In this document: in pieces, positions 1-64,000 of the stretch
Position numbering within the stretch: position 1 is the stretch's first letter
Layout: every line of letters begins with the position of its first letter
Source: Deltaproteobacteria bacterium
GTDB taxonomy: Bacteria > Desulfobacterota > Deferrimicrobia > Deferrimicrobiales > Deferrimicrobiaceae
Length of the DNA: 64,000 bases
Assembly: GCA_021815305.1 (NCBI GenBank)
Contig: JAKAHC010000003.1
Location: 62,001-126,000 of the forward strand
Direction of reading: 5' to 3'
Program-made: the position numbers and the translations under genes
The notes under the pieces: generated by a model
What the model was told of the DNA's origin: nothing
The model's database searches: none
What the model saw: the letters and a program-made list of their open reading frames with translations, nothing else

Positions 1-836
1 GCATCGACGGACTGAAGGCGGTCCGGGTGACGGGGAATGCGGGAAACCTCGTGCCTCTCGGCGAGCTGGTGCGGGTCAAGGAGGAGATCGCGGAGAAGAG
101 CATCTACCACAAGAACCTGATGCCGGTGGTGTACGTCACCGCCGACGTGGCGGGAAAGGTGGAGAGCCCGGTCTACGCGATCCTGTCGATCGACAGGGTG
201 CTCGACAACTTCCGGCTTCCGGGCGGCTACACCCTGAAGCGGTACGTCGCGAGCCAGCCCGGCTCCGACCGGCAGTACGCCATGAAGTGGGACGGGGAGT
301 GGCACATCACCTACGAGGTCTTCCGGGACCTCGGCCTGGCGTTCGCGGCGGTCCTCGTCCTCATCTACATCCTGGTGGTGGGGTGGTTCCAGTCGTTCGT
401 CACGCCGATCACCATCATGGCGGCGATCCCCTTCTCGCTGGTGGGAATCCTCCCCGCCCACGGGCTCATGGGCGCGTTCTTCACGGCCACCTCGATGATC
501 GGCTTCATCGCCGGCGCGGGGATCGTCGTGCGCAACTCGATCATCCTCGTCGACTTCATCGAACTGCGCCTGAAGCAGGGGATGCCGCTGGACCAGGCGG
601 TGATCGACGCCGGCGCGGTGCGCTTCCGTCCCATGATGCTCACGGCGGCCGCGGTGATCGTCGGGGCGTCGGTCATCCTGTTCGACCCGATCTTCCAGGG
701 GCTGGCGATCTCCCTGATGGCGGGCGAGGTGGCTTCGCTGTTCCTGTCGCGGATGACGGTGCCCATCCTCTTTTTCCTCAGCGAGAACCGGAAACACCGC
801 CACGAGCCGCGCTTCCCGGAGGACGCGGCGGGATGA
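1..836 (+). CDS. Efflux RND transporter permease, C-terminal part
   Basis: The reading frame is open from base 3, so the gene begins before the window and only about the last 277 residues are present. The visible part has a short periplasmic stretch followed by a block of hydrophobic helices (roughly residues 105-255) with the run [15 protein letters not shown] and then [16 protein letters not shown], typical of the C-terminal membrane half of RND (AcrB/CusA-type) proton-driven pumps. It ends in a short charged tail. Such pumps work with a periplasmic adaptor and an outer-membrane channel, none of which is visible here. Substrate cannot be told from this half; a heavy-metal or a drug pump are both possible. 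Confidence 0.88.
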
Positions 837-903
837 TCCGGCGTGCGGATCCCGCGATGTGCGCCGCGAAAAAGGCGGGAGAAAACCGGGGGGCCGGCTG
901 CGG

Positions 904-3396
904 TCACCCGGGCAGGCCGGAATCGCCGCGGGGGTTCGGGCCCAGGACCTCCCGCACCTTCCTTGCCATGGCATCCGGGCCGAACGGTTTCTGGAGGTAG
1001 GGAAGTTTCGGGCGCAGGACAAACGAGTCGTGAATCGCGTCGGCGGAATAGCCGCTCAGGAACAGGACCTTCAGTCCCGGAAACGTTTCGACCATCTCGT
1101 CGTATGCCTGCTTGCCCCCCATCTTCGGCATGACGACATCGAGCACGACCATCGCGATCTCGTCGCGGTGCCGCCGAAGCATCCCGATCGCCTCCTCCCC
1201 GTCGCATGCGCTCAGGACCCTGTACCCGCAGGAGCTCAATGTCCTCTCCGTGAGGTGCCGAACGGAATCGTCGTCCTCCGCCAGGAGAATCGTTTCGTTC
1301 CCCCCTTGGAGGGTCCCCCGGGCGGGGGAGACCCTCGGATCGGCGGGAGTGTCCACCGCCGGGAAATAGATCCGGAACGTCGTTCCCTTTCCCGGTTCGC
1401 TGTTGACGTGAATGAAGCCGTCGTGCTGCTTCACGATCCCGTAAATCACGGCGAGCCCCAGCCCTGTCCCCTTATCCGGACCTTTCGTGGTGAAGAACGG
1501 CTCGAAGATGCGTTCCCGGGTCTTCTCGTCCATACCGGTTCCCGTGTCGTCCACCGAAAGCACCGCGTACCGGCCCGTTTTCATGTACGGGTACTGCTTC
1601 ACGAACTCCTCGTCCAGCCATGCCTCTTCGGTATGAATGGCGAGCCGGCCTCCTCCCGGCATGGCATCCCGCGCGTTGAGGCTAAGGTTCATCAGGACCT
1701 GCTCCACCTGCCCCTGGTCGGCGCGGACCGTCGGCAGCCCTCCCGCCAGGAAGGTCCTGATCTCGATATCTTCCCTCGTGACTTTCCGGAGGAGTTTCAC
1801 AAGGCCGGTCACCACCTCGTTCAGGTCGAGGTTGACGAGATCGATGACCTGCCGGCGGGCAAAGGAGAGAAGCTGCCGGGTGAGCGCCGACGCCCGTTCC
1901 GCGCCGCGGAAGATCTCGTCGAGGTCGGAAAGCGCCTTCGGGTCGTTCGCAACCCGGAGCTTGACCATCTCCCCGAACCCGATGATGCCGGTCAACGCGT
2001 TGTTGAAGTCGTGCGCGATGCCCCCGGCGAGGGTGCCCACCGACTCCATCTTCTGGGCCATCCTCACCTGCTTCTCGAGCGATACCATCCGCGTGACATC
2101 CCTCTTCACGGCGACGAAACCCACGACGGTCCCCGAAGAATCGCGGACCGGAGAGATCGTGGCATCCTCCTCGTAAAGCGATCCGTCTTTCCTCCGATTG
2201 ATGAAATGGCCGGCCCAGACCTCTCCCCGGCCCAGGGCGCTCCACAATTCCCTGTAGAACGACTCGTCGTGCTTTCCGCTGTTCAGGAAGCGGGGATTCT
2301 TCCCGATGGCCTCTTCCCTCGAATATCCGGTGATGCGCTCGAAGGACGGGTTGACGTACTGGATCGTTCCTTCCCGGTCCGTGACGGCGATCGCTTCGGC
2401 GGACTGCTCGACCGCTATCGCAAGCCGGTTCCGGTCCTCTTCCATCCGGCGCCGCGCCGTGATGTCCCTGACCGCCTCGATCCCGGCGACGATGTTCCCC
2501 GAAGCGTCCTTCAGCGGCGCGGCGGTGATCTCGACATACATCACCCCTTTCTCGTTCTCGGCCCTTCTCTCCGCCGTGTGAACCCCGCCGTCACGATACG
2601 CCCTCCCGATCGGGCACCCCTCGCACGGGTGGTCCCGGTTTTCGTACACCTCGTAGCAGAACCTCCCCAGGTGTTCTCCCGCGAGGTTTTTCTGGACCTC
2701 GTTCTGGTAGAGGATCCGGAACTGCCTGTCCTGGATGCTGATGCCGTCCCCGATGGCGGCGATGATCGCCTCCGTTTTCGCCTTCTCTTCCTCGGCCTTC
2801 CTCCGGGCGGCCTCGAGCGTCTCTCCCGCCCGCTTTCGGTCCGTGATGTCGAGGAGTATCCCGTCGACGTGACGGAATTTGTCCTGTGCGTCGTAAACGA
2901 ATTGGCGCCGATCCGCAAGCCACCGGTAGCCTCCATCCTTGTGGAGAGCCCGGTATTCCACCCGCAGGGCCGTCTTCTTCGCCTCCACGGTTTCCCGGAA
3001 GGCTTGCTTCAAGGAATCAAGATCGGAGGGATGGATCAGTTCTTTCCACCGGACGACGCCATCCAGAAACTCCCCGGCGGTGTACCCCGTGACCTTTTCC
3101 ACCTGGGCGCCCATGAACGATACCGACCAGTCCCTGTGCCCGCGGTAGACCACTCCGGGGAGGTTGTTGATCAGGGAAATCCTTTGTTCGGCCGATTCCC
3201 GGTACGGACGGATCACGAAGAAGTAGAAAAGCGGAGCGCTGAAAAACGATACGAGGACGAGATTGCCGAAGACCCCGGTCATGCTCTCGGGCTCGCCGAC
3301 CAGTTTGTGGAAGCCCATTTCGAAGAGCCCGCCCGCCGCGACGATTGCGAGAATCTTGAGGAAGATCGACCTCACTTCATTCCCCACTCTTTTCAT
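904..3396 (-). CDS. Membrane PAS hybrid histidine kinase with C-terminal receiver
   Basis: 830 residues. Two hydrophobic segments lie in the first 65 residues. Three PAS modules follow (about 75-190, 200-310 and 325-440); the second carries a cysteine motif HPCEGCP. A HisKA domain holds the phospho-acceptor in [15 protein letters not shown], followed by an HATPase_c domain with the G boxes DDTGTGMD and [11 protein letters not shown]. The C-terminal 120 residues are a receiver domain ([10 protein letters not shown], acceptor Asp in [12 protein letters not shown], Lys in LQKPFG). The start follows a GGGTGAGG ribosome-binding site. The kinase probably senses a small-molecule or redox signal through PAS. 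No output regulator is adjacent, so the partner is unknown. Confidence 0.93.
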
Positions 3397-3435
3397 GCCT
3401 CACCCTTTCGCGGTACGGAATCTTGGCCAGGAGAT

Positions 3436-3463
3436 ATGATATGTAAATAAAACGCCGTGTCCA
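3436..3463 (-). promoter_or_regulatory. Sigma-70 type promoter of the hybrid kinase gene
   Basis: On the minus strand TGGACA (3463-3458) and TATCAT (3441-3436) are separated by 16 bases and lie about 40 bases upstream of the kinase start codon. Each hexamer matches five of six consensus positions. Position and match are seen; activity is inferred. Confidence 0.5.
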
Positions 3464-3569
3464 CATACGCCTTATCGGTTGCGCCGGCACGATTCTTTCC
3501 TCCGCACGGCGGCGGCCCCCATGTGGGTTGGCCTCTCCGCGGGAAGGCCCGTCAGCGGGTCGTGTCGCG

Positions 3570-3592
3570 GAAGACGGTTTTTTGCCGTCTTC
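3570..3592. repeat. 8-bp perfect hairpin with a T6 loop
   Basis: GAAGACGG and CCGTCTTC pair perfectly around a TTTTTTG loop, between the lipoprotein gene and the kinase gene. The T-run is in the loop rather than after the stem, so it is not a classical terminator on the plus strand. It may still help separate the two minus-strand genes. Confidence 0.3.
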
Positions 3593-3622
3593 GCGGTGAA
3601 AAATCCGGGCCGGGCGCCGGGG

Positions 3623-4354
3623 CTACTTCTTCGGGGGGAGTTTCTTCAGGTTTTCGAGCTGCGTGGAGGCGGTCCGGATCGACTGGGCCGCCTCCTTGTG
3701 GTTCGGGTCGTATGCAAGGATGATCTTCCAGTCCGCGATGGCCCCCGGGATGTTCCCCTTGCGGTACTCCATCAGCCCCTGGTCCATCAGTTGCGCGGAG
3801 AGCCGGTCGACCTGTCCCTGCACCTCGGCTCGGGTGAAGGGAAGGCTCTTCGGCTTCACGGCGGGATGGTTCATGTAGCGCAGGGTCGCCGTCCACCGCT
3901 TCCCCGCGTCCTCCGGCTTCCCCTGGACATAGGCGGCGTCCCCGTTCTTCTTCAGGGCGATGAGCGCACCGTCGAACTCCTGGGCCACGCCGGGATGGTC
4001 GGGTCTCTCCTTCCACGCGAGGGAGAACCATTCCAGGGCGCGTTCGGGGCCCCCTTCCTCCATGGCCTTCTTCCCGTCGGCGTACGCCTTGTCCGCCGGG
4101 GAGACGACGGGAGTCCTGGCGGCGGGCGGCGGCTCCGCGGGCCTGGGCGCGGGCGGTTGCGAGGGAGGCTTCGCTGCGGGCGGCGGCGGGGGAGGCGGTT
4201 TTGCGGCGGGATGCGCCGGAGGCCTGGCGACAGGCGCCGCCGCGGGCTTCGCACCCGGCACCCACGGCAGGTGCCTCTGCAGAAAGGCGCAACCCGACAT
4301 CGCGACTGCGGGGAGCGCCACCAGGAGGCAGCGCAGGAGAAACCGGTTTTTCAA
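3623..4354 (-). CDS. Proline-rich lipoprotein with TPR-like helices
   Basis: 243 residues. The start MKNRFLLRCLLVALPA leads into a lipobox AMSGC, so the protein should be lipidated at Cys22 and anchored in a membrane. Residues about 40-85 are rich in Pro and Ala (a KPPPPPPPAAKPP tract), which suggests an extended spacer across the periplasm. The remainder is helical, with TPR-like spacing (AYADGKKAMEEGGPERALEWFSLAW and a later MEYRKGNIPGAIADWKIIL). It overlaps the upstream HD-GYP gene by four bases (ATGA), so the two are translationally coupled. The function is not recognised; a scaffold for an envelope complex is a guess. Confidence 0.75.
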   Translation of the reverse strand: MKNRFLLRCLLVALPAVAMSGCAFLQRHLPWVPGAKPAAAPVARPPAHPAAKPPPPPPPAAKPPSQPPAPRPAEPPPAARTPVVSPADKAYADGKKAMEEGGPERALEWFSLAWKERPDHPGVAQEFDGALIALKKNGDAAYVQGKPEDAGKRWTATLRYMNHPAVKPKSLPFTRAEVQGQVDRLSAQLMDQGLMEYRKGNIPGAIADWKIILAYDPNHKEAAQSIRTASTQLENLKKLPPKK

Positions 4355-5751
4355 AGCGCCATGCTCTTCAGGGTCGTGTTCTCTATCGTCGGCTGCTCCC
4401 GCATCATCTTTGCGAACGCATCGGCAAGCTCCGGAGAAAACTGGCTTCCCCGGAACCGGAGGATCTCCTCGATCGCCCCCTGCGTGGTGAGCGCCTGCCG
4501 GTAGGGCCGGTCGGTCGTCATCGCGTCGAAGGCGTCGGCCAGGGCGATGATGTGCGCGTGGAGCGGGATCTCGTCCTCCTTCTTGCCGTCGGGGTATCCA
4601 TCACCGTTGTACCACTCGTGGTGGGATCGGACCACAGGAATGTACCGGTGGAGGAAGGGGGCCATCCGCAGGATGTCCGTCCCGTCCATGGGGTGGCTGC
4701 GCATCTGCTCCTCTTCGGCGCGGGAGAGCGGCTCTCTCTTCAGCAGCACGTCGTCCGGGGTCTGGATCTTCCCCAGGTCGTGGAAGATCGCCGCCCTTTC
4801 CAGGTGCCCCAGTTCCTCCTCGTTCATCCCCAGGCGCCGCCCGAGCTCGCAGGAGAGCTTCGCCACGCGGGTGGAGTGGCCCGACGTGTACGGGTCCCGC
4901 GCGTCCAGGGAGGCCGCCAGGACCCGGACCATCCCGAGGTACGACTCCTCCAGCTGGCTGGCCTTTCTCTGGAGATCCGCCTTCTGGGAAAGGATCGTCT
5001 CCGCCATCCGGTTGAAGTTCCGCGTGAGATCGCCCAGTTCGTCCTGGAAAGGCGCGGGAATGGGGCGGAACGTGTCCCCGCGGCCCAGGGAGAGGACCCC
5101 CTCGTGGAGACGCTTGACGCGCGTGGTGATCAGCGAAGCGAAAACCAGGGTTCCGAAGACGGCCAGCACCAGGATGACCGAGGCGGCGGCGGCGATCAGC
5201 CGGCGGATGGATCGTTGCGCGGCCGCGAGCCCCTCCGTGGACAGGGCGAGGGAAACGGTTCCCACCCGGCGTCCCGCGAAAGAGACCGGCGTGGTGTACT
5301 CGATCAGGCGCCGGCCGTTCCGGATCACCTCGTCCGCCCGGGTGTCGTCGAACGTCCCCAGGGACTTCACCGGCTGCGCCGCCCGGTACGGTTTTCCCCG
5401 TTCCGCCACCAGGTCGTGGGCGACCACGTTGTCCGCGGCGTCGCGGATGGCCACGAAGACGATGCCGGGATCGCTTCCCCGGGTTTCCGACGCCAGCCGG
5501 TCCAGGGCCAGCCGGTCGTTGGACAGGAGGGAGTACCCCGCGGAGAGGGCGACCACGTGGGAGATGGCGGCGCCGCGTTGCAGCAGGTCGCGCCGCAGGG
5601 CGGACTCGGTGATCCCCATGACCGCCCAGGCGACGGAGATGACGAGCAGGCAGACCAGAGGGATCATGAACCCGAACAGCTTCATCCGGATTCCCGGCGA
5701 AAAACGTCGCCTCCCCCCCGTTTCCGGGAATGGGATTTCCTTTATCTTCAT
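4351..5751 (-). CDS. HAMP/HD-GYP domain protein, likely c-di-GMP phosphodiesterase
   Basis: 466 residues. An N-terminal membrane helix (about 25-48), a periplasmic sensor region and a second membrane helix (about 178-198) are followed by a HAMP linker. The C-terminal 200 residues form an HD-GYP domain: SGHSTRVAKLS, the metal motif FHDLGKIQ, SHHEWYNGDGYPDG (the GYP signature) and IALADAFDAMTTDRPYR. Intact motifs suggest an active c-di-GMP phosphodiesterase. No obvious ribosome-binding site precedes the ATG, and an AT-rich stretch lies directly upstream, so a very short leader is possible. It is co-transcribed with the overlapping lipoprotein gene, which may be part of the same signalling or envelope output. 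Confidence 0.92.
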   Translation of the reverse strand: MKIKEIPFPETGGRRRFSPGIRMKLFGFMIPLVCLLVISVAWAVMGITESALRRDLLQRGAAISHVVALSAGYSLLSNDRLALDRLASETRGSDPGIVFVAIRDAADNVVAHDLVAERGKPYRAAQPVKSLGTFDDTRADEVIRNGRRLIEYTTPVSFAGRRVGTVSLALSTEGLAAAQRSIRRLIAAAASVILVLAVFGTLVFASLITTRVKRLHEGVLSLGRGDTFRPIPAPFQDELGDLTRNFNRMAETILSQKADLQRKASQLEESYLGMVRVLAASLDARDPYTSGHSTRVAKLSCELGRRLGMNEEELGHLERAAIFHDLGKIQTPDDVLLKREPLSRAEEEQMRSHPMDGTDILRMAPFLHRYIPVVRSHHEWYNGDGYPDGKKEDEIPLHAHIIALADAFDAMTTDRPYRQALTTQGAIEEILRFRGSQFSPELADAFAKMMREQPTIENTTLKSMAL

Positions 5752-5759
5752 GGCAAGAC

Positions 5760-5768
5760 TATATTATA
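5760..5768. promoter_or_regulatory. AT-rich promoter-like stretch between divergent genes
   Basis: TATATTATA is the only strongly AT-rich run between the divergent HD-GYP gene and the small exported-protein gene. Read on the minus strand it contains TATAAT, a perfect -10 match, but no good -35 box stands 16-18 bases away in either direction. It is a weak candidate for a promoter serving one or both genes. Confidence 0.3.
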
Positions 5769-5859
5769 CGAGGTGCGGTGCGGAAAATGGTCCCTTCCTT
5801 TGAAGAAAACGGCGGGGAACCTCGTCTTGTTCGGGAGAACGGATTCAGGGAGGCAGCAG

Positions 5860-6381
5860 ATGAATCGATGCCGGATGCTCCTGGTGGCCCTGGCAACCGC
5901 GCTGGGGGCCGCCGCGGTGTTGGGAAGCGCGCCCCCGGCGCGGGCGGAGGTGCATGTCAACATCAACATCGGGCCGCCGCCGATCGTTGCGGCGGAACCG
6001 CCGGACCTGATCATGGTCCCCCAATCCCGGGTCTACTTTGTGCCGGATCCCCAGCTGGACGTCTTTTTCTACGGCGGGTACTGGTGGTCCCCCCGGGGGG
6101 ATCGGTGGTACCGCGCGGGGGCGTACGACGGCCCGTGGAGGGTCATCGGGCGCCGGTATGTCCCGCGGGCGGTGATCGTCGTCCCGCATGACTACCGGGC
6201 GCGGTACGTGCGCGAGCGCCCCATCCCCTACGGACGGTGGAAGAGGGAGCACGACCGGTGGGACCGGGAGAACCGCAGGTCGCACCGGAGATGGGAAAAG
6301 GAGCGGGAACGGGAATTCCGGGAGCGGCGCAGGGAAGACCGCCACGGGGACGACCGGCACGGCGAGGGCCGGGACCACTGA
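5860..6381 (+). CDS. Small exported protein with aromatic YxGGYWW motif and charged tail
   Basis: 173 residues. A signal peptide (MNRCRMLLVALATALGAAAV, cleavage probably after ARA, about residue 27) leads to a region VHVNINIGPPPI. A Tyr/Trp-rich stretch DVFFYGGYWWSPRGDRWYRA (about 68-88) resembles YXWGXW-type repeats of small periplasmic proteins. The last 50 residues are mostly Arg, Glu, His and Asp and are low in complexity. The start ATG is preceded by GGGAGGCAGCAG. Function unknown; related proteins are usually annotated only as hypothetical exported proteins. Confidence 0.7.
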   Translation: MNRCRMLLVALATALGAAAVLGSAPPARAEVHVNINIGPPPIVAAEPPDLIMVPQSRVYFVPDPQLDVFFYGGYWWSPRGDRWYRAGAYDGPWRVIGRRYVPRAVIVVPHDYRARYVRERPIPYGRWKREHDRWDRENRRSHRRWEKEREREFRERRREDRHGDDRHGEGRDH

Positions 6382-6391
6382 CCCGGAAATC

Positions 6392-7543
6392 TCAGGCGAA
6401 CCGCCGCAGGATTTCGTTCGACACGAACCAGTAACCCTCGGGGAGGAGGATGCGGTCCGCCTCCCGCAGCAGGGCGCCGGATGCGACGAGGTTCTCCACG
6501 GCCTCCCGCACCTCTTCGGGCGGGGGGCCGTACTTTTCCGAAAGCGTCCCGGGGGAAATCCCTTCCGCCGTCCGCAGCCCGAAGATCAGCGCCTCCTTCC
6601 ATGCGTCCTCGCGGTCGCGGTTGCGGATTTCCGACCAGGGGAGGCGTCCCGACCGCAGCGCGGCCTTGTAGTCGCGAAGGGACGGGGGATTCTCCGTGCG
6701 CAGCCCCAGCGGGGCGGAAGGGGGGAACAGCAGCCCGTGGGCCGAAGGGCCCAGCCCCAGGTACCCTTCCCTCCGCCAGTACTTCATGTTGTGCCGGCAC
6801 CTTTCCCCCGGCAGGGCGAAGTTGGAGATCTCGTAATGGAGGTACCCCGCCGCCGCGAGGGTCTCCCGGGCGGCCGAGTACATCCCGGCGAGGGCATCCT
6901 CGGAAGGGAGGGCGAGGCCCCCCTCCTCGATCGCCGCGTGGATCGGGGTTCCCGGTTCCGGGGAGAGCGCGTAGGCCGAGAGGTGATCCGGCAGGAGCGT
7001 CACCGCCCGCTCAAGGTCGGAAATCCAGTCCTCCTCCCCCTGCCCGGGGTTCCCGAAGATCAGGTCGATCCCCACGGAGGCGAAACCCGCCTCCCGCGCA
7101 TCCCGGTACGCCGGGAGGATTTCCTCCGCGGAATGGATCCGGCCGAGGGTCGCAAGAATCCGCGGCTGGAACGACTGGACGCCGAGACTCAGGCGGGTGA
7201 ATCCCCCTGCGGCCAGGCACGCGAAATCCTTGCCGGACACGGTCCCGGGGTTCGCCTCCACCGTCACCTCGGCGCTTTCCGCGACCGGGAACCGCGCCCG
7301 GATTTCTTCCAGGAGGCCGCAAAGCCGATCCGGTCCGAGCACCGTGGGCGTTCCCCCGCCGAAGTACACGGTATCCGCCTCCGCATCCCCTTCCCCGGGG
7401 AACTCCCGGAGGAGAAGGTCCATCTCCACGGAAAGCAGGGCGCGGAACTCCTCGCGCGCCTCCTCCCCGCCGACGACGGAGTAGAAGTCGCAGTAGCTGC
7501 ACTTGCGGACACAGAACGGAACGTGGACGTAGATCCCGCGCAT
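6392..7543 (-). CDS. hemW: HemW-like radical SAM protein (haem chaperone)
   Basis: 383 residues. The protein begins MRGIYVHVPFCVRKCSYCDF, the classic start of HemW/HemN proteins with the radical-SAM CxxxCxxC motif. YFGGGTPTVL and a SLGVQSFQ segment follow; the C-terminal part is the HemN_C domain. This start was chosen because longer in-frame extensions have no homology-like content and run into the neighbour's promoter. HemW proteins carry haem for insertion into respiratory enzymes and are often mis-annotated as oxygen-independent coproporphyrinogen oxidase. It is convergent with the small exported-protein gene and divergent from the fad-type operon. Confidence 0.92.
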   Translation of the reverse strand: MRGIYVHVPFCVRKCSYCDFYSVVGGEEAREEFRALLSVEMDLLLREFPGEGDAEADTVYFGGGTPTVLGPDRLCGLLEEIRARFPVAESAEVTVEANPGTVSGKDFACLAAGGFTRLSLGVQSFQPRILATLGRIHSAEEILPAYRDAREAGFASVGIDLIFGNPGQGEEDWISDLERAVTLLPDHLSAYALSPEPGTPIHAAIEEGGLALPSEDALAGMYSAARETLAAAGYLHYEISNFALPGERCRHNMKYWRREGYLGLGPSAHGLLFPPSAPLGLRTENPPSLRDYKAALRSGRLPWSEIRNRDREDAWKEALIFGLRTAEGISPGTLSEKYGPPPEEVREAVENLVASGALLREADRILLPEGYWFVSNEILRRFA

Positions 7544-7608
7544 CCTCCCATTCTCTCCCGGTTCGCGCGCAGGGGGCGCACTTTCTCCCGCCGTACGGAT
7601 CCGCGCCC

Positions 7609-7640
7609 TTGACACGTTCCGCCGGTATGCGGTACATGAT
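7609..7640 (+). promoter_or_regulatory. Probable promoter of the beta-oxidation operon
   Basis: A perfect TTGACA (7609-7614) is followed by the AT-rich stretch TACATGAT ending at 7640; a -10 such as CATGAT gives a rather long 20-base spacer. The dyad at 7652-7665 would overlap the transcription start. The -35 is clear; the -10 is uncertain. Confidence 0.45.
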
Positions 7641-7651
7641 ATCCTGTTTAG

Positions 7652-7665
7652 TGAATCGCCATTCA
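7652..7665. promoter_or_regulatory. Inverted repeat, candidate fatty-acid regulator operator
   Basis: TGAATCGCCATTCA has perfect 5-bp arms and lies between the promoter and the start of the FadN-like gene. TetR-type fatty-acid degradation repressors (FadR of Bacillus) bind dyads of the TGAATGAnTAnTCATTCA type, so this shorter TGAAT/ATTCA dyad is a plausible repressor site. The regulator is not in the window. Confidence 0.4.
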
Positions 7666-7709
7666 GTTTTCCGTCCCGGTCGCCATCGATTCGACAGGAG
7701 GTGGGTGCG

Positions 7710-10118
7710 ATGATTCCGAAGATCCGCAAGGTGGCTGTTCTCGGGGCCGGCGTGATGGGTTCGGGGATCGCGGCGCACCTCGCCAACGCGGGGATCTCCT
7801 GCCTGATGCTGGACATCGTCCCGCAGGCACTGGGGGACGACGACAGGAAGAAGGGACTGACGGAGAGGAGTCCCGCGTTCCGGAACCGTTTCGCGTTGAA
7901 AGGGCTGGAGGCGATCCGCAAGAGCCGGCCGGCGCTGCTCTATTCGGGGAAGGACCTCGCAAGGATCGAGATCGGCAACTTCGAGGACGATCTGCCGCGG
8001 ATCGCCGGGTGCGACTGGGTCGTCGAGGTGGTCGTCGAGAACCTCGCCGTCAAGCGGGCGCTCTACGGGAAGATCGAGGCGCTCTGGAAACCGGGGATCG
8101 TCGTCTCGTCGAACACCTCCGGGATCGCCATCTCGCAGATGACGGACGGGCGGGGACGGGAGTTCCGCCGCCACTTTCTCGTGACGCACTTCTTCAATCC
8201 CGTCCGGTACATGAAGCTGCTGGAACTCGTGGCGGGGGAGGACACGGACCCGTCCATCCTCTCCGGCATGGCCGACTTCGGCGAGCGGGTCCTCGGGAAG
8301 GGGATCGTCTACGGGAAGGACACCCCCAACTTCGTCGGGAACCGCGTCGGTGTCTTCGCGATGATGTACGCAATGCACGCGATGATGGAAGACGGCCTGA
8401 CGATCGAAGAGGTGGACAAGGTCCTCGGCCCCGCGATGGGACGGCCCAAGTCCGCCGCCTTCGGCACGGCGGACCTCGTCGGGATCGATACGCTCCTCCA
8501 CGTCTCCGACAACGTTTACGAAAACCTGCCCGGCGATCCGGACCGGGAGCGGTTCCTGCCGCCCCCTTTCGTGAAGGAGATGGTCCGGCGCGGGTTCCTC
8601 GGCCGCAAGTCGGGCGCGGGTTTCTTCAGGATGGAAGGGAAGGGGGACACGAAGCGGAAGTTCGTCCTCGACTACGGCGCGCTCGACTATCGCCCCGCGG
8701 AGAAGGTATCGTTCGCCTCCCTGGACGCCGCGAAGGGAGAGGAGGACGCGGGGGCGCGGATCCGGAAGGTGGTTTCCGGGGACGACAAGGCGGCGAAGTA
8801 TGCCTGGAAGGTGCTCTCCGAGACGCTGTTGTACTCGGCCAAACGGATCCCGGAGATCGCCGACGACGTCTACAACATCGACAACGCGATGAAATGGGGC
8901 TTCAACTGGACCCTGGGGCCGTTCGAGACGTGGGACGCGGTGGGAGTCGCGGAGTCGGTGGCGCGGATGAAGGCCGAGGGGAAGGCGATCCCGGCGAACG
9001 TGGAGCGGATGCTGGCGGCGGGGGTCTCCTCCTTCTACCGTTCCGGGGGGGGCACGCTTGCGTTCTACGATTTCGCCTCCGGCGCGTACGTTCCCGCCCC
9101 GGTCTCGCCGAACGTGATCTTCCTGCCCTCCCTCGCGCAGCGGAACCGGGTGGTGCGCAGGAACGCCGGGGCGACGCTCTACGACATCGGCGACGGGGTC
9201 CTGTGCGTCGAGTTCCGCACGAAGATGAACACGGTGGACGCCGATATCGTCGCCATGCTGGTGGAGGGCGTCGACCTCGCCGAGAAGGAGTACGCGGGGC
9301 TTGTCATCGCCAACCACGCGGAGCACTTCTGCGCGGGGGCCAACCTGATGATGGTCTTCCTCGAGGCGCAAAACCGGCAGTTCGACAACATCGAGAGGAT
9401 GGTGAAGGGGTTCCAGGACGCGTGCATGCGGCTGCGCCACTCCGGGAAGCCGGTGGTGGCGGCGCCCGCCGGGATGGCGCTGGGCGGCGGCGCGGAGATG
9501 TGCCTCGGAGCCGACCGGATCCGCGCGGCTGCGGAGACGTACATGGGGCTGGTGGAGGTGGGCGTGGGGCTCCTCCCGGCCGGCGGCGGGCTGAAGGAGA
9601 TGGCGGTCCGCCACCTCGAAGGGATCCCGGAAGGGGTGTCCGCGGACCCGATGCCGTTCCTGCGGAAGGCCTTCGAGACGGTGGGGATGGCGAGGGTCTC
9701 CACGTCGGCGAAGGAGGCGCGCGAGCTCGGGTTCCTGAGGCCCTGGGACAGGATCACGATCCAGCGGGACTTCCTGATCCACGATGCGAAAGAAACCGTG
9801 CTGGCGATGGTCCGGGAAGGGTACGAGCCGCCGGAGCCGCGGACCGACATCGCCCTCCCGGGGAGGTCGGCTTTTCCGGCGTTCGCGTACGGCCTTTATG
9901 CGATGAAGGCGGCGGGGCAGATCAGCGAGCACGACGAGAAGATCGGCCGGAAGATCGCCTTTGTGCTGACCGGCGGGGACGTCCCGCCGGGGACGAAGCT
10001 GTCCGAGCAGGATCTGCTCGACATGGAGCGCGAGGCGTTCCTTTCGCTGTGCGGCGAGGAGAAGTCCCAGGCCCGCATCCAGTTCATGCTGATGAAGGGG
10101 AAGCCGCTGCGGAATTAG
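7710..10118 (+). CDS. 3-hydroxyacyl-CoA dehydrogenase / enoyl-CoA hydratase (FadN-type)
   Basis: 802 residues. The N-terminal half is a 3-hydroxyacyl-CoA dehydrogenase: NAD-binding [16 protein letters not shown] at residues 11-26, the SNTSGIAIS segment and [15 protein letters not shown]. The C-terminal half (from about 490) is an enoyl-CoA hydratase/crotonase domain with [11 protein letters not shown] and [14 protein letters not shown]. Dehydrogenase before hydratase is the order of Bacillus FadN, the reverse of E. coli FadB. ATG 7710 is preferred over GTG 7701 because an AGGAGGTG site lies 6 bases before it. The protein would carry out the two middle steps of beta-oxidation; the thiolase follows 22 bases downstream in the same operon. 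Confidence 0.93.
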
Positions 10119-10140
10119 GCCGCCAGGGAGGAACACGACG

Positions 10141-11319
10141 ATGACGAAAGCGTACATCATCTCTTCGGTGCGCACCGCGGTGGGCAGGGCGTACCGCGGC
10201 AGTCTCAAGGACACCCGGCCCGACGATCTGGGCGCGGAGGCGATCCGCGGGGCGCTCTCCCGCGTTCCGAACCTCGACCCGGGGCGCATCGACGACGTGA
10301 TCTTCGGCTGCGCGATGCCGGAGGGGGAGCAGGGGATGAACGTCGCCCGCATCTGCGCCCTCAAGGCCGGGCTGCCCGACGGCGTTCCGGCGATGACGGT
10401 CAACCGGTTCTGCTCCTCCGGCCTGCAGTCGATCGCGATGGCGGCCGAGCGGATCCTCGCGGGGTTCGCCGACGTGGTCGTCGCGGGCGGCACCGAGTCG
10501 ATGACGATGGTCCCCATGGGGGGGAACAAGCCGTCCTTCAACCCGGATCTCATCGATATGCGCCCGGAGGTCTTCCTGCCGATGGGGCTGACGGCGGAGG
10601 AGGTCGCCCGCCGGTTCCAGGTGACGAGGGAGGACCAGGACCAGTTCGCCTACCACAGCCATCGGAAGGCGCTGGAGGCGATCCGGGGAGGGAGGTTCCG
10701 GGAGGAGATCGTCCCCGTTCCGACGGTAGTGTTCCGGCAGGTGGACGGCGGCAGGCCCGAGCGCAAGGAGATCGTCTTCGACACGGACGAGGGACCGCGG
10801 GCCGACACCACGGTCGAGGCGCTTTCCAGGCTCAAGCCCGCCTTCGACGCCCGGGGGACGGTGACCGCGGGGAACGCTTCCCAGATGAGCGACGGAGCGG
10901 CCGCGTCGATCGTCGTGTCCGGGAAGGCGCTCAAGGATCTCGCCGTCGAGCCGATGGCGAGGTTCCTCGGTTTTGCCGTGGCGGGCGTAGCCCCCGAGGT
11001 GATGGGGATCGGGCCCATCGAGGCCGTGCCGAAGCTTTTGAAACGGCTTCGCATCAAGCTCACCCGCGTCGATCTCGTCGAACTCAACGAGGCGTTCGCC
11101 GCGCAGTCCCTTCCCGTCATCCGCGAACTGTCGCTGGATCCCGACAAGGTCAACGTCAACGGCGGCGCGATCGCCTTGGGCCATCCGCTGGGATGCACGG
11201 GGGCCAAGCTCACCGCTTCGCTCCTTCACGAGATGAAGCGGAGAAACGCGGCCCTGGGCCTGGTCACCATGTGCATCGGCGGCGGGATGGGCGCGGCGGG
11301 GCTGTTCGAGCGCGCCTGA
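10141..11319 (+). CDS. Acetyl-CoA acyltransferase (thiolase)
   Basis: 392 residues, the normal thiolase length. Catalytic elements are present: the nucleophile in [11 protein letters not shown] (about Cys89), the His in [15 protein letters not shown] and the second Cys in [22 protein letters not shown] is also conserved. An AGGAGGAAC ribosome-binding site precedes the ATG. It follows the FadN-like gene and should carry out the final thiolytic step of beta-oxidation on 3-ketoacyl-CoA. The family also includes biosynthetic acetyl-CoA acetyltransferases; the operon context favours degradation. Confidence 0.93.
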
Positions 11320-11603
11320 TCGGCACCCGTTCCGCAGGTTGTGTTGGAAAGGCCGGCGCGGACCCCCCCGCGTCGTTGTCCGCCCTGTGCGTGAAGAGTG
11401 GAGGCGTACCGTGGTGAAGCGCCTGCACGACCTTTGGATCCCCCTTCCCCGATCCACCCGCAGCCACCGCTCGGCTCCGTCATCCGCAATACCACGGACG
11501 CGATTTTCTTGCCGAACGAGGAAATCCGGAGGTAACAGGAACGTTTCCCGATTAGATCCCGCCGGGTGCGGGAGGTCGGGGCATCGGGAGCGGAAAAAAA
11601 ACG
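11320..11603. other. Intergenic stretch, no gene seen
   Basis: Between the thiolase and the metY promoter no open frame has a ribosome-binding site with a start codon. A GGAGGTAAC at about 11529 is not followed by a usable start. A short CCCGC/GCGGG hairpin near 11560 lacks a T-run. I looked for SAM- or SAH-type riboswitch features because metY follows and recognised none. Confidence 0.5.
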
Positions 11604-11630
11604 TTGACACCTTTTGTTTCTCCGCATAAT
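11604..11630 (+). promoter_or_regulatory. Promoter of the metY-like gene
   Basis: TTGACA (11604-11609) and CATAAT (11625-11630) are separated by 15 bases. Further AT-rich hexamers (TATAAA at 11632, TATAAT at 11641) follow, so the exact -10 is uncertain. The whole segment is far more AT-rich than its surroundings and lies about 60 bases before the start codon. Confidence 0.55.
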
Positions 11631-11650
11631 CTATAAACTCTATAATTTAA

Positions 11651-12991
<1,341 letters not shown>

Positions 12992-13017
12992 AAAACAGGC
13001 GTTCCTCGAAAGATCCG

Positions 13018-13052
13018 GGCAGCCCGTGGCCTTGCCGTCGCGGGCTGTTTTC
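13018..13052 (+). terminator. Rho-independent terminator after metY
   Basis: CAGCCCG (13020-13026) pairs with CGGGCTG (13041-13047) around a 14-base loop and is followed by TTTTC. It lies 28 bases after the metY stop and just before the promoter of the next gene. Confidence 0.65.
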
Positions 13053-13063
13053 GGGTTTCGTAC

Positions 13064-13092
13064 TTGACATTAACGTTAAGAAGAAGTATGCA
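13064..13092 (+). promoter_or_regulatory. Acyl-CoA dehydrogenase promoter with a palindrome in the spacer
   Basis: TTGACA (13064-13069) and TATGCA (13087-13092) are spaced by 17 bases. The spacer starts with the perfect 10-bp palindrome TTAACGTTAA (13070-13079). Regulators of the MerR family bind between the -35 and -10, and a MerR gene lies downstream at 15678-16073 with a related TTTACGT-containing site at its own promoter. Regulation by that protein is inferred. Confidence 0.6.
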
Positions 13093-13142
13093 TGAGGAAG
13101 ACCTCCGGGTCGCCGGGGGAGAACGCATGCAGAGGTGAGGCC

Positions 13143-14921
13143 ATGATCTCGGACAAGATCCTGCAGGGCGCCGAATACCTGATCCGGGACGTCCCCTCGG
13201 GGGACGTGTTCACCCCGGAGGACTTCACGGAGGAGCAGCGCGCGCTGGGAGAAACCACGGAGCAGTTTCTCCGGAACGAGGTCCTTCCCCACGTGGAGAA
13301 GCTGGAAAACCACGACTTCATCCTGCTGGTCAAGCTGCTGCGGCGATTCGGCGAGCTGGGGCTCCTCATGATCGACGCCCCCGAAGAGTACGGGGGGCTC
13401 GAACTCGACAAGACGACCAGCCTCGTGGCCGCGGAGAAGGCCTCCCTCTACGGCGGATTCTCCACGGCGTACGCCGCCCACTCCGGGATCGGCACGCTGC
13501 CGCTGATCTATTACGGGACGAAGGAGCAGAAGGAGAAGTACCTGGGGAAGATCATCACGGGGGAGTGGCTCGCGGCCTACTGCCTCACCGAGCCCGATTC
13601 CGGAAGCGACGCGCTGGGCGCCCGCACTTCGGCGACCCTGACGCCGGACGGGAAATATTACCTGCTGAACGGCACGAAGCAGTTCATCACCAACGGCAGC
13701 TTCGCCGATCTCTACACCGTCTTCGCCAAGGTCGACCGGGAGCACTTCACCGCCTTCCTCGTGGAACGCACCTTCCCCGGCGTCAAGCCCGGGGCCGAAG
13801 AGAAGAAACTCGGGATCCGGGGATCCTCCACCACGCAGGTGATCCTCGAGGATGCGCGCGTCCCCGCGGAGAACGTCCTGGGCGAGATCGGGAAGGGGCA
13901 CAAGATCGCCTTCAACGTCCTGAACGTGGGACGGCTGAAGCTGGGCGCCTGCGTCGTGGGGGGCGGGAAATGCGCCCTTGCGGAGGGGGTGCGATACGCG
14001 AACCTGCGCAAGCAGTTCGGGGTCACGATCGGGACGTTCGGGGCCATCCGGGAAAAGATCGCCGACATGGTGGCGGCCCTGTTCGCCTCCGAGTCGGTGG
14101 CGTACCGCGTGGGGGGGATGGTCGACGCCCGGCTGGCCACCGTGCCCAAGGGGATTCCGGACTATTACGAGGCGTACCAGCACGGGATCGAGGAGTATTC
14201 CATCGAGTGCGCCGTCGCGAAGGTGTTCTGCAGCGACGTCCTTGCCCTGGTGGCGGACGAGGTGGTCCAGATCTTCGGCGGGTACGGATACACCCAGGAA
14301 TACCCGGCGGAGCGGTTCTACCGCGACGAACGGATCAACCGGATCTTCGAGGGGACCAACGAGATCAACCGGATGCTCATCCCGGGCACCCTGCTCCGCC
14401 GCGCCCTGAAGGGAGAGCTCCCGCTGCAGGAGGAAGTGATGGCGGCGGTCGGCCGCCTCTCCGCCGCCCGGGGGGAACCGTCTTCCGCCCCCTTCGGCGC
14501 GGAAAAGGCGCTGCTGCGCAACCTCAAGGACGCCTTCCTGGTCCTTGCCGGCGCGGCCGTGCAGCGGTTCGGCGCGAAGGTGAGGGACGAGCAGGAAACC
14601 CTGATCGCGCTGGCGGACGTCGCGATCGGCGTGTTCTCTCTCGAGAGCGCCGTGCTGCGGGCGGAGAAGATCGCCGCATCGGGGAACGCGGGGCAGGCGG
14701 GCCTCGCGGAGGCGGCCGCCGGGGTATTCGCCTTCCAGGCGGCGGAAGGGGCCGTCACCGCGGCGCGCAGGGCGGCCTTCTACATCGGCGAGGGTCCCAC
14801 CCTGCAGATGCTCCTCTCCGGCATCCGCCGGGCGGGCCGCTACGACGCGTCGGGGCTCCTCGACGCCAAGCGCAAGCTCGCCGCCGCGACGCTCGAAAAG
14901 GAGCGGTACCCGATCGGATAG
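13143..14921 (+). CDS. Acyl-CoA dehydrogenase with C-terminal extension (VLCAD/ACAD9-like)
   Basis: 592 residues, about 200 longer than simple acyl-CoA dehydrogenases; the extra C-terminal domain is like that of VLCAD/ACAD9-type enzymes. Visible landmarks are YCLTEPDSGSDALGARTSA (FAD and substrate binding), GTKQFITNGSFADLYTVFA, and the active-site region QIFGGYGYTQEYPAERF...INRIFEGTNEINR, with the catalytic Glu in FEG. ATG 13143 is used because the mapped promoter ends at 13092 and AGGTGAGG lies just before it. The enzyme would carry out the first, FAD-dependent step of acyl-CoA oxidation, passing electrons to ETF. The MerR-type site at its promoter suggests induction by acyl-CoA or branched-chain substrates. 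Confidence 0.93.
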   Translation: MISDKILQGAEYLIRDVPSGDVFTPEDFTEEQRALGETTEQFLRNEVLPHVEKLENHDFILLVKLLRRFGELGLLMIDAPEEYGGLELDKTTSLVAAEKASLYGGFSTAYAAHSGIGTLPLIYYGTKEQKEKYLGKIITGEWLAAYCLTEPDSGSDALGARTSATLTPDGKYYLLNGTKQFITNGSFADLYTVFAKVDREHFTAFLVERTFPGVKPGAEEKKLGIRGSSTTQVILEDARVPAENVLGEIGKGHKIAFNVLNVGRLKLGACVVGGGKCALAEGVRYANLRKQFGVTIGTFGAIREKIADMVAALFASESVAYRVGGMVDARLATVPKGIPDYYEAYQHGIEEYSIECAVAKVFCSDVLALVADEVVQIFGGYGYTQEYPAERFYRDERINRIFEGTNEINRMLIPGTLLRRALKGELPLQEEVMAAVGRLSAARGEPSSAPFGAEKALLRNLKDAFLVLAGAAVQRFGAKVRDEQETLIALADVAIGVFSLESAVLRAEKIAASGNAGQAGLAEAAAGVFAFQAAEGAVTAARRAAFYIGEGPTLQMLLSGIRRAGRYDASGLLDAKRKLAAATLEKERYPIG

Positions 14922-15091
14922 GCGCGGAGCGCCGCCCGCTCCGGCGCCGCGCCCGTGCGGGTCGCTCCGCCTCCGGGCGGGCCCCCTCCGGCAGCCCCTT
15001 GCGCAAAACCGGCTTCGGGGGGACACTCTTCACTTGCCGGGGGAGGGAAGGGCTCCCCCCGCGCAAGACACTTCGGGACCGGAGGTGGGGG

Positions 15092-15646
15092 ATGCGGAAG
15101 ATCGCCGTCGCGCTGTCGTTCCTGCTGCTGTCGTCGAACGTCCACGCGCTGGAAGTCGCCGGGGTGAACGTGGCCCCGACGGTCACGGTCCACGGGAAAC
15201 CGCTCGTGCTCGACGGGGCCGGCGTCCGGAAGAAGTTCTTCTTCAAGGTGTACGTGGGCTCCCTCTACACGGAGCGGAAAGTTTCCTCCCCGGAACAGCT
15301 CCTGGCGGACCCGGGAGAGAAACTTGTCCGGATGCGGTTCGTCTACAGCAAGGTGGAGAAGGGAAAGATCGTCGATGCCTTCGCGGAGGGCCTGGCGAAC
15401 AATTCCCCCGGCGTTGCGGGCACGCCGGAAGCGAAGGCGTTCCTCTCCTGGTTCACCAGCGATTTCGTGGCGGGCGACACGGTGGACATCGCTTTCTCCC
15501 CCGACGGCACCGTTTCGGGGACTCAGAACGGAAAGGAGCTGGGCGCGATCCGTTCCCCGGCTCTTGCCCGCGCGGTGCTGCTGATCTGGTTCGGGAGCAG
15601 GCCGGCGGACGAGAATCTCAAGCGGGGAATGCTGGGGAAGGGCTGA
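15092..15646 (+). CDS. Exported chalcone-isomerase-like protein
   Basis: 184 residues. A signal peptide (MRKIAVALSFLLLSSNVHA) is followed by LEVAGVNVAPTVTVHGKPLVLDG and then GVRKKFFFKVYVGSLY. This pattern is typical of bacterial chalcone-isomerase-like (CHI-like) periplasmic proteins, whose fold resembles fatty-acid-binding proteins. A GGAGGTGGGG ribosome-binding site supports the start. The role of the bacterial family is not established; fatty-acid binding is one suggestion. Here it sits between an acyl-CoA dehydrogenase and its likely regulator, which fits that idea but does not prove it. Confidence 0.8.
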   Translation: MRKIAVALSFLLLSSNVHALEVAGVNVAPTVTVHGKPLVLDGAGVRKKFFFKVYVGSLYTERKVSSPEQLLADPGEKLVRMRFVYSKVEKGKIVDAFAEGLANNSPGVAGTPEAKAFLSWFTSDFVAGDTVDIAFSPDGTVSGTQNGKELGAIRSPALARAVLLIWFGSRPADENLKRGMLGKG

Positions 15647-15677
15647 GAGAGGGCGAGTCCGCGCGCCCCTCCGGGGC

Positions 15678-16073
15678 CTACCGGGAGATCCGGTAGATGT
15701 CGGCGATCTTCTTCCGGTACTCCGTGATGTCGCGCGCCAGGGACGACAGCTTTTCGATCTTCCGGTGGATCGCGTCCGTGTGGGAGTCGAGCAGTTCGAT
15801 GAGGCGGGGCATGATCCTGTCCGGCACCCTGTTTTCCCGGTAGATCTCCGCGAGTTCCTGCATCTGCTTCAGGGTCAGCCCCAGCTCCTTCACCTTCAGG
15901 ACGAACTTCAGCCTCCGGATGTCGTCCTTCGTGTAGTAACGGATCCCCCCCTCCGTCCGCTGGGGGGGATCGATCAGCCCCAGCTGTTCGTACAGGCGGA
16001 GGGTCCGGGTCGTCACTCCCAGGGACCGTGCGAGCTCACCGATCTGCTGGTGGTCTTCGAGGTTCAATCTCAT
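15678..16073 (-). CDS. MerR-family transcriptional regulator (LiuR-like)
   Basis: 131 residues. The winged HTH starts at once (QQIGELARSLGVTTRTLRLYE), continues with the typical GGIRYYTKDDIRRLKFVLKVKELGLTLKQM and ends in a coiled coil with no cysteine cluster. It is therefore unlikely to be a metal sensor and resembles the MerR regulators of acyl-CoA and branched-chain catabolism (LiuR type). A GAGG ribosome-binding site lies inside its own operator. It is tail-to-tail with the CHI-like gene and divergent from the sigma-54 activator. Autoregulation and control of the acyl-CoA dehydrogenase promoter are inferred from related sites at both. Confidence 0.85.
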   Translation of the reverse strand: MRLNLEDHQQIGELARSLGVTTRTLRLYEQLGLIDPPQRTEGGIRYYTKDDIRRLKFVLKVKELGLTLKQMQELAEIYRENRVPDRIMPRLIELLDSHTDAIHRKIEKLSSLARDITEYRKKIADIYRISR

Positions 16074-16075
16074 CC

Positions 16076-16091
16076 TTTACCTCGACGTAAA
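16076..16091. promoter_or_regulatory. MerR operator, TTTAC/GTAAA dyad
   Basis: Read in gene direction the site is TTTACGTCGAGGTAAA, with perfect 5-bp arms. It directly follows the -10 box and includes the ribosome-binding site, a position suited to autorepression. It shares the ACGT core with the palindrome in the acyl-CoA dehydrogenase promoter. Confidence 0.55.
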
Positions 16092-16119
16092 TGTTAAAGT
16101 ACCCTTCGGCGCCTGTCAA
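16091..16119 (-). promoter_or_regulatory. Promoter of the MerR gene
   Basis: On the minus strand a perfect TTGACA (16119-16114) is followed after 17 bases by TAACAT (16096-16091). It lies about 20 bases upstream of the MerR start and overlaps the 5' region of the divergent sigma-54 activator gene. Confidence 0.6.
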
Positions 16120-16159
16120 GGAGAGCGATGGGGACCGCCCCATCTGCTACACTGGCTGC

Positions 16160-17584
<1,425 letters not shown>

Positions 17585-17592
17585 CCGGTGAT

Positions 17593-17679
17593 GCAATATA
17601 TTGGTGCAATTGTTGGAACAGGGAGGTGCGCCCCCGGGGAACGGGTCTTTCCCCCGGCGGCAAGGATAGCAATAATTGC
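17593..17679. promoter_or_regulatory. Cluster of GCAAT/ATTGC palindromes, candidate activator sites
   Basis: Three related dyads lie here: GCAATATATTG (17593-17603), GCAATTGTTGG (17606-17616) and the perfect GCAATAATTGC (17669-17679). They stand about 50-135 bases upstream of the -24/-12 promoter, the usual distance for upstream activator sequences of sigma-54 activators. Assignment to the adjacent activator is inferred from position. Confidence 0.5.
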
Positions 17680-17726
17680 CTTTTCCGATCGCTTGGTTAC
17701 GATAAGAAAGCGCCGGGGTCCCTGTA

Positions 17727-17743
17727 TTGGCATCTCCTATGCT
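17727..17743 (+). promoter_or_regulatory. Sigma-54 (-24/-12) promoter
   Basis: TTGGCAT, six further bases and TGCTT give the diagnostic GG (17729-17730) and GC (17741-17742) separated by exactly ten bases. The consensus is TGGCAC-N5-TTGCW; here the -24 box is strong and the -12 is ATGCT. Transcription would start about 55-60 bases before the DUF2892 gene. Confidence 0.6.
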
Positions 17744-17811
17744 TGTCTCCTGAAACGTGAAGGGACGGGCAACATCCAACGGCAGTCGGCAAAAGGAAGG
17801 AGGACGGACCC

Positions 17812-18009
17812 ATGGCGATGAACACCGAGCGGTGGATCCGCGTGATCGCGGGCACATTCGTTCTTGCCAGCCTGGCGCTCGGCTGGTTCGTTTCCCCGTG
17901 GTTTTTCCTGTTCACGGCGTTTGTAGGGCTGAACCTGTTCCAGTCGGGGTGGACCAACTGGTGCCTGATGGAGACGTTCCTGAAGAAGTTGGGCGTTCCG
18001 GAACGATAG
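17812..18009 (+). CDS. Small DUF2892-type inner membrane protein
   Basis: 65 residues with two hydrophobic segments (about 9-26 and 28-46) and the family pattern MNTERWIRVIAGTFVLASLAL...NLFQSGWTNWCLMETFLKKLG. DUF2892 proteins are often found with rhodanese and sulfur- or metal-related genes; the biochemical role is unknown. AAGGAGGAC lies 7 bases before the ATG. It is the first gene after the -24/-12 promoter and probably leads an operon with the FmdB-like, DUF302 and cytochrome genes. Confidence 0.85.
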   Translation: MAMNTERWIRVIAGTFVLASLALGWFVSPWFFLFTAFVGLNLFQSGWTNWCLMETFLKKLGVPER

Positions 18010-18029
18010 ATCGACGGGGGAAAACCGCG

Positions 18030-18236
18030 ATGCCACTGTATGAGTACCGGTGCGACAAGTGCGGGCAGCAGTTCGAGTCGTACAGGAGGCTGTCCGACGA
18101 AAAGGAAGAGGAGATGTGCCCCGCGTGCGGCGGACGCGCGGTGAAAATGGGGATTTCCCTCTTCAGCGCAAAGGGGAACACGCCGTTTGGCGGCGGCTCC
18201 TCTTGCGGTGGCGGGCGGCGCTCCCCGTTCAGTTGA
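18030..18236 (+). CDS. FmdB-family zinc ribbon protein
   Basis: 68 residues. MPLYEYRCDKCGQQFE followed by MCPACGG is the FmdB/CxxC-CxxC zinc ribbon signature. The C-terminus is a Gly/Ser tail with one further Cys (FGGGSSCGGGRR). FmdB-like proteins were named after a putative regulator in methylotrophs, but the function of most members is unknown. It follows the DUF2892 gene by 20 bases. Confidence 0.88.
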   Translation: MPLYEYRCDKCGQQFESYRRLSDEKEEEMCPACGGRAVKMGISLFSAKGNTPFGGGSSCGGGRRSPFS

Positions 18237-18359
18237 ACCTGAAGCCTCGCCCGGCGGTCGCCGGGCGGAAAGCATGGGTCGGGGAGACATTCCGGATGAG
18301 GATGCCGGCAGCATGGTTTCCGGAGCGTTCCCCCGCCCGCCATCCGAGGAGGAACCTTG

Positions 18360-18443
18360 TTGGGTGAATGGCTTCCGCTGATCCTGTTCGGTGCGGTGTT
18401 CGTGGTGTTCCTGCTGCTGGGAGGCGGCCCGGGCGGCGGTTGA
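18360..18443 (+). CDS. Possible 27-residue single-span membrane peptide
   Basis: A TTG start with GAGGAGGA 6-7 bases upstream opens a frame reading as a Gly-Glu-Trp start, one hydrophobic segment LPLILFGAVFVVFLLLGG and a Gly-rich end. It lies on the operon strand between the FmdB-like and DUF302 genes in a gap that otherwise holds nothing. A second TTG at 18357 is adjacent. The evidence is the ribosome-binding site, the clean hydrophobic span and the operon position; no homology is claimed. Confidence 0.4.
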   Translation: MGEWLPLILFGAVFVVFLLLGGGPGGG

Positions 18444-18492
18444 GGCCCCCGGTGCTGACCGCCGGCCGGGCGCCGGAGAAGGAGGTAACGAA

Positions 18493-18876
18493 ATGCTCAT
18501 CACGATCCGGACGAAGAAATCCCTTGGAGAGGTCCGCCAGCGGTTCGAGGAGGCCGCCTCCGATCGAAAGTTCGGCGTCCTTGGATGCCACGACGTCGGG
18601 GAACGGCTCCGGGCGAAGGGGCTCGCGTTCGAGAGGAAACTCTACGTGTACGAGGTCTGCAATCCGGGGGCGGCGAAGAAGGTGCTCGACACGAACGTGA
18701 AGATCGGATCCGCTCTGCCCTGCCGCGTCACGATCTACACCGACGGCCAGGAAGTGGTTCTCGAGACGATCCGGCCCACGGTCGCACTGTCGATGTTTAA
18801 CGAGCCTTCGCTTGCGGGGACCGCGCAGGAGGTCGAGTCCGCGATCGAGGCGATCATGAAGGATGCCGCGAAGTAG
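18493..18876 (+). CDS. DUF302 domain protein
   Basis: 127 residues, almost entirely one DUF302 domain: KFGVLGCHDVGERLRAKGL, LYVYEVCNPGAAKKVLDTN, ALPCRVTIYTDGQEVVLET and an end AGTAQEVESAIEAIM. There is no signal peptide, so it is cytoplasmic. DUF302 proteins form a compact alpha/beta fold of unknown biochemical function and often accompany redox or sulfur genes. A strong GGAGGTAACGAA site precedes the ATG. Its 3' end overlaps the cytochrome gene by 14 bases. Confidence 0.88.
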   Translation: MLITIRTKKSLGEVRQRFEEAASDRKFGVLGCHDVGERLRAKGLAFERKLYVYEVCNPGAAKKVLDTNVKIGSALPCRVTIYTDGQEVVLETIRPTVALSMFNEPSLAGTAQEVESAIEAIMKDAAK

Positions 18877-19312
18877 ACGGCCTCCGGGGAAGCTTTTTCC
18901 CGCCGCATTCCTTGCCGCGGGCATGCTCTGCGCGTGCGCGGCGGGCCAGAGGGCGTTCCGGCACGAAGCGCACCTTTCCGCCGCGAAGGGGGCCTGCATC
19001 CCCTGCCATGGCGCGAACCCCGCGATGCCGAGGTTTGCCGCGCTCTCCGATTGCGAAGCGTGCCACCCCCGCGCCGGCGGCCCGGCGGAGGCCGGCCGCT
19101 ACCGTCCCGGCCCGCCGGTCCTCCCGGATTCCTACGAAGATGTCCTCTTTTCCCACGGGTCCCACGCGGGGGCGGGAATGACGTGCGCCGCATGCCACGG
19201 GGAGAAGGGGGCTCCCGTGTTCCCGACCATGTCCGACTGCACCGTGTGCCACAACCGGGAGGGAGGGCCCACCGCCTGCCGGTCCTGCCACAGGAAGTTC
19301 CCCGGCAACTGA
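18863..19312 (+). CDS. Five-haem cytochrome c family protein, probable lipoprotein
   Basis: 149 residues with five CxxCH haem motifs: CIPCH, CEACH, CAACH, CTVCH and CRSCH. Additional histidines (FRHEAHLS, LFSHGSHAG) could be distal ligands, as in c7-type cytochromes. The N-terminus LFPAAFLAAGMLCACAAG is an export signal with a cysteine that may be lipidated. It should therefore act in the periplasm as an electron carrier. The gene overlaps the end of DUF302 in another frame, showing tight coupling. Small multihaem cytochromes like this are typical of metal-reducing deltaproteobacteria. Confidence 0.87.
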   Translation: MPRSRRPPGKLFPAAFLAAGMLCACAAGQRAFRHEAHLSAAKGACIPCHGANPAMPRFAALSDCEACHPRAGGPAEAGRYRPGPPVLPDSYEDVLFSHGSHAGAGMTCAACHGEKGAPVFPTMSDCTVCHNREGGPTACRSCHRKFPGN

Positions 19313-19343
19313 TGCCGGGGGTCCTTCCCGCCGTGCGGCGCCC

Positions 19344-19904
19344 TCACCGCACGATGTTCAGGTTCGGCTTGATCAGTTCCAGGAACTCCATCCGCGTCGA
19401 CTCGCGCGTGCGGAAGACGCCGAGCATCGCCGAGGTGACCGCTTTGGAGTTCTGCTTCTCCACCCCGCGCATCATCATGCACAGGTGAAACGCCTCGACG
19501 ACCACCGCCACGCCGTGCGGCTGCAGGGTGTCCATCAGCGCGGTGGCGATCTCCTGCGTCAGCCGCTCCTGGACCTGGAGCCGCCGCGCGTACAGCTCCA
19601 CGACGCGGGCGATCTTGGAAAGCCCCACGATGTGCTTTCGCGGCATGTACGCGACATGGCACTTCCCGAAGAAAGGCAGCAGGTGGTGTTCGCAGAGGGA
19701 GAAGAGGTCGATGTCCTTGACGGTGACCATCTCGTCGTACTGCTCGTGGAAGATCGCGCCGCGGAGCACCTCGCGCGGATCCTGCCGGTACCCCTGCGTG
19801 AGGAACGAGATCGAATTCTCGAACCGCTCCGGGGTCTTCTTCAGACCTTCCCTGTCGGGGTCCTCGCCGATCTTGACGAGCAAGTCGCGGATAATATCCT
19901 GCAT
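19344..19904 (-). CDS. folE: GTP cyclohydrolase I
   Basis: 186 residues, full family length. Zinc-site motifs are visible: [20 protein letters not shown] and the later Cys in [12 protein letters not shown], with [12 protein letters not shown] between them. The enzyme converts GTP to 7,8-dihydroneopterin triphosphate, the first step of folate synthesis. It is divergent from the ferritin-like gene (38 bases between starts) and has no clear ribosome-binding site. No other folate genes are adjacent. Confidence 0.96.
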
Positions 19905-19942
19905 AATGGAACCATCTTAAAGCAGGAGGAGGGCCACCCCAA

Positions 19943-20476
19943 ATGAAAAAAGGTCCGTCCGGCACCGCGGACGACCCCGTCATGAAGGGGTTGAGGGCGG
20001 CGCTTCGCAACGAGGTCGACGGCGCGGAGTTCTACCGCATGGCGGCCGGGAGCGCCAGGCGCGACGCCGTGCGCCAGATGTTCCGGTTCCTGCAGGGGGA
20101 GGAGGAGCGGCACCGCGAGGCGATCCTGCTGCACATGGAGCGGGCGGCCGCCGGGAAGACGTTCCGGATCGAGCGGGGGGTGGTGTCGCGGCGGGGGATC
20201 GCGAAGTTCCGCAGCCCCCTTCTGACCGATGATCTCGTCAAGGTCGGCCGGCAGGCGGAGGGGGAAGTCGCCGCGCTCTCCATCGGCATGACGCTGGAGA
20301 AGCGGGCGATTGCGCAGTTCGTCGCCCTCCGGAAGAAGGCCGCCGGGGACCCGAAGGCGGAGAAGGCGTTCTCCGACCTCATCACCTGGGAGCAGGATCA
20401 CCTGGATCTTCTCACGCGGCAATACGACCAGCTGCGGGAGATGTACTGGGGAGAGGCGCGCTTCTGGCCGTTCTGA
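19943..20476 (+). CDS. Ferritin-like (rubrerythrin-type) di-iron protein
   Basis: 177 residues, predicted four-helix bundle. Metal-ligand pairs fit a ferritin-like fold: NEVDGAEFYRMAA, QGEEERHREAI (ExxH), QAEGEVAALSIGMTLEKRAI and TWEQDHLDLL (ExxH). There is no rubredoxin domain, so it is not a full rubrerythrin. Proteins of this kind handle peroxide or iron, though the substrate here is unknown. It precedes the ECF sigma gene by 20 bases and may share its transcript. Confidence 0.85.
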   Translation: MKKGPSGTADDPVMKGLRAALRNEVDGAEFYRMAAGSARRDAVRQMFRFLQGEEERHREAILLHMERAAAGKTFRIERGVVSRRGIAKFRSPLLTDDLVKVGRQAEGEVAALSIGMTLEKRAIAQFVALRKKAAGDPKAEKAFSDLITWEQDHLDLLTRQYDQLREMYWGEARFWPF

Positions 20477-20496
20477 CCGGACGCGGCGGGCGACGG

Positions 20497-21075
20497 ATGC
20501 GGTCCGACGAGGAGTTGATGCTCCTCTTCCGGAAGGGGAGCCGGGAGGCGTTCGAGGAGCTGTTCTCCCGCCACCACCGGGCGGTGATCCGGTTCGCCTT
20601 CCGGATGACCGGCGATCCGGGAACCGCGGAGGAGGCGGCCCAGGAGATCTTCCTCCGGATCGCCCGCGCGGCGCCCACGTACGAACCCAGGGCCAGGTTC
20701 ACCACGTGGATGTACACGATCGCGCGCCGCACCACCCTCAACTTTCTGCGGGACACGGCGGAAGGGGGAGAGATGGTCCCCATCCTGCCGGCGGGGGAGG
20801 AGGAGGACGGATTCCAGCCGTTGCAGCTTTCCGGGCCGGAGGAGCAAAATCCCGAGCAGATGATCTGGGGTGCCCAGCTCAAGGAACGGTTCCTCGAGGC
20901 GCTGGGGGAGCTTCCCGAGGGATACCGAGCCGCCTTCGTCCTCAACCGGGGGGACGGCCTCTCTTACGAGGAAGTGGCCGGGATCCTCGGGATCACGGTG
21001 CAGGCGGTGAAAACCCGAATCTTCCGGGCGAGGGAGAGGCTCCTGCGGCGGCTATCCCCCGAGGTGTCCCCGTGA
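20497..21075 (+). CDS. ECF-type RNA polymerase sigma factor
   Basis: 192 residues with sigma regions 2 (FEELFSRHHRAVIRFAFRMTG ... TTWMYTIARRTTLNFLRD) and 4 (LPEGYRAAFVLNRGDGLSYEEVAGILGITVQAVKTRIFRARERL) and nothing else. It is followed by a zinc-finger anti-sigma gene and a DUF3106 gene, the usual layout of an envelope-stress ECF unit. Such sigma factors normally drive their own operon, but I did not find a repeated promoter motif that would show this. Confidence 0.93.
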   Translation: MRSDEELMLLFRKGSREAFEELFSRHHRAVIRFAFRMTGDPGTAEEAAQEIFLRIARAAPTYEPRARFTTWMYTIARRTTLNFLRDTAEGGEMVPILPAGEEEDGFQPLQLSGPEEQNPEQMIWGAQLKERFLEALGELPEGYRAAFVLNRGDGLSYEEVAGILGITVQAVKTRIFRARERLLRRLSPEVSP

Positions 21076-21124
21076 AACTTTCTCCCTGCGGCGGGGTTTA
21101 CCGGGATGGCGGTGGAGGATGACC

Positions 21125-21771
21125 ATGGCGTGCGGTGAATGGAGGGAGCGGATCAGCGCTTTCGCGGACGGAGAGACCTCGCCGGAGGATGCGGCGCGGG
21201 TGCGGGAGCACCTTGCCGCCTGTGAACGGTGCCGGAACTTCGAGCGGCGGATGCGGTCCGTGGACGAGGGGATGGGCCGGCTCGGCGGGGAGGTTTCGCC
21301 GGGGTTCCGGGATGCGGTGTTCGCCCGCCTCGAGGCGGAGGACCTGCTCCCTCCGCGGGAAAAGGCGTCCGGGTTCCGGTTGCGCTACGCAGCGGTCCCT
21401 CTCGCCGCGGCCGCCGCGCTGGCGATCTTCCTGCTTTTCCCCCGGGAGGCCGTTCGCGACCGCGTCGTCCCGGCCCCGTCGACCGCGCGGGTCGAGCCCC
21501 CCGCCCCCGCTCCCGCGCCGAAGGTTTCCAGGGAGGTGCGCCCCGCGGCGGAGCCGGCGGGAGGGTCTTCCGCGGCTCCCGGGTCCTCGTCGGCGGAGCA
21601 CCGCGCCCTTTCCCCGGACGAGAAGGAGATGATCGCCCTGATGGACGTGCTCGAGGATCCCTCCGCATTCGACGGCGCCGGCGACACGGAGGAGAAAAAC
21701 CTGGAACTGCTCGCCCCGCCCCCTGGCGCGGGCGACGCCCCGGATACGGTCGATTCCCGCAGGAGGGGCGC

Positions 21772-21775
<4 letters not shown>
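21125..21775 (+). CDS. Zinc-finger anti-sigma factor, single-span membrane protein
   Basis: 216 residues. The N-terminus has a zf-HC2 zinc-binding anti-sigma motif, VREHLAACERC. A membrane helix follows (about 83-100, AAVPLAAAAALAIFLLF) and then a Pro/Ala/Glu-rich periplasmic region. ATG 21125 is preferred to ATG 21119 because GGAGG abuts the latter. It should hold the upstream sigma factor inactive until a periplasmic signal arrives. Its stop overlaps the next start (ATGA). Confidence 0.85.
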
Positions 21776-22939
<1,164 letters not shown>

Positions 22940-22994
22940 GCCGGTCCGCTGAACCCGTCGGCCGGGAACTCCTCCCCTTGAGCGGCTCCGTCCC

Positions 22995-24443
22995 TCAAAA
23001 CAGGGGCGAGAAGATCCGGCAGGTGTCCTCGATCAGCCGCATCGCGCCGCTGCGGCGGGCGAATCGTTCCGGGTCGAGCTCCTCCGCGCCGAGGAGGTCT
23101 TCCGCGATCCCCGCCGCCAGCATGTCGATCCGCGGCCGGTCGTAGAGGAACACCCCCAGCTCGAAGTTCAGGAAGAAGCTCCGCATGTCGACGTTGGGCG
23201 ACCCGATGACCCCCACGTCGCTGTCGATGACCAGCGCCTTGGAGTGCAGGTTCGTCCGCCGGTAGAAGAATATCCGGACCCCCGCCGCGATCATCTCGTC
23301 GAAATACGACCGGCCCGCCAATGCGACCACCCACAGGTCGGATTGGCGGGACGACGGCACGATGAGACGCACGTCGACTCCGCGCAGCGCCGCGTTGATC
23401 AGGGCCGTCCCGATGGCGTCGTCGGGGACGAAGTACGGCGTTTCGACCCAGATGCGCTGCCGTGCCCCGGTGAACGCGGTGAAGACCCCCTGGTAGATCG
23501 GGTGCGCCTGGCGGTCGGGCCCCGACGCGACGACCTGGAGGATGGACGGGGAGGGGCTTCCTCCGGTAAAGGGCGCGCAGAGCGGGAAAAGCTCTCCCGA
23601 GGGAAGCGTCTCGTCGGTGGCGAACGCCCAGTCGTCCAGGAACAGCCCCTGCAGATCGGGCAACCCCGGCCCCTCGATGATCACGGCCGTGTCGCGCCAC
23701 TGCCATTTCGCCGTGCGCGGCCCCATGTACCTCTTCCCGATGTTCATCCCCCCGGTGAACGCCTTCCGGCCGTCTGCGATCAGGAGCTTGCGGTGGTTCC
23801 TCAAGTGCGAGGACCACCGCCGATGCAGGGGGAACGCGGGGAGGAACGCGGCCACTTCGCCGCCCGCTTCCCGCAACGGCCGGACCATCCTCCGCAGCGC
23901 CCGCCACGACCCCACCGCGTCCAGGAGGAGGCGCACGCGGATCCCCTCGCGCGCGCGAACGGCGAGCGCCTGGACGAAGCGCCTCCCCACGGGATCGGCG
24001 TCGAGGATGAAGAATTGCGCGTGAAGGTGGTCGCGCGCAGACGAGATCAGGGCGAGCACCGCGTCGTACGCCTCGTCCCCTCCCCGGAGGAACGTGACGC
24101 GGTTCCCGGCCACCGGCGGGGGGCTTCCCGCCGCCGCCAGGACCCGTCCGCACTCCCGTCCCCCCGGCGTCGGGAGCTCCTCCGGGCGGAGGCGCGCCGA
24201 AAGGGGGAAGGCGATCGGCGCGACCGTCGCGATCTTGGCGCGGATGTGGCGGCGGATCCTGCGGACGCCGATCAGGAAGTAGAGGGGAACGCCGAACACC
24301 GGAAGAAGGGCGATGCCGAGCATCCAGGCGAGGGTCGCCGAAGGGTGGCGGCGCTCCAGGATGATGCGGGGGATCAGGAACAGCGCAAAGACGTAGCCGA
24401 CGACGTTCAGCGCCAGGATCGAGTATTTCCAGACGTTGTACAT
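22995..24443 (-). CDS. Cardiolipin synthase (phospholipase D family)
   Basis: 482 residues. Two N-terminal membrane helices (about 5-25 and 35-55) precede two phospholipase-D catalytic motifs: HRKLLIAD in the middle and HSKALVID near the C-terminus, each HxKxxxxD. The protein would condense two phosphatidylglycerols to cardiolipin in the inner membrane. The start MYNVWKYSILALN was chosen because upstream sequence contains the tRNA gene on the other strand. ClsA-type architecture fits best. Confidence 0.93.
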   Translation of the reverse strand: MYNVWKYSILALNVVGYVFALFLIPRIILERRHPSATLAWMLGIALLPVFGVPLYFLIGVRRIRRHIRAKIATVAPIAFPLSARLRPEELPTPGGRECGRVLAAAGSPPPVAGNRVTFLRGGDEAYDAVLALISSARDHLHAQFFILDADPVGRRFVQALAVRAREGIRVRLLLDAVGSWRALRRMVRPLREAGGEVAAFLPAFPLHRRWSSHLRNHRKLLIADGRKAFTGGMNIGKRYMGPRTAKWQWRDTAVIIEGPGLPDLQGLFLDDWAFATDETLPSGELFPLCAPFTGGSPSPSILQVVASGPDRQAHPIYQGVFTAFTGARQRIWVETPYFVPDDAIGTALINAALRGVDVRLIVPSSRQSDLWVVALAGRSYFDEMIAAGVRIFFYRRTNLHSKALVIDSDVGVIGSPNVDMRSFFLNFELGVFLYDRPRIDMLAAGIAEDLLGAEELDPERFARRSGAMRLIEDTCRIFSPLF

Positions 24444-24461
24444 GCGCCCGCCAGCTAACGG

Positions 24462-24491
24462 TTGTGGGAGGATCCTTCGCCAGCATATAAT
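24462..24491 (+). promoter_or_regulatory. Promoter of tRNA-Ser
   Basis: A perfect TATAAT (24486-24491) lies 16 bases before the tRNA, with TTGTGG (24462-24467) 18 bases upstream. The -10 is convincing, the -35 weak. Confidence 0.6.
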
Positions 24492-24507
24492 ACCTCCCTT
24501 CCCGCGC

Positions 24508-24600
24508 GGAGGGGTACCGAAGTGGCCGTAACGGGGTCGACTCGAAATCGACTTGGCGGTGCGAGCCGCCACGTGGGTTCGAATCCCACCCCCTCCGCCA
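24508..24600 (+). tRNA. tRNA-Ser (anticodon CGA)
   Basis: GGAGGGG (24508-24514) pairs with CCCCTCC (24590-24596), followed by discriminator G and an encoded CCA (24598-24600). The anticodon stem GTCGA/TCGAC surrounds loop CTCGAAA with anticodon CGA at 24543-24545. A long GC-rich variable arm and the T-arm GTGGG-TTCGAAT-CCCAC are typical of serine tRNA. It reads the UCG codon. Confidence 0.97.
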
Positions 24601-24623
24601 TTCCTGCCCCTCCGCCATTCCTG
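24590..24623 (+). repeat. 17-bp tandem duplication of the tRNA-Ser 3' end
   Basis: CCCCTCCGCCATTCCTG occurs twice head to tail (24590-24606, 24607-24623). The first copy contains the last 11 bases of the tRNA, including CCA. Integrating elements often leave a duplicated tRNA 3' end as an attachment site, but no integrase is in view. Confidence 0.6.
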
Positions 24624-24691
24624 CGTTCTCCTTCGGTTGCGGCGGGATTCGAACGCCGTTTTCCCGCACGTGTTCGTCTCGGCGTACTAAG

Positions 24692-25570
24692 ATGTCGGGT
24701 ATGCCTGCCTCATCCGGCCCGCCCGGGCGCGGGTTCGAAGCCCCTCTGCTGATCGCCGTCGCTCCCAACGGAGCCCGCAGGACGCTTGCCGATCATCCCG
24801 CCGTCCCGCTGGCTCCCGACGCCCTGGCGGCAACGGCCAAGGCGTGCCTCGACGAAGGCGCGGCGATGCTGCATCTGCATGTGCGCACACCGGAGGGGAG
24901 GCACACTCTCGATGCGGACACGTATCTCGCCGCCACCCGGGTGGTGCGCCGCGCCGTGGGCCGGCGCATGGTGATCCAGATCACGACCGAGGCCGCCGGG
25001 ATCTACCGGCCGCCGGAGCAGATGGCCGTGGTCAGGGCGGTGCGCCCCGAGGCGGTGTCGCTCTCGGTCCGGGAGCTTGCGGGGGGCGATGCTCCCGAAA
25101 GCGGGCTGGCCTCCTTCTTCTCCTGGCTGGCGCGCGCCCGCGTCATGACGCAGATCATCCTGTACGACGTGCCGGACGTGTTCCTCTGGAACGATCTGCG
25201 CCGTCGCGGCGTCGTCCCCGAGGGACCGTGGTTTCCGCTCTTCGTCCTGGGGCGGTACGCGGCGGGCCGGGTCTCCGCTCCGCGGGACCTGCTGCCGTTT
25301 TTGGGCGCGGAGGACGGGATGTATCCCTGGTGCGTGTGCGCCTTCGGGCCGCGGGAGAACGCCTGCGCGATCGCCGCCGCGGCCCTGGGCGGGCACGCCC
25401 GTGTGGGTTTCGAAAACAACCTGTCCCTGCGCGACGGCTCCCCGGCGCAGGACAACGCGGCGTTGGTCCGGCAGGTCGCCGAAGGCGCACGGGCGCTGGG
25501 GCGAAGGCTCGCCGCCGCGGACGAGGTCCGCGCCTGGTTTCCCGACAGGCGGCTTGAAAAGCCCCGGTGA
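24692..25570 (+). CDS. BKACE-family enzyme (3-keto-5-aminohexanoate cleavage type, DUF849)
   Basis: 292 residues. Family landmarks: PLLIAVAPNGARR near the start, GAAMLHLHVRTPEGRHTLD with the metal-binding HLH, IQITTEAAG, CAFGPRENACAIAAAALG and GHARVGFENNLSLRDG. BKACE enzymes cleave beta-keto acids with acetyl-CoA or another acyl-CoA in a TIM barrel. The substrate is set by pocket residues and cannot be told here. No lysine-fermentation genes surround it, so the lysine pathway is not implied. No ribosome-binding site is obvious; an ATG at 24701 is an alternative start. Confidence 0.83.
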   Translation: MSGMPASSGPPGRGFEAPLLIAVAPNGARRTLADHPAVPLAPDALAATAKACLDEGAAMLHLHVRTPEGRHTLDADTYLAATRVVRRAVGRRMVIQITTEAAGIYRPPEQMAVVRAVRPEAVSLSVRELAGGDAPESGLASFFSWLARARVMTQIILYDVPDVFLWNDLRRRGVVPEGPWFPLFVLGRYAAGRVSAPRDLLPFLGAEDGMYPWCVCAFGPRENACAIAAAALGGHARVGFENNLSLRDGSPAQDNAALVRQVAEGARALGRRLAAADEVRAWFPDRRLEKPR

Positions 25571-25582
25571 ATCCCGTACGAT
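25554..25582 (+). promoter_or_regulatory. Promoter of the SRP RNA gene
   Basis: TTGAAA (25554-25559) and TACGAT (25577-25582) are exactly 17 bases apart and overlap the last codons of the BKACE gene. Transcription should begin near 25589, about 50 bases before the conserved SRP RNA helix, so a 5' leader may be processed. Confidence 0.55.
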
Positions 25583-25637
25583 GTTTTTTTCTGCGCGATA
25601 CGGTCCGCAGGATCGGCCGGACGCCCCGCCGGGGGTG

Positions 25638-25748
25638 CGCCGGCGGCCAGGCCCGCCGCAACGGAAGGCGGCAAACCCCGTCAGGTCCGGAAGGAAGCAG
25701 CGGTAGCCGCACACCTCCGTGTGCCGGCGGCTCCCCTGGCCGCCGGCG
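25638..25748 (+). ncRNA. ffs: Signal recognition particle RNA (4.5S, small bacterial type)
   Basis: The conserved SRP domain IV sequence GTCAGGTCCGGAAGGAAGCA begins at 25679 and forms the tetraloop hairpin that binds Ffh. The outer helix is a perfect 14-bp pairing of 25638-25651 with 25735-25748. About 111 bases is the usual size of the short bacterial form. Ends are set from the pairing, so processing sites may differ by several bases. Confidence 0.93.
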
Positions 25749-25751
25749 GAC

Positions 25752-25775
25752 CCCCGGGCGCCTGCGGGGTTGTTT
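25752..25775 (+). terminator. Terminator after SRP RNA
   Basis: CCCCG (25752-25756) pairs with CGGGG (25765-25769) around an 8-base loop, followed by TTGTTT. The GC-only stem directly after the RNA gene fits an intrinsic terminator. Confidence 0.5.
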
Positions 25776-25936
25776 CCCCGGTATCGTATCAGACCCCGGA
25801 TACAGGGCGAAGCCGGGGAGCCTCCCGCCCCGGTAAGAGCTTCGCGCCGCCCGAGGATCCCCGCAGCGGGAAATGGGGGGCAAGAAGAGCCCGGAGTCCG
25901 GGATGCCGCACCAGCGTGAAAGGGGATGCGCCACCG

Positions 25937-27667
25937 ATGGCCTACGAGGCGCTCGCCAGGAAGTGGCGCCCGAAGACGTTCGAGGAGATCGTCGGGCAGG
26001 GGCACGTGACCCGCGCCCTCTCCAACGCCATCTCCTCCGGCAAGATCCACCACGCCTACCTGTTTTCCGGAACCCGCGGCGTCGGCAAGACCACCTTTGC
26101 CAGGATCCTCGCCCGGGCGCTCAACTGCGAGATCGGCCCCACGCCGACCCCGTGCCTTGCCTGCCCGTCGTGCGAGGAGGTGGGCGTCGGCTCCGACGTC
26201 CAGGAGATCGACGGGGCCTCCAACACCGGGATCGACGATATCCGCCGGTTGCGGGAGAACGCCGCGTACGCTCCCTCCCGCCTCCGCTACAAGATCTACA
26301 TCATCGACGAGGTCCACATGCTGTCGAAGGCGGCCTTCAACGGGCTGCTGAAGACCCTGGAGGAGCCTCCCCCCCACGTGGTGTTCATCCTCGCCACCAC
26401 CGAGCCCAACCGCATTCCCGACACGATCCTCTCCCGCTGCCAGCGCTTCGACTTCCGAATGCTCACCGAGGCCGAGGTCCGGGGGCGCCTCGGAGAGATC
26501 GCCCGGGCCGAGGGGATCGCGGTGGAGGAGGACGCGCTCGCCCTCATGGCCCGGTACGCGTTCGGCTCGATGCGGGATGGGCAATCCCTCCTCGAGCAGG
26601 CGGCGGTCTCCGGCGGCGGTACCGTCACCGCCGAGCTGGTCGAGGGGATGCTGGGACTGGTCGGAACCGAGGCGGCCATCGACCTGGCGACCGCGGCCGT
26701 CTTCGAAGGGGCGGGCGCGGCGCTCTCCCGCTTTGAAGGTCTGCTGCTGCGCGGGGCGGACCTGAAACACCTGTACCTCTCTCTGGTCGACGTCCTGAGG
26801 GACGCGGCCGTCCTGTCCTTCACCGGGCAGGAGGGGCTCCTCTTCCGCCACTCGCCGGCTTCCCTTTCCCGGATGAAGGAATTCGTCCCGCAACGTTCCA
26901 GGGAGGAGTGGATGTTCCTCCTCGACATCGCCTTCCGTTCCGAGCGCGACGTGCTGGCGACGGAGTTCCCCAACCTTGGGTTCGAGCTGCTGCTGCTGCG
27001 GCTGGCCGCCGCGCCGGGGATGCTCTCCGTGGAGACCCTCGAGGCGGGAAGCGCCGCCGCGGAACCGCCGTCCGGAGCCTCCCCGCCGTCCGCGACGTTC
27101 TCGCGCAAGCCCGTTCCGCGCGCCGAACCGCCGGCTCCGCCCGCACGCGAGGCGAAGCCTCCCGCCGCGACGGGGGCGGCGGAAGGGAAAGGGCTGTGGG
27201 ACGCGATGCGGCGGATCCTCGAGGGGAGGAAAAAGACCGTGCTTCTTGGCCTTCTGTCCCAGATGGAAGGCGAGTCCACGGACGGCGAGTTCGTCATCTC
27301 CTGCGGGCACGAGATGATGCTGGAGCGGCTCAAGGAAAAGGACAAGTGGCAACCGCTCGTCGCGGCCCTGGAAGAGGCGGCCGGGAAGGCGATCCCGGTG
27401 CGGCTCGCGGTTTCGGCGGAAAAAAAAAGCCCGGAAGATGACGCCTTAGCCCGGCCGGACGCCGGGCTGGAGCGGAAAGCCCTGGAGGAACCGCTCGTCC
27501 TCTTGGCGCTGCAGGTTTTCGAAGGGGCGAAGGTGGTCAAGGTGCAGGCGGCGCCCCAGGGACCGGGCCCGTCGCCGGAGCCCCCCCCCGGGGATGCGGC
27601 GGCGGGGGAGGCGGAAGAGGGCGAAGAGCCGGTGTTCGCGGAAACGGCGCCCGAGGAGGAGGAATGA
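25937..27667 (+). CDS. dnaX: DNA polymerase III subunit gamma/tau
   Basis: 576 residues for the full-length (tau) reading. Start MAYEALARKWRPKTFEEIVG; Walker A SGTRGVGKTTFARILA; zinc module with CLACPSCEEV; Walker B YIIDEVHMLSKAAFNGLL; sensor ATTEPNRIPDTILSRCQRF. The clamp-loader core ends near residue 370, followed by an Ala/Pro linker and a tau-specific C-terminal domain. A run of nine A at 27420-27428 falls after this, and both shifted frames stop within 21 bases, so a shorter gamma-like form is likely (see that entry). It overlaps ybaB by four bases in the conserved dnaX-ybaB-recR order. Confidence 0.96.
   Translation: MAYEALARKWRPKTFEEIVGQGHVTRALSNAISSGKIHHAYLFSGTRGVGKTTFARILARALNCEIGPTPTPCLACPSCEEVGVGSDVQEIDGASNTGIDDIRRLRENAAYAPSRLRYKIYIIDEVHMLSKAAFNGLLKTLEEPPPHVVFILATTEPNRIPDTILSRCQRFDFRMLTEAEVRGRLGEIARAEGIAVEEDALALMARYAFGSMRDGQSLLEQAAVSGGGTVTAELVEGMLGLVGTEAAIDLATAAVFEGAGAALSRFEGLLLRGADLKHLYLSLVDVLRDAAVLSFTGQEGLLFRHSPASLSRMKEFVPQRSREEWMFLLDIAFRSERDVLATEFPNLGFELLLLRLAAAPGMLSVETLEAGSAAAEPPSGASPPSATFSRKPVPRAEPPAPPAREAKPPAATGAAEGKGLWDAMRRILEGRKKTVLLGLLSQMEGESTDGEFVISCGHEMMLERLKEKDKWQPLVAALEEAAGKAIPVRLAVSAEKKSPEDDALARPDAGLERKALEEPLVLLALQVFEGAKVVKVQAAPQGPGPSPEPPPGDAAAGEAEEGEEPVFAETAPEEEE
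27420..27468 (+). promoter_or_regulatory. dnaX slippery A9 run and downstream hairpin
   Basis: Nine consecutive A (27420-27428) are read in frame as GAA AAA AAA AGC. A -1 shift gives AAG CCC GGA AGA then TGA (27439-27441); a +1 shift meets TAG at 27447-27449. A perfect 8-bp hairpin follows (27448-27455 with 27461-27468, 5-base loop). E. coli dnaX makes gamma by ribosomal -1 frameshifting on A AAA AAG plus a hairpin, and Thermus by slippage on A9. The 19-base gap to the stem here is longer than usual for ribosomal shifting, so transcriptional slippage may fit better. Confidence 0.65.
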
Positions 27668-27975
27668 CCGATTTCCAGGAAATCATGCGGCAGGCCCAGG
27701 AGATGCGCTCCCGCCTCCAGCGGCTGCAGGAGGAGCTTGGGGAGAGGACCGTGGAGGGTTCCGCGGGGGGCGGGATGGTGGTCGCCGTGATGAACGGCCG
27801 CCAGGAGCTGCTGTCGATACGGATCGAGAAGGAGGTCGTCTCCCCCGACGACGTTCCGATGCTGCAGGACCTCGTCCGCGCGGCGGTGAACGACGCCCTG
27901 ACGCGTTCCCGCGAGCTTGCCGCCTCCGAGATGACGAAGCTCACGGGCGGGATCCTCCCGCCGGGGATGCTGTGA
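27664..27975 (+). CDS. YbaB/EbfC nucleoid-associated protein
   Basis: 103 residues. The pattern MTDFQEIMRQAQEMRSRLQRLQEEL, GSAGGGMVVAVMNGRQELLSIRI and the end MTKLTGGILPPGM is that of YbaB/EbfC. These dimeric proteins bind DNA with little sequence preference. The gene starts within the dnaX stop (ATGA) and its own stop overlaps the recR start (GTGA), the conserved three-gene arrangement. Confidence 0.96.
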   Translation: MTDFQEIMRQAQEMRSRLQRLQEELGERTVEGSAGGGMVVAVMNGRQELLSIRIEKEVVSPDDVPMLQDLVRAAVNDALTRSRELAASEMTKLTGGILPPGML

Positions 27976-28574
27976 CCGCGGTCTACCCGAAACCGCTGCG
28001 CCGCCTGGTCGTCCTCCTCTCCCGCCTTCCGGGGATCGGGGAGAAGACGGCGACCCGCCTGGCGATGTTCCTTCTGAAGGCGTCCGGGGAGTACGTCGGC
28101 GAATTGGGGACCGCGATTGCCGGGATCCGCGGGGCCGTGATAAAATGCTCGAAATGCTTCAACATCGCGGATGAGGATCCGTGCCCGCTCTGCGCCGACC
28201 CAGCCCGCCGTGACGACCTCATATGCGTTGTGGAAGGCCCCACCGATATCGTCCCGATCGAGAAGAGCGGGGAGTTCAAGGGGAGATACCACGTTCTCGG
28301 CGGGGCGATCTCGCCGATCGACGGCGTCATGCCGGAGGACATTCACGTGCGGGAACTGCTGGACCGGGTGTCCCGCGGCGGCATCGCCGAAGTCGTCCTG
28401 GCGACGAACCTGACGTCGGAGGGGGAGGCGACCGCCGCGTATCTGGCCGAGGCGCTGAAAGGGAAAGGTGTCCGTGTGACCCGCATCGCCTACGGGCTTC
28501 CGATGGGGTCCGACCTGGAGTACGCCGACGAGATCACGGTCGGCCGGGCGATGAAGGGGCGAAGGGAGCTGTGA
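27972..28574 (+). CDS. recR: Recombination protein RecR
   Basis: 200 residues from GTG 27972, which overlaps the ybaB stop. It has the N-terminal HhH segment LSRLPGIGEKTATRLAMFLL, a C4 zinc finger (CSKCFNIADEDPCPLC) and a Toprim domain with VVEGPTDIVPIEKSGEFKGRYHVLGG and VLATNLTSEGEATAAYL. RecR works with RecF and RecO in loading RecA at gaps. Length and motifs are complete. Confidence 0.96.
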   Translation: MTAVYPKPLRRLVVLLSRLPGIGEKTATRLAMFLLKASGEYVGELGTAIAGIRGAVIKCSKCFNIADEDPCPLCADPARRDDLICVVEGPTDIVPIEKSGEFKGRYHVLGGAISPIDGVMPEDIHVRELLDRVSRGGIAEVVLATNLTSEGEATAAYLAEALKGKGVRVTRIAYGLPMGSDLEYADEITVGRAMKGRREL

Positions 28575-28579
28575 CCCGG

Positions 28580-28609
28580 TTGACACGCGCCTTTCGGGCT
28601 GAGTAGAAT
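28580..28609 (+). promoter_or_regulatory. Strong sigma-70 promoter of the oxidoreductase operon
   Basis: TTGACA (28580-28585) and TAGAAT (28604-28609) are separated by 18 bases, just after the recR stop. Transcription would start near 28616, leaving a leader of about 95 bases before the first gene. Confidence 0.65.
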
Positions 28610-28651
28610 GGCGGGCAACCCCCGAAAAGGCATGAGGTTCCGACCGATTTC

Positions 28652-28674
28652 AACCCGGACACAGGACGGGTTTT
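28652..28674 (+). terminator. Hairpin with T-run in the leader (possible attenuator)
   Basis: AACCCG pairs with CGGGTT around a 9-base loop and runs into TTTT within the 5' leader of the oxidoreductase operon. It is a weak 6-bp intrinsic-terminator shape placed between promoter and start codon. No competing antiterminator was recognised. Confidence 0.3.
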
Positions 28675-28711
28675 CCGCCGGTTGCAAAATTACGGGAGAG
28701 GGGCGGTAGAC

Positions 28712-29731
28712 ATGAGCCATAGCGGTAACGCGTTGCGGTTGCCCGTGAAAAACGACCTCGGGTTCTTCGAGATCCGGATGGAGAGCATCGGAGGATTGGG
28801 GGCCAACGTGGCCGGCAAGATCCTCACCGAGGCGGCGATCATCGGGATGGGAATGAACGGCGCGGGATTCGCCTCGTACGGTTCCGAGAAGAAGGGAACT
28901 CCGGTCAAGGCGTTCGTGCGGATCTGCGAGGCGGACCACAAGGTCCGGGTCAACAGCCCCGTCGAGGAACCCCACGTGCTGGCCATCTTCCACGAGGCGC
29001 TGGCGAAGTCGGTCCCCGTGACCGCGGGGGCGGTCCCCGGGAAGACCACGGTGATCCTGAACACCAGGAAGGACCCGGGACAGGCGCGCGACTTCCTCAA
29101 GCTCCAGGGGGGGAAGATCGGCACGGTGGACGCGATGGAGATCGCCATGGCCACCGGCTCCCGCGTCAACATGGTCATGATGGGCGCCGTCATGAAGGCC
29201 GCCGGCTTCTTCGAGTGGAAGGCGGTCGAGGGCGCCGTCAACGAGCAGTTCGGGAAGAAGTACGCCGCCCTCATGAAGGGAAACCTCGAGGCGCTGAAGC
29301 GGGGGTACGACGAGGTGGAATTCCGGGAGTTTCCCGTGGACGGAAGGTACCCGGCAACGCCGTTCCGTCGCGAGGAGCCCAGGCTCGGGTACGAGACCGC
29401 CCCCATCGGCGGGACGATCTACTCGGTGGGGAACATGCGGTTCAAGGATCTCTCCACCAGCCGCACGGGGATGATTCCCCTCTTCGTCGAGGACAAGTGC
29501 GTGCGGTGCGGCGAGTGCGACATCACCTGCCCCGACTACTGCTTCGTGTGGGAGCGGGGGAAGGATCCCGGGACGGGCAAGGACGGGATGGTCCTGCGGG
29601 GGATCGACTACCAGTACTGCAAGGGGTGCCTGCGGTGCACCTGGATCTGCAAGTTCGGCGCGCTCCTCCCCGCGAAGGAGGCCGAGCAGGACATGGAGAA
29701 GATCACCGTCAAGCACAGGTTCCTGAAATAA
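28712..29731 (+). CDS. 2-oxoacid:ferredoxin oxidoreductase, fused gamma and delta subunits
   Basis: 339 residues. The N-terminal 190 residues are the gamma-type domain (RMESIGGLGANVAGKILTEA, FASYGSEKKGTPVKAFVRI). The C-terminal 100 residues are a ferredoxin-like delta domain with two Fe-S cluster motifs, CVRCGECDITCPDYC and CKGCLRCTWICKFG. Fusion of gamma and delta is seen directly. The start MSHSGN at 28712 follows a GGGAGAGGGG stretch. With the next gene it forms a complete CoA-dependent oxidoreductase (for example pyruvate or 2-oxoglutarate). Substrate is not determined by sequence alone. Confidence 0.9.
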   Translation: MSHSGNALRLPVKNDLGFFEIRMESIGGLGANVAGKILTEAAIIGMGMNGAGFASYGSEKKGTPVKAFVRICEADHKVRVNSPVEEPHVLAIFHEALAKSVPVTAGAVPGKTTVILNTRKDPGQARDFLKLQGGKIGTVDAMEIAMATGSRVNMVMMGAVMKAAGFFEWKAVEGAVNEQFGKKYAALMKGNLEALKRGYDEVEFREFPVDGRYPATPFRREEPRLGYETAPIGGTIYSVGNMRFKDLSTSRTGMIPLFVEDKCVRCGECDITCPDYCFVWERGKDPGTGKDGMVLRGIDYQYCKGCLRCTWICKFGALLPAKEAEQDMEKITVKHRFLK

Positions 29732-29763
29732 CGACCGCAATCCAGATCGAAGGAGAAATGCGA

Positions 29764-32040
29764 ATGGTCCAGACCGCGACGAATGCGAGCGGACGCCCCG
29801 TGCAGACGATGGTCGTCCAGAGCGGCAACGAGATCGCCGCGACGGCGGCCAAGCAGATCAATTACCACATCATGGGGTACTACCCGATCACCCCCTCCAC
29901 GGAGGTCGCGGAGACCCTCGATGCGATGAAGGCGGAGGGGGAGCACACCATCCGGATGGTCCCCGGAGACGGAGAGCACGGCGCCGCCGGGATCTGCTTC
30001 GGCGCGAGCACGGCGGGCGGGCGGGTCTTCAACGCAACCTCCGCGAACGGCCTGCTCTTCGCCTTCGAGCAGCTCCCGGTGCAGTCCGGCGAGCGGTTCC
30101 CGATGGTGTTCGACATCGTCACCCGCGCCGTGTCGGGCCCCCTGGACATCCGCGGCGATCACAGCGACATCATGCTGGCGATGAACACCGGCTGGATCAT
30201 CCTGATGGCGTCCGACGCCCAGGCGGTCTACGACATGAACGTGATGGCCCCGAAGATCGGCGAGGACATGGCGGTGCGCCTCCCCGTGATGGTGGCCTAC
30301 GACGGGTTCTTCACCTCCCACCAGAAGCGCCGCGTGGAGATCTTCGCGGACGGCGGGACGGTCCGGAACTTCCTGGGGCCCTTCGTCCCCACGGTGACCT
30401 CGGTCGACCCGCGCGTGCCGGTGACCATCGGCCCGTACATGAACGACCCGGACCAGATCAACAACAAGAAGCAGCAGGCCGACGCGATCGTCCGGTCCCA
30501 CGGCGTGATCCGGAAGGTCTTCGCCGAGTACGAGGCCCTCTCCGGGCGCCGGTACGACCTGCTCGATCTGTACCGGATGGAGGATGCCGAGGCCGCGCTG
30601 TTCATCCTCAACTCCGCCGCGGAGACGGCGAAGGAGGCGGTGGACGCGCTGCGCCGGGAAGGCCGCAAGGTCGGGCTCATCCGGCCCAACGTCATCCGCC
30701 CGTTCCCGATCGACGAGGTGCGCGAGGCCCTTTCGAAAGTGAAGGGGCTGGTGGTCGCGGACCGCCAGGACAACTTCGGCGCCTACGGCGGCGCGATGGC
30801 CGTCGAGGTCAAGGCGGCGCTCCAGGGAGTTCCGGGGAACGCCACCCGGGTCGCCGCCCGCGTGTACGGAACCGGGGGGAAGGAGTTCTTCGTCGAGGAT
30901 GCGGCCGAGATGCTGCGCGAGGCGGTCACGATCGCGAAGACCGGCGCCGTCGCCGTTCCCTACGCCTACTTCGGCGCGAACGCCGGGGACCCCGGCTTCA
31001 CCCCCCCGAAGGCGTACGAGCCGATTTCGGAGGCGGAGGCCTCGGGTCTCACGCGCGTCGAGGTCACCCCGGAAGGGAAGATGGAGGTCAAGGGGAGCGT
31101 CCTGCGCAACCTCACCGAACGGCCCAAGCGGATCGCCCCGGGCCACGGCGCGTGTCCCGGCTGCGGGATCTTCGTGAACCTGAACACTTTCATGAAGGGG
31201 ATCGAGGGGCACGTGGTGGTCCTTTTCCACACCGGGTGCGCGATGGTGGTCACCACCGGCTACCCGTACACGGCCCACAAGGTGACCTATATCCACAACC
31301 TGTTCCAGAACGGCGCGGCCACCCTCTCCGGCGTGGTCGAGATGTTCGAGGAGCGCAAGAAGCGCGGCGAGATCCCGAAAGAGGAGAAACTCACCTTCGT
31401 CATGGTCACCGGGGACGGCGGCCACGACATCGGGATGGGGCCTTCGATCGGCGCCGCGATGCGCAACCACGGGATGATCATCGTCGAGTACGACAACCAG
31501 GGGTACCAGAACACCGGCTCCCAGCTCTCGTTCACCGTCCCCCTGGGGCAGTCGACCTCCACCTCCAACTACGGCCCGTTCCAGCACGGCAAGAGCACGC
31601 ACCACAAGGACACCGCGCAGATCTTCACGGCGTGCCACATCCCGTACGTCGCGACGGCCGCGGAGTGCAACCCCCGCGACATGATCCGGAAAGCCGCCAA
31701 GGCCCAGAAGTACGCGGAGGAAGGGCTGGCCTTCGTCAAGCTGATCTCCATGTGCCCCCTGGCGTGGAAGACCGAGGAGCGGTCTTCCGTCCCGATCATC
31801 CAGGCGGCGGTCGACAGCTGCTTCTTCCCCCTCTACGAGGTGGAGCGCGGGATCACGACGATCAACTACGACCCGGAGGAGAAGGGGAAGAAGGTCCCCG
31901 TCACCGAGTGGCTCAAGCAGATGGGGAAGACCAAGCACATGCTCAAGCCGGACTGCAAGCCGGAGCTCGAGCGGTTCCAGGCGGAGGTGGACCGGCGCTG
32001 GCGCCGCCTGAAGGAGATGCACAAGAACCCGCTCCTGTAG
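29764..32040 (+). CDS. 2-oxoacid:ferredoxin oxidoreductase, fused alpha and beta subunits
   Basis: 758 residues. The alpha domain comes first ([58 protein letters not shown]), and a TPP-binding beta domain occupies about 455-758 ([64 protein letters not shown]). CPGC and a conserved CN in AAECNP may help hold a cluster, as in other beta subunits. ATG 29764 is preferred over 29758 for its 8-base distance from AAGGAG. Together with the previous gene only two polypeptides make the four-domain enzyme, which links acyl-CoA and CO2 metabolism to ferredoxin. Confidence 0.92.
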
Positions 32041-32096
32041 GCCGGGCGAAGGGGGACCGCTTTTTCTTTGCGGGGGCGTGTGGTATCTTCCTGCCT

Positions 32097-32567
32097 ATGG
32101 GTCGGGACCTCTTCATCCTCCGGGAAAGGGAGTACGAGGCGTTTCTCTCGGTCCTGCGCAAGCTCCTGTCGGACGCCTGCGCGAAAATCGTCTTCCTGGT
32201 CGACAAGAACGGGACGCTGCTGGCCTCCGCGGGAGACACCGCGGAGTTCGACACCACGTCCCTCGCCTCGCTCGCCGCGGGGAACATCGCCGCGACGGGC
32301 GGACTCGCAAACCTCATCGGGGAGAAGGAGTTCTCCATCCTCTTCCACGAGGGGGAGCGGGACCACATGCACATCTCCGTGCTCGCGGACCGGCTCATCC
32401 TCGTGGTGATCTTCGACCGGCGCTCTTCCGTCGGCCTGGTCCGGTTGCGCGTCCGCCGGGCGTCGGAGGACCTGGCGCGGATCCTCTTTTCCGCGGAGGA
32501 AGAGCCCGAGGGCGGGGGGGTCATCGAAGAACTGACCGACGCCGACATCGAGAGCCTATTCAAGTAA
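32097..32567 (+). CDS. mglB: MglB-like Roadblock/LC7 protein
   Basis: 156 residues. A Roadblock/LC7 fold is visible: [61 protein letters not shown] and [21 protein letters not shown]. Its stop overlaps the start of the MglA gene (TAATG). In Myxococcus MglB is the GTPase-activating partner of MglA and helps set polarity; here the pair may do the same or serve another spatial function. No ribosome-binding site is evident. Confidence 0.87.
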
Positions 32568-33157
32568 TGTCCTTCATCAACTACTCCTCCCGGGAGATCA
32601 ACTGCAAGATCGTCTATTACGGCCCCGGCCTGTGCGGAAAGACCACCAACCTGCAGTTCATCTACAAGCGGATGAACCCCGAAGCCCGGGGGAAGATGAT
32701 CTCCCTCGCCACCGAGACGGAGCGGACCCTCTTCTTCGATTTCCTGCCCCTGTCCCTGGGGGAGGTCCGTGGGTTCAAGACGCGCTTCCACCTGTACACG
32801 GTTCCCGGCCAGGTTTTCTACGACGCCAGCCGCCGCCTCATCCTGCGCGGCGTGGACGGAGTGGTCTTCTGCGCCGACTCCCAGCTCACGCGCGTGGACG
32901 CCAACGTGGAATCGATGGAAAACCTCCGGGTGAACCTGAGGGAACAGGGGTACAGCCCGGAAAAGGTCCCCCTGGTGATCCAGTACAACAAGAGGGATCT
33001 GACCGGCACCGCATCCGTGGCCGAACTCCACGCCCTGCTCAATACGCGCAATGTTCCGGAGTTCGAGGCGTCCGCCACCACGGGGATCGGGGTGTTCGAG
33101 ACGCTGAAAGCCGTCATCAAGATGGTCCTGATCGAAATGAAAAAGGGCGACCGGTAA
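32567..33157 (+). CDS. mglA: MglA-like small Ras-type GTPase
   Basis: 196 residues. [19 protein letters not shown] opens into the P-loop [35 protein letters not shown] is the switch II region, with TVPGQ in place of the usual DxxG. The specificity motif is NKRDL and the G5 region SATTG. This is the typical MglA set and length. Coupling to mglB by overlapping codons supports a polarity or motility switch. No pilus or gliding genes are nearby. Confidence 0.95.
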
Positions 33158-33202
33158 GCTTTGCCGCAAGGCCCCGGCGCGCAACGCCTCCCGGAGTCTG
33201 CC

Positions 33203-34138
33203 GTGCAGGGATTCGAACTCGTAGCGAGCGTGGCCTCCCCCGGGGAGTTCGGCGGGACCGACCTCTCCCCCTACGACGCCGTTTGCCTGGGGAGCCCCTA
33301 CTGCCGGCGCGTCGAGGGGAACTTCGCGGAAGCGCTCGACCGGCTCCCGGAGACGGTCTCCCTCCTGCACGATGCGGGGAAACGGGCCTATGTCACGACC
33401 CCGGCCGCCCCCCGCGAGGCGGACCTTCCCCACGTCGCGCGCCTGGTCGACGCCGCGGCCGCCGCGGGTGCGGACGCCCTGGAGATCCACAACATGGGAG
33501 TGCTGCGGATCCTCCGGGAAAAGGGGAGGCCGCTGCCCGCGCACATGGGGGCCTACGCCAACGTCTACACCCACCTCGCCGCGGGGGTGATGCGCGACGC
33601 CGGCGCGGTGCGGGTGCGCCCCAACGCGGAGGTGGCCCTCGAGGAGATGGGGACGATCGCCCGGGAGGGACGGGTCGAGGTGGAACTTCTCATCCACGGC
33701 AAGATCCCCCTCGGCGTGACCGACCGGTGCTTCCTCCTCGATGGGCCCGAGGAGTCCGACCCGAAGTGTCCCGCCGCCTGCCGGGAAGAGCGGTGGCTCA
33801 CCTCCCGGCAGTGGGTGCTGAAGACCGTGGGGAAGGGGGTTCTCTCGGGGCGGGACATGTGCATGCTGGAGCATCTCCCCCGGCTGGTGCGGGAGGGGTT
33901 CCGCGTGTTCCGCGTGGAGGGGCTCTACGAGAACGCGGCGTACCGGTCCGAGATCGGTTCCGTCTACCGGGATGCCCTCTCCCTGGCGTTCGCCGGAGAG
34001 CGGTACGCAGTAACTCCGGGGTGGGCCGCCGCCGTGCGCCGCCACGCGAAGCGGGGCCTCTGCAACGGTTATTATTTCGGGACCGCCGGAAGGAAGTACG
34101 TCGGTACCGTTTTACAGAACCCTAACAGCGGGGTATAA
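33203..34138 (+). CDS. U32-family Fe-S protein, UbiV-like
   Basis: 311 residues from GTG 33203 (GGAG 7 bases upstream; a TTG at 33161 is possible). Cysteines match the E. coli UbiV cluster pattern: one in GSPYCRR near the N-terminus, then C-x12-C-x3-C in DRCFLLDGPEESDPKCPAAC, and a late CNGYYFG that parallels UbiV CNGYW. U32 'peptidases' of the UbiU/UbiV type are [4Fe-4S] proteins for oxygen-independent hydroxylation in ubiquinone synthesis. The next gene is UbiU-like. Whether the product here is a quinone is unknown; TrhP and RlhA of the same superfamily modify RNA. Confidence 0.75.
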   Translation: MQGFELVASVASPGEFGGTDLSPYDAVCLGSPYCRRVEGNFAEALDRLPETVSLLHDAGKRAYVTTPAAPREADLPHVARLVDAAAAAGADALEIHNMGVLRILREKGRPLPAHMGAYANVYTHLAAGVMRDAGAVRVRPNAEVALEEMGTIAREGRVEVELLIHGKIPLGVTDRCFLLDGPEESDPKCPAACREERWLTSRQWVLKTVGKGVLSGRDMCMLEHLPRLVREGFRVFRVEGLYENAAYRSEIGSVYRDALSLAFAGERYAVTPGWAAAVRRHAKRGLCNGYYFGTAGRKYVGTVLQNPNSGV

Positions 34139-34194
34139 TTGACATTTCGGAGTCCCGGACGACGGGGGTCCCACGGGGAGGGCAGGTGACGGCG

Positions 34195-35169
34195 ATGGCC
34201 GAACTGCTTGCATCCGGCGGCTCGATGGAGATGGTCAAGGCCGCCTTCGACAACGGGGCGGACGCCGTGTACGTGGGCGCAAAGGGCTGGAGCCGCCGCA
34301 GGGCGGAGTACGAGATGGACGACGCCCGGATCGCGGAGGCGGCGGGATACGCAAGGTCCGTCGGCGGGATCCTCCGGGTCGCCTTCAACACCCTCCCTTC
34401 CTCCTTCGAGGTCCCCCTTTTCCTCGCCAAGACCGACGGCCTCTACGAGGCGGGCGTGCGCGATTTCATCCTCACCGACCCCGGGCTGATGATGGCCCTG
34501 AAGAACCGGCACCCCGACACGGTCCTCCACGCCAGCGTCGGGTGCACCATCATCAACGTCCAGGATGCCCTCTTCTACAGGGAAGCCGGCGCCTCCCAGG
34601 TCGTGGCCGAGTGCCGCATGGACAAGGCCACCATGCGCAGGATCAAGGAGGAGGCGGGCGTGGGGCTCGAGGTCCTGGTCCACGCCACCACGTGCTACAC
34701 CCTGCTGGGGCGCTGCACGATGAGCAGCTACACCCGGTACGAGCACCGGCTGGACGCGGAGGGAAAGGACCACTTCCCCGGCAGTCCCAACCGCGGCGGC
34801 CTCTGCTACCGGATCTGCCTGTCCGACTGGGACCGGGTCGGAGCCCGCGGCGAGGTGGAGGAATCGGGTTTCGTCCTGCCCAATACCGCCTACTTCCGCG
34901 CCGACGACATCCCGGATCTCCTCGACCTGGGCGTGGACACGATCAAGATCCAGGGCCGGGAATACTCGGTGCCGCTGGTGGGGGAGATGGTCCGGTTCTA
35001 CCGCGACCTGATCGACGCCTGCCTGCGCGACCGCGCGGGGTTCCGGATGGAGCCCTGGAAGGATCGGATGGCGCGCATCGTGGCCGGCCGCGATGCCGAG
35101 CGCCGGGAGAAGACCGCGGGATTGATCTCCGAGTCGCTCGCCGACGCCGACACCCCGAAAACCCATTAG
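34195..35169 (+). CDS. U32-family Fe-S protein, UbiU-like
   Basis: 324 residues from ATG 34195 (AGGTG upstream; GTG 34186 is an alternative). Early motif FDNGADAVYVGAKGWSRRRA is typical of the U32 family. The cluster region has C-x6-C (TTCYTLLGRCTMSSY), as in UbiU, and then CYRIC after an insertion of about 13 residues compared with E. coli. LDLGVDTIKIQGREYSVPLV is conserved. The UbiU partner normally forms a heterodimer with UbiV. No UbiT-like SCP2 gene is nearby. Pairing with the preceding gene is the main evidence for the assignment. Confidence 0.75.
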   Translation: MAELLASGGSMEMVKAAFDNGADAVYVGAKGWSRRRAEYEMDDARIAEAAGYARSVGGILRVAFNTLPSSFEVPLFLAKTDGLYEAGVRDFILTDPGLMMALKNRHPDTVLHASVGCTIINVQDALFYREAGASQVVAECRMDKATMRRIKEEAGVGLEVLVHATTCYTLLGRCTMSSYTRYEHRLDAEGKDHFPGSPNRGGLCYRICLSDWDRVGARGEVEESGFVLPNTAYFRADDIPDLLDLGVDTIKIQGREYSVPLVGEMVRFYRDLIDACLRDRAGFRMEPWKDRMARIVAGRDAERREKTAGLISESLADADTPKTH

Positions 35170-35244
35170 TGTTTCTTCGCGCGCCGCCGGCTTCGGCAGG
35201 CCCGGGGGGCCGCGGCGGTCGAATGCCGGGGGATTCGCGGTGCG

Positions 35245-35430
35245 CTAGTGGCTCAGGTCCCCCTCGCGGAAATACTCGATCAGGGCGCGCTCCACCACGA
35301 TGTCCGCCGGCACGCGGTGCTCGCGGCAGAATTCCTTCAAACGATCCGAAAGCTCCCCGGGCAGGGATACCGTCACCATCACGGGTTCGCGCCCCCCGGA
35401 TTCCGTCCCCTCCCCGTGTTTCGTTCCCAT
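35245..35430 (-). CDS. Small ribbon-helix-helix (CopG-like) DNA-binding protein
   Basis: 61 residues. After a polar N-terminus, MVTVSLPGELSDRLKEFCREHRVPADIVVERALIEYF is a complete ribbon-helix-helix domain: a beta strand followed by two helices. It lies 26 bases downstream of livF on the same strand and may be the last gene of that operon. No toxin partner is adjacent, so an antitoxin role is unsupported. It could be a local repressor of the transporter genes. Confidence 0.65.
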   Translation of the reverse strand: MGTKHGEGTESGGREPVMVTVSLPGELSDRLKEFCREHRVPADIVVERALIEYFREGDLSH

Positions 35431-35456
35431 CGGTCCTCCTTCGCGGCGGTTCCTCC

Positions 35457-36209
35457 TCAGCGGCCTCCGGGGTGCGCTCCGGGGCGGAAGTGCCTGTGCA
35501 GCAGGGCGGTCAAGGTTTTCGCATCCGGCGCCTCCGCTCTCGTCCCCTCGTGGACCACGATGCCGTTCCGCAGGATCACGTGGAGCGAAAGAAGCCGCAG
35601 AGCGGTATCCGCGTCGTGCTCCGCGAGCAGGATCGTCGCCTTTCCCTTCATCGTCCCCTCGATCACGGAGAGCAGCCGGTCCCGCATCTCCCGCGACAGC
35701 CCCAGGAACGGCTCGTCCATCAGCAGAAGCGTCGGCTCCCCGATCAGCGCCCTCCCCAGGATCAGCATCTGGCGCTCCCCCCCCGAGAGGATCCCCGCCG
35801 GTTCGCGCGCCTTATCCCCCAGTACCGGGAAGAGGGAGAGCACCCGCTCGCGGGACGGCTCCCTGCGGGCTGCGGGCAGCAGCCAGGCGCCGGCATCGAG
35901 GTTTTCCCGGACGGTCATCCGCGTCGCCACCCGCGACCGGTCGGAAACGTAGCGGACCCCCCTTCGCGCCCGCTCGTGGGCCGGGAGCGCGGTGAGGTCT
36001 TCCCCGCGATACGCGATCCGGCCGCCGGCGGACGGGAGAAGGCCCGCCACCGCCTTCAGGAGCGTGGTCTTCCCCGACCCGTTCGCCCCGAAGATCGCCA
36101 GCGTTTCCCCCTCCCGCACCGAGAAGGAGACGTTCCGCACCGCCACGACCTGGCCGAAGGCGACCGATAGCTCCCGCACCCTCAGGCCCTGGCCCTCTCC
36201 TCCCGCCAC
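35457..36209 (-). CDS. livF: Branched-chain amino-acid ABC transporter ATP-binding protein (LivF)
   Basis: 250 residues from GTG 36209. ABC motifs: Walker A FGANGSGKTTLLKAV, signature LSGGERQMLILGRAL, Walker B TLLLMDEPFLGLS and the H-loop LLAEHDAD. The short form and the position after livG fit LivF. With LivG it would energise LivHM. Stop of livG and start of livF are 3 bases apart. Confidence 0.9.
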   Translation of the reverse strand: MAGGEGQGLRVRELSVAFGQVVAVRNVSFSVREGETLAIFGANGSGKTTLLKAVAGLLPSAGGRIAYRGEDLTALPAHERARRGVRYVSDRSRVATRMTVRENLDAGAWLLPAARREPSRERVLSLFPVLGDKAREPAGILSGGERQMLILGRALIGEPTLLLMDEPFLGLSREMRDRLLSVIEGTMKGKATILLAEHDADTALRLLSLHVILRNGIVVHEGTRAEAPDAKTLTALLHRHFRPGAHPGGR

Positions 36210-36212
36210 CGG

Positions 36213-36896
36213 CTACACCGCCCTCTCCCGGGAGATGCGCCCTCCCTTCAAGGTGAGGATCCGGCCGCACGTCGACGCGAGGAGCGGCGGGTTGTGGGAG
36301 ACCAGCAGGAACGCCGTCCCGTCCTCCCTGTTCGAGGTCGCAAGGAGAGCGACGAGCTCCGCTTCGTCGGACGCCGACAGGGCGGAGAAGATCTCGTCCA
36401 GGAGCAGGACCCTCGGCCGGCACGCAAGGGCCCTTGCGAGCTCGAGGCGGCGGAGGCACCCTTGGGACAGGCGGGCGCAGGGGACGCAGCGCTGGTCGAA
36501 CAACCCCACCCGCCGCAGGAGCGCAAGCGCCGGTTCCTCTTCCTCCCCGGCGCCGCCCCGGCGGCCGCGCTGCGAGGCGGCCGCCATCGGCACGAGGACC
36601 GCTTCGAGGACGGAGAGGGCGGGATACGGGCTCGGCACCTGGAAGGTCCGCGCGATCCCGGCGCGGTACCGCGCGTCCATCGGGAGGCCGCCGATCTCCC
36701 GCCCCTCGAACCCCACCGTGCCGGCGTCCGGCTTCGTGAGCCCCGAGAGGATGTCGATGAGCGTCGTCTTCCCCGACCCGTTGGGACCGATCAGCCCGAC
36801 CGCCTCCCCCGGCGCGAGGGAAAGCGTGACCCCGTCGAGCACGCGATCGCCGTCGAACGCCTTGCGGATCTCCCGGGCCTCGAGCAGCGGGGTCAC
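36213..36896 (-). CDS. livG: Branched-chain amino-acid ABC transporter ATP-binding protein (LivG)
   Basis: 227 residues, shorter than the usual 250-260 for LivG. GTG 36896 overlaps the livM stop. Walker A LIGPNGSGKTTLIDIL, a Q-loop in ARTFQVPSPYP, a degenerate signature LSQGCLRRLELARAL, Walker B VLLLDEIFSALS and the H-loop LVSHNPPLL are present. The C-terminal LivG tail is missing, which may explain the length. It is the second ATPase of the cassette. Confidence 0.88.
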   Translation of the reverse strand: MTPLLEAREIRKAFDGDRVLDGVTLSLAPGEAVGLIGPNGSGKTTLIDILSGLTKPDAGTVGFEGREIGGLPMDARYRAGIARTFQVPSPYPALSVLEAVLVPMAAASQRGRRGGAGEEEEPALALLRRVGLFDQRCVPCARLSQGCLRRLELARALACRPRVLLLDEIFSALSASDEAELVALLATSNREDGTAFLLVSHNPPLLASTCGRILTLKGGRISRERAV

Positions 36897-37900
36897 GGGT
36901 GCGCCCTCCGCGCCCGGGCGGGTTTCCGCTTCCGGCCCGGGAGCCGCCGGCCGCGCTCCCGGGCCGCCGCCAGGGCGCCCGCGATCCCGCCGGGGAAGAA
37001 GCGCAGGAACAGCAGGAGCGTGAAGGCGAAGAACAGGATCCGCGTGCCCGGCGGGACGGCCAGGCCCTGGAGGAGGGTGTGGAGCAGGACCGCGGCGACG
37101 ACGGGACCGATCACCGTGCCGCGTCCCCCGACGGCGGCGAAGGCGGCCGCCTGGAAGGAAAGCTCCAGGGAGAAGTCCGTCGCCGCGGCCCTTCCCATGT
37201 GGGCCGCGTACGCGACGCCCGCGGCGCCGGCGAGCCCCGCGGAGATCGCGAACGCCCGGCGCTTGTGCCTTGCCGCGTCCACCCCCGACGCGCGGGCGGC
37301 AAGCTCGCTCCCGGCCACCGCGCGCAGGATCAGCCCCTCCCGGGACCGGCGGAAGAGGACCATCGCCCACGTGGCCGCGAAGAGAAAGGCGAGGGCGGCA
37401 TAGTACGAAGACAGGGGGGACGCCGTCTCCCACGGGAGCGTCACCGGGACGCCCCCTTCCCCGCCCCAGGCGTATCCGCCGGCGCCTCCGGGGAAAATGT
37501 GCCCGAGGGCCGCCTCGTGGGCCGCCTCCCCGAGGGCGAGCGTGACGACCGCGACGAAGGGTCCCTTGAGCGGGGCGGACAGGACGCCCACGGCGGCCCC
37601 GGCGGCAGAGGACAAAAGGATCGCGGCGGCGGCGGCGAGCGGAAAGGGCCACCGCAGGAGCGTGGTCAGGACCGCGCAGGCGTACGTCGCGGACCCGAAG
37701 AACAGGGCGTGTCCCAGGGAGACCTGCCCCGCCACTCCGCCCACGATGTCCCAGGAGCCGGCGAAGACGGAGAGGAGGAACCCCGTCGCCATCACGTCGA
37801 GAAGAAAGGAGTCGAGGCCCGCGAGGGGGAGAAAAAGGAGGATCCCCGCCGTGGCCGCCATGGCGCCGGTCGTTTTTTCCAAGGGAGGATTCCTTCGCAT
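36893..37900 (-). CDS. livM: Branched-chain amino-acid ABC transporter permease (LivM)
   Basis: 335 residues with eight to ten hydrophobic helices. The conserved permease segment SWDIVGGVAGQVSLGHALFFG is near the N-terminus and AFAAVGGRGTVIGPVVAA near the C-terminus. The C-terminal tail is strongly basic. The gene is divergent from the GNAT-deacetylase fusion, with 57 bases between starts, so it is separated from livH and the binding protein, which lie 2.5 kb further on. Confidence 0.9.
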   Translation of the reverse strand: MRRNPPLEKTTGAMAATAGILLFLPLAGLDSFLLDVMATGFLLSVFAGSWDIVGGVAGQVSLGHALFFGSATYACAVLTTLLRWPFPLAAAAAILLSSAAGAAVGVLSAPLKGPFVAVVTLALGEAAHEAALGHIFPGGAGGYAWGGEGGVPVTLPWETASPLSSYYAALAFLFAATWAMVLFRRSREGLILRAVAGSELAARASGVDAARHKRRAFAISAGLAGAAGVAYAAHMGRAAATDFSLELSFQAAAFAAVGGRGTVIGPVVAAVLLHTLLQGLAVPPGTRILFFAFTLLLFLRFFPGGIAGALAAARERGRRLPGRKRKPARARRAHP

Positions 37901-37957
37901 TTCCCGAAGATTCTAACCCACTTGCCCGGGAGACGGGAAACGTCGGAAAATGGGGCC

Positions 37958-39793
37958 GTGCAGCCCACAGCGATCCCGGAATACGCGGCTCCCCTGCGAA
38001 GGGACGAGATCCTGCGGGGTTTCGAGCGGCTGGTCGCGGACGGGAGGCTCTTCGGGGCCGATCTCAACCCGGAAGTCATCAAGAAGAGCGGAAAAGGGTC
38101 GCGCTTCCTCGTCACCTCCCTGCCGTCGCGGAGGAAGCTCCTCGCCCTCTGGGCCGACCTGTTCCGGGATCTCCTGTCCCCCGCGGATTTCCTCGACGCG
38201 GTTTCCGCGGGGATCCACGGTTTCGAGCACGACGAGAAGCTGCTCCTCTTCGGGAAGGACCGGGTGATCTACGACACGCGGATCCTGCACGGCGGGGTCC
38301 CGACCGGCGGCATGACGCTGTTTTTCTACTCGGAGCGCGACGGCGACCTGGGGTGGAAGTCGTTCTTCACGGGGCGGAAGCTGCGGATCGTCTACATCGA
38401 GCAGATCCAGCTCCGGGAGCAGAGCTCGGGGTACGCCTCCGCGCTGTTCCGGCATTACGAGCGCCTCTTCCGCGCCCTCGGCTTCAACCAGTTCCGGCTG
38501 AAGGCCTCCCTGTCGGTGGGAAAGTATTACTGGGCGAAGGAGGGGTTCGACTGCGAGGAGAAGGCGGATCTGCGCTTCATGAAGGAGAGGATCCGGGACC
38601 TGGTCGGGGAGCGGGGCCTCCCCGTCGGGGAAACCGAGATCCGGCGGCTCAATCATGCCTACGACGTCTCCATGTTCCGGCGGGATCTGAAGATCCCCGT
38701 GTACCGGGACCCGGACGGGTACTATTCCCTCGAGAGGGACGAAACGCACTCGGAGGAAAGCCGGTTCCCGCTCGGCAAGGCGTGCCTGCTCTGCTCCCGG
38801 CCGTGGGACGGCTACAAGGTCATCTATACGGATACCCCCCGCCGGACGGGATTCGTCCACTCGAAGGAGTATCTCGCCCACCGGGTGCGGCCGGGGCACA
38901 GGGAAAACGGCAGGCGCCTGACCGCGCTCATGAAGGACATCCGCCGGGACGACCTGTACCGGAGCCTGGTTCTGCTGGAACCGTACGTCCCGGAGATGGA
39001 ATACATCCACAAGGTCCACTCCCCGGAGTACATCGAGGCGTTCCGGCGCGGCGTGGAGAGCGGGGCGACGACCTTCTCCACGCGGGACTGCTCCATCTCC
39101 CGCGCGTCGTTCGACGCGGCGCTTCTGGCGGCCGGAGGGGTCATGGCGGGAATCGACGCGGTGATGAACCGCAGGGTCGAGAACGCCTTCTGCGCGGTCC
39201 GGCCCCCGGGGCATCACGCGGGGAGGCGGACCGCGATGGGGTTCTGCTTCATCAACAACGTCGCCGTCGGCGCCGCGTACGCGCGGGCCGCCTACGGGGT
39301 GGAGCGGATCTTCATCCTGGACTGGGACGTCCACCACGGCAACGGCACCCAGGAGATCTTCGAGGAGGACCCGGAGACGTTCTACTGCAGTATCCACGAA
39401 CACCCCTCCTTCTGTTTTCCGGGCACCGGCCGGAGGATGGAGACGGGCAGGGGGCGGGGAGAGGGGTACACCCTGAACCTCCCGTTGCCGCCGCGCACGG
39501 GGGACCGGGAACTGGCGGAGGCGTTCGACGGCGAGGTCATCCCCGCCGTCGAACGATTCCGGCCGGGGCTGATCCTGGTCTCGGCGGGCTTCGACGCCCA
39601 CCACGCGGACGCCATCGCGGACCTCGATCTGACCGAGGCCGCCTATATCCACATGACCCGGAAACTGTGCGAACTGGCGGAGAGGCATTGCGACAGCCGC
39701 CTCGTCTCCGTGCTGGAGGGGGGGTACAACCTGCCGTCGTTGTCATCCTCCGCGCTGGCCCACATCCGGGCACTGCAGGGAAGGAGCCGATAG
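37958..39793 (+). CDS. Fused GNAT-like acetyltransferase and AcuC-type class I deacetylase
   Basis: 611 residues from GTG 37958. Residues about 115-215 have GNAT features: REQSSGYASALFRHYERLF in the place of the acetyl-CoA loop and VGKYYWAKEGFDCEEKA, the late GNAT signature. Residues about 285-605 are a histone-deacetylase-like domain: VHSPEYIEAFRRG, RPPGHHAGRRTAMGFCFINN (active-site His pair), the zinc ligands in DWDVHHGNGTQ and GFDAHHADA, and LEGGYN. In Bacillus acuABC, AcuA acetylates and AcuC deacetylates acetyl-CoA synthetase. Here both activities appear in one chain, followed at once by an AcuB-like gene. The GNAT part is inferred from motif spacing; the deacetylase part is clear. Confidence 0.82.
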   Translation: MQPTAIPEYAAPLRRDEILRGFERLVADGRLFGADLNPEVIKKSGKGSRFLVTSLPSRRKLLALWADLFRDLLSPADFLDAVSAGIHGFEHDEKLLLFGKDRVIYDTRILHGGVPTGGMTLFFYSERDGDLGWKSFFTGRKLRIVYIEQIQLREQSSGYASALFRHYERLFRALGFNQFRLKASLSVGKYYWAKEGFDCEEKADLRFMKERIRDLVGERGLPVGETEIRRLNHAYDVSMFRRDLKIPVYRDPDGYYSLERDETHSEESRFPLGKACLLCSRPWDGYKVIYTDTPRRTGFVHSKEYLAHRVRPGHRENGRRLTALMKDIRRDDLYRSLVLLEPYVPEMEYIHKVHSPEYIEAFRRGVESGATTFSTRDCSISRASFDAALLAAGGVMAGIDAVMNRRVENAFCAVRPPGHHAGRRTAMGFCFINNVAVGAAYARAAYGVERIFILDWDVHHGNGTQEIFEEDPETFYCSIHEHPSFCFPGTGRRMETGRGRGEGYTLNLPLPPRTGDRELAEAFDGEVIPAVERFRPGLILVSAGFDAHHADAIADLDLTEAAYIHMTRKLCELAERHCDSRLVSVLEGGYNLPSLSSSALAHIRALQGRSR

Positions 39794-39794
39794 C

Positions 39795-40430
39795 ATGTTC
39801 GTGGGAAAGAGGATGAAGACCGACGTGATCACCGTATCGCCGGGCGACACGCTCCGGCAGGCGAACGACCTCCTGAAGGAGCACCGGATCCACCATCTGC
39901 CCGTCGTCGAAGGGGGACGCCTCGTCGGCATCGTGACGGGTACGGACATCCGCAACGGCACCCTCGAGCGGACGGCGCCGGGCGGGGAGGGCTCGACCGC
40001 GGCCGAGAACCGGAGGGTCACGGAAATCATGACCCGCAACGTCGTCACCCTCTCCCCCATGGACACGATCGAGGATGCGGCGCTGATCCTCCACCGGAAG
40101 CGGTTCGGGGCGATTCCCGTGGTGGAGAACCGGAAGCTCGTGGGGATCCTCGCCAAGGCGGACATCCTCGCGGCCTTCCTCGATACCCTGGACATCGAGG
40201 GGATCGGGGTGCGCGTCGAGGTCATGCTCCAGCGGGACACCGGCGCGGTGCTCCGGCTGATCCGCCAGGTCGGCGAGATGGAGCTGGAGATCCGCAGCCT
40301 GGTCCTGTCCTCGCTGGGGAAGGAGTATGTGGCGTTCCTGCGGCTCTCGACGATCGACGTCGCGACCGTGAAGGAAAAGCTCCGGGAGGCGGGTTTCCGG
40401 GTCCCGGACATCGCCGAATTCCTGGAGTGA
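39795..40430 (+). CDS. AcuB-like protein, two CBS domains and an ACT-like C-terminus
   Basis: 211 residues, the size of Bacillus AcuB (about 214). Two CBS motifs are clear: MKTDVITVSPGDTLRQANDLL with HHLPVVEGGRLVGIVTGTDI, then MTRNVVTLSPMDTIEDAALIL with FGAIPVVENRKLVGILAKADI. The last 65 residues resemble an ACT-type fold. It starts one base after the stop of the fusion gene. CBS domains commonly bind adenine nucleotides, so this protein may tune the acetylation/deacetylation pair to energy state; that is inference. Confidence 0.88.
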   Translation: MFVGKRMKTDVITVSPGDTLRQANDLLKEHRIHHLPVVEGGRLVGIVTGTDIRNGTLERTAPGGEGSTAAENRRVTEIMTRNVVTLSPMDTIEDAALILHRKRFGAIPVVENRKLVGILAKADILAAFLDTLDIEGIGVRVEVMLQRDTGAVLRLIRQVGEMELEIRSLVLSSLGKEYVAFLRLSTIDVATVKEKLREAGFRVPDIAEFLE

Positions 40431-40445
40431 GGCCGAACGCGGTTC

Positions 40446-41312
40446 TTACGCGTCGCGGGCGATCCCGACGCCGGCGAGCCCCGCCGGGCGGAAGGCCAGG
40501 AGGGCGCACACGGCCGCGAGCAGCAGGAGGTAGGAGGCCTCCGGAGCCAGGTAGTACGCGCTCAGGTTCGACAGCAGCCCCAGCGCGACCGCGAGGAGGA
40601 ACCCGGCCCAGGGACGCTCCATCCCCGAAACGATGACGACGATCAGGGAGAGAATCAAGGGGCTGCGGCCCATGGTGGGGGCGATCGCCGCGGCGGGCGC
40701 CAGGAGGGCGCCGCAGGAGGCCGCGATCGCGGAGGCCGCGCCGAAGGTGAGGTAACGGGTCTTCTCCACGTCCACACCGACCGATTCCGCGATCTCCTCG
40801 TCTTCCGCGATCAGCTTCATCGGGAGGCCCCACCGGGAGGAGAGGAGAATCCGCATCCCCGGAAAGAGGACCGCCGAGGAGAGGAGGGCCGCCACCCCCC
40901 AGGGACGGATCGTCGTGCCGAGGGGGCCGGCGAAGGGGGCGCCTCCCGCGATGACCAGCGGGTGGGGCCCCCAAAGGAACTGGGCGGCCTGCTCGAACAG
41001 GAGGGCGAAGGCCAGGGTCCCCACCGCGACGGAGAACGGGTGGGAGCGCACCGGGTTGATGAAGCTCTTCCCCAGGAAGACGCCGAAGGCGAAGGCGATC
41101 CCGGACCCAAGGAAAACGGCGGCGGCCGGATGGTACTCCGCCCCCCCGGACGAAAGGGCGTAGGCGACGTAGGCCCCCAGGGTGAAGAAGGCCCCGTGGG
41201 AGAGGTTGACGACTTTGACCACTCCCAGGATCAGCGAAAGCCCCGCCGCCATGAGGGCGTAGGACGTTCCGGTCAGGACCCCGTCCAGGAGCAGTTGGGG
41301 AAGGACGGACAC
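40446..41312 (-). CDS. livH: Branched-chain amino-acid ABC transporter permease (LivH)
   Basis: 288 residues from GTG 41312. The N-terminal pattern LPQLLLDGVLTGTSYALMAAGLSLILGVVKVVNLSHGAFFTLGAY is characteristic of LivH. About eight membrane helices follow. SGMERPWAGFLLAVALGLL lies near the C-terminus. It is 15 bases downstream of the binding-protein gene and ends 16 bases from the convergent CBS gene. Confidence 0.92.
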   Translation of the reverse strand: MSVLPQLLLDGVLTGTSYALMAAGLSLILGVVKVVNLSHGAFFTLGAYVAYALSSGGAEYHPAAAVFLGSGIAFAFGVFLGKSFINPVRSHPFSVAVGTLAFALLFEQAAQFLWGPHPLVIAGGAPFAGPLGTTIRPWGVAALLSSAVLFPGMRILLSSRWGLPMKLIAEDEEIAESVGVDVEKTRYLTFGAASAIAASCGALLAPAAAIAPTMGRSPLILSLIVVIVSGMERPWAGFLLAVALGLLSNLSAYYLAPEASYLLLLAAVCALLAFRPAGLAGVGIARDA

Positions 41313-41327
41313 GTTGGGGAGCCCCTG

Positions 41328-42515
41328 TCAGCGTCCGGGGAACGCGATCCGGCCGCCGTTCCGTTCCCGGCGGATCACCGTCCCGTGCAAGGTTCCCGGT
41401 CCTGCGCCCCAGATCGCCTGATGGGATGCGTCGAACCGGTACGTTCCGGCCGTGCCGGGGAACGCCCCCTTTTCCAGGGCGGCGATCGTGGCGTCGGCGG
41501 AAAGGCTCCCTGCGCGGCGCCAGGCGGCGACGAGGAGGATCACGGCGTCGTACGGGAGGGTGTCGCTGTATCCCACGGGGGGCGTCCCGTACCGTTTCTC
41601 GAACCGTTCCACGTACGCCGTGGCGGCGGGCGAGGAACCTTTCCACGCCGCCGCCTGGACGTAGAGCGGGCCGGAGAGGGGGAGGGCGGGCGCCAGCCGG
41701 GCGTCTCCCAGCGCGCCGCCGACGGAGAGGACCGGGAGGCCGGGGGACGCCTCGCGAAGTCGCACGAGGAACGATACGGAATTCCTTCCCGGGTCCCCCA
41801 GGACGACGATGTCCGGACGGCTTTCTGCGGCGGCGACGGCCACCGGGTCGAACGCCGGGTTCCCCGGGCTGTAATATGCCGCGTAGACCTGGGCGATCCC
41901 CGACCGGGCCGCATCCTTCTCCAGCGCGCTCCCCAGTTCCCGGTTCCACCGGATCCCGGTGCCGACGAAAGCGTAGCGGCGGGCTCCCCGTTCCTTGAGG
42001 AAGGACGCAAGGATCTCCGCCCATTGGGGGATGGAATAGCCGACCCGGAAGACGTACCGGTACTTTCCGTACTCCCTGCGCACCCGGTCGGTGATCTCGG
42101 CCGTGGCGGCCACCGGGACCATGAGGACGGTACGCCGCGCCGCCGCCTGCTCCATCGCCTCCACCGTTTCTTCCGAAAGGTAGGCCCCTACCAGCGCTGT
42201 GACCTTTTCGCGGGAAAGCAGCCGCAGCGCTTCGGACCGGGCGACATCCACCCTTCCCTCGGTGTCGGCCGCCGCGAGTTCGACCCGCCGCCCCAGCACC
42301 CCTCCCTCGGAATTGACCTGTTCGACGGCAAGCTCGGCCGCCTGCAGGAAAGACGATCCCCCCGCGGCGAACGGTCCGGAGAGGGGAGCGAGGACGCCGA
42401 TCCTTACCGTCTCCGCGGGGGAAGCCGACGCCGGCGGGATCGTGGAAAGAAATGCAGCCAACATGCCGATAAGTATGGAAAACAATCGTGCCTGGGTGTC
42501 GCGGCGGGGGTACAC
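41328..42515 (-). CDS. Branched-chain amino-acid ABC transporter substrate-binding protein (LivK-like)
   Basis: About 395 residues. A signal peptide (basic YPRRDTQAR, then LFSILIGMLAAFLS and a cut near ASAS) is followed by VRIGVLAPLSGPFAAGGSSFLQ and VNSEGGVLGRRVEL, the Peripla_BP_6 start. GTG 42515 is chosen because GGGAGG lies about 10 bases upstream; TTG 42521 is an alternative. It should bind an amino acid or similar ligand in the periplasm for LivHMGF. Ligand specificity is not evident; members of the family also bind amides and aromatic acids. Confidence 0.9.
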   Translation of the reverse strand: MYPRRDTQARLFSILIGMLAAFLSTIPPASASPAETVRIGVLAPLSGPFAAGGSSFLQAAELAVEQVNSEGGVLGRRVELAAADTEGRVDVARSEALRLLSREKVTALVGAYLSEETVEAMEQAAARRTVLMVPVAATAEITDRVRREYGKYRYVFRVGYSIPQWAEILASFLKERGARRYAFVGTGIRWNRELGSALEKDAARSGIAQVYAAYYSPGNPAFDPVAVAAAESRPDIVVLGDPGRNSVSFLVRLREASPGLPVLSVGGALGDARLAPALPLSGPLYVQAAAWKGSSPAATAYVERFEKRYGTPPVGYSDTLPYDAVILLVAAWRRAGSLSADATIAALEKGAFPGTAGTYRFDASHQAIWGAGPGTLHGTVIRRERNGGRIAFPGR

Positions 42516-42638
42516 GGACAAAGTTCCTCCCGAGCTTGCGGCCGGGGCAGGGGGATTCGTGGTTCCACCATACCATAATTCCGTGGGATTATTGCGTTTG
42601 CCGCCGCTCCCCGCCGTGGTAATATCGCCGGGGAAAAA

Positions 42639-43412
42639 GTGACCGTGGAGACCCCTTCCTTCCAGAGAATGGCGTGCCGGATCGCCTTCCTGTCCGCCTT
42701 CGCGTGCCTTGCGGCTGCGCCTCTTCCCGCCCGGGCGGCGGCCACCTACGTGGTGGCGAAGGGAGACACCCTCTCGAAGATCGCGGGGGAGTTCCACGTC
42801 CCCGTGAAGAGGCTCAAGGCCGCGAACCGCCTTCGGTCGAGCCGGATCGCCGCGGGGACCGAACTGGTCATCCCGGCGCGGTCCGCCGGTGCGCCGGGGA
42901 AAGGTCCGGCGGCGGGCTCGAAACCCTCCGTGGCCGACCCGCTCCGCTACCCCACCGAGGAGGAGCTGAAGGCGGATGCCTGCCAGGCGCCGGCCGCGGG
43001 GACCGACAACGCCGCCGGGACGCTGCAGGCCCGCCTGATCCGCGTGGCGGAGACGATGCTGTCCATCCCGTACCGGTGGGGCGGGACGACCCTGCGCGGG
43101 ATCGACTGCTCCGGGTACGTCAGGAAGGTCTACGGCTTCCTCAACCTGGATCTGCCCCGTTCCGTCCGCGAGCAGTTCCGGCTGGGGGAGAAGGTGGAGA
43201 AGAGCGACCTGTCGGTCGGGGACCTCGTGTTTTTCCACACCTACGCGAAGTACCCCTCGCATGTCGGGATCTACCTCGGGGACAACCGGTTCATCCACGC
43301 CTCGTCCCGCTCGCACGAGGTCAAGATCGACAGCCTCGACCGCCCCTACTTCGTCAAGCGGTACATCGGCGCCAAGCGCCTCCTTTTCGAGCAGAACGAC
43401 GTGGAGAATTGA
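42639..43412 (+). CDS. LysM and NlpC/P60 peptidoglycan endopeptidase
   Basis: 257 residues from GTG 42639 (ATG 42669 possible). A signal peptide (CRIAFLSAFACLAAAPLPARA) leads to a LysM domain (TYVVAKGDTLSKIAGEFHV). After a linker comes an NlpC/P60 domain with the catalytic Cys in GTTLRGIDCSGYVRKVYGF and the His in PSHVGIYLGDNRFIHAS. It would cut peptide cross-links of the cell wall. A perfect hairpin terminator follows. Confidence 0.93.
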   Translation: MTVETPSFQRMACRIAFLSAFACLAAAPLPARAAATYVVAKGDTLSKIAGEFHVPVKRLKAANRLRSSRIAAGTELVIPARSAGAPGKGPAAGSKPSVADPLRYPTEEELKADACQAPAAGTDNAAGTLQARLIRVAETMLSIPYRWGGTTLRGIDCSGYVRKVYGFLNLDLPRSVREQFRLGEKVEKSDLSVGDLVFFHTYAKYPSHVGIYLGDNRFIHASSRSHEVKIDSLDRPYFVKRYIGAKRLLFEQNDVEN

Positions 43413-43464
43413 CGGGCGCGCCGGGCGGCGGAAGAAGGACGGGGAGCACAGCCGGCGGGAAAAA

Positions 43465-43493
43465 GGAAAGGCCCCTCGAGGAGGGGCCTTTCC
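43465..43493. terminator. Bidirectional intrinsic terminator
   Basis: GGAAAGGCCCCTC (43465-43477) and GAGGGGCCTTTCC (43481-43493) pair perfectly over 13 bp with a 3-base loop. A run of A before it becomes a T-run on the minus strand, so it best serves the convergent MFS gene, and probably also the NlpC/P60 gene. Confidence 0.85.
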
Positions 43494-43526
43494 CATTCCA
43501 TCGTGCCGGGCCGGAGGGGAAACCGA

Positions 43527-44750
43527 TCAGGCTCCCTTGAATTCCGGCTTCTTGGAGATGAAGACCAGGACGATCCCCGCCACGCACGCCGCGGAGATGT
43601 AGTACATCGCGTTGGTGAACGCGCCGGTGGATGCCTTGATCCAGTCGATCATGAACGGGCCGCCGACGCCGGCGATGCCCCAGGCGGTGAACAGGTAGCC
43701 GTAGTTCGTGCCCAGCGACTTGGTGCCGAAGTAGTCGGCCGTGATCGAGGGCATCAGCGCCAGGTAGCCGCCGTAGGAGAAGCCGACGATGCAGATTCCC
43801 ACGAGCCATTTCGTGAAGGAGTCGGAGTTCGGCAGCAGGATGAGGAACGCCACGAGGTACTCGGCGAACAACAGGATGACCGTGTTTTTCCGTCCCAGCT
43901 TGTCGGAGATCGACCCGTGGACCAGGCGCCCCAGGCCGTTGAGGAGCGCCATCGTCCCGAGACCGCCCGCCGCGGTCGCCGCGTCCAGCTTCGCGACCTG
44001 CACCCCGATCGGGACCGCCTGCCCGATGATCATCAGGCCCGCCGCCGCGCCGAAGAAGTAGATGAGCCACAGGATGTAGAACTGCGCGTTCCCCATCATC
44101 TCGTTGGGGCTCCAGTCGACCTTGGTGACCGTGGCGGAGGAGGCCGCCGGCGGGTTCCATCCGGCCGGCTTGTACCCGGCGGGGGGGACCTTGTAGACGG
44201 CGCCCGAGCCGCAGACGAAGATGAGCATGATCACGCCGACCACGTAGAAGGTATTGGCGATCCCCGTGCTGGCGACGAGCTTGGAGATCAGCGGTCCGAA
44301 GATCAGCGTACCGGCGCCGAACCCGAACACCGCGAGGCCGGTGATCGTCCCCCGCATATCGGGGAACCATTTGATGCAGGTGGCGATCGGGGTCACGTAG
44401 GCGAACCCGACGCCGAGGCCGCCGAGGATCCCGTAGGCGAACACCAGCCCGCCGACCGTCTTGTACAGCACGCCCGCCAATAGCGCGCCCACGCCGAGCA
44501 GGATTCCCCCGAAGATCGCGACCTTCTTCGGGCCGGCCTTGTCCTGCCATCTCCCGGCGATGATCATACCCACCGCGAAAAAGAAGAACGAGGCCATCAG
44601 CGGGTAGCCGGTCTGCTGCACCGTGTACCCAAGTTCCTTCGACAGCGGCCCGCGGAATACCGAATAGGAATAGAGGACTCCCAGGCACAGTTGCATGACC
44701 AGCGCGGCAACAACCATCACCCAGCGGTTAGTTACCTTCTCCTCTGCCAT
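43527..44750 (-). CDS. MFS carrier, OxlT (oxalate/formate antiporter) family
   Basis: 407 residues with about 12 membrane helices. VMQLCLGVLYSYSVFRGPL near the start, the GRWQDKAGPKKVAIFGG loop and GFAYVTPIATCIKWFPDMRG are hallmarks of the OxlT-like MFS subfamily. Start MAEEKVTNRW follows GGAGG. The family carries small mono- and dicarboxylates; the substrate here is not known and no oxalate-degrading genes are adjacent. Transcription probably starts at the promoter at 44889-44918, leaving a leader of about 130 bases. Confidence 0.88.
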   Translation of the reverse strand: MAEEKVTNRWVMVVAALVMQLCLGVLYSYSVFRGPLSKELGYTVQQTGYPLMASFFFFAVGMIIAGRWQDKAGPKKVAIFGGILLGVGALLAGVLYKTVGGLVFAYGILGGLGVGFAYVTPIATCIKWFPDMRGTITGLAVFGFGAGTLIFGPLISKLVASTGIANTFYVVGVIMLIFVCGSGAVYKVPPAGYKPAGWNPPAASSATVTKVDWSPNEMMGNAQFYILWLIYFFGAAAGLMIIGQAVPIGVQVAKLDAATAAGGLGTMALLNGLGRLVHGSISDKLGRKNTVILLFAEYLVAFLILLPNSDSFTKWLVGICIVGFSYGGYLALMPSITADYFGTKSLGTNYGYLFTAWGIAGVGGPFMIDWIKASTGAFTNAMYYISAACVAGIVLVFISKKPEFKGA

Positions 44751-44855
44751 TCTGTTTACCCCTCCTTCCGATTTATCTCGTGTTGATGCCCTGGACAAAC
44801 CATGAAGTCCCCTGCTCCGCGGATACGTCCCGGGTCCACCTCCTTTCGGGGGGAA

Positions 44856-44913
44856 ACTGGTTTTACTCTGTAAAATAAGATTTTCTAATTTGTACCTTAA
44901 ACGAAAAACCAGT
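44856..44913. repeat. 9-bp inverted repeat flanking the MFS promoter -10
   Basis: ACTGGTTTT (44856-44864) and AAAACCAGT (44905-44913) are perfect inverted copies 40 bases apart. The second overlaps the promoter spacer and -35 edge, the first lies in the transcribed leader. They could be paired operator half-sites or the base of a leader hairpin. Confidence 0.45.
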
Positions 44914-44918
44914 GTCAA
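44889..44918 (-). promoter_or_regulatory. Promoter of the MFS carrier gene
   Basis: On the minus strand TTGACA (44918-44913) and TACAAA (44894-44889) are 18 bases apart in a markedly AT-rich stretch (about 44856-44945). The rest of the 44751-45097 gap holds no convincing gene. Confidence 0.55.
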
Positions 44919-45097
44919 GGAATTTTATAAACGTAGTTTTAAAGTCGTTATCCGGGGGCGGATGGCGGGGAAATCCGCCGGAGGAGGGAATCGGACGCAT
45001 GCCCTGCGATCATCTTACCCGCATCCCGTGAAAGGCGCGATCCCGAGGTGTCTTGTGTGGCGTCGAGGGAAAGCTCTTTTCCCTTAAGGAGGCGCAG

Positions 45098-45577
45098 ATG
45101 ACCCCTTTCCACGAGATCAGGACGGTTCCCCGGGTGAAGGCGATCGGGATGCAGGGCGAAATGTCCCTCTGGGACGTGGATACCGCGCTCACCCGTCTCT
45201 ATGAGAAGGCGATGGAGGGCAGGGTGATGTTCCGCGAGCCCGCCTTGGGCGTCCGGCCCGGGGCGATGCGGATCCCGGACGCCTTCCATTCGCGATACCG
45301 TGTCCTGTTTCCCCTGACCCAGGACCCGCAAAGGGAACCCCCGGGGTTGGAGATCGTGGAACTCCCCGAAGCGCAGGTGGCCGTGTTCGTTCACCGCGGC
45401 CCGTACGAGTGGATCCAGTGCACCTATGAAAAGGTGTTAGACTGGTTCCGGGAAAGCGGGTACGAAGTGGCCGGGGAAACCCGCGAAGTCTTTTTCGTGG
45501 CGCCCGAGCCGCACTCCGGGGGGAGCCAGGACGACATGCTGACGGAGATCCAGGTTCCCATCCGGTCCGCGGCCTGA
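45098..45577 (+). CDS. GyrI-like small-molecule-binding domain protein
   Basis: 159 residues. The fold pattern EIRTVPRVKAIGMQGEMS at the start, a central helix and VELPEAQVAVFVHRGPYEWIQCTYEKVLDWFRESGYEV are typical of GyrI-like/AraC effector-binding (SHS2) domains. No DNA-binding domain is attached. AAGGAGG lies 5 bases before ATG 45098. Stand-alone members bind hydrophobic or planar ligands; the ligand is unknown. It precedes selD by 28 bases. Confidence 0.85.
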   Translation: MTPFHEIRTVPRVKAIGMQGEMSLWDVDTALTRLYEKAMEGRVMFREPALGVRPGAMRIPDAFHSRYRVLFPLTQDPQREPPGLEIVELPEAQVAVFVHRGPYEWIQCTYEKVLDWFRESGYEVAGETREVFFVAPEPHSGGSQDDMLTEIQVPIRSAA

Positions 45578-45605
45578 CACAGGACACCGGAAGGATCGAG
45601 GGCGG

Positions 45606-46733
45606 TTGAGCGATCGAGAGCGGATCTTCCTGACCCACCTGTCGTCCTGCGCCGGTTGAGCGTCGAAGCTGGGGCAGGGGGTCCTTGCCCGCGTACTGTC
45701 CGCTCTCCCGCCGCCCGACGATCCGCGGGTGCTGGTCGGCTCCTCGCGCGCCGACGATGCGGCGGTGTTCCGTCTTTCGGAGGACGAGGCGCTGGTCGCC
45801 ACCCTCGATTTCTTCACCCCCATCGTGGACGACCCGTACACGTACGGCGCCGTCGCGGCCGCCAACTCGTTGAGCGACGTCTACGCCATGGGCGGAGAGC
45901 CGCTCTTCGCCCTCGCCATCGCCGCCTTCCCCGAGGACGGCAAGACCCTTCCGCTGCTGGCCGACGTGATCGCCGGCGCCGCCGACAAGGCCAAGGAGGC
46001 GGGCATCTGCATCATCGGCGGGCACACGGTCAAGGACCGCGAGCCCAAGTTCGGACTTTCGGTGACGGGAAAGGTCCACCCCGGGCGGATCTGGCACAAC
46101 GGGTGTGCGAAGACGGGGGACGTCATCGTCCTCACCAAGCCCATCGGCACCGGGGTGGCGACCACGGCGATCAAGTGGGGGATCTGCCCGAAGCCGACGG
46201 AAGATGCCGTGGTGGCGTCGATGACGCGCCTTTCCGCGGGCGCCGCGAGGGCGGGCCGCGAGGCGGGGATCTCCACGGCCACCGACGTCACGGGATTCGG
46301 GCTGATCGGCCATCTCCTGGAGGTCCTCGACGGGAGCGGCCTGACCGCCGAACTGCACCACGCCGAGGTGCCCGTCTTCCCGGGGGTCCGGGAGCTCATG
46401 GGGCGAAAACGCATGGGGCCGCCCGTGGGGGACCGGGCCTTCCCCGGCGCCCGGTGGCTTCACCGGAGGTTCGGGCAGCCCCCGATCCCCGGGGGAGCGA
46501 GGGAGAACATGGCGCACCAGTTCACGCGGGTGCGATTCCCGCCCATGTTCCCGTCCGAAGAGGGGTTGCTGCTTGCCGACCCGCAGACGTCCGGGGGCCT
46601 GCTGATGTTCGTCCCGGAGGATCGCGCCGGTGTTTTGTGCGACGCGCTGCGGCGCGAAGGGGAGGGGGCCTGGCGCATCGGCCGGACGCACGCGGGGGGG
46701 GAGATCGACGTGCAGCGGGTCACGGTGATTTGA
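45606..46733 (+). CDS. selD: Selenide, water dikinase, selenocysteine-containing
   Basis: 375 residues when TGA 45657-45659 is read as selenocysteine. Upstream of the usual-looking GTG at 45729 the frame stays homologous: LTHLSSCAG-Sec-ASKLGQGVL, where Sec18 and Lys21 match E. coli SelD Cys17 and Lys20. The rest is standard: DDAAVFRLSEDEALVATLDFF, NSLSDVYAMGGEPL, GGHTVKDREPKFGLSVTG and TDVTGFGLIGHLLE. TTG 45606 is the likely start; no ATG or GTG is available. A SECIS-like hairpin follows the TGA. The enzyme makes selenophosphate from selenide and ATP for Sec and selenouridine synthesis. Stop and next start overlap (TGATG). Confidence 0.92.
45671..45691 (+). promoter_or_regulatory. Bacterial SECIS-like hairpin in selD
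   Basis: Bases 45672-45678 (GGGCAGG) pair with 45684-45690 (CCTTGCC plus closing C, one G-T pair), leaving the loop GGGTC. A GGUC-type apical loop about 20 bases after the UGA is the pattern SelB recognises in E. coli fdhF mRNA. Pairing is seen; SelB binding is inferred. Confidence 0.65.
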
Positions 46734-47566
46734 TGATGAACCTTCTCCTCCCGGTTTCCCTGGACCCGTCGTGGAAGGACGCCCTTCGCCTGTCGGTGGA
46801 CACCGCGAAGGCCCACGGCGGCGGGATCCGGATCCTCTCCCTCGTCGATGAGAAGGAGATCCATCGCATCGAGTCGGGGGCCTCTCCGGGAGCCATGTAC
46901 CTCGCGCACCACGCGGCGGAGGAAGTCGAGAAGCGGATGGTGGCGGGGGGTACCGCCGCGGTCCGCGAGGCGGCGGACGCCTGCGAAGCGGCCGGGGTTC
47001 CGGCGAGGGGAGAGGTTCGCGAGGGGGATCCCGAAGGGGAGCTGGTCGCCGCCGCGGGGGGGAGCGACCTGCTGGTGTCGGCGATCGCATCCCACTTCGC
47101 CCCGGAACTGGAGGACGCTCCCGGCCGGCTCGTCCTGTCGGTGATGAAGGAGGGGAAGATCCCGGTGCTGCTTGCGGGTTCCCCGTTCCGACCCGTCCGC
47201 ACCGTGGTGGTGGGGTGCGGAGGCGGGGCGCGGACGGAGCGGATGGTGGGGGCGATGGCGCGCCTCTCCCTGTGGAAGTCCGGCTGCCGGGGAATCCTCC
47301 TGGCCGCGGACGACACTCCCCGGGGTGGGGAATCGCGCCTCGCGGCGCCCCGGCGGATCCTCGCCGACGCCGGCTATCCCCCCTGGGAAGAGCGGGTGAT
47401 CCCCGGCCCGCGGATCGAGTCCTTCACCGCCTTCTGCGCGGCGGAAGAAGCCGACGTGGTGGCTCTCGGCGGCTGGGGGGAAAGATGGTGGTCCAACCTC
47501 CTCGGGATCTCGATCACCGGACGTTTCCTCGAAGAGGGGCGCCGACATCTCTTCCTCTGCATGTAG
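46733..47566 (+). CDS. UspA-like tandem stress-family protein
   Basis: 277 residues. Two alpha/beta halves resemble universal stress protein domains: MNLLLPVSLDPSWKDALRLSVDTAKAHGGGIRILSLVD, and a second beginning FRPVRTVVVGCGGGARTERMVGAMARLS. GSDLLVSAIASHF and ADVVALGGWGERWWSNLLG stand where USP domains have the terminal strand. The ATP motif G2xG9xGS is not clear, so nucleotide binding is uncertain. The gene starts in the selD stop and is followed after 9 bases by an antiporter gene. Confidence 0.65.
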   Translation: MMNLLLPVSLDPSWKDALRLSVDTAKAHGGGIRILSLVDEKEIHRIESGASPGAMYLAHHAAEEVEKRMVAGGTAAVREAADACEAAGVPARGEVREGDPEGELVAAAGGSDLLVSAIASHFAPELEDAPGRLVLSVMKEGKIPVLLAGSPFRPVRTVVVGCGGGARTERMVGAMARLSLWKSGCRGILLAADDTPRGGESRLAAPRRILADAGYPPWEERVIPGPRIESFTAFCAAEEADVVALGGWGERWWSNLLGISITGRFLEEGRRHLFLCM

Positions 47567-47575
47567 GCCGGCGCC

Positions 47576-48853
47576 ATGAATCCTCACGACCCGGTGGCCC
47601 TCGGACTCTCTCTCCCGGTATGGTCCGTCGCTCCCTTCGTCGGCCTGCTGCTTTGCATCGCCCTGTTCCCGCTGTTCGCCCCCGGCTTCTGGGGGCGCCA
47701 CTTCGGCAAGGTGAGTTTCCTCTTCGGCCTCCCCGTGGGGTTGTACTTCCTGGTGAACGCTCCGCGGGAACTGCTCCACACGGCGCTCGACTACATCTCC
47801 TTCCTCGTCCTTCTTTCGAGCCTTTTCACGATCTCGGGGGGGATCCTCCTGCGCGGCACGATGCGCGGGACCCCTGCGGTCAACTGCGCGGTCCTCGCGG
47901 CGGGGGCCGTCCTCTCGAACCTGCTGGGGACCACCGGCGCGGCGATGCTCCTGATCCGCCCCCTGCTGCGGGCGAACGCCTACCGGAGGCGGCCGGCCCA
48001 CGTGGTGGTCTTCTTCATCTTCCTTGTCGCCAACATCGGCGGCTCCCTCACCCCGATCGGCGACCCCCCGCTGTTCCTCGGGTACCTGAAGGGGGTGCCG
48101 TTTTTCTGGCCGCTGCGGCACCTTTGGCCGCTGTGGCTCGCGGCGTGCGGCCTGGTGATCGGGGTCTTCTACCTCGTGGACCGGAGGGCGTACGCGTTCG
48201 AGGAGCTGATGGGCGCCGGCGCGGCGGCGTCCCCGGCGAACGCCGTCGACACGGACCGGAGAATACGGTTCGGGATCGAGGGGAAGATCAACCTGTTCCT
48301 GCTGGCGGCGGTGATCGGGGCGGTCTTCCTCCCCACGCCGTTCCGGGAAACCGCCATGGCGGCGGCGGCGGTCGTCTCCGTGTGGGCGACTCCCGCAAAG
48401 GTGCGGGAGGAGAACGAGTTCACGTATCACCCGATCGAAGAGGTGGCGATCCTGTTCGCGGGGATCTTCGCCACGATGATCCCGGCCCTCCTGATCCTCA
48501 AGGCCCGCGGAGGCGAGCTGGGGGTGACCGCTCCGGCCCACTTCTTCTGGGTCAGCGGGGGGCTGTCGAGTTTTCTGGACAACGCCCCCACCTACCTCAC
48601 CTTCTTCAGCCTCGCGCAGGGGCTGGGGGGGGGTCACCTGGTGGCGGGCGTGTCGAAGCCGGTCCTGGCGGCGATCAGCGCGGGGGCGGTCTTCATGGGG
48701 GCCAACTCGTACATCGGCAACGCACCCAACTTCATGGTGAAGGCGATCGCGGAAGAAGCGGGGGTGCGGATGCCGTCCTTCTTCGGCTACATGGCATGGT
48801 CGTGCGGCATCCTTCTCCCCATCTTCGCCCTCCTCACTTTGGTCTTTTTCTGA
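47576..48853 (+). CDS. NhaD/ArsB-superfamily sodium:proton antiporter
   Basis: 425 residues, about 11-12 membrane helices. Family motifs are FLVANIGGSLTPIGDPPLFLGYLKG in the first half and GLSSFLDNAPTYLTFF plus GANSYIGNAPNFMVKAI in the second, which form the ion-transport hairpins of NhaD-like proteins. It should exchange Na+ for H+ in the inner membrane. It is co-oriented with the UspA-like gene 9 bases upstream and may form an envelope-stress unit with it. Confidence 0.88.
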   Translation: MNPHDPVALGLSLPVWSVAPFVGLLLCIALFPLFAPGFWGRHFGKVSFLFGLPVGLYFLVNAPRELLHTALDYISFLVLLSSLFTISGGILLRGTMRGTPAVNCAVLAAGAVLSNLLGTTGAAMLLIRPLLRANAYRRRPAHVVVFFIFLVANIGGSLTPIGDPPLFLGYLKGVPFFWPLRHLWPLWLAACGLVIGVFYLVDRRAYAFEELMGAGAAASPANAVDTDRRIRFGIEGKINLFLLAAVIGAVFLPTPFRETAMAAAAVVSVWATPAKVREENEFTYHPIEEVAILFAGIFATMIPALLILKARGGELGVTAPAHFFWVSGGLSSFLDNAPTYLTFFSLAQGLGGGHLVAGVSKPVLAAISAGAVFMGANSYIGNAPNFMVKAIAEEAGVRMPSFFGYMAWSCGILLPIFALLTLVFF

Positions 48854-48858
48854 CAACA

Positions 48859-49017
48859 CCAACAATAGGGGACGTAGCTACAATATTCCGATCAGATCAG
48901 GAAGTTATGATCGATACGCACTTCTGAAGGTTCCGCTTTTTGGGTCCCCAAGGGGATTACCGAAGTCCGGTCGATCCTGCGGGAAGTGGATTTTGTAGCC
49001 ACGTCCCCTTTTGTTGG
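48859..49017. mobile_element. 159-bp MITE-like element with 25-bp terminal inverted repeats
   Basis: The left end (48859-48883) and the inverted right end (48993-49017) match at all but two of 25 positions, sharing CCAACAA and GGGGACGT-GCTACAA. The 109-base interior encodes nothing recognisable. The same core appears at 49991, 50035, 63955 and 63981. No transposase is in the window, so movement in trans, for example by a REP-associated Y1 transposase, is only a possibility. Confidence 0.65.
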
Positions 49018-49066
49018 ATTCTTGTGAGGTAATATGGTCGGGAATGCCGCGCAAGGGGGTGAGACC

Positions 49067-49966
49067 ATGGGAAAGCTTCCGATGGGAACGGCGAAATCGC
49101 TTTCGGTCCGGTGTCTCTCGGAGCTGTCTTGGCACGACAACGCGAGGATGCGGATGGATGTTCGGGATGCGGGAGGTTTGGGCGTCGACCAGTTCGACGT
49201 GAAGTGGACGCCCGGGAACGCGGCCGGCGTGTCCGCCCTCGTGGAAGCCGTGGCCGGCGATGGGCGGCCATGGAGGATCCTCATGGACGTGGGGTGGGAT
49301 ATCGATTACATGGACGCCGTCTTCCGCCGCGAGGGGATCGACCGGCTCCTCGCCGACGGGGGGATCGACCTTGTCTACATCACCCACGAGCACGTGGACC
49401 ATTTTTGGGGCATGCCCGTCGTCGTGAAATACCGGCCCGACGTCAAGCTGATGATCCCTGCCGGGTTCTCCGCCCGCAGCAGGGAGCTCCTGGCGAAGTC
49501 CGGGCACAAAGGCGAGGTGGTCGAGATGTCCCCAGGCGCCCACTCGCTGTTTCCCGGCTGCGCTACCGTCACCTTCGATCAGCCGATCTTCCTGAAGACG
49601 CACGGAGAGCAGGTGCTCTACGTCAACGTGCAGGGGAAGGGGCTCGTCACGCTTACCGGTTGCTGCCACCCCGGCGTTCTCGGGCTCCTTTCGTACGCCA
49701 GGGAAAACCTGGCGGGATTCCCCGGCTTCCATGGCGTATACGGCGGGCTGCACATCTCCCCTTTCGAGGAGTGGGGGCCCCCGCAGGAGGAGCTGCTCGA
49801 CAAGCTGCAGGAATATGGCGTGCGGAAGTTCGCATGCAACCACTGTACCGGCGAGACCGCGGTCCGGAAGATGCGGGAGCGCGGCATGCCCGTCGTCGGA
49901 GGCACAGGCCGTCACGGCAGCAAGAGCGTGCTCTACCCGGGGAACGGCGATACGGTGGTGTTCTGA
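49067..49966 (+). CDS. MBL-fold metallohydrolase (dihydropterin-synthase-like)
   Basis: 299 residues from ATG 49067, with GGGGGTGAG upstream. The metal motif is YITHEHVDHFWG (HxHxDH); later ligands are in LTGCCHPGVLGL and CNHCTGE. The TGCCHPG segment is typical of the COG1237 group, which includes a 7,8-dihydropterin-linked ribofuranosylaminobenzene 5'-phosphate synthase of methanogens. In bacteria the substrate of this group is unknown. It is a single-gene unit between two repeat-bearing gaps. Confidence 0.85.
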   Translation: MGKLPMGTAKSLSVRCLSELSWHDNARMRMDVRDAGGLGVDQFDVKWTPGNAAGVSALVEAVAGDGRPWRILMDVGWDIDYMDAVFRREGIDRLLADGGIDLVYITHEHVDHFWGMPVVVKYRPDVKLMIPAGFSARSRELLAKSGHKGEVVEMSPGAHSLFPGCATVTFDQPIFLKTHGEQVLYVNVQGKGLVTLTGCCHPGVLGLLSYARENLAGFPGFHGVYGGLHISPFEEWGPPQEELLDKLQEYGVRKFACNHCTGETAVRKMRERGMPVVGGTGRHGSKSVLYPGNGDTVVF

Positions 49967-49990
49967 CCCTCCGCAGGGCGCCGCTGGGGG

Positions 49991-50057
49991 TATTGTAGCA
50001 ACGTCCCCTATTGCAGGTGTGGAGCCGAACGGGGTATTGTAGCAACGTCCCCTATTG
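49991..50057. repeat. Two direct copies of a 23-bp repeat
   Basis: The 23-bp unit, with core TTGTAGCAACGTCCCC, occurs at 49991-50013 and 50035-50057 with a 44-base period. Its reverse complement is the end sequence of the element at 48859. The pair fills the gap between the convergent MBL and asparagine synthase genes. Confidence 0.85.
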
Positions 50058-50060
50058 TGG

Positions 50061-51935
50061 TTATGCGGTGGGGCGATAACGCTCGGTCCACATCGCGAAG
50101 ACCAGGAGCGCCCAGAGCCGGTACTGGTGGTCGCGACGGACCGACAGGTGTTCCCGCACCACGCGCGCAACGCCCTCCGGGCGGAGGAACCCTTCCCGGC
50201 GCACGCGCTCCTCGCCCAGGTACTCCGAAAGAAGCGGGCGGAGCTCGTTGCGCAGCCAGCGGTTCACCGGGATCCCGAATCCCATCTTGGGGCGATCCAG
50301 CAACTCGCGGGGCACGTGCCTGTAGAGCACCTTCCGCAGCAGGAATTTCGCCGCCCCTCCCCGCACCTTGAACCCGAGCGGCAGCCGCGCCGCGAACTCC
50401 ACGATCCGGTGGTCCAGCAGCGGCACCCGCGCCTCGAGCGAATACGCCATCGAGGCCCGGTCCACCTTCGTCAGGATGTCGTCCACGAGGTAGGTCCGGA
50501 TGTCCGTGGCCATCGCGCGCTCGACGATTCCGCCGCACCGCGGGTCGCGGAACGTGCGGAAGTAGGAAAGGTGCGCGTCGTCTGCGACCTCCCGGACGAT
50601 CTCTCCGATCCGCCTGCGCTCGAAGATCCCCACCGTGTGGAAATACATCTCCGCCGGGTCGTCGTACAGGACGCTCTCCGCCCCCCGCTGCACCTTGTGG
50701 ATCGGCACCCGGGAGAGGAGGGAGCACAGCGGCCGCCGCAGGAACCCCGGGATCCCCCGCACCACGCTCCCCTGGCGGACCCAGGCATACCGTGGATAGC
50801 CGCAGAACAGCTCGTCCCCGCCGTCGCCGGACAGGCTCACGGTGACGTGCCGCCGCGTGAACTCCGACACCAGCATCGTCGGGATTGCGGAAGAGTCGGC
50901 GAACGGCTCGTCGTACGCCTCGGGAATCCGGCGGACCAGCGCGAGCGCCTCCTGCGGGGTGCACATCTTCTCGTGGTGGTCCGTCCCCAGGTGGGCCGCC
51001 ACCGCCCGCGCGTGAGGCGACTCGTCGTACCCGCTCTCCCGGAAACCGATGGAGAAGGTCTTCACGGGCCCCGTGGCCGCTTTCCGCATCAGCGCGACGG
51101 TGAGGGACGAGTCGATCCCGCCGGAGAGGAACGCCCCCAGCGGCACGTCGCTGATCATCCGGTAGCGCACGGAGGATTCGAGCAGGGCGGCAAGCTCCTC
51201 CTCGTACTCCGCCTCGCTTCCCGTCCGCCCGTCCCCCTTCCTCCAATGGTCGAACAGGTCCCAGTAGGCGGCGTCCGCAATATCCCCATCGCAGTCGATT
51301 TCGATGATGTGCCCCGGGCGCACCTTCTCCACCCTCCGGTAGATCGCATGGGGCGCGGGGACGTACTGGAACTCCAGGTAGTACTGCAGGGCGGCCCGGT
51401 CCACCTCCCGCGGGAAGCCGGGCCACGCCAGCAGCGCCTTGAGCTCCGAGGCGAACAGGAGCAGCCCGGGCAGGCGTGCGAGGTACAGCGGTTTGATCCC
51501 GAGCCGGTCCCGCACCAGGAACAGCTTCCGCGCCCCCGCGTCCCACAGCGCGAAGGCGAACATCCCGAGGAACCGGCGCACCGCCGCGTCGACGCCCCAT
51601 TCGCGGAAGGCCGCCAGCATGACCTCCGTGTCGGACCCTCCGCGGAAGGAGTGGCCCCGCCCGGACAGTTCCTCCCGGATCTCCCGGAAGTTGTACACCT
51701 CCCCGTTGAAGGAGAGGACGAGCGAGCCGTCGGAAGAAAACATCGGCTGCGCCCCGGCGGGCGACAGGTCGAGGATGGACAACCTCCGGTGGGACAGCCC
51801 GACGCACCCGTCGGGGGAGAGGAACGTTCCGGAGGCATCCGGTCCCCGGTGCGCCATGGCGCCCCCCATCGCGCGCAGGACGGCCTCGTCCGGCCGGATG
51901 TTTCCCGTGGCGAGGAACCCGGCGATCCCGCACAT
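50061..51935 (-). CDS. asnB: Asparagine synthase (glutamine-hydrolysing)
   Basis: 624 residues. The mature N-terminus is MCGIAGFL with the catalytic Cys2. Glutaminase motifs MAHRGPDASG and LVLSFNGEVYNFREIR follow. The synthase PP-loop is AFLSGGIDSSLTVALM, with LSGDGGDELFCGYPRY. The length and group match the AsnB enzymes of exopolysaccharide clusters, which may amidate sugars or supply asparagine. It is the last minus-strand gene of a glycosyltransferase operon. Confidence 0.94.
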   Translation of the reverse strand: MCGIAGFLATGNIRPDEAVLRAMGGAMAHRGPDASGTFLSPDGCVGLSHRRLSILDLSPAGAQPMFSSDGSLVLSFNGEVYNFREIREELSGRGHSFRGGSDTEVMLAAFREWGVDAAVRRFLGMFAFALWDAGARKLFLVRDRLGIKPLYLARLPGLLLFASELKALLAWPGFPREVDRAALQYYLEFQYVPAPHAIYRRVEKVRPGHIIEIDCDGDIADAAYWDLFDHWRKGDGRTGSEAEYEEELAALLESSVRYRMISDVPLGAFLSGGIDSSLTVALMRKAATGPVKTFSIGFRESGYDESPHARAVAAHLGTDHHEKMCTPQEALALVRRIPEAYDEPFADSSAIPTMLVSEFTRRHVTVSLSGDGGDELFCGYPRYAWVRQGSVVRGIPGFLRRPLCSLLSRVPIHKVQRGAESVLYDDPAEMYFHTVGIFERRRIGEIVREVADDAHLSYFRTFRDPRCGGIVERAMATDIRTYLVDDILTKVDRASMAYSLEARVPLLDHRIVEFAARLPLGFKVRGGAAKFLLRKVLYRHVPRELLDRPKMGFGIPVNRWLRNELRPLLSEYLGEERVRREGFLRPEGVARVVREHLSVRRDHQYRLWALLVFAMWTERYRPTA

Positions 51936-51939
51936 CTTC

Positions 51940-53082
51940 CTACCGTCCCCCCGGCATCAGCGATTCGTACATCGATTCCATCTCCGCCACCATCCGTTCG
52001 AGGGAAAACGCTTCCGTGGCGCGCCTCCTGCCCGCCTCGCCCATTGCCTTGCGCCGATCCCCGTCGGACAGCATCTCCGCCATCGCCGCGGCGAACGCCT
52101 CCGGTTTCCCGGGAGGCGCAAGGCGTCCCGTCACGCCGTCCGCCACCGCCTCCGGGTTCCCGCCGACGTTGCAGGCGACGACGGGCAGCCCCGCCGCCAT
52201 CGCCTCGAGGATGGCGTTGGAAAACCCCTCCTCAAGGGAAGGGTGGACGAACAGGTCGGCCGCCCGGAGGAGATCCGCCACGTCCGTCCGGCTGCCGAGG
52301 AGCCGGACCGCGCGGTCGACTCCGCGCTCCCGCGCCAGGGCCCGCACGGTTTCCAGCGTCCCGGCATCCCTCCCCACCAGCAGGAAGACCGGTTCCGGAA
52401 AGGACGGCACGACCCGAGCGATCGCTTCGACGAGGTCGGCGTGTCCCTTGTACGGATAGAAGTTGGAAACGCACACCGCCACGGGGACGCCGGCGGGGAT
52501 CCCTTCCCGGGCCCGGAAAGCGTCCGCCTGCTCCCGGGTCCAGGGGGCGACCGGCGCGACGCCGTTGTACACCTTCCGGAACTTTCCCTCCCAATGCCGC
52601 TCGGTCCGTTCGACGTCCCGCCGCACGGCGTCGGAGTTCACGAGGATCATGTCTGCCAACCGGTTTCCCACCGGTTCGACCCTGCGCAGCAGGGGAAACT
52701 CCCGCTTGTAGTTTGCCAACGCCCGCTTGCTGACGATCACCCGGCGCACCCCGGAGAGGCGGGCCGCGACGGGGCCGATCACGTTTGCCGCAGGGAGGTA
52801 GGCGTGCAGGATGTCCGGCTTCCGTGCCCGGAGATGCCGCACGAGGGAGCCTGCCGTCGAGATCTGCTCGATGTAGCTTTTCCGGAATCTTCTCCCGGCT
52901 TCCGGGTCCCCCATGACGGTGACCGGCATCCGCTCGGCGAACGAAGCGTACAGGGAGCCTCCCCCCGCGACCGTCACGAGGGAGAGATCGAAACGAGCCC
53001 GGTCGAGGCGGCTCGCAAGCGCGAGGACATGCCGTTCCGTCCCGCCCGACTCGATGTTGGGTAGAAGATAAGTGATCTTCAA
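51940..53082 (-). CDS. Glycosyltransferase family 4
   Basis: 380 residues from TTG 53082, which overlaps the stop of the upstream methyltransferase (TTGA). KITYLLPNIESGGTERHVLALA is the GT4 N-terminal loop; NFYPYKGHADLVEAIARV and the C-terminal donor motif LEEGFSNAILEAMAAGLPVVA are typical retaining GT-B features. It transfers a sugar from a nucleotide donor onto a lipid-linked or polysaccharide acceptor at the inner membrane. It is a clear paralog of the GT4 protein at 54087-55283. Confidence 0.92.
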   Translation of the reverse strand: MKITYLLPNIESGGTERHVLALASRLDRARFDLSLVTVAGGGSLYASFAERMPVTVMGDPEAGRRFRKSYIEQISTAGSLVRHLRARKPDILHAYLPAANVIGPVAARLSGVRRVIVSKRALANYKREFPLLRRVEPVGNRLADMILVNSDAVRRDVERTERHWEGKFRKVYNGVAPVAPWTREQADAFRAREGIPAGVPVAVCVSNFYPYKGHADLVEAIARVVPSFPEPVFLLVGRDAGTLETVRALARERGVDRAVRLLGSRTDVADLLRAADLFVHPSLEEGFSNAILEAMAAGLPVVACNVGGNPEAVADGVTGRLAPPGKPEAFAAAMAEMLSDGDRRKAMGEAGRRRATEAFSLERMVAEMESMYESLMPGGR

Positions 53083-53945
53083 CCGATTCCGGCATCCCCC
53101 GTCTCCGGCGCCCGGAAGACGAATTCGTTGTTGGCCCACCCTTCCCCGCACGTAACGAGTTTCGCGAGGCGGAATCCGCGACGGCCGAAGAAGTCGACGA
53201 CTTCCTGCGGCCGTGCGACTTCGAAAGGGTATCCGCCGAGCCAGTCGATCCAGTCATGGTAAGGACTCATCCCCCGCGCACTCCGCCTGCGCCACGCGGC
53301 AAAGGGCGGCTTTCCGTGCGCCAGGTCCGCGGCCATCCACTTCAATTCGTAATACAGGGGGATGGAGAGGAACAACACGGGACGGAGCGGGCGGGAGGTC
53401 CGGCAGTACAGCTTCTTGATCCTGCGCCATACCCGGCTCCTGCGGCCCTGGTCGTTATAGATCGCGAGTGCGACCAACCCCCCGGGCTTCACCGGGAAAC
53501 GGATATTTTCGAAGGCGTGCCACATGTCCCCCGTGTGATGGAGGACCCCCCAGGAGTAGACGACATCGTATTTCCCCAGGGAGTCGAGGAAATCCCGGTC
53601 GAGCACGGACCCTTCAAAAATCCGCCAGCGCGCGTCGCCCGGGAAATATCGATCCCGCAGTTCCCGCGTGCATGCCACGGAGGAGGGATCGTAATCGATC
53701 GAGGCCACCTCGGAGGCATCGAGACGCATCGCTGCGAGCGAGAACAGCCCGCTTCCCGAACCCACGTCCAGGAACCGCTTCCGCCGCAGGGAATCCGCCC
53801 CGAGAAGGTCTTCGAGCGAGCGGACCGCATCGGCGATGCGGTCCTCGCTCAGGCGTTCGAGGAAACTACGCCAGTTCTTCCCGAATGCGAACCGATCCCC
53901 TTTTGCGATCTCGCCCGCGTGGCCCGACGGCATTTCGTCTCCCAT
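53079..53945 (-). CDS. Class I SAM-dependent methyltransferase
   Basis: 288 residues. Motif I is RFLDVGSGSGLFSLAAMRL; post I has VASIDYDPSSV; VVYSWGVLHHTGDMWHAFENI is motif IV and the GVLHH loop. The C-terminal half is a distinct Arg/Trp-rich region that may bind a sugar acceptor. It lies between the two paralogous GT4 genes and probably modifies a glycan or its lipid carrier. The acceptor cannot be told from sequence. Confidence 0.88.
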   Translation of the reverse strand: MGDEMPSGHAGEIAKGDRFAFGKNWRSFLERLSEDRIADAVRSLEDLLGADSLRRKRFLDVGSGSGLFSLAAMRLDASEVASIDYDPSSVACTRELRDRYFPGDARWRIFEGSVLDRDFLDSLGKYDVVYSWGVLHHTGDMWHAFENIRFPVKPGGLVALAIYNDQGRRSRVWRRIKKLYCRTSRPLRPVLFLSIPLYYELKWMAADLAHGKPPFAAWRRRSARGMSPYHDWIDWLGGYPFEVARPQEVVDFFGRRGFRLAKLVTCGEGWANNEFVFRAPETGDAGIG

Positions 53946-54086
53946 ATTCTTCCGCCCGTTGCCGTTGATCTTCCGCCGTAACGCCCATCATCGTGGGTCG
54001 TGTGCCGATCTGCAAGCGTGAAGCGCGCCACACCCCTTCCGTCCCGGGATTCTCCCCGGCGTGACGGCCGGCTGTCCGGCATCGGG

Positions 54087-55283
54087 TCACACCCGGCAAG
54101 CAAGAGGTTTGCCCTCGAGTAGTTCGAGGTAGGTCTTCTCCGCGGCGGTCACCATGTGATCCATGGAGAACCGCTGCCTGGCCCGCTCGCTCCCGGCGCG
54201 GCCCATGGTCCTGGCCTTCGCCGGGTCGCGAAGAAGTTGGAGAATCGCGGAGGCCAGCGCGTCGGGATTCCCCGGCGGCACGAGCAGTCCGGTCGCCCCA
54301 TCCGACACGGCCTCCGGGTTTCCTCCTGCGCGGGAAGCCACAACGGGGATACCCGCCGCCATCGCCTCGAGGATGGCATTGGATAACCCTTCCTGTTCCC
54401 CCGGGTGTGCGACGAGACAAGACGACTTCAGGATCGCAGGAACGTCTTTCCTTGGCCCTGTGAGAACGATGTTTCTCTCGAGGCGGAGTTCACGGATCTT
54501 CGCGCGGACGGAGGCCGCTTCCCGATCCTCCCTGCCGACGAAAAGGAAACGGGCCGAGGGGAAGGCCGCGACGACGGTCCGGGCCGCTTCGACCAGACAT
54601 CGGTGTGCCTTGTCTTCACGGAGATTGGCCACGTAAGTGATCGCCGGATCGCCGGAGGCGACGCCGATATCGGGCGGCATCCGTGAGCCGTCGTCCGGGA
54701 AATCCCTGGCGATATCCAGGCCGTTGTAGATCAGGAACATCTTTCCCGCGGCGAATCGCTCCGTCCGCCGGACGTCCTGCGCAACGGCGCGCGAGTTCAC
54801 CATGACGGCATGCGCGGCGAAGTTCGCGAGGTCTTCGAAGAAGGAGTAGACGGCGTGGCCTTCCTTGTACCGGCACAGCGCCCGTTTGCTGACGATCCGA
54901 ACCCTCGTCCGGCACAACAGCGCCGCGGCCATTCCGAGGACGTTCCCGGCCGGGAGATAGGCGTGGAGCACGGAAACATTTCGATCCTCGAGAACGCGGG
55001 CGAATTCATGGAAGAAGAGCCGGGCCTGGCGCAGGAGTGCGGATGCCTTGCCGGGACGGAGAGAAATCCCGCGGTAGGGGAGCCGGCGCACAGGAATTCC
55101 GCGCCTCGCGAAATCGTCCTCCATCGCATCGGACTCGGCGGTGCTGATGACGCAGGGGGTGAACTTGCGCTTGTCGAGACGGGACGCCAGGTCCAACACG
55201 TGCTTCTCGGTCCCCCCCCGACCGAGCCCGGGGAGAACGTATGCTACGCCGACAGGGTAGGAGATGGGATCGGTATGGCGCAT
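54087..55283 (-). CDS. Glycosyltransferase family 4
   Basis: 398 residues from ATG 55283. GVAYVLPGLGRGGTEKHVLDLA is the GT4 start, and HAYLPAGNVLG and IVSKRALCRYKEG are shared with the protein at 51940-53082. The donor motif is EQEGLSNAILEAMAAGIPVVA. The first gene of the minus-strand operon, it faces the plus-strand methyltransferase gene with a gap of about 143 bases. Donor and acceptor are unknown. Confidence 0.92.
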   Translation of the reverse strand: MRHTDPISYPVGVAYVLPGLGRGGTEKHVLDLASRLDKRKFTPCVISTAESDAMEDDFARRGIPVRRLPYRGISLRPGKASALLRQARLFFHEFARVLEDRNVSVLHAYLPAGNVLGMAAALLCRTRVRIVSKRALCRYKEGHAVYSFFEDLANFAAHAVMVNSRAVAQDVRRTERFAAGKMFLIYNGLDIARDFPDDGSRMPPDIGVASGDPAITYVANLREDKAHRCLVEAARTVVAAFPSARFLFVGREDREAASVRAKIRELRLERNIVLTGPRKDVPAILKSSCLVAHPGEQEGLSNAILEAMAAGIPVVASRAGGNPEAVSDGATGLLVPPGNPDALASAILQLLRDPAKARTMGRAGSERARQRFSMDHMVTAAEKTYLELLEGKPLACRV

Positions 55284-55426
55284 CGCCGGGTCCGTATGAA
55301 GTGTCCCCGATTCGTTCCGGCGCGTCAACAATGGCGATGGCTGCGGGTCGGATCGCCGATGGCGGACGGTATCGCTTCCGCTCCGCAAATGGCGCCCCCC
55401 CCGCACCATGTGGTATTTTCCACAGG

Positions 55427-56416
55427 GTGAGTATCGACCTCCACGACGCCTCCCCTGACCCGGGGGCCCGGTGTCCCCTGTGCGAGGACATGCGGCAACA
55501 CCGCCTGGTGGAGGAGATCCCCAACCGGGTGCTGCGGGAGATTCTCGCCGCGGATTGGGGGATCCGCATCCCGGAAGCGATAGCCCTCCGCAACGCTCCG
55601 GAGGCGGCGTGCCGTCTGCTCGAATGCTCATCCTGCGGCCTACGGTTTTTCGCCCGCGCCAAGGCCGGCGATGCGGGGTACTACGGTGCGTTGTCGGTCG
55701 CAGCGAAGTACTATACGCCGACCCGATGGGAGTTCGGCTGGGTAAAGAGGCGGCTGCAACCGGGCGCATCGATCCTTGACGTGGGATGCGGCCCGGGGAA
55801 GTTCCTGTCGGAGATCGCCGCCGTCGCCTCGCGGGCGGTGGGGCTGGAGACCAACGCTTCCGTGGTCGAGGACGCCTGCCGGAACGGGCTCGAGGTATAC
55901 CTCGGGGAGTTGGGGACGTTTGCGCCGGAAAACGCCGGGAAGTTCGATGTCGCCTGCGCCTTCCACGTCCTGGAGCACGTCGAGGCGCCCGTAGCGTTCC
56001 TTCGGTCCCTTGCCTCGTGTGTCCGGCCGGGGGGAACCGTCTATCTCTCGGTTCCGAATCGGGAGCGATCCGAGAAGGCCCCCGTCGAACCGCTGGATTG
56101 TCCGCCGCACCACCTTCATCGTTGGGGTTCGGAACAGTTGCGTGTCGTTGGAAGGATTTCCGGGATCCCGCTGCGCGAGATCGCGTTTGAACCCGTGGAT
56201 ATCCGCGTGCCGAGAGACCGCCTTCGGGCGGCGGTCACTCGGAGTCTCGGAAGGATTCCCTTTGCGGGAGATTTTTTCTCTCTCTGGACGGGCAGGTTTC
56301 TCTGGAGGCTCATCCTCTCTCCTCCACTGTGGAAACTCTACTGCCGGCGAGGGATCCTCGAACGGATGGGGTATTTCGGCCATTCGGTCCTTGCCGCATT
56401 CTCTTGTCCGGAATGA
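55427..56416 (+). CDS. SAM methyltransferase with N-terminal zinc ribbon
   Basis: 329 residues from GTG 55427. The N-terminus has two cysteine pairs (RCPLCEDM and ECSSCGLRFF) forming a zinc ribbon, as in methyltransferases of O-antigen and NDP-sugar pathways. Motif I is ASILDVGCGPGKFLSEIA; CAFHVLEHVEAPVAFL and PGGTVYLSVPN follow. The last 80 residues are hydrophobic. It is likely to methylate a sugar or lipid-linked glycan; the substrate is unknown. Confidence 0.87.
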   Translation: MSIDLHDASPDPGARCPLCEDMRQHRLVEEIPNRVLREILAADWGIRIPEAIALRNAPEAACRLLECSSCGLRFFARAKAGDAGYYGALSVAAKYYTPTRWEFGWVKRRLQPGASILDVGCGPGKFLSEIAAVASRAVGLETNASVVEDACRNGLEVYLGELGTFAPENAGKFDVACAFHVLEHVEAPVAFLRSLASCVRPGGTVYLSVPNRERSEKAPVEPLDCPPHHLHRWGSEQLRVVGRISGIPLREIAFEPVDIRVPRDRLRAAVTRSLGRIPFAGDFFSLWTGRFLWRLILSPPLWKLYCRRGILERMGYFGHSVLAAFSCPE

Positions 56417-56429
56417 TGGAGGAACACGG

Positions 56430-57914
56430 TTGGCCAAGGTGACGGGACAACGGTCCCTGGCAAGGGCGGTGATCGGCGGGACCGGCCTGATCGCGGCGGC
56501 GGGAGCGATCAATCGGGTCTTCTCCCTCATCACGGCGCCGATCCTGACGGTAGCGCTCGGCCCGGTTCCCTACGGCGTCGTGGCTCTGCTGGGAACGGTC
56601 ACCTCCCTCGGTTCGCTGTTCGCCCTTTCCGGAGTGGACATGTCGTACTCGCGGTTCTATTTTTCGGAATCCCCCGGGCAGGGGCAGGCGGTGGAGCGTT
56701 TCTGCTGGCGCTTCGCGCTGGCCGTGTCGCTTCTCGTCTCCGTGGTTTCGCTGGCGGCATGGTGGTGTTGGAGCGGGAGAATCGGGCTACCCGCCTCGCT
56801 GGCCTGGATGGCCGCCGCCGGGATCTTCTTCGGTTCGCTCAACACGATGGCCATGACGAGGCAGCGGCTTCGCGAGGGGTACCTCCGGATCGCGGTCGGT
56901 GTCGTCGCCATGGGAGCCACGGGGGCGGTCCTGTCGATCTTCCTCGCCCTCTATTGGCGAAAGGATGCGTGGTCCCTGCTCCTCGGAGGGCTCGCGGGAC
57001 TGTTCGTATGTATCTTGGTATCGGGACTTCCCGCGCCGGCCGATGTGGCTCGGCCGTCCGGGATTCCGCGCGAGCGACGGTGGGAGGTCCTCCGGCTCGG
57101 GATCGCGGGGGCGGCGATGGCGCCGCTGTACTGGCTCATGAACTCCGCGGACCGTTGGACCATCGGGCTCCTCGTAGGCCAGGACGCGGTGGGCGTCTAC
57201 GCGTTTGCCGCAGGCATGGGGCAGCTGGGGATCCTGCTGAACAGCGCCATCACGTATTCGTGGTTTCCGGAGATGTCGAGGGCGTACGAAGCGTCGCGGC
57301 AGGAGGCGCCCGCCTCCATCGGCCGGATGTGGGGGAGGCTGGCGGCAAGCCTGATGGTTGCCTGGGTCGCCGTCACGGCGGCGGGCGGGGACGCCATACG
57401 TCTCCTCGCGGACCCGAGATTTTACGGAGGTGCCGTCTATGTGCCATGGCTCGCCGGAGGGGTGTTCTTCTACGGTGTCGCAAGCCTTGCGAACACCGGC
57501 CTGATCCTCCGGAAGGACCTTCGGCCCGCCGTCGGGTGGTGGACCGCGGGAGCGGCGCTGGACGTCGGGCTGACGTTCCTCCTCGTCGCCCGATATGGCG
57601 CGGGAGGCGCCGCCGTTGCCGTGTGTACGAGCTTCGCCCTGATCGCGGCGGGCGTGATGTGGTCCTCGCAACGCCGGTTTCCCCTGCCGGTGCCCTGGCG
57701 CCGGCTCGCGGCCACCTCTTTCGTGGCGCTGTCTTCCGGGATCCTGATGTCCTCCCCGTGGGCGGTATCTCCCTTCCGGAGCCTTCTGTGGAAGATGCCC
57801 GCGGGGCTTGCGGTCGCCGGCATCCTGCTGTGGGGGATGGCTCCGGACTGGGTGAGCCGCCTGTTCCGCGGGGATCGCTTCGACGGGGGGAGCGGCGTAC
57901 CGCCGCAGGAGTGA
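56430..57914 (+). CDS. Polysaccharide flippase (Wzx/MATE-like)
   Basis: 494 residues from TTG 56430, with GGAGG 7 bases upstream. The protein has 12-14 hydrophobic helices throughout. GGTGLIAAAGAINRVFSLITAPIL and APLYWLMNSADRWTIGLLVG correspond to conserved parts of oligosaccharide flippases (Polysacc_synt family). It would move an undecaprenyl-linked repeat unit across the inner membrane. It follows the zinc-ribbon methyltransferase by 13 bases. Confidence 0.88.
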   Translation: MAKVTGQRSLARAVIGGTGLIAAAGAINRVFSLITAPILTVALGPVPYGVVALLGTVTSLGSLFALSGVDMSYSRFYFSESPGQGQAVERFCWRFALAVSLLVSVVSLAAWWCWSGRIGLPASLAWMAAAGIFFGSLNTMAMTRQRLREGYLRIAVGVVAMGATGAVLSIFLALYWRKDAWSLLLGGLAGLFVCILVSGLPAPADVARPSGIPRERRWEVLRLGIAGAAMAPLYWLMNSADRWTIGLLVGQDAVGVYAFAAGMGQLGILLNSAITYSWFPEMSRAYEASRQEAPASIGRMWGRLAASLMVAWVAVTAAGGDAIRLLADPRFYGGAVYVPWLAGGVFFYGVASLANTGLILRKDLRPAVGWWTAGAALDVGLTFLLVARYGAGGAAVAVCTSFALIAAGVMWSSQRRFPLPVPWRRLAATSFVALSSGILMSSPWAVSPFRSLLWKMPAGLAVAGILLWGMAPDWVSRLFRGDRFDGGSGVPPQE

Positions 57915-58213
57915 GCGTCCGGTCCTCACGGCGGGCAGCGCGGCCTCCCTGGTGTTGATGTCGCCCGTAGAAATGGCAAGAGACCGGCGCATGGCATATA
58001 CTCGGCGTATGCCGGAAACAGGCCGCGCCGGAACGAAAGCAAGCCGTCGTACGATGCATGGTACCGTGGCCGAAGTACCGGACGCACTTTCCCGATGCGT
58101 GTACGGCGCCATCTATGGAGGCATGCGGCCGTTTCCGGACGGGCTCGATGCTACCGGAGGCTATTCCGGCAACGCGATGATCGTTGCCGGGAAGCGCAAC
58201 CCCACCCGCTGAG
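57915..58213. other. Intergenic stretch, no convincing gene
   Basis: A frame of 86 codons starts at 57952, but it has a skewed composition, no ribosome-binding site and no recognisable motif. No terminator hairpin with a T-run was found. Several short AT-richer patches (near 57960 and 58000) could hold a promoter for the next gene. Confidence 0.4.
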
Positions 58214-59470
58214 ATGCGCTTATTCTCCCGTAACGCCGGGACAACCGCCTTGACCGCCGCTCTCCTTTCCGCCGCGGCTCTCGCCGCTTGTTTCCTCTTC
58301 GTGTTCTCGTATCCGCTGCCTCCGGTACAGAACGACGCGGTGGAATACCTCGCCCTCGCGCGCAACATCGCCGCGGGGAAGGGGTTCACGGTAAACGGGG
58401 TGACGCCGGCGGTGTATCGGCCCCCGCTGTTTTCCGCGCTGCTTGGCGGCTGGTTCTATGTATCGGGGAATTCCTCGCCGCTATCGGCGGCGGTGTTCCA
58501 GTCGCTGATGCACGCGGCAGGAGTGCTCGCGGCGTTCCTCCTGTTCCTCGAAGTCGTTCCGTCCCTTGCGTGGGCCGTTGCCGGGACGCTCTGGCTGGCG
58601 GTGAATCCGCTTCTGGTGACGCGGGCGGCCCTGGTCCTGCAGGAGCCGACGCTTCTGCTGTTCACCACGCTCGCGGCGTGGCTGTCGGTGCGCCTGCTCA
58701 AGGCGCCGTCGCTCCCGCGTGCGGGTGCGGCCGGCGCGGCGTGGGGGCTGTGCACTCTGGACAAGGTGGTGGCCTGGTTCGTTCCGCTCCTGCTGCTGGC
58801 GATGCGCCTCCTGCCGGAACGGCGCCGGTGGGAGTGGAAAAGGAGGGAAGCGGCGGTGTTGCTGCTGGGCTTCGCGATCGTCGTCGCTCCATGGACGATA
58901 CGGAACTACGTGCGATTCCACCGGCTCATTCCCGTGAATGGGCAAGGGGAGGGGATGCTGGAGTGGAACGTTTCGCACGCGGAAATCCCGGGAGAGCGCC
59001 CGGGATCGGAGTTCGCGGCGGAGGTCTACCGGAAGGGGCTGCCGGAAGGGGAGCGGAAGGCGCTTCTGTGGAAGTACGTTCTGGAACATCCCGGCTATTT
59101 CTTCGTCCGCCGGGTCGTGCGGAACGCCGCCTACTTCGCCGCACCGTCGCGCGACTGGTGGGATATCCGGGGGTATTTCCGGCCCGGGGAACACACGGCG
59201 GAATTCTGGATCCTGTCGGGGCTGTTCCACGTCCCGTTCTACCTGTTGCTCCTCCTCCGCACCGGGCAGTGGCTGCGCGGGCGCGCGTCTCCCGCTCTCG
59301 GATTCCTTCTGCTCCTGTACTGGACGTACTGGGCGCAGCACGCTGTCCTTTGGGGGGACCCGCGGTTCGGCCTCGCCGTCTACCCCGTGCTCGTGGGCAT
59401 CGCGATCGCGGGTGTGAGGCCGGGAGGAGAGGCCGCGTTCAGCGCGGCGCGAACACCAGCACCTGGATAA
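58214..59470 (+). CDS. GT39-like membrane glycosyltransferase (ArnT/PMT superfamily)
   Basis: 418 residues with about ten membrane helices. The N-terminal loop PVQNDAVEYLALARNIAAGKGF with YRPPLFSALLG has the acidic catalytic loop of polyprenyl-phosphate-sugar dependent (GT-C) transferases. VLQEPTLLLFTTLAAWLS and IVVAPWTIRNYVRFHR are also typical. Start ATG 58214; TTG 58184 is possible. It should transfer a sugar from a lipid carrier outside the inner membrane. Its 3' end overlaps the convergent methyltransferase gene by 32 bases. Confidence 0.85.
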   Translation: MRLFSRNAGTTALTAALLSAAALAACFLFVFSYPLPPVQNDAVEYLALARNIAAGKGFTVNGVTPAVYRPPLFSALLGGWFYVSGNSSPLSAAVFQSLMHAAGVLAAFLLFLEVVPSLAWAVAGTLWLAVNPLLVTRAALVLQEPTLLLFTTLAAWLSVRLLKAPSLPRAGAAGAAWGLCTLDKVVAWFVPLLLLAMRLLPERRRWEWKRREAAVLLLGFAIVVAPWTIRNYVRFHRLIPVNGQGEGMLEWNVSHAEIPGERPGSEFAAEVYRKGLPEGERKALLWKYVLEHPGYFFVRRVVRNAAYFAAPSRDWWDIRGYFRPGEHTAEFWILSGLFHVPFYLLLLLRTGQWLRGRASPALGFLLLLYWTYWAQHAVLWGDPRFGLAVYPVLVGIAIAGVRPGGEAAFSAARTPAPG

Positions 59471-60110
59471 GACATGCGGGGCGGAGGAAGGGGAACCGCC
59501 CCGCCGCCCGGTTGAGCGCGCCGGCCAGGAGGGGGATCTCCTTCGGGCAGAGGATCCTTCCGGCGAACTCCGCAAGACGGAGCCCGGCGTCTTCCGCCGT
59601 CCGGATCAGATCCTTTGCCGGGAGCCACCGGTGTTCCCCCTCCGGCATCTTCAGTTTCATGCGCTCCGCGAAATGGAGAAACGGCGCCCAGAGGGGGTTG
59701 ACGCACGTGACGATGACGCGCGTGCCGGGGTGGCAGGCCTTCCGCACGGAGCGGAACATCGCCCCCGGGTCCGACAGGTGCTCGATGACGTCGGGCACGA
59801 TGACGTAATCGAACGTTTCCCCGGCATCGAACGTCTCGGCATCCGCCACGCGAAAGGTGAGGGAGGAGAACTTCGAGGCGGCGATCTCCACCATCCGGGG
59901 AGAGACGTCCACGCCCGTGCCGCGCGCGGGGGAGAGGGCGGCGAGGAGAGTCCCCGTTCCGCAACCGATCTCGATCACCGACGCGCCTTCCGGAACGCGC
60001 TCCCGGTAGATCCCCGCGAGGAGCCGGTAGTAGTACGCCGACTTCTCCTTCCACCGGTCGTACTCCCCGGCGATCCCCTCGAAATGGCTCCGTACGTCGT
60101 CCTTGGGCAT
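59439..60110 (-). CDS. Class I SAM methyltransferase (paralog of the fused enzyme)
   Basis: 223 residues. EGASVIEIGCGTGTLLAAL is motif I; GVDVSPRMVEIA, FDYVIVPDVIEHLSDPG and CHPGTRVIVTCVNPLW follow. It closely resembles the N-terminal domain of the next protein (positions 60115-61542), including the segment after motif IV and the C-terminal LLAGALNR region, so the two arose by duplication. It is 4 bases downstream of that gene. The acceptor is unknown. Confidence 0.88.
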   Translation of the reverse strand: MPKDDVRSHFEGIAGEYDRWKEKSAYYYRLLAGIYRERVPEGASVIEIGCGTGTLLAALSPARGTGVDVSPRMVEIAASKFSSLTFRVADAETFDAGETFDYVIVPDVIEHLSDPGAMFRSVRKACHPGTRVIVTCVNPLWAPFLHFAERMKLKMPEGEHRWLPAKDLIRTAEDAGLRLAEFAGRILCPKEIPLLAGALNRAAGRFPFLRPACLIQVLVFAPR

Positions 60111-60114
60111 GGGG

Positions 60115-61542
60115 TCACACGAACTTGATCCGCCGCAATGCGAAGAGGCACATCCGCATCAGCAGCCACCCGTGGCGGAACCGGGAGATTTGCGTGGTCC
60201 CGTAGGTGCGCTCCCGGTACCGGATCGGGATCTCGAGGATCTTCATGTCGAGCTTGGCCGCCCCGAAGATCAGGTCGAAATCGCCGAACGGGTCGAAGTC
60301 GCCGAAGTAGCTCCGCCCCGCGGCGATCCGCTCGTAGTCGAGCCGGTAGAGGACCTTCGTCCCGCACAGCGTGTCCTTGAAACGCTGGTCGAGCAGCCAC
60401 GTGAAGGCGAGGCTGAAGAATTTGTTCCCCAGGGTGTTCAGGAACCGCATCGCCTGCTTCTCCATCGGGTAGACCAGCCTGGAGCCGTGGACGAACTCTC
60501 CCCGCCCGGAGGCGAGGGCGTGCAGGAACTTGGGCAGTTCCTCCGGGGGAACGGTCAGGTCCGCGTCGAGGATCATCAGGACGTCCCCCGTCGCCGCGGC
60601 GAAACCTTTGCGGACCGCGTCCCCTTTTCCCACGCCGCTCCCCTGGCGCAGAAGCTTCACGTGCCGTTCCGGGTACGCCGCGATCACCCTCTCGATCTCT
60701 CCCCCCGTACCGTCGCGGGAGTTCCCCTCCACGAAAAGGATCTCCGTATGCTTCCCCATCGCCGGGATCCGTCGCACCGCGTCCTCCACGTTCCCCTTCT
60801 CGTTGCGGGCGGGCACCACCACCGAGCAGGAAAGCGACTCCGCGGGGACCGGAACGGGCGCCGGCCGGGCGACGAGGGCCTCCACAAGGCACAACTTGCG
60901 CAGCAGCGGGAGGTTCGCAAGGATCCGGTTGCAAAGGGGAGCCAACAGCGGGACGCGCACCGGGAGGAGGAGCTTGTATCCTTTCGATATCGTCTGGAAG
61001 CCGGCAAGGGATAGCAGGTTCTGAAGGTCTTCCAGTGCGAGCCAGTTCTGTTCGGGCTGCGGCCGTTTCATGCCGAGCCGTTCCCCGAGGCGAAGGATCG
61101 GCCCCCAAAGATAGTTGTAATACGTGAGGATCACGCGGGTCCGCGGGTGGCAGACCGGATTCAACCGCTCGAAGGCACGTTGGACATCGTCAAGATAGCC
61201 GATCAGGTCCGAGAGGATGACGTAGTCGAACGGCTCGGAGAGGGGAAGTTCCTCCGCGTCCGCGACGAGGAAGGTGAGTTCCGGGTGTCTTTCGCGGGCG
61301 ATATCGACCGCCCTCGGGCTGATGTCCACACCGACGCCCCGGGATGGGGCCAGTGCGTGCAGCAGTTCCCCCGTCCCGCAGCCGATCTCCAGCACGGCCG
61401 CGCCCTTCGGAACGTGGAACCGGACGATCCGCTCGATCGACTCGTAGTAATACCGGTTCCTCCGTTTCCAGAGGTCGGACTCCGGCGCCTGGGCGTCCAG
61501 GAGGGCTACGAGGGACGCTTTCCGTGTCGCCCCGGGGCTCAC
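60115..61542 (-). CDS. Fused SAM methyltransferase and GT2 glycosyltransferase
   Basis: 475 residues. The first 225 form a methyltransferase (AAVLEIGCGTGELLHAL, GVGVDISPRAVDIA, FDYVILSDLIGYLDD). From about 237 a GT-A family 2 domain begins: CSVVVPARNEKGNVEDAV, EILFVEGNSRDGT, the DxD-type LMILDADLTVPPEELP, and DTLCGTKVLYR, like dolichyl-phosphate mannose synthase or polyprenyl-phosphate glucosyltransferases. No membrane helices follow. The product may be a polyprenyl-phosphate sugar used by the GT39-like enzyme, with the methyltransferase acting in the same pathway; this link is inference. Confidence 0.88.
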   Translation of the reverse strand: MSPGATRKASLVALLDAQAPESDLWKRRNRYYYESIERIVRFHVPKGAAVLEIGCGTGELLHALAPSRGVGVDISPRAVDIARERHPELTFLVADAEELPLSEPFDYVILSDLIGYLDDVQRAFERLNPVCHPRTRVILTYYNYLWGPILRLGERLGMKRPQPEQNWLALEDLQNLLSLAGFQTISKGYKLLLPVRVPLLAPLCNRILANLPLLRKLCLVEALVARPAPVPVPAESLSCSVVVPARNEKGNVEDAVRRIPAMGKHTEILFVEGNSRDGTGGEIERVIAAYPERHVKLLRQGSGVGKGDAVRKGFAAATGDVLMILDADLTVPPEELPKFLHALASGRGEFVHGSRLVYPMEKQAMRFLNTLGNKFFSLAFTWLLDQRFKDTLCGTKVLYRLDYERIAAGRSYFGDFDPFGDFDLIFGAAKLDMKILEIPIRYRERTYGTTQISRFRHGWLLMRMCLFALRRIKFV

Positions 61543-61543
61543 G

Positions 61544-62833
61544 TCACCCGTTCCACCGCGCGATCAGCGCGTACAGGATATCGGTCATCTCCCCGATCCC
61601 CGCCAGCGGGATCCGCTCGTCCACCCCGTGGATCTTGCCGTACTCCTCCCGGGGAAGCAGCAGCGGCATCAGCCCGTAGGTGGGGATCCCGATCGACCGG
61701 AAGAAGCGGGAGTCGGTGAACCCCGTGGACATGTACGGGAGCACGACCGCGTCGCGGTGCACGGAGAGGACCGCCTCCTCCATCGCCTTGAAGAGCGGGC
61801 CCATCGGCGATCCGTTCGGATGCTCCGCGAAGAGGATCTCCACGGTGACGTCCAGGTCCGCCGTCATCGCCTGCACCCGGCCCGCGACCGCCATGGGGTC
61901 CTCGCCCGGGACGATCCGCGCGTCGATCGTCGCCTCGGCCGCCGACGGGATGACGTTCGGCTTGACGCCCGCCGACAGCGTCGTGATCGCGTACGTGTTC
62001 CGCAGGAGCGGGTCCATCTCGGGGAACCGCTTCGCAAGCTCATCGAGCGCATCGGCGTCCCCGGGGCCTCCCGGCAGCGTGTCCGGGTCGAGCGCGACGA
62101 ACCCCCTGGCGTGGAGCACCCGCAGCATCTCGCGGACCGGCTCGGTCAGCCGCGGCGGTTCCCGAAATTCCGCCATCCGGGCCAGCGCGCGGGCGATCCT
62201 CGAGGGGGCGTCCTTTTCCGACGGCCGGCTGCCGTGGCCCGCCTTCCCCTTCGCGCGCAATTTCAGCCACACCGGCCCCTTCTCCCACAGGTTCAGCAGG
62301 AAGAACTTCCCGCCCCGGCCGAAGACGTCCCGCACCCCGACGCCGCCCTCGTTCATCCCGTACGCCCGGCCCAGCGAGAAGGGCAGGTTCCGCACGAAAT
62401 AGTCCGCCCCTTCGACCCCTCCGACCTCCTCGTCCGCATTGGCGACCAGGAACAGCTTCCGGCGGAGAATCCCCGCCTTCGCGGCCCGCAGCGCGGCGCA
62501 CCAGTGGGCGGCACCCAAACCCTTCGTGTCCAGCGTCCCGCGGCCGTACAGGAACCCGTGCCGCACCTCGGCGGAGTAGGGCGGCACGCTCCACTCCTGC
62601 GCGTGCGCCGGCACGACGTCCATGTGATGGATGAGGACCAGCCCCGGCTCCTCCGTCCCCCCGACGTGGCACAGCACGTTGGGCTTCGTGGGGGTTGCCC
62701 CGAACCTCACCGGGGAGAGCCCCTCCTCCCGCAGGACGCCGCACAGAAGCTCCGCCGCGTCCCGGCAGTCCCCCGGAGGGTTCGTCGTGTCGATGCGTAT
62801 GTAATCGGATAGGAGTTCGAACGGCTCCCTCAT
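61544..62833 (-). CDS. M20-family metallopeptidase (ArgE/DapE/CPG2-like)
   Basis: 429 residues from ATG 62833. Metal-binding motifs are [10 protein letters not shown] (His-x-Asp), [15 protein letters not shown] and [15 protein letters not shown]; a dimerisation domain spans about 190-310 and the final His is in [10 protein letters not shown]. The family removes N-acyl groups or cuts dipeptides. It ends 2 bases before the fusion gene and may be co-transcribed with the glycan genes by chance of position. The substrate is unknown. Confidence 0.92.
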
Positions 62834-62915
62834 TGAATTTTCCCCCCCATTCGGGATACATTTCCTTGACCGCCGACAGCGGTTCCGAAACGTCGCGCGC
62901 CAGGGGAACGAAGAC

Positions 62916-63956
62916 ATGCCCAAGGCTCTCATCACCGGCGTCACCGGCCAGGATGGATCGTACCTCGTCGAGTTCCTGTTGTCGAAGGGGTACGAGGTCC
63001 ACGGCCTCATCCGCCGCGCCTCCACCTTCAACACCGGGCGCCTCGACCACATCTATATCGACCCGCACGCCGCCGGGGCCCGCCTGTTCCTGCACTACGG
63101 GGACCTCACCGACTCCGGGCAGCTCACCAACCTGATCTACAACGTCGGCCCGGACGAGATCTACCACCTCGCGGCGCAGAGCCACGTGCGCGTCTCCTTC
63201 GACATCCCCGAGTACACCGGCGACGTCACGGGCCTGGGCACCACCCGGATCCTCGAGGCGGTGCGCCGGGCGGGCGGCAAGACCCGCTACTACCAGGCCT
63301 CCTCCAGTGAGATGTTCGGGGCGACCCCTCCGCCGCAGGACGAGAAGACTCCCTTCTACCCCCGCTCTCCCTACGGGGCGGCCAAGGTGTACTCCTACTG
63401 GGTGGCGGTGAACTACCGGGAGGCGTACGGGATCTTCGCCAGCAACGGGATCCTCTTCAACCACGAGTCCCCCCGCCGCGGGGAGACCTTCGTCACCCGG
63501 AAAATCACCCGCGCCATCGCGGGCATCAAGGCGGGGAAGCAGAAGGAGCTGTTCCTGGGGAACCTGGACGCCCGGCGCGACTGGGGCTTCGCCTACGAGT
63601 ACGTACAGGCCATGTGGCGCATCCTCCAGCACGACCGGGGCGACGACTTCGTGGTGGGCACCGGCCAGTCCAACTCGGTGAAGGAATTCCTCGAGGAAGC
63701 GTTCGCCTACGCGGGGCTGGACTGGAAGCGGCACGTGAAGATCGACCCGAAATATTTCCGCCCGACGGAAGTGGAGAACCTGATCGCCGACGCTTCCAAG
63801 GCGCGCAAGCTCCTGGGCTGGGAGCCGAAGATCACCTTCAGGGAACTGGTGCGGATCATGGTGGACGCCGACATGGAGGAGGCGGGGCTTGCGCCCCCCG
63901 GCGAGGGACGGAAGATCCTCGCCGCGAAGGGCTTCCCCATCGGCTCCCGCCTGTAA
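62916..63956 (+). CDS. gmd: GDP-mannose 4,6-dehydratase
   Basis: 346 residues. Rossmann motif [38 protein letters not shown]; the catalytic Ser/Thr-Tyr-Lys set in [11 protein letters not shown] and [15 protein letters not shown]; substrate region [19 protein letters not shown]. The size is standard. It converts GDP-mannose to GDP-4-keto-6-deoxymannose, the precursor of fucose, rhamnose or perosamine units of the surface glycan. The stop codon TAA lies inside the first base pairs of the following repeat. Confidence 0.96.
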
Positions 63957-64000
63957 TAGGGGACGTAGCTACAATACCGCAAAAGGGGACGTAGCTACAA
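63955..64000. repeat. Two direct copies of the GGGGACGTAGCTACAA repeat
   Basis: Copies at 63955-63976 and 63981-64000 (cut by the window edge) are in the opposite orientation to the pair at 49991-50057. The first touches the gmd stop codon. Together the pairs bracket the polysaccharide island. Confidence 0.8.

Follow-up and report, generated by a model that had tools for sequence, protein, structure and literature searches.

Results and Discussion

The window, by which we mean the whole 64,000-nucleotide stretch of DNA that was analysed, encodes a single 611-residue chain in which a region with a GNAT-type motif precedes a zinc deacetylase domain with intact catalytic residues, and this gene is followed by one for an AcuB-like partner. 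The arrangement was conserved, the two genes were tightly coupled and the fused deacetylases formed a single clade. We consider it somewhat more probable than the contrary that the protein is a two-headed protein-acylation regulator, in which a writer and an eraser are joined and the AcuB-like protein acts as a nucleotide sensor restraining the eraser. Writers and erasers of lysine acylation are normally separate proteins. Once they share a chain, one has to ask what prevents a futile cycle, and the AcuB-like partner suggests an answer that can be tested. If this is true, control by AcuB, so far shown for AcuC in Bacilli, would extend to an HDAC6/HdaH-type enzyme. The features of the pair are as follows.

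37958..39793, plus strand: fused gene, GNAT-like N-terminal half and class II-type zinc deacetylase; 611 aa, GTG start, stop ending at 39793
37958..38827, plus strand: N-terminal region, residues 1–290, with a helical lead-in, a GNAT-like core and an extension ahead of the deacetylase (AlphaFold2 models)
38213..38557, plus strand: GNAT-like core, residues 86–200 (AlphaFold2 model, Foldseek, VIA-align)
38420..38437, plus strand: motif A (acetyl-CoA pyrophosphate loop), residues 155–160, QSSGYA (13-sequence alignment)
38492..38551, plus strand: most conserved stretch of the N-domain, residues 179–198, FRLKASLSVGKYYWAKEGFD; strand 5 and helix 4 in GNAT terms (alignment)
38897..39775, plus strand: zinc deacetylase domain, residues 314–606 (Pfam Hist_deacetyl, full profile, E 2.5e-96)
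39200..39217, plus strand: RPPGHH motif, residues 415–420, with the two adjacent histidines of the active site; indicates an HDAC6/HdaH-type enzyme rather than AcuC
39795..40430, plus strand: AcuB-like partner, two CBS domains and an ACT-like C-terminal part; 211 aa

Conservation and coupling of the gene pair

The two frames stood at the positions given in an earlier note on this DNA, made from the sequence alone, and were separated by one base as described there. The fusion was 61%–69% identical over 577–606 residues to 12 relatives of the same family, and the CBS gene lay directly 3′ of it in nearly all relatives. Because the frame is conserved in these relatives and the CBS frame directly follows in nearly all of them, the comparison indicates that the 611 codons are no chance open frame. 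In several relatives the two frames overlapped, suggesting that the fusion and its CBS partner are translationally coupled. One exception, which counts against our preferred explanation, was G204, where the fusion (locus L034, G204:C94) was present without a CBS gene downstream. Fragments of a second, broken N-domain copy lay at the end of a contig in the same genome (G204:C4:20606-20967).

N-terminal GNAT-like domain

The N-terminal half is very probably a GNAT domain, because several individually modest lines of evidence (motif A, strand order, the Foldseek list, weak Pfam matches and a profile test) agreed when taken together. Neither Pfam nor NCBIfam matched anything over residues 1–290 of the window protein, the N-domain of which was 56%–63% identical to those of the twelve relatives. 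The AlphaFold2 model of these residues (nine sequences; mean pLDDT 76, pTM 0.71) placed the core elements in the order strands 89–98, 102–111, 114–127 and 141–152, helix 157–173, strand 178–181 and helix 188–195, which is that of the GNAT core, and the same elements were repeated in the full-length model. Model confidence was lowest around strand 5 and helix 4, which would form part of the active site. Motif A fell at the junction of strand 141–152 and helix 157, i.e., between strand 4 and helix 3. Position 155 was Q in 12 of the 13 aligned sequences and R in the other, G158 and A160 were invariant, and all 13 read Q/R-S-S-G-Y-A, in agreement with the GNAT pattern Q/R-x-x-G-x-G/A. Residue 148 in strand 4 was always E or D in these sequences; Y190 and Y191 were invariant, and Trp occupied position 192, the place where many GNATs have the general-acid Tyr, and this Trp counts against our preferred explanation. 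Residues 175–200 were the most conserved among the regions compared, with 20 of 26 positions (77%) invariant in the 13 sequences versus 38% over the deacetylase.

When the N-domain model was compared with the PDB using Foldseek, nearly all of the matches listed were GNAT-type acetyltransferases, with probabilities mostly of 0.9–1.0, although each match was weak individually (E around 1e-3, best 1.2e-3; TM 0.2–0.5). VIA-align ranked Hat1 first, with a Z of 5.8 that lies under the level the tool calls safe. The weakness of the single matches and the low model confidence around strand 5 and helix 4 likewise count against our preferred explanation. Among the 13 members, seven weakly matched Pfam IDM1_C (best E 0.0022) and one weakly matched Acetyltransf_10 (E 0.14). 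IDM1_C is the C-terminal domain of the protein Increased DNA Methylation 1, which is a histone acetyltransferase of the GNAT type. In hhalign, the N-domain profile was set against 32 ordinary GNATs of this genome and its relatives; its score exceeded those of 300/300 column shuffles (p 0.003) with motif A aligned in register, an alignment obtained in local mode only, global mode being uninformative. These results agree with the GNAT-like motifs that the earlier note had pointed out in this half of the protein, and in the fold comparison it had called for, the strand order and nearly all listed matches were of GNAT kind, but no single match was strong. The acetyl-CoA motif is of intact GNAT type, and acetyl-CoA binding and transfer are predicted from it.

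Kinship with AcuA, the acetyltransferase with which the domain had been compared at the outset, was not borne out. A profile search of the PDB with the N-domain returned nothing; AcuA chains 9g7f and 2q04 were in the searched set, yet there was no match up to E 10. Direct comparison with AcuA gave an E of 0.73 and was out of register. AcuA was also absent among the structural neighbours listed, an absence that excludes nothing.

The same residues bear on an alternative that we regard as unlikely, namely that the GNAT-like domain has lost acetyl transfer and now serves as an acetyl-CoA (or acyl-CoA) sensor tuning the attached deacetylase, so that the unit would sense both acetyl-CoA and nucleotide state. 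An intact motif A loop combined with Trp at the usual general-acid position would suit such a sensor, as would the lack of AcuA-like sequence, and the extreme invariance of residues 179–198 could reflect a domain interface no less than an active site. However, the strand 4 acid (E/D148) and the two invariant tyrosines are retained, as expected of a catalyst.

Deacetylase domain and AcuB-like partner

The eraser proposed in the writer–eraser reading is the C-terminal domain. Its zinc ligands, histidine pair, catalytic Tyr and RPP and XGGY motifs were all present, making the domain complete, and RPPGHH (415–420), EGGY (587–590), D457/H459, D546 and Y590 were invariant in 13 sequences. The best solved relatives were HDAC6, HDA15, a lysine deacylase and bacterial HdaH enzymes; the HDAC10 polyamine deacetylase, dimethoate hydrolase and propanil hydrolase were also among the matches. 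According to a survey of these enzymes, the RPP/XGGY pair is common to all robust deacetylases and is replaced in AcuC enzymes (cluster 2c) by XGGLHH and (G/A)GGY (PMC11532494). As the window protein carries RPPGHH and EGGY, compared with GGGLHH and GGGY in AcuC, an AcuC-type identity was rejected. The earlier note had described a complete AcuC-type deacetylase: its completeness was confirmed by the full Hist_deacetyl profile and the catalytic residues, whereas the type was wrong, and by its sequence the domain is best described as a complete HDAC6/HdaH-like deacetylase.

The assignment of the downstream protein to AcuB, made in the same note, stood. Pfam found two CBS domains in the 211-aa partner (E 8.7e-32), and its top solved match was AcuB of Geobacillus stearothermophilus, aligned over residues 3–203 versus 3–204 (E 4.3e-25); an archaeal CBS protein scored about the same, but over the CBS domains only. 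The alignment thus points to an AcuB-like protein over the full length, with a CBS-CBS-ACT-like architecture. AcuB of Bacilli binds AcuC via the ACT domain and inhibits it, with AMP or Ap4A as modulator (PMC13121692, PMC13039410), and D89 and E92 of Geobacillus AcuB contact AcuC (PMC13039410). The equivalents of these two residues are kept in the window partner as D90 and E93. Of the nucleotide-bridging pair Arg33/His34 of AcuB, His34 is kept and position 33 is His, while two relatives have His-Arg. Arg33 is needed for Ap4A binding in Bacillus, and its replacement by His in the partner, a difference from Bacillus AcuB, counts against our preferred explanation. By analogy with AcuB, we infer that the partner binds and inhibits the deacetylase encoded by the attached gene under nucleotide control.

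A further AcuB-like gene, 45%–48% identical to the window partner, was observed at G000:C11:98539-99153 (L105:4525-5280) and at L107:4266-4904. In these two genomes it is flanked by apparent genes for aconitase and glutamate dehydrogenase and has no adjacent deacetylase, and its product is possibly a stand-alone nucleotide sensor.

Genomic surroundings

A branched-chain amino acid ABC transporter cluster on the minus strand (window:35457-41312) is split in two by the pair, which is itself on the plus strand. The following genes of the cluster were recognised.

35457-36209, minus strand: branched-chain amino acid transporter ATPase
36893-37900, minus strand: branched-chain amino acid transporter permease, adjoining the pair
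40446-41312, minus strand: branched-chain amino acid transporter permease, on the other side of the pair

Related transporter genes adjoin the pair in G205 and G214. As several other relatives lack those genes beside the pair, the transporter is not its defining partner. The placement of the pair near acyl-CoA metabolism, as originally noted, holds loosely: the beta-oxidation genes lie about 23–30 kb from the pair, and the immediate neighbours are transporter genes.

These neighbours would fit a second alternative, less probable than the sensor, in which the two domains have different substrates: for example, a small amine or the N-terminus of a peptide for the GNAT, and polyamines or other acetylated small molecules for the deacetylase. 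Besides Hat1 and NatD, small-molecule acetyltransferases are among the structural matches of the N-domain, and the HDAC10, dimethoate hydrolase and propanil hydrolase matches point the same way. In contrast, the top solved relatives of the deacetylase are HDAC6, HDA15, a lysine deacylase and HdaH, the partner comes from a family known for controlling a protein deacetylase, and the pair occurs at several other loci without transporter genes.

Proposed mode of action

In the writer–eraser reading, the N-terminal GNAT would bind acetyl-CoA (or another acyl-CoA) via the Q/R-x-x-G-x-A loop and acylate lysines of one or a few client proteins, and the C-terminal HDAC6/HdaH-type zinc deacetylase would take the mark off. 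The AcuB-like partner, probably made in step with the fusion through translational coupling, would bind adenine nucleotides by its CBS pair and restrain the deacetylase by its ACT-like domain, as AcuB does with AcuC in Bacilli. With the partner inhibiting, the writer would win and the clients would be acylated; with the partner releasing, the eraser would win. This model predicts both enzymatic activities, deacetylation of the same sites, nucleotide control and a client. Its most specific form, in which one chain both places and removes a lysine-acyl mark on shared clients and the balance is set by acetyl-CoA and an AcuB-like energy/alarmone sensor, making a self-contained acylation switch, is put forward tentatively, with a little under even confidence. 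That the N-terminal domain is not a GNAT and is instead a class-specific, superficially similar domain, e.g., a scaffold or client-binding domain, is very improbable, since the missing Pfam/NCBIfam match for the N-terminal half of the window protein, the missing PDB profile match and the modest model confidence are outweighed by the motif, strand order, Foldseek list, weak family matches and profile test, which all point to GNAT.

Comparison with known acylation systems

In Bacillus subtilis and Geobacillus, acuABC encodes the GNAT AcuA, the CBS-ACT adaptor AcuB and the deacetylase AcuC (PMC13121692, PMC13039410, PMC11910552). The window likewise encodes a GNAT, a zinc deacetylase and an AcuB-like CBS-ACT protein together. 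Unlike in acuABC, however, the GNAT and deacetylase form one chain, the GNAT has no sequence kinship to AcuA, the deacetylase belongs to the HDAC6/HdaH group rather than AcuC, and no AcsA exceeded the family cut-off in 18 genomes. Because the deacetylase differs from AcuC, the GNAT differs from AcuA and AcsA was not found, the unit is not acuABC itself; by analogy, the fusion and its partner look like a compact, rebuilt version of it.

The same genome contains a second deacetylase–AcuB pair without a GNAT domain (G000:C6:294597-296201; L104:12598-14211), near a gene in which the acyl-CoA synthetase motif YTSGTTGPPKG can be seen and in a cluster with another AcuB-like gene, an arrangement shared with G064 (G064:C78). 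The deacetylases of these HdaH-type pairs were 47%–49% identical to that of the window and were also directly followed by an AcuB-like gene, whereas their partners were only 34%–35% identical to the window partner. They appear to be such a unit in unfused form.

In Salmonella and other bacteria, Pat-type acetyltransferases and the sirtuin CobB, i.e., a GNAT and a deacetylase, control acyl-CoA synthetases by lysine acetylation. Pat joins its GNAT to a domain resembling NDP-forming acyl-CoA synthetases, and CobB is a separate NAD-dependent sirtuin. The window unit resembles Pat/CobB in pairing a GNAT with a deacetylase and differs in having both on one chain.

Distribution and origin of the fusion

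The N-domain was searched for in the phylum (198 genomes), the family (24 genomes) and the class (26 genomes), and by profile through 395 genomes of the phylum. Within the class it was found in 17 of 26 genomes, among them both of those sampled from a second family; the searches also covered about 375 genomes outside the class, none of which contained it. Apart from copies truncated at a contig end or broken in some other way, every copy was fused to a deacetylase. Plasmid records gave no match to the N-domain, and a scan of one genome per species (84,980 species) returned nine loci, all labelled as Deltaproteobacteria MAGs. NCBI places the name 'Deltaproteobacteria bacterium' in Myxococcota, a placement that is uninformative for these particular MAGs; judging by the position of CSP1-8, the class may be the MBNT15/Deferrimicrobia lineage. 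A tree built from 46 deacetylases grouped all fused ones in one clade with a support of 100/100, consistent with a single origin of the fusion, in a class of deltaproteobacteria-like bacteria that are uncultured. The survey across genomes that had been suggested for this fusion thus placed it, among the genomes of the phylum searched, in one class, and no described acetyltransferase–deacetylase fusion was found in the literature searched. Two candidates were rejected: a weak N-domain match in G081 (E 8e-4), which overlaps an unrelated FAD/ferredoxin-type gene and was attributed to chance, and a different N-terminal fusion on a G129 deacetylase, in whose 411-residue upstream frame Pfam found nothing.

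Candidate clients

No client gene beside the pair was common to all relatives, which counts against our preferred explanation. The target named in the earlier note, acetyl-CoA synthetase, was not borne out: none of 18 genomes from the class had an AcsA (TIGR02188) match above the cut-off of 725, the best reaching 431 bits, and AcsA is therefore an unlikely client. In bacteria without AcsA, some other protein has to be the client. All eight genomes tested matched the NDP-forming acetyl-CoA synthetase family, most of them strongly although below its cut-off. Since acuABC and Pat systems target such enzymes and the unfused pair lies near one, our best guess, made by analogy, is that the clients are acyl-CoA synthetases of kinds other than AcsA. 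Candidates in the genome itself are the acyl-CoA synthetases at G000:C1:44023-45546 and beside the C6 pair.

In a genome of the second family (G242:C108; L109:9281-11824), the pair converges on a gene for the alpha-subunit of an NDP-forming acyl-CoA synthetase, a possible client. Sirtuins were found in 10 of the 10 genomes tested. In four genomes a sirtuin gene lies 2–4 kb from an NDP-forming acyl-CoA synthetase-like gene (G154:C32, G099:C67, G200:C1:2052860-2056622 and G205:C68), a proximity that hints at a second, NAD-dependent control of acylation.
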